Origin: a virus
Length of the DNA stretch: 22,802 nucleotides
Strand: one strand, 5' to 3'
Virus record (IMG/VR): IMGVR_UViG_3300033146_001356
Span: 1 to 22,802 of that record
Shown here one piece after another: positions 1-22,802 of the stretch. The notes beneath the pieces are model-generated. The model was given only the letters and a program-made list of their open reading frames with translations. It did no database searches and had not been told where the DNA came from. Position numbers and translations under genes: made by a program. The number at the start of each line of letters is the position of its first letter. Within the stretch, counting starts at the first letter, position 1.

Positions 1-71
1 AAGTTTGGCAAATAGGTGGCTCCGGTCAAAAGATTGGTTCAAGACCTGTTGAATTCGGTAAAATTAAATAG
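1..71 (+). CDS. 3' end of an unidentified gene (partial)
   Basis: Only one of the three forward frames is open from the window edge. It encodes about 22 residues ending in SRPVEFGKIK and stops with TAG at 69-71. The fragment is too short to assign. In T4 the genes just upstream of the sheath are neck and terminase genes (13-17), so a virion or packaging gene would fit, but nothing in these residues proves it. The stop codon sits in the ribosome-binding site of the next gene (TAGGA), which suggests co-transcription with it. Confidence 0.5.
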   Translation, partial: VWQIGGSGQKIGSRPVEFGKIK

Positions 72-79
72 GAATAAAA

Positions 80-964
80 ATGAGATCGTTTAAAAAATTT
101 ACTAATATAGATGAAGCCTTAATTACAGTAGGAAAAAAACCATATCCAAAATTTGATAATGTTGTGATATTGGCTGGTGGAGCTGGAAGTGGAAAGGGAT
201 TTGTTACATCAAATCTAATTGCTATTGATGCAAAGGTATTTGATGTTGATGAAGTAAAACAGTTTATTCTAAAAATGCCTAATCTTAGAGTTGCTTTCAA
301 GGATGTTCTTGAAAATATGTATAAATCAGGAAAGATTAATTATGTTCCTGATGTTGATGATCCGAAAGTAAGAGCTACTATTCTAAGAAAACCAATATAT
401 GTTTCGGCTCTTCATATGGCCGCAACAAAAATAAATTTACCGGGTCGTTTGGAAGATAAGTTTTTTGCTGGTATGATTGATAAGGAAAGAAAGCCGAATA
501 TTATTTTTGATGTTACCTTGAAAAATATGACAAAACTTCATAATATTTCTCATAAATTAACAACACATGGGTATAAAAAAGAAAATATTCATATTGTATG
601 GATCGTCAATGATATTAAAGTGGCTATAAAACAAAATCAAGAAAGACCACGAGTTGTTCCTGAAGATATCTTGATTGATACACATAAAGGTGCATCGCAT
701 ACTATGGCTGATATTATAAAAATGGGAAATAATGTAAAACAGTATATTGATGGGGATATAATAATTGTTCCTAATAAAAAAAATGTAGATTCTAAATATA
801 TTCCATCTCCAAATAAAGGGGGTAATGGTGACGCTGGCTATTTTATATTTGCTGATTATTATAAGATCAAAGAAAAAGGAAAAGCGATTGACATTAAAAA
901 AATGACAACCGCTTTAACTAAAGAGATTATTAAATATGTTCCGAAAGATACTTTTAAAGTCTAA
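80..964 (+). CDS. P-loop (zeta-toxin-like) kinase, possible head-packaged protein
   Basis: A 294-residue protein with a nucleotide-binding loop at residues 33-40 (GGAGSGKG, preceded by VVILA). The loop ends GKG rather than GK[ST], as in adenylate-kinase-type loops. A FDVDEVK motif follows at 54-60, and an IIFDVTLKN segment in the middle resembles the second conserved strand of zeta-toxin/PNK-like kinases. The substrate is unknown. The N-terminus MRSFKKFTNIDE|A resembles the T4 internal-protein capsid-targeting peptide followed by an I-x-E cleavage site for the gp21 protease; this is inference. The ATG has AGGA six bases upstream. The last 11 bases overlap the end of a convergent minus-strand gene. 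Kinase-fold assignment is fairly secure; specific function is not. Confidence 0.75.
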   Translation: MRSFKKFTNIDEALITVGKKPYPKFDNVVILAGGAGSGKGFVTSNLIAIDAKVFDVDEVKQFILKMPNLRVAFKDVLENMYKSGKINYVPDVDDPKVRATILRKPIYVSALHMAATKINLPGRLEDKFFAGMIDKERKPNIIFDVTLKNMTKLHNISHKLTTHGYKKENIHIVWIVNDIKVAIKQNQERPRVVPEDILIDTHKGASHTMADIIKMGNNVKQYIDGDIIIVPNKKNVDSKYIPSPNKGGNGDAGYFIFADYYKIKEKGKAIDIKKMTTALTKEIIKYVPKDTFKV

Positions 965-1220
965 AAGTTACACATACAACAGATTCTCCAAGAGGAACAT
1001 CAAGTTCCATAAATTCGACAATTGATTTGTCTAATTTAAATTTGATATCGAAACATATGTCAACATAATTACGATTATAAACGTGTTTACAATTGGTTAT
1101 TTCTGGAACATATTCTTTCATGAATGTGTTTCCGAATTTTCGTGGATCAATGTTATATTTTTCTGAATATTCATACGTTAGGGTATCTAAATCCCATACT
1201 TCATGCGTGGTTGGTTTCAT
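954..1220 (-). CDS. hypothetical protein, 88 aa (early minus-strand island)
   Basis: I do not recognise the product. It is a small, fairly acidic protein of 88 residues beginning MKPTTHEVWDLDTL, with several aromatic residues and no membrane segment or obvious motif. A strong ribosome-binding site (AAAGGAG) lies seven bases before the ATG. The ATG overlaps the stop of the upstream minus-strand gene by one base (TAATG), so the two are translationally coupled. The 3' end overlaps the 3' end of the kinase gene on the other strand by 11 bases. It is likely transcribed from the early-type promoter near 1537-1564. Confidence 0.7.
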   Translation of the reverse strand: MKPTTHEVWDLDTLTYEYSEKYNIDPRKFGNTFMKEYVPEITNCKHVYNRNYVDICFDIKFKLDKSIVEFMELDVPLGESVVCVTFRL

Positions 1221-1495
1221 TATTTATCTCCTTTTTTATGACCGAATATTTTACGAAGGGCAGTATCAATATGATCCATATTTAATTCTGAATCAATGAT
1301 ATCACCATCGGGAATGCCAATTCCATCTCCAATTTTAATGCCGGATAAATAAAACATATCCCAACGGAACCTGAGTTTTGATAATCTTGATTTTTCATAT
1401 TCCTTTTCAATATCTACTTCAAAATTATTAACGGTATTATTTATAAATTTTTTAAGGGTTTCAAAATCAGTAGATTTCATTTTCATAATAAACAC
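1220..1495 (-). CDS. hypothetical protein, 91 aa (early minus-strand island)
   Basis: An unrecognised 91-residue protein. The middle is basic and aromatic (SRLSKLRFRWDMFYLSG), followed by a glycine/aspartate-rich stretch (IGDGIGIPDGD) and a C-terminal helix-like HIDTALRKIFG. This layout resembles small conserved proteins seen in many large phages, but I cannot name a family. GGAG lies eight bases before the ATG at 1495; further ATGs three and five codons in are alternative starts. It is the first gene behind a minus-strand early-type promoter and is coupled to the 88-residue gene by a one-base overlap. Confidence 0.7.
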   Translation of the reverse strand: MFIMKMKSTDFETLKKFINNTVNNFEVDIEKEYEKSRLSKLRFRWDMFYLSGIKIGDGIGIPDGDIIDSELNMDHIDTALRKIFGHKKGDK

Positions 1496-1524
1496 TCCGA
1501 AATAGAATTTTTGGGAACCTTCCC

Positions 1525-1564
1525 CTCACACTATATAATATAGTCATTTTTTGAGAAATGTCAA
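1525..1564 (-). promoter_or_regulatory. early-type sigma70 promoter driving the minus-strand pair
   Basis: Read on the minus strand, a perfect TTGACA (1559-1564) is followed 16 bases later by TATATT (1537-1542), inside a palindromic ACTATAT-T-ATATAGT. Transcription would start near 1530 with a GTGAGGGGAAGG leader. The same architecture recurs on the plus strand at 21176, 21492 and 22421. The leader contains the inverted repeat GGGAA-CC-TTCCC at 1513-1524. Confidence 0.75.
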
Positions 1565-1581
1565 GTCTAAAAACTCAAATT

Positions 1582-1589
1582 TATAAATA
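1582..1589 (+). promoter_or_regulatory. late promoter box (TATAAATA) for gene 18
   Basis: An exact match to the T4 late promoter -10 consensus TATAAATA, in the non-coding gap 64 bases upstream of the sheath start. The initiation site would be near 1595. The leader carries a small hairpin at 1600-1615 (ATTTGA-TTTA-TCAAAT). The gp55 homologue that would read this box is encoded at 13514-14059. Confidence 0.7.
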
Positions 1590-1652
1590 TAAGTGTAATA
1601 TTTGATTTATCAAATGTAAATTTATATTTTAACTTAAAAGAGAGGTAAAAAA

Positions 1653-4115
1653 ATGGGTATGTCATTCCAATTAAGTCCGGGTGTAGTTGTTCGTGAATGG
1701 GACTTAACACAAATTATTCCTCAAGTATCAATATCAGCGGCTGCAATTGTTGGACAATTTGCGTGGGGGCCACTGGAAAAACATTCTCTTGTATCTTCTG
1801 AAGAAGAACTTGTGAGAGAATTTGGTATTCCAGACGATGATAATTTTGGATATTGGTTCTGTGCGAAAAACTTCTTGGATTATTCAAGAAATCTTAAAGT
1901 TCTTCGTGTTGTTGGAGAAGGTGCTGGAAACTCTTATGATAATACAGCTACTCCTGCTTCACCGTTATTGATTAAAAATATTAATGATTGGCAAGATAAT
2001 CATTCAACTCCATCTACAAACGATTGGGGCCAATTTGCGGGTCGTTTTCCGGGAACTGTTGCTAATGGTGTTGAAATTCATATGGCAGATGAAGATACAT
2101 TTTCAACTGTTCAAACTGTAGAAATTACAAAACCGGGTACTGGTTATACAACTGCTGATGATGATGGTGTTGTTGTAACTTTTACTGCTCCTTTTGATGG
2201 TGGTGTAACTGCTGAAGGAACACTTAAAGTAGAATCTGATGTTGTAACTGGTGTTGATATTACTAATGCTGGTTCTGGATATCGTAATCCACCTGAAGTA
2301 ACAATTCCTGCTCCTGCTATATCTCAAGGAACAATAGCAGATATTGATTTTACTTTTGCTGGTGAGGGTGTTGATTCATCTACAATTAATAGTGGTGGTT
2401 CTGGATATGATGGTACTGAAGGTGTTACTGTTGAAGCTCCAACAAAAACAAATTCTGATCTTATTATTGATATTGTAACTGATGGTTCAGGTGTCGTAAC
2501 AACCGTTTCTTTAGTTAATGGTGGTTATGGATTTTCTGATGGAGAATCATTGATTATTCCTAATGGTAACGATGATGGTACTATTGATGTTACTGTAGCT
2601 AATGGTATAGTTACAACTGTTGTTATTACTGCTGGTGGTACAGGATATAATGATGCTACAAATATTGGTGTTGGTTTTACTAAAACTGTTGCTCAAGCTA
2701 CTATTTCACTTGTTATTGTTTCTGGTGTTGTTACTGCTGTTAATATAGATAATAGTGGATATGGATACGCTGGAACTGAATCTATTACAGTAGATGCTCC
2801 TGTTGTTACTCAAGAAGATACTGCTGAAGCTGAAGCTGATTTATGGAAATATTATGATCAATTTCTTACAATTCCAAAAACTACTGAATATACTCGTAAG
2901 AAAAATGGTTCTAATGATGGTCTTCATATAGTAGTTGTGGATGGTGCTGGTAATCTTACTGGTGATAAAGGTCGTATTCTTGAACGTTATGCATTTTGCT
3001 CTAAGGCTGTTGATGGAACATATGATGATGGAACAAGTTCTTATTATCCATATGTTCTTCGTGATCGTTCACCATATGTATGGTTTGGTGATTTTCCAAA
3101 TGGAATGGATTCAGGGCCGGGTGCTTGGGGTAATCCAGCACAAGATAGAGATTTTGAATCTCTTGATGCTCCTGTAGCTGTTACACTTGCGAATGGTGCT
3201 AATGGAAATAGAGTTTCAAATAATGAACTTATTCCGGGTTGGGATCATTTCAAAAATATGGAAGAAATTGATATTGGATTGCTTATTACTGGCCCTGCTG
3301 ATCGTGTACTTCAAGATTATATTATTCAGAATATTGCTGAATATCGTAAAGATTGTGTAGCTTTTATTTCTCCTGAAGCACTTAATTCGGGTGGAATTGG
3401 TACAGTGGTAAATGCGAAAGATCGTGAACTTGATAATATTATGAGACATAGAGGTGTATTACCTTCCAGTTCTTATGGTGTATTTGATTGTAACTGGAAA
3501 TATCAATTTGATACATATAATGATACATTCCGTTGGGTTGCTTGTAATGGTGATGTTGCTGGTCTTTGTGCTCGTGTAGATGAGACTCGTGATCCATGGT
3601 GGAGTCCTGCTGGTTTTAATCGTGGTCATATTAAGAACACTGTAAAACTTGCTTGGAATCCAAATAAGACAGAGAGAGACGAAATGTATCCAAACTCTGT
3701 TAATCCAATCAATACAATGTTTGGAGAGGGTACATTGCTTTACGGTGATAGAACAATGCTTACACAACCTTCTGCTTTTGATCGTATCAATGTAAGAAGA
3801 TTGTTTATCGTTCTTGAAAAAGCGATTGCTAAGGCGGCTAAATATCTTTTATTTGAATTCAATGACGAATTTACTCGTTTGAGATTTAAACAGATGGTTG
3901 AACCTTATCTTCGTGATGTACAGGGAAGACGTGGTATTTACGATTTTCAGGTAGTATGTGATGAAACAAACAATACACCGTTTGTAATTGACAACAATGC
4001 TTTTGTTGGTGATATTTATATCAAACCTGCGAGATCAATTAACTTTATCACTTTGAACTTTGTTGCTACTGGAACAGGTGTTGTTTTCGATGAAATCATC
4101 GGACAATTTGGGTAA
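1653..4115 (+). CDS. 18: tail sheath protein gp18, with a six-repeat insertion
   Basis: The contractile tail sheath subunit, which polymerises around the tail tube and contracts at infection. The N-terminus (QLSPGVVVREWDLT) and the C-terminal third (FEFNDEFTRLRFKQMVEPYL, then GDIYIKPARSINFITL) are typical of T4-like sheaths. At 820 residues it is much longer than T4 gp18 (659). Much of the excess is an insertion at residues about 153-390 containing six roughly 40-residue repeats, each with a G-x-G-Y/F motif (near 162, 207, 249, 291, 329 and 369) and alternating Val/Thr/Ile strands, suggesting a beta-repeat domain on the sheath surface. The start at 1653 is supported by AGAGG seven bases upstream. 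A late box precedes it and a palindromic hairpin follows. Confidence 0.95.
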   Translation: MGMSFQLSPGVVVREWDLTQIIPQVSISAAAIVGQFAWGPLEKHSLVSSEEELVREFGIPDDDNFGYWFCAKNFLDYSRNLKVLRVVGEGAGNSYDNTATPASPLLIKNINDWQDNHSTPSTNDWGQFAGRFPGTVANGVEIHMADEDTFSTVQTVEITKPGTGYTTADDDGVVVTFTAPFDGGVTAEGTLKVESDVVTGVDITNAGSGYRNPPEVTIPAPAISQGTIADIDFTFAGEGVDSSTINSGGSGYDGTEGVTVEAPTKTNSDLIIDIVTDGSGVVTTVSLVNGGYGFSDGESLIIPNGNDDGTIDVTVANGIVTTVVITAGGTGYNDATNIGVGFTKTVAQATISLVIVSGVVTAVNIDNSGYGYAGTESITVDAPVVTQEDTAEAEADLWKYYDQFLTIPKTTEYTRKKNGSNDGLHIVVVDGAGNLTGDKGRILERYAFCSKAVDGTYDDGTSSYYPYVLRDRSPYVWFGDFPNGMDSGPGAWGNPAQDRDFESLDAPVAVTLANGANGNRVSNNELIPGWDHFKNMEEIDIGLLITGPADRVLQDYIIQNIAEYRKDCVAFISPEALNSGGIGTVVNAKDRELDNIMRHRGVLPSSSYGVFDCNWKYQFDTYNDTFRWVACNGDVAGLCARVDETRDPWWSPAGFNRGHIKNTVKLAWNPNKTERDEMYPNSVNPINTMFGEGTLLYGDRTMLTQPSAFDRINVRRLFIVLEKAIAKAAKYLLFEFNDEFTRLRFKQMVEPYLRDVQGRRGIYDFQVVCDETNNTPFVIDNNAFVGDIYIKPARSINFITLNFVATGTGVVFDEIIGQFG
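2109..2816 (+). repeat. six tandem GxGY beta-repeats inside the sheath gene
   Basis: This part of gene 18 encodes six degenerate repeats of 38-45 residues with the pattern hydrophobic-T-x-V-x-I-x-x-x-G-x-G-Y, then a V-T-V-x-A-P strand. The repeats are divergent at DNA level, so they are a protein-level rather than a recent DNA-level amplification. Similar GSGY-type repeats occur in other marine T4-like phage structural proteins; this is from memory and not checked here. Confidence 0.7.
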
Positions 4116-4126
4116 TAAATAATAAC

Positions 4127-4151
4127 AAGGGGTTATTCGAATAACCCCTTT
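4127..4151 (+). terminator. 24-base perfect palindrome between genes 18 and 19
   Basis: AAGGGGTTAT followed by its complement around a central TCGA forms a 10-bp stem with a 4-base loop, 12 bases after the sheath stop codon. Only three T residues follow before TCAG, so it is at best a weak intrinsic terminator. It may instead be an mRNA processing or stability element separating the 18 and 19 messages. Confidence 0.6.
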
Positions 4152-4181
4152 CAGTAAATAACAAATATTAGGAGAAAAAAG

Positions 4182-4700
4182 ATGCCAAGTCTAAATATAA
4201 CTGATTTTAAAGGCGCATTTATTTCAGGTGCAAGACCTAATCTGTACAAAGTGTATATGAGTAATTTAGGTCAAAATATCGAATTTCTTGCTAAAGGCGC
4301 AAGTCTTCCTGCGAGTACGATAGGAAATATTGACGTTCCTTATTTGGGTCGTCAAATCAAAGTTCCCGGTAATAGAACTTTTGAACCATGGACAGTTACC
4401 ATTTTTAATGACATTGACTTTGCGGTTCGTCATATGGTAACACAATGGATGGATGAGATTAACGGACACCAATCAAATCTTGGTAAACCTGCTGTAGCTG
4501 ATGTTTATTCTGATGCTGTAGTTGAACAACTTGGAAGAGATGGAGAAAGTATGGCTCAATATCATATTGTTGATATGTATCGTACTGAAATGTCCGCTAT
4601 TGAACTTGCCTTTGATAGTAACGATACAGTAGAAGAATTTACTGTTACTTTTGAGATGAATTATTGGGAAGTAACAAGTGAACAAGGCGTAACTACATAA
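4182..4700 (+). CDS. 19: tail tube protein gp19
   Basis: The major tail tube subunit, which forms the inner rigid tube on which the sheath assembles. Its 172 residues are close to T4 gp19 (163). Family-typical features are the early LYKVYMSNLG strand, ASLPASTIG followed by LGRQIKVPGNRTFEPWTVTI, an aspartate/asparagine pair before VRHMVTQWMDEING, and the closing VEEFTVTFEMNYWEV. AGGAG sits six bases before the ATG. It lies directly after the sheath gene, as in T4, and is probably co-transcribed with the next gene. Confidence 0.95.
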   Translation: MPSLNITDFKGAFISGARPNLYKVYMSNLGQNIEFLAKGASLPASTIGNIDVPYLGRQIKVPGNRTFEPWTVTIFNDIDFAVRHMVTQWMDEINGHQSNLGKPAVADVYSDAVVEQLGRDGESMAQYHIVDMYRTEMSAIELAFDSNDTVEEFTVTFEMNYWEVTSEQGVTT

Positions 4701-4712
4701 GGAGAGTAAAAT

Positions 4713-5219
4713 ATGGGAACTTCACATACAAGTCCAAATGATTGGATGACAAAAGACGGAACAGGTAAATCTACTGTTTTTGGGGATGAAAGAGGTTGGG
4801 TGCGAAAGATGGCTGACGGTCAGGAAGTTGTTATTCAATGTATGACAGGTGTTGTTGGGCATAATCAGCCTAAAATCACTTCTATTGATAATCCAGCGGC
4901 AGATGATTATTCTATTGGTTCTGGTGAAATTATTAGATTTTCTGTATATTTTGATGAGGATATTGATGTTACTGGTATTCCTTCATTAACTTTTGATGAA
5001 GCAGGTTCTTCGCAAGAGGCTTCATATAATTCTGGTACATCATTAAGTGATATGCTTACATTTGAATATACTGTTGCTAATGTCGGGGTGATTGATAATG
5101 TAATACCAAAGATTAATTTGAATGGTGGAACTATTGTTAGTAATGATGATGGAACTGATGTTGATCTTAATTTTCCTGCTGGATATACACAGCCTACAGG
5201 CGTGAATGTAGTAGCATAA
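4713..5219 (+). CDS. putative virion protein with Ig-like (SwmB-type) domain
   Basis: A 168-residue protein not found at this position in T4. Residues 1-52 are a compact module (DWMTKDGTG, STVFGDERGWV, DGQEVVIQCMTGVVG) that I cannot assign. Residues about 53-155 fit the bacterial Ig-like/SwmB repeat pattern: IIRFSVYFDEDIDVTGIPSL, then Y-N-S-G-T, then LTFEYTVA, then INLNGGTI. The domain is common in adhesins and phage decoration proteins, so a tail or neck ornament is plausible. No signal peptide is seen. It follows gene 19 by 12 bases with AAGGAG before the ATG and is closed by a strong terminator, so it is probably made together with the tail tube. Confidence 0.65.
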   Translation: MGTSHTSPNDWMTKDGTGKSTVFGDERGWVRKMADGQEVVIQCMTGVVGHNQPKITSIDNPAADDYSIGSGEIIRFSVYFDEDIDVTGIPSLTFDEAGSSQEASYNSGTSLSDMLTFEYTVANVGVIDNVIPKINLNGGTIVSNDDGTDVDLNFPAGYTQPTGVNVVA

Positions 5220-5228
5220 TTTGTATGG

Positions 5229-5236
5229 TATAAATA
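5229..5236 (+). promoter_or_regulatory. possible late promoter box (TATAAATA) upstream of gene 20
   Basis: An exact TATAAATA ten bases after the previous stop codon. An initiating transcript would begin near 5242, just before the 5' arm of the terminator hairpin at 5246, so much of its transcription would have to read through. This makes its productivity for gene 20 uncertain. Confidence 0.4.
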
Positions 5237-5245
5237 ATAAATAAG

Positions 5246-5279
5246 AAAGGGGGAAAATCTAAGACTTTCCCCCTTTTTT
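5246..5279 (+). terminator. intrinsic terminator after the gene following 19
   Basis: An 11-bp stem (AAAGGGGGAAA with TTTCCCCCTTT, loop 5257-5265) runs directly into a tract of six T residues. It is a strong factor-independent terminator between the tail genes and the portal gene. Confidence 0.85.
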
Positions 5280-5310
5280 AACATCCCTAAAAGGAGTTAA
5301 AGAGGATGTT
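5280..5310 (+). promoter_or_regulatory. inverted repeat in the gene 20 leader
   Basis: AACATCC (5280-5286) is complementary to GGATGTT (5304-5310), enclosing a 17-base loop that contains AAGGAG. An ATG in the 3' arm (5306) opens a six-codon reading frame (MLYNYL) before TAA. The structure could be a leader regulatory element or chance. Confidence 0.3.
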
Positions 5311-5348
5311 ATATAATTATTTATAATTTTACATTTTAAGGACGGTAT

Positions 5349-7064
5349 ATGGAACTTTTTGGATTTCAAATCACAAAAGCAAAAGCTCAAGAAGAGGATA
5401 CTAAACTTCTAAAGGTAGTGGTGCCTGATAATGAAGATGGTTCTCTTGATATTATTAGTATAGGGCCGCAAGGTGGTCATTTTGTAGAGATATATGACTC
5501 AAATGTCATATCAAAAGATGAATTTGAACTTATTAAAAGGTATCGTGCTCTTGCTTTATGTCCTGAAGTTGATGATGCTATTTCTGAAATAGTTAATGAA
5601 GCGATTACTTATGAGGCTGGAAATCCTTATCCAGTGAAACTCAACTTAGATAGTGTTCAAACTATCTCTAAAAAAACAAAGAAAAAAATTATAGCAGAAT
5701 TTGAAGTTTTACTTCGTTTAATGCGTTTTCATAAAAGAGGATATGATATATTTCGTGAGTGGTATGTTGATGGAAGAAGTCATTTTGCTCTTTTAATTAA
5801 TAGTAAGAATAAAAGTGATGGTATTAAAAAAATAGAACACATTGATTCTTTATTGATCAAGAAAGTTCGTAAAATTGAAAAAACGAATGAAGGTCTTATA
5901 AAGAAGATAGATAATTTTTATATTTATAAACCTAATAACGATGCTTTGAATGGAAATCAAATTGGTGTTGGTGGATATGGTTCTTATTATGGAACATCAT
6001 TTTTAAATTCCGAACAGGGTCTTAAATTTTCAGAACCTTCTATAGCATTTAGTTCAAGTGGTATGTTTGATGTTGAGAAAAAACATATAATTTCTTATCT
6101 TGATAAAGCTCTGAAAACATCAAATCAACTTTCTATGCTTGAAGATGCTATTGTTGTTTATAGGGTTGCTCGTGCTCCTGAAAGACGAATCTTTTATATT
6201 GACGTTGGTAATCTTCCAAAAACTAAAGCTGAAGAATATCTAAACGGCATTATGGCTCGTTATAGAAATAGAATTGCTTATAATACTGAAACTGGTACTG
6301 TTGATGAATCAAAACGGTATAAAGCAATGCTTGAAGATTTTTGGCTACCAAGACGTGAAGGTGGAAGAGGCACTGAAATTGATACTCTTTCCGGTGGCGA
6401 AAATCTTGGTCAACTTGAAGATTTAGAATATTTTAGAAACAAATTATATAAATCTCTTAATGTTCCTGTAAGTCGATTGGAAAGTGAAAGTATGTTTAAT
6501 TTGGGTCGTGATTCTGAAATTACTCGTGATGAGATCAAATTTTCTAAATTTATTGCAAGATTGAGAATAAAGTTTTCCAGTATTTTTATTGATATGTTAA
6601 AAACTCATTTGATTCTCCGAAATATTGTAACTGAAAAAGATTGGGAAGAAATTGAGGCTTTTATTGATTTTACATGGGTTGAAGATTCTTATTACACCGA
6701 ATTGAAGAAACTTTCTGTTCTTAAAGATCGTATTGAAGTTGTTGAACAAATGGATCAAATGATTGAACGTTATTATTCACTTGATTGGATTAGAAAAAAT
6801 ATTCTTCAGCAAACTGAAGAAGAGGCTGAAGAGTTGGCTAAACAACGTGATTCTGAAAAAGAAGAACGTGAAGAGACTTCAGCATTTGATACAATAGGTA
6901 TGGATCAACAGCAAGAATTTGATGCTAATCAAGCAGATCAAGATCGTGAAGCTCAAGCAAAAGCTGATGCTGATCAATTGAAGGCTCAAGAAAAACAGGC
7001 TAAGGAACAAGCAAAAGAAAAAGATAATTTTGCTAAAAAAGAAGTAAAGGTTGAAAAGAAATAA
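5349..7064 (+). CDS. 20: portal vertex protein gp20
   Basis: The dodecameric portal through which DNA is packaged and which initiates prohead assembly. Diagnostic stretches include YRALALCPEVDDAISEIVNEAI near residue 65, the REWYVDGRSHF segment, and the long conserved block around PERRIFYIDVGNLPKTKAEEY, DFWLPRREGGRGTEIDTLSG and NVPVSRLESE. It has 571 residues against 524 in T4. The excess is mainly a charged, Gln/Glu/Lys/Ala-rich C-terminal tail from about residue 485, probably helical. AAGGA lies six bases before the ATG. It is the first gene of the head-assembly group 20-67-21-22-23. Confidence 0.95.
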   Translation: MELFGFQITKAKAQEEDTKLLKVVVPDNEDGSLDIISIGPQGGHFVEIYDSNVISKDEFELIKRYRALALCPEVDDAISEIVNEAITYEAGNPYPVKLNLDSVQTISKKTKKKIIAEFEVLLRLMRFHKRGYDIFREWYVDGRSHFALLINSKNKSDGIKKIEHIDSLLIKKVRKIEKTNEGLIKKIDNFYIYKPNNDALNGNQIGVGGYGSYYGTSFLNSEQGLKFSEPSIAFSSSGMFDVEKKHIISYLDKALKTSNQLSMLEDAIVVYRVARAPERRIFYIDVGNLPKTKAEEYLNGIMARYRNRIAYNTETGTVDESKRYKAMLEDFWLPRREGGRGTEIDTLSGGENLGQLEDLEYFRNKLYKSLNVPVSRLESESMFNLGRDSEITRDEIKFSKFIARLRIKFSSIFIDMLKTHLILRNIVTEKDWEEIEAFIDFTWVEDSYYTELKKLSVLKDRIEVVEQMDQMIERYYSLDWIRKNILQQTEEEAEELAKQRDSEKEEREETSAFDTIGMDQQQEFDANQADQDREAQAKADADQLKAQEKQAKEQAKEKDNFAKKEVKVEKK

Positions 7065-7075
7065 GAGGAGATATT

Positions 7076-7261
7076 ATGTCAGAAGAAAATAAAAATAATA
7101 ATAATGTTGAAGTAAGTAGTGTTTCAAATATTATTAAATATGCTCAAGAAGGAAATCCAACTAAATTAAAATCTGAAGTCGGTTCTGTAATTGGGTCAAA
7201 AATAATGGATCGTATTGAAACACGAAGACAAGAAATTGCTCAAGATATGTTTGGACAGTAA
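7076..7261 (+). CDS. 67: prohead core protein, gp67-like
   Basis: A 61-residue protein between portal and protease, where T4 encodes gp67, a small prohead scaffold component. The segment NIIKYAQEGNPTKLKSEVGS followed by VIGSKIMDRIETRRQEIAQDMFG matches the helix pattern of the T4 gp67 N-terminal half. The strongly acidic C-terminal tail of T4 gp67 is missing here; a comparable Asp/Lys-rich tail is instead present on gp22. GAGGAG lies close before the ATG. The assignment rests on position and modest similarity. Confidence 0.75.
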   Translation: MSEENKNNNNVEVSSVSNIIKYAQEGNPTKLKSEVGSVIGSKIMDRIETRRQEIAQDMFGQ

Positions 7262-7262
7262 A

Positions 7263-7523
7263 TTGAAATTCTATAATGAATTTATATCAGAGTTGACTAA
7301 TCAATTTTATGATTATAGTCGAATGTCTATTATCCTTGAAAGTGAGGATAATTGTGTTATTGATGGTATTGAAATTGTTCGTAATAAAATTGCCACTATA
7401 CAACGGTATTACGAATCTACAAATGATTTTAACCGTACTAAATTGACAAAAATGATAAATAACAATGTACATAATGTTGATGTTGTTTATGAATTAATTT
7501 TAACTATAAATGGAGCAAAATAA
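7263..7523 (+). CDS. small protein at the gene 68 position (TTG start proposed)
   Basis: A reading frame ending at 7523, overlapping the protease start by one base (TAATG). An upstream ATG at 7215 would place it 47 bases inside gene 67. A TTG at 7263, just after the gene 67 stop, has GGAC seven bases upstream and gives an 86-residue product starting with M-K-F-Y-N-E-F; ATG at 7323 is a third choice. The product is Asn/Ile/Tyr-rich with predicted helices and no known motif. T4 has prohead core gene 68 at this position (141 residues), so a functional counterpart is possible, but I see no convincing sequence match. Confidence 0.55.
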   Translation: MKFYNEFISELTNQFYDYSRMSIILESEDNCVIDGIEIVRNKIATIQRYYESTNDFNRTKLTKMINNNVHNVDVVYELILTINGAK

Positions 7524-8188
7524 TGGCATTTTTAATAGTAGAAGATAACTTTGACCAGATTGAGTCAGGTGTTATTATTGATGAATCTACTCAAAGTAAA
7601 AAATATTTTATTGAAGGAATATTTCTTCAAGCAGAACAAAAGAACAGAAATGGTAGAATTTATCCGGCAAGTATTCTTGAAAGAGAAGTTACTAGATATA
7701 CAAATGATTATATCAATAAAAATCGTTCATTAGGTGAATTAAATCATCCAAAATCACCTTCTGTTGATCCAGAAAGAGCTTGTCATTTTATTAAATCTCT
7801 TCATAGAGAAGGTAATAATTGGGTTGGTAAATCTCAAATTACATCTACTCCGGTTGGTGATATTGTTAAGGGATTGCTTGATGATGGGGTTCAACTTGGT
7901 GTATCTTCAAGAGGTCTTGGTACTCTTTCTGAAAGAAGTGGAGTTAAGATGGTTAATGAAGATTATTATATGAGTACAATTGATGTAGTTTCTGATCCAT
8001 CTGCGCCTGAAGCGTGGGTAAATGGTATTTATGAAGGTAAAGAATGGGCGGTTCAGGGTGAAGAAGATTTTATTGAAAAGGTAAAAAAACAAATTGATAT
8101 TGAAGCAGGAAAAATTGGTTTTTCTGCTGTAGAAGAATTTATTTTAATGGAAAAAATGAATACATTTTTTGATCATATTAATAAATAG
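7523..8188 (+). CDS. 21: prohead core protease gp21
   Basis: The serine protease that cleaves scaffold, capsid and internal proteins, generally after (I/L)-x-E, during head maturation. Its 221 residues compare with 212 in T4. Family motifs are KNRNGRIYP (residues 40-48), GELNHP with the probable catalytic His at 75, and GVSSRGLG with the probable catalytic Ser at 128 or 129. DVVSDPSAP at 154-162 matches the conserved acidic/proline block. GGAG lies seven bases before the ATG, which overlaps the preceding stop. It sits between the prohead core genes and the scaffold gene, as in T4. Confidence 0.95.
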   Translation: MAFLIVEDNFDQIESGVIIDESTQSKKYFIEGIFLQAEQKNRNGRIYPASILEREVTRYTNDYINKNRSLGELNHPKSPSVDPERACHFIKSLHREGNNWVGKSQITSTPVGDIVKGLLDDGVQLGVSSRGLGTLSERSGVKMVNEDYYMSTIDVVSDPSAPEAWVNGIYEGKEWAVQGEEDFIEKVKKQIDIEAGKIGFSAVEEFILMEKMNTFFDHINK

Positions 8189-8196
8189 GAGTTATT

Positions 8197-8409
8197 ATGC
8201 TTGATTTTATTAAATATTCAAAGAAAAATGTATCAGAATATTTTCATGTTGGTGATACGGTTGAAGTTGAATCAAAATATGATGATTTTTATGGAAAAAG
8301 AGGTATTGTAAAGAGTGCTGGTAGAAGTAGTGTATCGGTACTAATTGATATGGGAACAAGAAAAACTATGGTTTCATTTAATAACGGTGATTTAATTTTG
8401 GTAAAATAG
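8197..8409 (+). CDS. small SH3/KOW-like protein, 70 aa
   Basis: Not named in T4. Residues 16-70 have the pattern of a small SH3-like or KOW beta-barrel: VGDTVEVESKYDDFYGKRGIVKS, then a turn, SVSVLIDMG, then VSFNNGDLILV. The glycine-flanked GKRGIV resembles the KOW loop. Possible roles are nucleic-acid binding or a small head component; nothing shows which. AGGAG lies five bases before the ATG, eight bases after the protease stop, so it is in the head-assembly transcript. The next gene has its own late box. Confidence 0.6.
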   Translation: MLDFIKYSKKNVSEYFHVGDTVEVESKYDDFYGKRGIVKSAGRSSVSVLIDMGTRKTMVSFNNGDLILVK

Positions 8410-8429
8410 GTTATCAAAAACACTGTTTT

Positions 8430-8437
8430 TATAAATA
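8430..8437 (+). promoter_or_regulatory. late promoter box (TATAAATA) for genes 22 and 23
   Basis: An exact TATAAATA in the 64-base gap between the SH3-like gene and gene 22, 36 bases before the scaffold start. It would supply the abundant 22-23 message. A second, imperfect box (TTTAAATA, about 9239-9246) lies directly before gene 23. Confidence 0.7.
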
Positions 8438-8473
8438 ATAATAGAAATAATTTATTTTATTAAGGAGAAAACA

Positions 8474-9229
8474 ATGGCAGACGAAAAAAAAGGTATTGAA
8501 ATTTTATTTGAAGATGAATCTCTTCAAGACCTGTCTGAGGACTTCAAAACAAAAGCAACTGTGATTTTCGAGACTGCTGTTGCGAAAGGTGTTCAGGAAG
8601 AAAAACAGGCTTTAGAAGAAGAGTTTGAAGCAAAACTTGAAGAAAGTAAAAAAGAACTTTCTGAAAAATTGGAAGAGCAAGTTGATTCATATTTGACTTA
8701 TGTAGTTGAAGAATGGATGTCTGATAACAAACTTGCTGTTGATGCTGGTATTAAGACAGAAATTGCTGAACATTTTATGACAGGAATGAAAGAGCTTTTT
8801 GAAGAAAGTTATGTTGAGGTTCCAGAAAATAAAGTTGATGTTGTTGCTGATATGACAGAACAACTGGAAGAAAGTGAAGATAGACTCAATGATGCTATTA
8901 ATGAGAATATTGAACTTGCCGCTGAACTGAAAGATTTCAGAAAATCATTTATCATAATTGAAGAAACTGATGGTCTTGCTGACAGCGAAATTGATAAAAT
9001 TGAAAGTTTTATCGAAATGGTTGAATTTGAAGATGAAGAAAGTTATCGTTCTCAAGTAAAATCTATTATTGAAGCATATACTGGTAAAGATGATGAAAAG
9101 AAAGATGATGATGCTGATGATAAAGATGATAAGAAGAAAGGTAAAGATGATGATGGAGATGATGATGAGAAAAACGAAAGTGTTAATTTTTACGCCTCTG
9201 CTATAAGCAATGGCCGTAAAAGTTTCTAA
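8474..9229 (+). CDS. 22: major prohead scaffold core protein gp22
   Basis: The scaffold that fills the prohead and is degraded by gp21 before packaging. Length 251 residues (T4: 269). The N-terminus (LFEDESLQDLSEDFKTKATV) and the following long Glu/Lys-rich helical region (residues about 45-75 and 120-150), with the VDSYLTYVVEEWMSDN block, match the family. Residues about 195-235 form an extremely Asp/Lys-rich tail, ahead of a conserved-looking C-terminus ending NGRKSF. Many (I/L)-x-E sites are present, consistent with complete degradation. AAGGAG lies six bases before the ATG. Confidence 0.9.
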   Translation: MADEKKGIEILFEDESLQDLSEDFKTKATVIFETAVAKGVQEEKQALEEEFEAKLEESKKELSEKLEEQVDSYLTYVVEEWMSDNKLAVDAGIKTEIAEHFMTGMKELFEESYVEVPENKVDVVADMTEQLEESEDRLNDAINENIELAAELKDFRKSFIIIEETDGLADSEIDKIESFIEMVEFEDEESYRSQVKSIIEAYTGKDDEKKDDDADDKDDKKKGKDDDGDDDEKNESVNFYASAISNGRKSF

Positions 9230-9260
9230 TATATTATTTTAAATAATAGGAGATAAAAAA

Positions 9261-10634
9261 ATGAATGAACATTTAACACCTGAACAAATTCAGGAAAAGT
9301 GGAAACCAATTCTGGAACATGAAGAGATTTCCGAAATCAAAGATAATTATCGTAAAAGAGTAACTGGTATTCTTTTACAGAATGAAGAAGAAGCTCTTAA
9401 ATCAGAAGCAAATATTTCCGAAGCTCCTACAAACGTAATTGGTGGTATGGATAAGTATGATCCTGTCCTTATCTCCATGGTAAGACGTTCTGTACCTGCT
9501 ATGCTTGCTTTTGATATTTTTGGCGTTCAGCCAATGAAAATGCCTACTGGCTTGATTTTCGCAATGAGAGCACAATATGGTTCACAACCTGCGGTTGGTG
9601 AAGATACTACAGCAAATGAAGCACAATTCCATGAAGCAGATTCCGGTTTTTCTGGTGCGCCTCGTGATCCAGCTTCTCCGAATGCTGGTAAGGGTACTGA
9701 ATTTCCTTCTGGTTATACTGGAACAGCGAATGATAAACCTACTCCTGCATCTTCCGATGCTACCTTGACTGATCCATTTTCAGTTGACTTCGGTTATGGT
9801 GTTGGTATGGATACAAATCTTGCTGAAACTCTTGGTGAAGATACTGAATGGGCTAAAATGTCATTCACAATCGAGAAATTGTCCGTTGAGGCTAAATCTC
9901 GTGGTTTAAAATCTGAATACTCTGTTGAATTGGCACAGGACTTGAAAGCAGTTCATGGTCTTAACGCAGAGCAAGAGCTTGCGAATATTCTTTCAACTGA
10001 AATCATTTCTGAACAAAACCGTGAAGTTCTTCGTAGAACTTACAACATGGCTGTTCTTGGTTGTCAGAATTCTGATATTGCTACTCCGGGTTCATATGAC
10101 CTTGATGTTGATTCAAATGGTCGTTGGTCTGTTGAACGTTTCAAAGGTTTGATGTTTCAAATCGAACGTGAAGCAAACGCAATCGCAATCGAAACTCGTA
10201 GAGGTAAAGGTAACTGGATTGTATGTTCCGCAAATGTAGCTTCTGCTCTTGCTATGACAGGTCTTCTTGATACTGCTGGTAATACAAAAGTTACTCCGGG
10301 TACAGTTGATCCTGTTGGTAATCTTTTTGTTGGTGTAATGAACGGAATGATTCGTGTTTATGTTGATCCTTATGTAACTATTGATATGTGTGTTGTTGGT
10401 TACAAAGGTGCTAATGCGTATGATGCTGGTGCTTACTATTGTCCATACGTTCCATTGACACTTTACAAAACTGTTCATAGCGATAGCTTCCAGCCTCGCC
10501 TTGGATTCAAAACTCGTTACGCAATTGGGGCTAACCCATTCGTAAGAGAATACTCCGGTGGTTCTTTTAACACTGGTCTTGAAGCACGTAAGAACATTTA
10601 CTTCCGTATCTTTAAGATTGAAAATCTTATGTAA
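9261..10634 (+). CDS. 23: major capsid protein gp23
   Basis: The hexamer-forming capsid subunit. The block VLISMVRRSVPAMLAFDIFG followed by VQPMKMPTGLIFAMR is a signature of T4 gp23, as are the NREVLRRTYNMAV region, GRWSVERFKGLMFQIEREAN and the C-terminal KTRYAIGANPF. The length of 457 is shorter than T4 (521). The N-terminal propeptide is predicted to be removed by gp21 at N-I-S-E54|A55, so the mature chain would begin APTNVIGG. AGGAG is eight bases before the ATG. A strong terminator with a TTCG loop follows 35 bases after the stop. Confidence 0.97.
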   Translation: MNEHLTPEQIQEKWKPILEHEEISEIKDNYRKRVTGILLQNEEEALKSEANISEAPTNVIGGMDKYDPVLISMVRRSVPAMLAFDIFGVQPMKMPTGLIFAMRAQYGSQPAVGEDTTANEAQFHEADSGFSGAPRDPASPNAGKGTEFPSGYTGTANDKPTPASSDATLTDPFSVDFGYGVGMDTNLAETLGEDTEWAKMSFTIEKLSVEAKSRGLKSEYSVELAQDLKAVHGLNAEQELANILSTEIISEQNREVLRRTYNMAVLGCQNSDIATPGSYDLDVDSNGRWSVERFKGLMFQIEREANAIAIETRRGKGNWIVCSANVASALAMTGLLDTAGNTKVTPGTVDPVGNLFVGVMNGMIRVYVDPYVTIDMCVVGYKGANAYDAGAYYCPYVPLTLYKTVHSDSFQPRLGFKTRYAIGANPFVREYSGGSFNTGLEARKNIYFRIFKIENLM

Positions 10635-10639
10635 TAAGA

Positions 10640-10668
10640 TTGTCAAAGTAACGGTAATATGTTATAAT
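10640..10668 (+). promoter_or_regulatory. sigma70-type promoter at the head of the uvsY-replication operon
   Basis: TTGTCA (10640-10645), a 17-base spacer and a perfect TATAAT (10663-10668). Initiation is expected near 10675, which falls inside the 5' arm of the gene 23 terminator. Transcripts starting here would lack the base of that arm and so should not be terminated. This promoter could drive the genes from 10716 onward. Confidence 0.65.
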
Positions 10669-10669
10669 A

Positions 10670-10700
10670 GGGGAATACCTTCGGGTGTTCCCCTTTTTTT
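10670..10700 (+). terminator. strong intrinsic terminator after gene 23 (TTCG loop)
   Basis: A 10-bp stem GGGGAATACC/GGTGTTCCCC with one G-U pair, closed by the very stable C(UUCG)G tetraloop at 10680-10683 and followed by seven T residues. It ends the late capsid transcript. Confidence 0.95.
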
Positions 10701-10715
10701 GTTATAAGTAATGGT

Positions 10716-10973
10716 ATGGGGAGTTTAAGGGATTTAAAAAATAGAGTAATCCAAATTTCTAAAAATGTTATTGTAGATGTTCCAGATAAAAAATCAAAAT
10801 GTGGTTCTATGTATGTTTATATGGGTCATGATTCTAAAGGATATCTTTTTCATGCTGGAACAGCTAAATCAATATTTAATGAAATGATATTGGATGATAA
10901 TATAGAACAAATAGACGAAATGATGGATATAGTTTTGTCTTTTGACGAAGGTAAATTAACAGGTACGCATTAA
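10716..10973 (+). CDS. hypothetical protein, 85 aa
   Basis: An unrecognised 85-residue protein. It has a basic N-terminus (SLRDLKNRVIQISKNVIVDVP), a central YVYMGHDSKGYLFHAGTAKS stretch that could be a small beta-sheet, and an acidic helical C-terminus (DNIEQIDEMMDIVLSFDEGK). No good ribosome-binding site precedes the ATG; an out-of-frame ATG lies five bases upstream. It is the first gene after the gene 23 terminator and its TAA overlaps the ATG of the next gene by one base, suggesting translational coupling. Confidence 0.6.
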   Translation: MGSLRDLKNRVIQISKNVIVDVPDKKSKCGSMYVYMGHDSKGYLFHAGTAKSIFNEMILDDNIEQIDEMMDIVLSFDEGKLTGTH

Positions 10974-11521
10974 TGGTAAATTTAGAATTAAATAAAGAAC
11001 TCAACTTAATGGGTCAGAATAATTTTCATTTTGAGGCTAAAGAAATGCCTAAAGTGTCTTTATTCACAACGGTATTTAACATGCCGGGTTGTAATCTTGG
11101 AAGGGCGGTTATTCCTACATCAAATGTGGATTATGACGTTCCGGGAGAAAAAATGGTATTTGAAGATTTAACTATTTCATTTCTTGTTGATGAATATATG
11201 GAAAATTATATGGAAGTATTTAATTGGATGGCCGCTCTTGGTTTTCCACGTTCTTCAGAACAATTTAAAGAAATTAGAAGTAGAGAACGTGAGGGAAAAT
11301 ATGATCCTTTTGATGATTTTCAATATACAGAAACTTCTGATATTTTGATGACAATAACCAGTAACAAATTTAATCCAATAGTAAAGGTTAATTTTGTTGA
11401 TTGTTTTCCTGTAGATTTATCACAACTTTCTTTTACAAATACTGATCCGACAATTACGCCTGTAACTGCTGATGTTACGTTTGATTATTCATATTACTAT
11501 TTTGAGCCTATGAATATATAA
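10973..11521 (+). CDS. tail-tube-fold tail protein (gp54/gp19-like)
   Basis: A 182-residue protein with the layout of tail-tube and tube-initiator proteins: an early NNFHFEAKEMPKVSLF strand, MPGCNLGRAVIPTSNVDYDV, then FEDLTISFLVDEYMENYMEV followed by FNWMAALGFP, a linker, and NPIVKVNFVDCFPVDLSQL before a closing VTFDYSYYYF strand. The VDE-x-NY-x-x-x-x-W signature is shared by T4-like baseplate/tube proteins. It is probably a minor tail component such as the baseplate tube initiator (gp54 role) or a tail completion protein; length alone (T4 gp3 is about 176) does not settle this. It is coupled to the preceding gene by TAATG and precedes uvsY by 22 bases. Confidence 0.6.
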   Translation: MVNLELNKELNLMGQNNFHFEAKEMPKVSLFTTVFNMPGCNLGRAVIPTSNVDYDVPGEKMVFEDLTISFLVDEYMENYMEVFNWMAALGFPRSSEQFKEIRSREREGKYDPFDDFQYTETSDILMTITSNKFNPIVKVNFVDCFPVDLSQLSFTNTDPTITPVTADVTFDYSYYYFEPMNI

Positions 11522-11543
11522 TTTTCAATAAAAGGAGAAAAAA

Positions 11544-11975
11544 TTGAAGATTGAAGAATTACAGGATCAATCAGAAAAAGATTTAAAAATTTCTATTGAT
11601 ACTCTTGAACATGATAGTGTAAGAACACCACAAATACATCATAAATATCTCAAAGAATTGATGTTCGCAAAGGATTTATATACGAGATATGAACTTGATT
11701 TGCGTATTTTAAAACGTAAAAAGTGGTTATATTATTCAGGAAAAGCAAAACCAGAAATTTATGATGAACATCCTCTTGATTTAAAAGTTATGAAATCAGA
11801 TGTTAAAATGTTTATTGATTCTGATGATGAAGTTGTTGCTCTTGAATATAAACTTGCGTTTGTTAAACGTAAAATTTTATTTATTGAAAAGATTATGGAT
11901 GAGTGTAATAGACGTTCTTTTCATATTACAAATGCTATAAAATCACTCAAGTTCAAAAATGGAGAATATGATTAA
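11544..11975 (+). CDS. uvsY: UvsY recombination mediator (TTG start)
   Basis: UvsY loads the UvsX recombinase on gp32-coated single-stranded DNA. Its 143 residues compare with 137 in T4. Supporting features are the order of genes (uvsY then uvsW), the helical, strongly charged composition, and motifs such as QIHHKYLKELMFAKDLY, RKKWLYYSGKAKPE and the C-terminal FHITNAIKSLKF. The start is TTG with a perfect AAAGGAG six bases upstream; the first in-frame ATG is about 40 codons further in and would remove conserved sequence. Its stop overlaps the uvsW start (TAATG). Confidence 0.88.
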   Translation: MKIEELQDQSEKDLKISIDTLEHDSVRTPQIHHKYLKELMFAKDLYTRYELDLRILKRKKWLYYSGKAKPEIYDEHPLDLKVMKSDVKMFIDSDDEVVALEYKLAFVKRKILFIEKIMDECNRRSFHITNAIKSLKFKNGEYD

Positions 11976-13504
11976 TGAGTGATCAAATAGTAGTAACTTC
12001 TGTGAATGCTTCCTATATGGAAATTGATACTAATATAGGAATTCAAAGAGAGATAAACGAATTTTTTACTTTTTATGCTAATAATTATCGGTTTATGCCA
12101 AGATATAAAAATGGTCTTTGGGATGGAAAGGTGCGTCTTTTTAACTATATGAGTTCGACTTTACCTGCTGGTCTTTTCAATATTCTGGTTGGATTTGCTG
12201 AAGAACGTGATTATGAGATAATTGATAATCGGTTTATATTTGATACTGGGTCATTTTCTATGGATTATTTGGAGTCTTTAAATGTTCATTCAAAGGGAAA
12301 GAAAATTGAATTCCGGGAACATCAAATTGAATCTATAAAAGAAATTATCAACGAAAAACGAGTAACTATCGTTTCTGCTACTTCCAGTGGAAAATCACTT
12401 ATTATTTATGGTCTTATTCGATATTTTTCTAAGTTTCTTGATAGTAAAATACTCATTATTACTCCTACTGTCAACCTTGTAACTCAAATGTATAAAGATT
12501 TTGATGATTATTCTACTGAAGTGGAATGGAATGTTGATGATAAAGTTCATATGATTTATGATTATGATGGTGTTACGAAAGATAGTGATAAGCAAATTTA
12601 TATTTCTACATGGCAAAGTATTTATCAACAACCAAAAAGTTATTTTAAAAAGTTTGGTTTTGTAATTTTTGATGAGGTTCATCAGGCAACGGCTGAGAGT
12701 GTAATTCGTATTATGGATTGTTCTGAAAATGCGTGGATTCGTGCTGGTTTTACTGGAACATTGAAGGATGAAAAATTACATAAACTTAAAGTAAATGGTC
12801 TTTTTGGTGGTATAAAAAAGGTTATATCTACTCGTGAGATGATAGATGCTGGATACGCAAGTAAAATTCATATCAAGATAGTTGTTCTTACTTATGAACA
12901 ATCTATATGTAAAGAGATAAATCGAAAAGTAAAAATTAAAACAAAGTCTGGTGCTGAAAAATGGAGAAATAATTATGTTAATGAAATATCATATATAACT
13001 GAACTCAATGAACGAAATGAATTTATTACAAATCTTGCTTCTGTTTTAAATGGGAACGTTCTTATTTTATTTAATAAAATAGAAAAACATGGAAAACCGC
13101 TTTTCAAAAAGTTAAAAAAAAGACTTGACAAAAAGCGAAAAATATACTATATTTCAGGGGAGACTAAGGCAGAAGATCGTGAGAATATTCGAGAATCTGT
13201 GGATAGTGATAATAATAGCATTCTGGTGGCCTCATATGGAACATTAAGTACCGGAGTAAACATTAAAAATTTAAATTATGTTATATTTGCTTCACCTTAT
13301 AAGAGTGAGATTAAGGTGTTGCAGTCCATAGGTCGTGTTTTGCGACTTTCTAATAGAAAAGACAATGCGGTTGTCTTTGATTTAGTGGACAATATGGCAT
13401 ATGGAAAGAAATTTAATTATTGTTATTCTCATTTTTTGAAACGACTTGATATGTATAAACGTGAAAAATTCCCTATGTCAGTGTCGAAGTATAAACTGAT
13501 TTAG
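11975..13504 (+). CDS. uvsW: UvsW DNA helicase
   Basis: A superfamily 2 helicase that unwinds R-loops and branched DNA, supporting replication and recombination. It has 509 residues (T4: 503). The N-terminal domain (NGLWDGKVRLFN near 46-57) is typical. Helicase motifs are Walker A SATSSGKS at 134-141, the DEVH box at 233-236, GFTGTL at 258-263 and motif VI QSIGRVLR at 450-457. Start and stop are both tight to neighbours: one-base overlap with uvsY, and the gene 55 ribosome-binding site adjoins the uvsW stop. A possible internal promoter lies near 13125-13153. Confidence 0.96.
   Translation: MSDQIVVTSVNASYMEIDTNIGIQREINEFFTFYANNYRFMPRYKNGLWDGKVRLFNYMSSTLPAGLFNILVGFAEERDYEIIDNRFIFDTGSFSMDYLESLNVHSKGKKIEFREHQIESIKEIINEKRVTIVSATSSGKSLIIYGLIRYFSKFLDSKILIITPTVNLVTQMYKDFDDYSTEVEWNVDDKVHMIYDYDGVTKDSDKQIYISTWQSIYQQPKSYFKKFGFVIFDEVHQATAESVIRIMDCSENAWIRAGFTGTLKDEKLHKLKVNGLFGGIKKVISTREMIDAGYASKIHIKIVVLTYEQSICKEINRKVKIKTKSGAEKWRNNYVNEISYITELNERNEFITNLASVLNGNVLILFNKIEKHGKPLFKKLKKRLDKKRKIYYISGETKAEDRENIRESVDSDNNSILVASYGTLSTGVNIKNLNYVIFASPYKSEIKVLQSIGRVLRLSNRKDNAVVFDLVDNMAYGKKFNYCYSHFLKRLDMYKREKFPMSVSKYKLI
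13125..13153 (+). promoter_or_regulatory. possible internal promoter within uvsW, upstream of 55
   Basis: A perfect TTGACA (13125-13130), 17 bases, then TATATT (13148-13153), the same -35 and -10 hexamers as the early promoters in this window. It lies in coding sequence for a Lys-rich stretch, about 360 bases before gene 55, so it could be chance. Confidence 0.35.
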
Positions 13505-13513
13505 GAGAATTTG

Positions 13514-14059
13514 ATGTATGTTGATAATAAAAAGTTAAGTAAAGAATTAGGTGAATGGGCAAAAATTGTAAGAGAGGATATTAAAGCAGACCGAAAACGT
13601 ACACCTATGACAGATTATTTGGGTGAATGTGTATTTTTAATTTGTAATAATATGGGGTTTATGCCTCAATTTATTAATTATACATATAAAGATGAAATGA
13701 TAGGTGATGCGATTGAAAATTGTATAAAATATTCAAAAAATTATGATGGAGATAAGTACAGTAATGCTTTTGGTTATATTTCAAAAATAGCTTATCAGGC
13801 TTTTGTCCGAAGAATTAATATTTCTAACAAGAGGTATAGAGATCATTTAAATTATATCAGAAGTAATATTAATGCTGAAGAATTTGCTGATGCTATTAAT
13901 GCTGATAATCCGAATGATATAAAGGGGTATAAAACTCATATGGATTATCTTGGTAGTGTTATTGATGATATGAATATCGAATTACCTCCTGAAAAACCAA
14001 GAAAGAAAAAGGATGTAAAATTGACTGCTCTTGAAGAGTGTATGACTGAGGATTATTGA
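13514..14059 (+). CDS. 55: late-transcription sigma factor gp55
   Basis: gp55 binds host RNA polymerase and recognises the TATAAATA late promoters, with the gp45 clamp as activator. The 181-residue product (T4: 185) contains conserved segments such as MTDYLGECVFLICNNMGFMP, MIGDAIENCIKYSKNYD and NAFGYISKIAYQAFVRRI, which resemble region 2 of sigma factors. I chose the ATG at 13514, with AGGAG six bases upstream, over the adjoining TTG at 13511. The stop overlaps the next ATG by one base. At least three exact late boxes before structural genes in this window are plausible targets. Confidence 0.93.
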   Translation: MYVDNKKLSKELGEWAKIVREDIKADRKRTPMTDYLGECVFLICNNMGFMPQFINYTYKDEMIGDAIENCIKYSKNYDGDKYSNAFGYISKIAYQAFVRRINISNKRYRDHLNYIRSNINAEEFADAINADNPNDIKGYKTHMDYLGSVIDDMNIELPPEKPRKKKDVKLTALEECMTEDY

Positions 14060-15096
14060 TGAGAATATGTATTTTAGGTGATACTCATTTTGGTGTCCGA
14101 AATGATAGTGGGTTTTTTCAGAGATATCAATATGAGTTTTTTAGAGATAAATTTATTCCTTATTTGCTTAAAAATGGTATAAATGAGGTAATTCATTTAG
14201 GTGATTTATTTGATAGGCGAAAATATATCAATTTTACTTCTCTTGATCTTGCTAAAAAAACACTACACTTATTGATAAGTAATGGTATTTTTGTCCATCT
14301 TCTTGTTGGTAATCATGATACATATTATAAATCTGATGGTAGTATAGTTTCATCAAAACTTCTTTTTGATTATTATGAATATGATGGAAAGATGAAAATT
14401 TACGATAAACCAGAAACAGTTATTCTTTCTGGTGTTAAATTTTTAATGGTTCCTTGGATATTTCCATCAAAAGAAGAAGAAACTCTTGAAATTATAAAAA
14501 TGTCAACTGCTGATGTTTGTTGTGGTCATTTTGAAATGGCAGGTGTTCCATATCAGGGAAATACGATATCGTATATTGGTTTAAAACCTTCTACATTTTC
14601 TCATTTTGATAATGTATTTTCTGGTCATTATCATAAATCATCAAAATATTATGTTGGTAGTCCATATCAAATGACATGGGCTGATTATGGAGATGATAAA
14701 CAAATTGCAATATACGATACAGAAACAGGCAATGTTGATTATGAAATATTGAGTGATCCGATTTATAAAATCATTGTTTATAATGGTGCTGAAACAGAAT
14801 TGGAAGATTTTGATCTTAAAGGTAAAATTGTAAAAATTGTAGTAAATAATAAAGATAATCCTTATCATTATGAACATTTTTTGAAAGATGTAGAAATACA
14901 ATTGCCATTTAAGGTTACAACAAAAGATGAATATTTATATTTGGATAGTATAGTTGATGATAATGGTGTAATTGATAAAGATACACTGACAATTTTGTTA
15001 GAATATGTTGATGATATACCGGAAATGAAAAAGGGTGATATTTTGGTGGTGAAAGACATTCTTACTAAAATATATAATAAAGCGAGAAATAGATGA
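14059..15096 (+). CDS. 47: gp47 recombination nuclease (SbcD/Mre11-type)
   Basis: The nuclease subunit of the gp46/47 complex that resects DNA ends for recombination-dependent replication. The metallophosphoesterase motifs are complete: GDTH at residues 7-10, HLGDLFDRR with D49, GNHDTYY with N85 and H86, CGHFEM with H157, and SGHYHKSS with H190 and H192. Length 345 (T4: 339). The ATG at 14059 overlaps the gene 55 stop (TGATG) and is preferred to the TTG one codon earlier. Its own stop overlaps the gene 46 ATG as ATGA. Confidence 0.96.
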   Translation: MRICILGDTHFGVRNDSGFFQRYQYEFFRDKFIPYLLKNGINEVIHLGDLFDRRKYINFTSLDLAKKTLHLLISNGIFVHLLVGNHDTYYKSDGSIVSSKLLFDYYEYDGKMKIYDKPETVILSGVKFLMVPWIFPSKEEETLEIIKMSTADVCCGHFEMAGVPYQGNTISYIGLKPSTFSHFDNVFSGHYHKSSKYYVGSPYQMTWADYGDDKQIAIYDTETGNVDYEILSDPIYKIIVYNGAETELEDFDLKGKIVKIVVNNKDNPYHYEHFLKDVEIQLPFKVTTKDEYLYLDSIVDDNGVIDKDTLTILLEYVDDIPEMKKGDILVVKDILTKIYNKARNR

Positions 15097-16814
15097 TAAT
15101 TTTTGATGATATTGAGTATAAAAATTTTCTTTCTACTGGTAATATTCCAGTAAAAATAAATATGTCCGGGAGTAAAGCCAGTATTATTACTGGCACTAAT
15201 GGTAATGGAAAATCAACATTTCTTGATGCTCTTATTTTTTGTCTTTTTGGAAAACCTTTTCGTAAAGTAAGATTGGCACAGTTGATAAATAATATTAATA
15301 ACAGTGATATGTTGGTTACGTGTAATTTTAGAATTGGAGATTTTAAATATAAGGTTGTTCGTGGTATAAAACCTGCTGTATTTGAAATATATGCTGATGG
15401 AAAATTAATTCCGCAACCAGCAAGAACGAAAGATTATCAAACAATTCTTGAAAATGATATTTTAAATTTTAATTATAAATCATTTACTCAAATTGTTATA
15501 TTGGGGTCGGCTTCTTTTGTTCCTTTCATGCAATTGCCTCTTGCTTCCAGAAGAGAAATAATTGAGAATATTCTTGATATTGGTATTTTTTCTCAAATGA
15601 ATGAAATTCTTAAAGGGACTACAATAGTTCTTAAAGAAGAGATTGATCAAAAGAGACATAAACTTGATTTTATAAAAAATGAGTATAAATTAAAACTTGA
15701 ATTTTATAACGATAAGGTTAAGAATCGTGATCAAAGAATATTTGATATTGAAGATAAAATATTAGAATATGAAAAAGATATACAAGTTATTCAGGAAGAT
15801 CGAGCAATTCTTATAGAAATACGTGATGAAAAGGAAAAAAAATTAGTTGATGGTGGAAGCATTAGGGAAACTATTACTGATTTAGAAAAAGCTATTTTTA
15901 AATTAAAATCTGATGTTAAACGATGGAAAAAAGAATTAAATTTTTATAAAAAACATGCTCATTGTCCGAAATGTGATCAAAAAATAGATGATGAATATAA
16001 GAAAACAAAAACTGATTCTATAAAGAAAGATATTGAAGAGGCTCAGAATCTTATAAAATTACATAATCAATCAAAAGAATCATATGAAAATGTTTTAGAT
16101 GATAATGAAAAAGTTGTTTTTGAATATAATAAATTATATAGTGATGTTGAACATTTACATGTTCTTGAAAGCATAAAATCTGAATTAGTAGAGAATCTTA
16201 AAAAAGAACTTAGAACAATTACTGATTCTGATGATGATGTAGATGCTATTAAAATTGAAATTGATCAATTAGTAATTGATATTAAAGACCTTGATGTTTT
16301 GTTACAGAAAAAAATACATATTGCTCATTATTATAGTATTGTTCATCAAATATTAAAAGATGATGGTGTAAAAACACGAATTATAAATCAATATTTGCCT
16401 ATGATAAATAATACTATTAATAAATATTTAAATATGTTAGATTTTTCTATCAATTTTATTTTTGATGGAAATTTTAATGAGAGTATATATTCTCAACATA
16501 TGAGTGATTTTACATATCATTCATTTAGTGAAGGAGAAAAAAGTAGAATTGATCTTGCTCTTTTATTTACATGGAGAGAAATTGCTCTTGAAAAATCAAG
16601 AAATGCAACAAATCTTCTTATATTTGATGAGATTTTAGATGGTTCACTTGATAATGATGGTGTAGAAAATTTTATGAGCATTATTTCTGCTGATAAAAAT
16701 GTAAGTAATGTATTTGTTATCAGTCATAAAGATGTCGCTATAAATAGTAGATTTGATCAAGAATTGTGCTTCAAGAAAAGGGGTCATTTTTCGTTTGTTG
16801 AAAATAATTCTTGA
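15093..16814 (+). CDS. 46: gp46 recombination ATPase (SbcC/Rad50-type)
   Basis: The ABC-type SMC-like ATPase partner of gp47. Walker A GTNGNGKST is at residues 34-42, a coiled-coil region spans roughly 170-420 and is interrupted by the zinc hook CPKC at 291-294, the ABC signature FSEGEKSR is at 478-485 and Walker B LLIFDE at 508-513. Length 573 (T4: 560). The start overlaps the gene 47 stop by four bases. The last codons contain the -35 box of the gene 45 promoter, so that promoter was built into coding sequence. Confidence 0.96.
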   Translation: MIIFDDIEYKNFLSTGNIPVKINMSGSKASIITGTNGNGKSTFLDALIFCLFGKPFRKVRLAQLINNINNSDMLVTCNFRIGDFKYKVVRGIKPAVFEIYADGKLIPQPARTKDYQTILENDILNFNYKSFTQIVILGSASFVPFMQLPLASRREIIENILDIGIFSQMNEILKGTTIVLKEEIDQKRHKLDFIKNEYKLKLEFYNDKVKNRDQRIFDIEDKILEYEKDIQVIQEDRAILIEIRDEKEKKLVDGGSIRETITDLEKAIFKLKSDVKRWKKELNFYKKHAHCPKCDQKIDDEYKKTKTDSIKKDIEEAQNLIKLHNQSKESYENVLDDNEKVVFEYNKLYSDVEHLHVLESIKSELVENLKKELRTITDSDDDVDAIKIEIDQLVIDIKDLDVLLQKKIHIAHYYSIVHQILKDDGVKTRIINQYLPMINNTINKYLNMLDFSINFIFDGNFNESIYSQHMSDFTYHSFSEGEKSRIDLALLFTWREIALEKSRNATNLLIFDEILDGSLDNDGVENFMSIISADKNVSNVFVISHKDVAINSRFDQELCFKKRGHFSFVENNS

Positions 16815-16839
16815 CAAATTGATTAAAATGAGTTAGAAT
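16811..16839 (+). promoter_or_regulatory. strong sigma70-type promoter for gene 45
   Basis: A perfect TTGACA (16811-16816), 17-base spacer and TAGAAT (16834-16839). The -35 box overlaps the gene 46 stop codon. This gives the sliding clamp and downstream clamp-loader genes independent expression. The spacer shares AAAATGA with the early promoters. Confidence 0.8.
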
Positions 16840-16866
16840 AATATAAATTTAAAGGGAGATTTGTAT

Positions 16867-17553
16867 ATGAAGTTGTCTGAAAGAACATTGAAATTATTAA
16901 AAAACTTTGCTGGTATTAACCAATCAATTTTTGTACGGGCTGGTAATCGTCTTTCTACTGTAGCGATTGCTAAAAATATTTATTCTGAAACTGAAATTGA
17001 AGAAGAATTTCCAGTATCATTTGCGTTGTATGATTTGACTGAATTTTTGAATACTATGAAAATGTTTAATACTCCGGTACTTGATTTTTCTGATGCTGAA
17101 AATAACTATATGTATATATGCGAAGAAAAGAATCCAAATTTTAAGGTTCGATATGTTTTTGCTCCATTGAAACATATTGTATATCCAGAAAAACGTCCGA
17201 ATCTTGGTGTTACTGATGTAAATTTCAATCTTAAACTTGAGACATTAACTTCTATTATGAAGGCTTCAAATGTAATGCAATTGCCGAATATGATCATTAC
17301 GCCTATTGATGCTCATAATGTAAGTGTGAATGTAACGGATGTCAAGGATAGTTCGTCAAATAAATTTTCTATTCAGATTGACGCTGATGTTCAGGCAAAG
17401 GAAGATTTTAATTTGATATTCAATATGGATACGTTTAAAATGATTCCGCAAGATTATGATATTGGGATTGCTGATGGCCGTTTATCTTCATGGTATAATA
17501 ATGATGTTGATTATGTAATTGCTTTGGATATCAAATCCGATTATAATGGATAG
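16867..17553 (+). CDS. 45: sliding clamp gp45
   Basis: The trimeric processivity clamp of the replisome and, on DNA, the activator of gp55-dependent late transcription. From the ATG at 16867 the product is 228 residues, the same as T4 gp45. That start has GGGAG eight bases upstream; a TTG six bases earlier is too close to it. Recognisable features are MKLSERTLKLLKNFAGINQS at the N-terminus, the FPVSFALYDLTEFL strand-helix and the second-domain LPNMIITPIDAHNVS region. It is followed by 44 and 62 as in T4. Confidence 0.93.
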   Translation: MKLSERTLKLLKNFAGINQSIFVRAGNRLSTVAIAKNIYSETEIEEEFPVSFALYDLTEFLNTMKMFNTPVLDFSDAENNYMYICEEKNPNFKVRYVFAPLKHIVYPEKRPNLGVTDVNFNLKLETLTSIMKASNVMQLPNMIITPIDAHNVSVNVTDVKDSSSNKFSIQIDADVQAKEDFNLIFNMDTFKMIPQDYDIGIADGRLSSWYNNDVDYVIALDIKSDYNG

Positions 17554-17561
17554 GAGTGTGT

Positions 17562-18503
17562 ATGCATCGTAATGATCGTGAATTTATATGGGTAGAAAAA
17601 TATAGACCTTTGTTTATCAAGGATTGTGTTTTGCCAACTAGAATAAAGAAAATTGCTGAAGGTATTATAAAATCTGGCGATCTTCAGAATATGCTTTTTT
17701 ATTCAGGCGCAGGAATGGGTAAAACTACTCTTGCTCGTGCGATTTGTAATGAACTTGATCTTGACTATATAATTATTAATGGGTCGAAAGAGGGACGTTT
17801 AATAGAGACTGTGAGAAGTACTGTTACTCATTTTGCTAATACTCTTTCAATTGATAGTTCAACTGATAAACCAAAAGTTGTTATTTATGATGAATTTGAT
17901 AATGCCGGAGAAGTTCAAATGGCAGTTCGTGGTTTAGTTGAAGAGGTAAGTGAAAATTGTAGATTTATCTTTACTGGTAATTATATTACAAAAATTATTG
18001 AACCTATTCACTCAAGAATTGGTTTAATTGATTTTTCTATTCCAGAAGATGAAAAGGTTACTTTGATGACCGAAACAATGAACAGATGTGAAGATGTTCT
18101 AAATAGTGAAGAGATACCATATGAAAAGAAAGCGTTGGCTCAATTCATAACAAAATATTTTCCTGATTTTCGTAAGATATTGAATGAACTTCAGTTGTAT
18201 TCACTTACCGGGAAAATTGATGAGGGTATTCTTGATGCTGTAACAACTAAAATTGATATTTTAGTTGATTGTATAAAAAGAGGCGATTTCAGAGCAAGTA
18301 GAAAATGGATTATTAACAATTCGTATGATGGAAGTATTTATTCTGCTGTTATGAATAAATTATATCCTGATATTAAAGATGGACAACAAAAAGCAACTGC
18401 TATTGTTCTGTCTAATGATTATCAGTATAAACATACTTTTGCAATTGATCCAGATTTGAACCTTTCTGCTTATATAGTAGAACTTATGGGTGTATTTTTA
18501 TAA
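17562..18503 (+). CDS. 44: clamp loader large subunit gp44
   Basis: The AAA+ ATPase subunit of the clamp loader, which opens gp45 and places it on primer-template DNA. Starting at ATG 17562 (TAGGAG five bases upstream; a GTG at 17556 is inside that site) it has 313 residues (T4: 319). FIWVEKYRP is the classic N-terminal motif. Walker A SGAGMGKTT is at 48-56, Walker B VVIYDEFD at 106-113 and sensor-1 FIFTGN at 135-140. The usual SRC motif reads SRI (151-153), keeping the arginine finger but not the cysteine. The stop overlaps the gene 62 start (TAATG). Confidence 0.96.
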   Translation: MHRNDREFIWVEKYRPLFIKDCVLPTRIKKIAEGIIKSGDLQNMLFYSGAGMGKTTLARAICNELDLDYIIINGSKEGRLIETVRSTVTHFANTLSIDSSTDKPKVVIYDEFDNAGEVQMAVRGLVEEVSENCRFIFTGNYITKIIEPIHSRIGLIDFSIPEDEKVTLMTETMNRCEDVLNSEEIPYEKKALAQFITKYFPDFRKILNELQLYSLTGKIDEGILDAVTTKIDILVDCIKRGDFRASRKWIINNSYDGSIYSAVMNKLYPDIKDGQQKATAIVLSNDYQYKHTFAIDPDLNLSAYIVELMGVFL

Positions 18504-18886
18504 TGGCAACAATAACCAATTTTTTTAAAGCTATTTCTCATGTTAAAGATGATGAATTTACTGATGCTGAATTTGAAAAAGATTATGTACCATTTTTGGT
18601 AAATAGAAGTCTTTCATTTCATGCTGATGCTGTACTTGTGGCAAATGAACTCAATACCAGACCATTTATTGATAATAAAAATCAGTTTCGTTTTTTGAGT
18701 TTGATTGTACCAGAAAGAAAGCGTAATCCAGTTTGGACAAAACAAACAAAAGATAAAGATTTAAAATTGGTTTCAGATCATTATGGTGTATCCTTAGAAA
18801 AGGCTGAAATCTATATGAAGATACTTTCAAGTGAAGAATTAGAAAGTATCAAGAAAGAAATGAATACAGGTGGGAGAACAAAATAG
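18503..18886 (+). CDS. 62: clamp loader small subunit gp62
   Basis: The non-ATPase subunit that completes the gp44/62 loader. It is assigned from its fixed place between 44 and regA and from motifs such as TNFFKAISHVKD near the start, DYVPFLVNRSLSFHADAVL and YGVSLEKAEIYMKILS. At 127 residues it is markedly shorter than T4 gp62 (187), as is common in T4-like phages distant from T4. Translation is probably coupled to gene 44 by the one-base stop/start overlap. Confidence 0.88.
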   Translation: MATITNFFKAISHVKDDEFTDAEFEKDYVPFLVNRSLSFHADAVLVANELNTRPFIDNKNQFRFLSLIVPERKRNPVWTKQTKDKDLKLVSDHYGVSLEKAEIYMKILSSEELESIKKEMNTGGRTK

Positions 18887-18897
18887 GAGATTTACAA

Positions 18898-19326
18898 ATG
18901 AGTAATGAAAAATATACGATTACATTGGATGATTGGTATGAAAATTATGCGTTAGAGGTTGAATTAGTTGATGATAATTCATTCCTTTTGACAGTAGAAA
19001 CACTTGAAAGAATGGGAATTTTGGCTAATAATAAAAATACATTATTTCAGTCATGTCATATTCTTTTTAAAAGAGAAAAATATTATATTGTCCATTTTAA
19101 AGAACTTTTTGCTCTGGATGGAAGGTCTGTTAATCTTACTAATGATGATCTTCAACGAAGAAATTTGATTGCTTCATTGCTTCAGGAATGGGGTATGATA
19201 AAAATTGTTGATTCAGAAAAAGGGAAAGATAAACTTCCAATTTCTGCTATCAAAATTGTTAAACATTCTGATAAAGAAAATTATGAACTTGTGACAAAAT
19301 ATCAGATTGGGAATAAACGTAAATAA
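18898..19326 (+). CDS. regA: RegA translational repressor
   Basis: RegA binds ribosome-binding regions of early mRNAs, including those of 44, 45 and its own in T4, and blocks initiation. The core LERMGILANNKNTLFQSCHI, LFKREKYYIVHFKELFALDG and RNLIASLLQEWGMIKIVDSE is clearly RegA. The product is 142 residues (T4: 122); the extra length is at both ends. AGGAG sits before the ATG, 11 bases after gene 62. In T4 the polymerase gene 43 follows; here a dUTPase does. Confidence 0.95.
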   Translation: MSNEKYTITLDDWYENYALEVELVDDNSFLLTVETLERMGILANNKNTLFQSCHILFKREKYYIVHFKELFALDGRSVNLTNDDLQRRNLIASLLQEWGMIKIVDSEKGKDKLPISAIKIVKHSDKENYELVTKYQIGNKRK

Positions 19327-19335
19327 GGAGAAATA

Positions 19336-19875
19336 ATGATTACTAATATTGTTGGTGTTTATCCTCTTTCTGAAGAGGCTACTATTCCTTTTTTGGGAAC
19401 TGAATTAAGTGCTTGTCATGATGTATGTGCTTGTCTTCATAATGAGACTGTAAGATTTCATGGAAGAGCTGAAGGTATTAAAGTTGAAAAATTTGGAACT
19501 CGTGATGCTTTTATTCGTCTTTTTCCTGATGATATGGCATTAGTTCCAACGGGATTAATTTTTTGTTTACCAAGAAAATATTTTCTTGATATTCGTTCTC
19601 GTTCTGGTAATACATGGAAACGGTTTTTGACTGTTGCGAATCAGCCGGGTACAATTGATTCAGATTATACGAAGGAAACATTTGTTCTTCTTCAAAATCG
19701 GTCTATGAATCCTCAAATTATTAAAACTGGTGATGCTATTGCTCAATGTAAATTGACTGAAAGAATTCCTGCTGAATTTATTCCAATAGATAAAGATCAA
19801 TTTAATTTCTTTTGTGAAGATGTAAAACAGGATTCGGGTCGTGATGGAGGGTTGGGATCAACTGACAAAACATAA
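19336..19875 (+). CDS. dut: dUTP diphosphatase (dUTPase)
   Basis: It hydrolyses dUTP to dUMP, preventing uracil incorporation and feeding thymidylate synthesis. The conserved motifs appear in order in 179 residues: motif 1 (SACHDVCA), motif 2 (RSRSG), motif 3 (GTIDSDYTKE), motif 4 (ALIGNED around GDAIAQCKL) and motif 5 near the C-terminus (RDGGLGSTD). These match the trimeric all-beta dUTPase family; a dCTP deaminase is less likely given the full motif 5. AAGGAG precedes the ATG. It takes the place of gene 43 behind regA. Confidence 0.92.
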   Translation: MITNIVGVYPLSEEATIPFLGTELSACHDVCACLHNETVRFHGRAEGIKVEKFGTRDAFIRLFPDDMALVPTGLIFCLPRKYFLDIRSRSGNTWKRFLTVANQPGTIDSDYTKETFVLLQNRSMNPQIIKTGDAIAQCKLTERIPAEFIPIDKDQFNFFCEDVKQDSGRDGGLGSTDKT

Positions 19876-19903
19876 ATAATAGTATTAACTAAAAGAGGAA
19901 AAA

Positions 19904-20485
19904 ATGAGCGAAAATGCGTATTGGCTAACTCCACAAGGAAAATTAATAAAGCCTAAATCAAGACATATAATTACTGTTGTTAAAAATCCAACACAGTTTG
20001 GTGAAACAAAAAAGTCTCTTCAGACTACTTTTGATAAGTATAATGAACAGATGAATAGTAATATAGAAGGAAAAGCAAGAGAAGAAATTTTATTGAGGGT
20101 TATCAAACGTGGTTTCGCTCGTATTCGTTTAGGGGGAACAAAAAGAAATCAACGATGGTCTATTCAATTAAATAGGCTTACTTCTAAATTGGAAGATGCT
20201 TTATGGCAATGGGCAAATCAGATTATTAAAGACGGTTCGGCTCCTGATAAATATGCTGATGTTATTATTCATCAAATAGGAAAGGGGGATAAAATGACAA
20301 GAACTGATTTAAATACGATTGCTGAAGGTGGTGATATAAAAGAGCAAAAAGAATTTATTAGGATTTATGAGGAAGATGAGGTGAAAGATTTGCCTCGTTG
20401 GGTTGATTATGCTCATGAAATTGATCCTAAATCTCTTTCAGAACAGGCTAAAATCGAGATATTAGCTCATAGATTTAGAGGATAA
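19904..20485 (+). CDS. conserved phage hypothetical protein, 193 aa
   Basis: I do not know its function. It begins YWLTPQGKLI and carries EGKAREEILLRVIKRGFARI, then WSIQLNRLTSKLEDALWQWA, a pattern I have seen in uncharacterised proteins of large phages. It is basic in the middle and acidic towards the end (RIYEEDEVKDLPRWVDYAHE). No catalytic motif or membrane segment is visible. GAGG lies six bases before the ATG. An imperfect late box (CATAAATA, about 19871-19878) overlaps the dut stop codon. It is followed with a one-base gap by the 202-residue gene, so the pair probably acts or is expressed together. Confidence 0.7.
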   Translation: MSENAYWLTPQGKLIKPKSRHIITVVKNPTQFGETKKSLQTTFDKYNEQMNSNIEGKAREEILLRVIKRGFARIRLGGTKRNQRWSIQLNRLTSKLEDALWQWANQIIKDGSAPDKYADVIIHQIGKGDKMTRTDLNTIAEGGDIKEQKEFIRIYEEDEVKDLPRWVDYAHEIDPKSLSEQAKIEILAHRFRG

Positions 20486-20486
20486 T

Positions 20487-21095
20487 ATGAAAACATTTAA
20501 ACAAAATTTAAACGAATCTTCATTATCAAGATTATGGACACATAATAACGATCATGAATGTGCGGCTTTAACAGCTTTTCGAGTTGCTTCTGATTGTGGA
20601 AAGGGTGGTGAATATTCTCATAAGGATAATCAAAAACGGAATAAATCACTCAAGGCAAAATTACTTAGTCTTGGATATGGTGTAACTGTTTTGAAAGGGA
20701 AATATCCCGAAGGTGGAAAGACTGCTATAGAAGATTCTTTTTTTGTTGTAAATCTTAATGATGATAAAAGATTCTTTAAGATTATAGCTAAACTTGGTGA
20801 GAATTTTGAACAAGATTCTGTTCTTTTGATTCCACGGGGTGCGATTAATAATGAAGCAAAGGCTTATTTGTATGGTACGAATCATTGTTCAAATAATTGG
20901 TTAGGATATCATAAAAAAGAACCATTTGCAAAAGGAAAACTTGGAAAAACCAGTAAAATATATACATCATACGTTGGTAAAAGACCATTTATTTTTGAAA
21001 AGATAGATGAAATATGTATATTACCAGCAAGCGGTATGGGTCGATGGATGTTAAATCTTGTTGCCGAAGAGGATTGGGAAGATTTGGAAATTTAG
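20487..21095 (+). CDS. putative internal head protein with capsid-targeting N-terminus, 202 aa
   Basis: The first ten residues, MKTFKQNLNE, parallel the ten-residue T4 capsid-targeting peptide MKTYQEFIAE, including a Glu at position 10 preceded by Leu at position 8, the (I/L)-x-E site for the gp21 protease. The mature part would start SSLSRLWTHN. The remainder has LTAFR, LLSLGYGVTVLKGKYPEGG, EDSFFVVNL, DSVLLIPRGA and RPFIFEKID, a layout like uncharacterised DUF3293-type proteins (from memory, uncertain). GAGG lies five bases before the ATG. It ends the long operon and is followed by a strong terminator. Packaging is an inference from the N-terminus. Confidence 0.7.
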   Translation: MKTFKQNLNESSLSRLWTHNNDHECAALTAFRVASDCGKGGEYSHKDNQKRNKSLKAKLLSLGYGVTVLKGKYPEGGKTAIEDSFFVVNLNDDKRFFKIIAKLGENFEQDSVLLIPRGAINNEAKAYLYGTNHCSNNWLGYHKKEPFAKGKLGKTSKIYTSYVGKRPFIFEKIDEICILPASGMGRWMLNLVAEEDWEDLEI

Positions 21096-21112
21096 ACATT
21101 TTTTGTATATTA

Positions 21113-21120
21113 TATAAATA
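21113..21120 (+). promoter_or_regulatory. TATAAATA box upstream of the operon terminator (uncertain)
   Basis: An exact late box, but transcription from it would begin just before the terminator at 21134 and is unlikely to be productive. In DNA this AT-rich the octamer is expected by chance a few times per strand, so it is listed with low confidence. Confidence 0.2.
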
Positions 21121-21133
21121 TTTTTTTTTAGAC

Positions 21134-21164
21134 ATACCTTGTCATAATGGCAGGGTATTTTTTT
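21134..21164 (+). terminator. intrinsic terminator ending the replication operon
   Basis: An 11-bp stem, ATACCTTGTCA paired with TGGCAGGGTAT (two G-U pairs), with a three-base TAA loop, followed by seven T residues. It separates the 10716-21095 operon from the early accessory region. Confidence 0.88.
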
Positions 21165-21175
21165 GTCTTTTTTTC

Positions 21176-21210
21176 TTGACAATAGAATTTGAGTGATTAT
21201 ATTATAATAT
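21176..21210 (+). promoter_or_regulatory. early-type promoter 1 (right-hand region)
   Basis: TTGACA (21176-21181), 16 bases, TATATT (21198-21203), with an overlapping TATAAT at 21203-21208. The leader starts GTAAGGG and can fold a small hairpin (TAAGG 21212-21216 with CCTTA 21224-21228). It drives the 77-residue gene. Confidence 0.8.
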
Positions 21211-21254
21211 GTAAGGGAGAAATCCTTAAATATCAATTTAATTGAGAGTATATT

Positions 21255-21488
21255 ATGAAAATGTTTAAAGAAGGTTCTAAAGAATTAAGAAAGGTTGTAA
21301 AAGAGAGAACTAAACTTGCTCTTGACGTTGGTAAAACAGCCTTTGAGATGGGAATGTCTTGTATTCCGGCTCATGATACAGAACTTATGCTTTTGATGGT
21401 AGGATTGCCTGTTGGTTCCAGTTTACCTATATTGAAGGCTTGGCAAAAAGGATGGATTATTGCAAATCTTGATGCTCCTGTTGAATAA
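21255..21488 (+). CDS. hypothetical early protein, 77 aa
   Basis: An unrecognised small protein. The N-terminus is highly basic (MKMFKEGSKELRKVVKERTK) and helical; the C-terminal half is hydrophobic with glycines (ELMLLMVGLPVGSSLPILKA then WQKGWIIANL) and could be amphipathic or membrane-associated. GAGAG lies six bases before the ATG; a second ATG two codons on is an alternative start. It is a single gene between two copies of the early promoter, typical of small host-takeover genes, but nothing shows its target. Confidence 0.7.
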   Translation: MKMFKEGSKELRKVVKERTKLALDVGKTAFEMGMSCIPAHDTELMLLMVGLPVGSSLPILKAWQKGWIIANLDAPVE

Positions 21489-21491
21489 TCC

Positions 21492-21526
21492 TTGACAATC
21501 ATCAAATAATGATTATATTATATAAT
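21492..21526 (+). promoter_or_regulatory. early-type promoter 2 (right-hand region)
   Basis: TTGACA (21492-21497), 16 bases, TATATT (21514-21519). The -10 region is a perfect 15-base palindrome, ATTATAT-T-ATATAAT. The spacer adds an inverted repeat AATCAT/ATGATT (21497-21502 and 21509-21514). The leader GTAAGGGGGGAAAGGTTC continues to CCCCT, which can pair with AGGGG at its 5' end. Confidence 0.82.
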
Positions 21527-21575
21527 GTAAGGGGGGAAAGGTTCTCCCCTGTTTGAATTTGTTATGGAGGTTGTT

Positions 21576-21977
21576 ATGAGTCGTTCAGTTAGTTATCCTA
21601 ATGGTGCTGTTGTTGCTTTTCGTGATGTTTCTGATATGGTTGATGAATTTGATTGGGAATGGTTTCTTGAGGATGTTAAAGGTGTTGCTCATAAGGCTTT
21701 TCCTTCTATGGAAGAAACTGACAAATGGCTTGATCGTGAAGATCATGCTATTCTTGAAAATCAGTTTGCCTATATTGGAGTAAGTGAGTATTGTGGACTT
21801 GCTTCTGTTTGGCTTGTTGTTAAAGATTTTGATACTTATTATGACGATGAACAGAGACTTGAAAATCTCTCTGAAAATTGGGTTGGTTTGGTCGAGAATA
21901 AGTTTCATAAATTATTTGGCGAACTCCGAAAAGTTGCAACATTTTCTAATGGTGAATCTGTTTATGAGAGGATGTAA
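21576..21977 (+). CDS. conserved phage/plasmid hypothetical protein, 133 aa
   Basis: The ATG at 21576 is chosen because GGAGG lies five bases upstream; an in-frame ATG at 21564 would fall before that site. The product begins MSRSVSYPNGAVVAFRDVSD, with later KAFPSMEETDKWLDREDHAI and QFAYIGVSEYCGLASVWLVV. I recognise this pattern from uncharacterised proteins in phages and mobile elements, without known function. It is rich in Trp and acidic residues, and probably cytoplasmic. Its stop overlaps the ATG of the zinc-binding gene (TAATG). Confidence 0.8.
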   Translation: MSRSVSYPNGAVVAFRDVSDMVDEFDWEWFLEDVKGVAHKAFPSMEETDKWLDREDHAILENQFAYIGVSEYCGLASVWLVVKDFDTYYDDEQRLENLSENWVGLVENKFHKLFGELRKVATFSNGESVYERM

Positions 21978-22258
21978 TGGAAAAGGTATGTGGCGATTGT
22001 AAATTTTTCACTGGTGAAGAGTGTGATGGTGGAGAATGGGAAGGATCGGAAAAATATGATGATTCTGAAGCCTGTAGAGGTTTTGTGGCAAGGTTTGAAA
22101 TCGTAACATGCCCTTCATGTGAATCTTCTATAAATGTTGCCGATTTCGATGCTGGTGATTTTATAATGTGTATGAGGTGTCATAATCATTTTTCTGTTGA
22201 TTTTGAGGTTACAGAAAATGGTGTGAATGTTCATAAAAAAGTTCTTTGTGAGGAATAG
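21977..22258 (+). CDS. two-module zinc-binding protein, 93 aa
   Basis: Eight cysteines fall in two groups. C5 and C8 (VCGDC) with C16 and C33 form an N-terminal knuckle of the type seen in small phage CxxC proteins. C45-P-S-C48 and C65-M-R-C68 form a classic zinc ribbon with 16 residues between the pairs. The acidic N-terminal half (ECDGGEWEGSEKYDDSEAC) argues against simple DNA binding and for a protein-binding or regulatory role. It is coupled to the upstream gene by a one-base overlap and followed two bases later by another zinc-ribbon gene. Confidence 0.8.
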   Translation: MEKVCGDCKFFTGEECDGGEWEGSEKYDDSEACRGFVARFEIVTCPSCESSINVADFDAGDFIMCMRCHNHFSVDFEVTENGVNVHKKVLCEE

Positions 22259-22260
22259 TC

Positions 22261-22431
22261 ATGGGATATGATGACCACGTTGATGATTTTTATAGTTCTT
22301 CCAGTTGGTTTGATGAAGAAGAACCGATTGAGTGTTGGGAAAACCCATATTTGATTTGTTCTCGGTGTGGGTCTGAAGTTGGTGAAACTGAAAAAAAATG
22401 CGAAGAATGTGGAAAAGAGCTTGACATATAG
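22261..22431 (+). CDS. zinc-ribbon microprotein, 56 aa
   Basis: A short open frame of 56 residues starting MGYDDHVDDF and ending GKELDI. C33-S-R-C36 and C47-E-E-C50 form a compact zinc ribbon, preceded by an acidic tail (WFDEEEPIECWE). AGGAA lies five bases before the ATG, two bases after the preceding stop. Its final codons contain the TTGACA of the next early promoter, so gene end and promoter are interleaved. Such ribbons occur in small phage proteins that bind host polymerase or other proteins, but the partner here is unknown. Confidence 0.75.
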   Translation: MGYDDHVDDFYSSSSWFDEEEPIECWENPYLICSRCGSEVGETEKKCEECGKELDI

Positions 22432-22456
22432 TTAGAAAATGACTATATTATATAAT
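22421..22456 (+). promoter_or_regulatory. early-type promoter 3 (right-hand region)
   Basis: TTGACA (22421-22426), 17 bases, TATATT (22444-22449), with TATAAT overlapping at 22451-22456. The leader GTAAGGGGGGAAAGGTTC is identical over 18 bases to that of promoter 2. The -35 lies in the coding end of the microprotein gene. Confidence 0.82.
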
Positions 22457-22464
22457 GTAAGGGG

Positions 22465-22486
22465 GGAAAGGTTCTTTCCGTTTTTT
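22465..22486 (+). terminator. leader hairpin with T-tract (possible attenuator)
   Basis: GGAAAG (22465-22470) pairs with CTTTCC (22474-22479) around a three-base loop, followed by G and six T residues. It lies only about 5-25 bases into the promoter 3 transcript and before the gene start at 22513, so it could attenuate that transcript or protect its 5' end. Confidence 0.45.
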
Positions 22487-22512
22487 CTTTGGATTTAATT
22501 GAGGTAATTATC

Positions 22513-22802
22513 ATGAGTGCTGATTATTTTGAAGCATGGGCTAAAGGTGAAACTGCTGAAGAGGCGTTTAAAAACGCAGTAAAAGATGCGACTGAACATT
22601 ATGGAAAACGTTCTTATACTGGTTCAGTTAAAGAAAAAGATGGTTTTTATATAGTGAAATGTCGTAAAGGTATGAAAGCTGTTCGTGCAAAACTTGATGC
22701 TCTTCTTGATGAATATAATGATACTGGAAGTTATGAAGGCGATTTGGCCTGTATGGAAAAATGGGATGATGCCGGGTGTATCAACGTTAAAAAGGGTGAA
22801 TG
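22513..22802 (+). CDS. conserved phage hypothetical protein (3' end at or beyond window)
   Basis: An open frame of 96 codons that runs to the window edge without a stop. It begins MSADYFEAWAKGETAEEAFK, with NAVKDATEHYGKRSYTGSVK and EKDGFYIVKCRKGM following. The YTGS-x-x-EKD block resembles a small uncharacterised protein of phages and mobile elements that is often found near the family encoded at 21576. GAGG lies nine bases before the ATG. The final two bases (TG) could be the start of TGA, so it may be almost complete. Function is unknown. Confidence 0.7.
   Translation, partial: MSADYFEAWAKGETAEEAFKNAVKDATEHYGKRSYTGSVKEKDGFYIVKCRKGMKAVRAKLDALLDEYNDTGSYEGDLACMEKWDDAGCINVKKGE

Follow-up and report, generated by a model that had tools for sequence, protein, structure and literature searches.

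A 202-aa protein encoded by a T4-like phage is likely to be an injected SAM lyase, which is packaged by means of an N-terminal propeptide, cut by the gp21 protease and delivered together with the phage DNA to destroy SAM. The gene (20487..21095, +) lies on a 22.8-kb genome fragment, the whole IMG/VR record of 22,802 bases, which is referred to here as the window. For this copy of the protein we infer docking, cleavage, injection and activity in the following way. The part of the propeptide containing F4 and position 7 would attach the protein to the core that the gp22 scaffold forms in the prohead, and the gp21 protease would cut after L-N-E10. The mature chain, Ser-11 to Ile-202, would be kept inside the head with the DNA and would enter the cell with the genome on infection. 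The enzyme would then split SAM into methylthioadenosine and homoserine lactone. SAM would be depleted before phage gene expression, and defences that need SAM, for instance BREX and restriction-modification of types I and III, would be weakened. If this is true, a ready-made enzyme removes the cofactor of many host defences and closes the gap between DNA entry and the first gene expression. An earlier note on this DNA had proposed an injected anti-defence effector equipped with a capsid-targeting peptide and a gp21 site. This is still the best-supported reading, with detection in virions available for a distant relative in cyanophage S-CREM2 only (PMC10665884).

The earlier note described the body of the protein as unlike T4 internal proteins and treated it as unknown. 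The first part stands, as no internal-protein family was found among the Pfam and PHROGs hits, but the second does not, as the body is recognizable as a SAM lyase. The SAM lyase family PF23780 matches residues 42–146 with an E-value of 1.7e-12 and 47.8 bits against a Pfam cut-off of 28, which is likewise passed by the homologues from S-CREM2, Campylobacter, Lak and GAP227 phages. The match to DUF3293 (PF11697), with 23.4 bits, is below the curated cut-off of 25, and this family is related at the sub-threshold level only. A search of PDB sequences with the single protein gave no match. A profile built from 14 relatives succeeded and matched the solved structures of the T3 SAM lyase (7ock, E 0.004) and Svi3-3 (6zm9, E 0.08), with the G-x-Y-x-E and E-Q-D blocks in register with those of the T3 enzyme. 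A structure model was obtained from 47 aligned sequences (pLDDT 70, pTM 0.72; average of 34 for residues 1–10); the fold model made from the single sequence was useless (pLDDT 33) and was discarded in its favour. The best fold match of the model is the T3 SAM lyase with a Z score of 12.2 over 130 residues, followed by Svi3-3 with 7.5 over 111 residues, and the PII/CutA-like folds form a plateau at 5–6 below them. The same two enzymes were placed on top by Foldseek with modest E-values. Svi3-3 relies on Glu69, and its residues Gly56, Tyr58 and Gln104 surround the ligand (PMC7877911). The counterparts of G56, Y58, E69 and Q104 in the window protein are G71, Y73, E82 and Q109. The first three lie in the active-site segment G71-x-Y73-x-E75 ... 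E82-x-S84 (codons 71–84, 20697..20738, +), in which G71, E75 and E82 are invariant and Y73 is found in 52 of the 55 aligned sequences. Q109 (20811..20813, +), the equivalent of the SAM-binding Gln104, is invariant in all 55 (PMC7877911). By all tests run, that is profile, active-site residues and modelled fold, the window protein belongs to the SAM lyase family. No relative turned up when bacterial and archaeal genomes were searched with the window protein as query.

Fold and family cannot separate the possible substrates of such an enzyme. The protein might be packaged and cleaved as proposed and act on a substrate other than free SAM. One candidate is SAM-AMP, which serves some type III CRISPR systems as messenger. 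SAM-AMP lyases, among them AcrIIIB4, belong like the window protein to the PII-like trimer family; they have its fold and its catalytic Glu and Gln. A phage enzyme is known that cleaves SAM-AMP but leaves SAM intact (PMC12255297). These lyases differ from the window protein in the substrate, and the phage enzyme has its own N-terminal domain. The passed PF23780 cut-off and the T3 SAM enzyme as the best fold match speak against this alternative within the limit just named, and we regard it as very unlikely.

The coordinates and strand of the reading frame given earlier were correct, as was its N-terminus, MKTFKQNLNE followed by SSLSRLW. The mature chain is predicted to start from Ser-11 of the latter motif. 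The first ten codons (20487..20516, +) encode the predicted capsid-targeting propeptide, in which F4 would be responsible for targeting and L8 and E10 for cleavage, and residues 1–11 are unordered in the model. The register of the propeptide agrees with that of T4 ipII and ipIII and of relatives with the N-termini MKTFKEFLEE, MKQFKEYLQE and MKDYKQFINE. The ungapped likeness to the T4 peptide that was claimed in the earlier note holds: compared with MKTYQEFIAE of T4 ipIII, the residues M1, K2, T3 and E10 are identical and the exchanges F4/Y4 and L8/I8 are conservative. Left unmentioned there was position 7, which is N in the window protein versus F in T4. An Asn at this position is shared by one relative, L021; the residue is hydrophobic in 37 of the 50 unfused relatives and is F, Y, I or L in most relatives. 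Mutagenesis of the T4 peptide has assigned targeting to positions 4 and 7, the main targeting positions, and cleavage to positions 8 and 10 (PMC9026906). Asn-7 is the chief weakness of the targeting reading. As in T4-type internal head proteins, an aromatic residue, F4, is located at position 4 of a propeptide within the range of 10–19 residues, and the propeptide ends in an (I/L)-x-E gp21 site, L-N-E10. This motif (20508..20516, +) is the predicted site of gp21 cleavage after Glu-10; E10 is present in 55 of 55 sequences and L or I at position 8 in 51 of 55.

The presence of a gp21 homologue in the window, also claimed earlier, was confirmed. The phage encodes both a gp21-type prohead protease of the Peptidase S77 family (7523..8188, +; PF03420, E 5.3e-37, phrog_207) and a gp22-type scaffold (8474..9229, +; PF25623, E 1.3e-66), on which the propeptide would presumably dock. 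They are followed by the gp23-type major capsid protein (9261..10634, +; PF07068, E 7.5e-131), in which a candidate maturation site, I-S-E54/AP, is of the same type as the site of the lyase (here and below, a slash within a motif marks the predicted cut). An S77 protease was detected in 12 of the 14 searched records that hold a relative, namely in the window and in 11 of the 13 others, including Campylobacter phage CP20 and a 541-kb Lak phage. The two negative records are virus contigs and possibly fragments.

Only five columns of the 55-sequence alignment are invariant: E10, G71, E75, E82 and Q109. Glu-10, which is outside the Pfam domain and in a low-confidence stretch of the model, is thus as fixed as the active site. 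A scan with a pattern of the body gave 54 distinct metagenomic relatives, all of them with Glu at P1 and 48 with L or I at P3. F, I and Y predominate at P4, and an aromatic residue (W, F or Y) occupies P7 in 28 of the 50 that are unfused; the T4 peptide MKTYQEFIAE has Y, F, I and E at the matching P7, P4, P3 and P1 places. Homologues lacking Glu-10 had been named in the earlier note as evidence against its reading, and no non-truncated relative of this kind was found in the scan. Possible circularity caused by anchoring on Glu was checked, and the loci without the motif were all truncated at a contig end. The counts are unbiased for the loci L021–L100, which were found by the body pattern; for L127–L206 one search pattern contained MKTFKEFL, so that the agreement among their N-termini is in part a result of the search itself.

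The propeptide can be as short as 7 or longer than 30 residues, most often 10, and the junction [L/I]-x-E/SSLSR is unmoved. Glu is therefore tied to the SSLSR side and not to the start codon. In a marine clade, MKT[FY]xxF is tied to the initial Met and [LIVM]xE to SSLSR, and the spacer between them changes, as in MKTFKEFLEE/SSLSR, in MKTFKEFCSQLDE followed by SSLSR and in MKTYSEFMLECSQVQE followed by SS. This division of roles, read from the sequences, is that of T4, where positions 4 and 7 target and positions 8 and 10 cleave (PMC9026906).

The lyase gene is directly preceded by gene X (19904..20485, +), the 193-aa product of which shares 43% identity with the N-terminal part of the fusion protein L029. 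In the three fusions L029, L030 and L034 the lyase is placed behind a relative of gene X; the MKTF part is gone, and [VI]-x-E/SSLSR is kept. As the cleavage site is retained there in the absence of MKTF, the targeting and cleavage parts are separable. L030 contains two lyase-like domains, each after [IV]xE/SSLSR. Judged from their sequences, the fusions may be polyproteins cut by the prohead protease, or else the junction may be structural. The retention of the cleavage site alone would also be expected if the extension were a propeptide for folding or oligomerisation, removed by gp21 or another protease and without a role in packaging, and the N-terminal residues of Svi3-3 do take part in trimer contacts (PMC7877911). 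Such a function leaves unexplained that the aromatic and position-7 part agrees with the targeting positions of T4 and is seen again on NMNATs, kinases and other enzymes, and that NMNATs with the tag have been detected in virions. We consider it highly improbable.

The most serious alternative is that the enzyme is expressed early and is not packaged, as in T3. The SAM lyase of T3 and Svi3-3 resemble the window protein in fold and active-site residues; the T3 enzyme differs in being early-expressed and unpackaged, and it has no such propeptide. The ten residues would then be accidental or structural, with Glu-10 capping the helix 12–22. SSLSR after Glu is conserved too, S11, L13 and R15 being kept together with E10, and part of this conservation may serve the fold of the modelled helix 12–22. 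The retention of E/SSLSR in fusions without the MKTF part points in the same direction. The homologue in the T7-like podovirus GAP227 speaks against a structural need, as this enzyme manages without helix 12–22 altogether. It has no N-terminal extension, starts with MFTVFLSAFR and begins MFTVFLSAFRGE; a search for an S77 protease in the GAP227 genome gave no match.

Early expression would fit the position of the gene. The gene order of the window is presumably tail sheath, tube, portal, gp21 protease, gp22 scaffold and gp23 capsid, then UvsW, gp47/46, clamp and clamp loader, and dUTPase, with several gene names assigned by recognition of the sequence and not by search. The SAM lyase gene is located among the replication genes. 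The exact T4 late promoter TATAAATA is absent from 16747 up to the lyase gene in the window scan. The nearest late-promoter-like site upstream of the lyase gene is a weak one, a 7/8 match at 19871–19878, 25 bases before gene X. Exact copies of the motif occur at 1582, 5229 and 8430, directly 5′ of the sheath, portal and scaffold genes. Early expression leaves unexplained that MKT[FY]xx[FY] is fixed at the start codon with a variable spacer, that the same peptide occurs on unrelated proteins, and that the S-CREM2 relative was detected in virions. It is thus judged unlikely, and packaging as an internal head protein is preferred.

The S-CREM2 relative, the SAM hydrolase ORF6, was identified by mass spectrometry in CsCl-purified virions from 19 unique peptides covering 26.3% of it. 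The authors of that study proposed that it protects against restriction and suggested host-cell entry, and they warned that co-purification was possible; capsid targeting is not mentioned in the text of their paper (PMC10665884). ORF6 is a PF23780 member like the window protein, with the T4-register N-terminus MKDFDSFLEE and the LxE-type junction LEE/SSLSR. It differs in its size of 414 aa, its long C-terminal extension and its 20-residue propeptide. For a pattern test, the 219 CDS of S-CREM2 were translated. The pattern F..F[LIMF].E occurs within the first 30 residues of six proteins, five of which were detected in virions (p 0.003; p 1.8e-5 among non-structural proteins); these p-values are optimistic, as the pattern was framed after the N-termini had been seen. 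The five are the lyase, a Cas9-like nuclease, a kinase, ORF136 and a cytidylyltransferase. In the nuclease, gp12 (OR473000, L014), the core motif FASFMAE is at residue 19, and the true start may lie further downstream than annotated. A relaxed form of the tag fits three S-CREM2 N-termini versus 0.06 expected from internal positions. The pattern M[KR][TS]F-x(3,7)-[IL]xE recommended in the earlier note had no match in S-CREM2, and position 3 must therefore be left free. The triplet [IL]xE alone was rejected as a predictor, since such triplets are common and did not predict virion detection in S-CREM2 (p 0.10). In a partial check of S-SCSM1, one of the two pattern proteins, an NMNAT starting with MKSFLQFLKE, is annotated as virion-borne, which carries no significance.

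The tag also occurs on other proteins. When the T4 tag was turned into a DNA pattern, encoding MKx[FY]xx[FY][hydrophobic]xE, 18 matches were obtained in 16 phage records and none in the reversed control, which is above chance. One of the 18 contains a stop and is spurious, and two are T4 ipII and ipIII; the window protein itself is missed because of N7. The matches include, besides ipII and ipIII, T4 gp61.1, the lyase and cytidylyltransferase of S-CREM2, the NMNAT of S-SCSM1, the cytidylyltransferase of P-TIM68, an inorganic pyrophosphatase, a DUF6267 protein, a Zeta-toxin-like kinase and several unknowns. NMNATs bearing the tag were detected in virions. A looser DNA pattern, with any residue at position 7 and a K or R-like codon at position 2, was dropped because its 31 matches were accompanied by 4 in the control. 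The matched kinase is a relative of the product of window ORF 80..964 (+), a Zeta-toxin-like kinase (PF06414, 4.6e-7; phrog_5268) whose gene adjoins the tail sheath gene and which has the candidate tag MRSFKKFTNIDE followed by ALITVGG. Among its relatives, the N-termini MRSFKSYLSE, MKSFKDFVSLDE followed by ALITFGG, MKNFKQYLTE and MKTFNEFISE were found; the MK[ST]F part is fixed and [IL]xE is movable, the same split as in the lyase. Two of these relatives, L213 and L217, have an apparent intein in the P-loop (GGAG/C...S/GKG).

The window protein has a good chance of working like a T4 internal head protein, but it is no homologue of IPI–III. T4 IPI, IPII and IPIII share with it a ten-residue N-terminal peptide with an aromatic residue at 4, I or L at 8 and E at 10, the presence of gp21 and gp22 in the genome and a presumed role as injected anti-restriction factors. 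They differ in that the window protein has an unrelated enzyme as its body and Asn at position 7; T4 internal proteins inhibit GmrSD enzymes (PMC12373910), whereas the window protein would act through SAM. In T4 internal proteins everything is variable except the targeting sequence (PMC3012670; PMC12373910). DarB of the P1 Dar system is likewise an anti-restriction protein that is carried in the virion and guided to the capsid by its N-terminus, but it is unrelated, and no consensus among the Dar N-termini was seen by its authors (PMC9024508). The internal protein targeting sequence is already known, and a virion-borne SAM lyase has been suggested for S-CREM2; new is the link between both, an anti-restriction SAM lyase that is probably deployed as a T4-type internal head protein.

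More tentatively, and with slightly less than an even chance of being right, we propose a general two-part cargo code in those T4-like phages that are distant from the T-evens. MK[ST][FY]xx[FY] would load, and [IL]xE would release, rotating unrelated enzymes such as SAM lyase, NMNAT, Zeta-toxin-like kinase, inorganic pyrophosphatase, ParB-like and other proteins, and the fusions of X with SAM lyase, one of them with two lyase domains, would be polyproteins cut by the prohead protease. The tag would let injected phage proteins be read from sequence, which has long been difficult for phages other than the T-evens, and existing mass-spectrometry data on virions offer an immediate check of the tagged proteins listed here (SAM lyase, NMNAT, kinases, pyrophosphatase). 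The hypothetical 54-aa T4 protein gp61.1 (NC_000866, 18966–19130, −; L103) starts with MKTFKEFIKE/D, a perfect capsid-targeting sequence; in the papers searched, no description of gp61.1 as an internal protein was found. Tagged proteins of metagenomic phages (L115, L117, L119 and L120) comprise an inorganic pyrophosphatase, whose domain also occurs in DarB-like proteins, as well as two that appear by eye to be ADP-ribosyltransferase-like and one that appears ParB-like.
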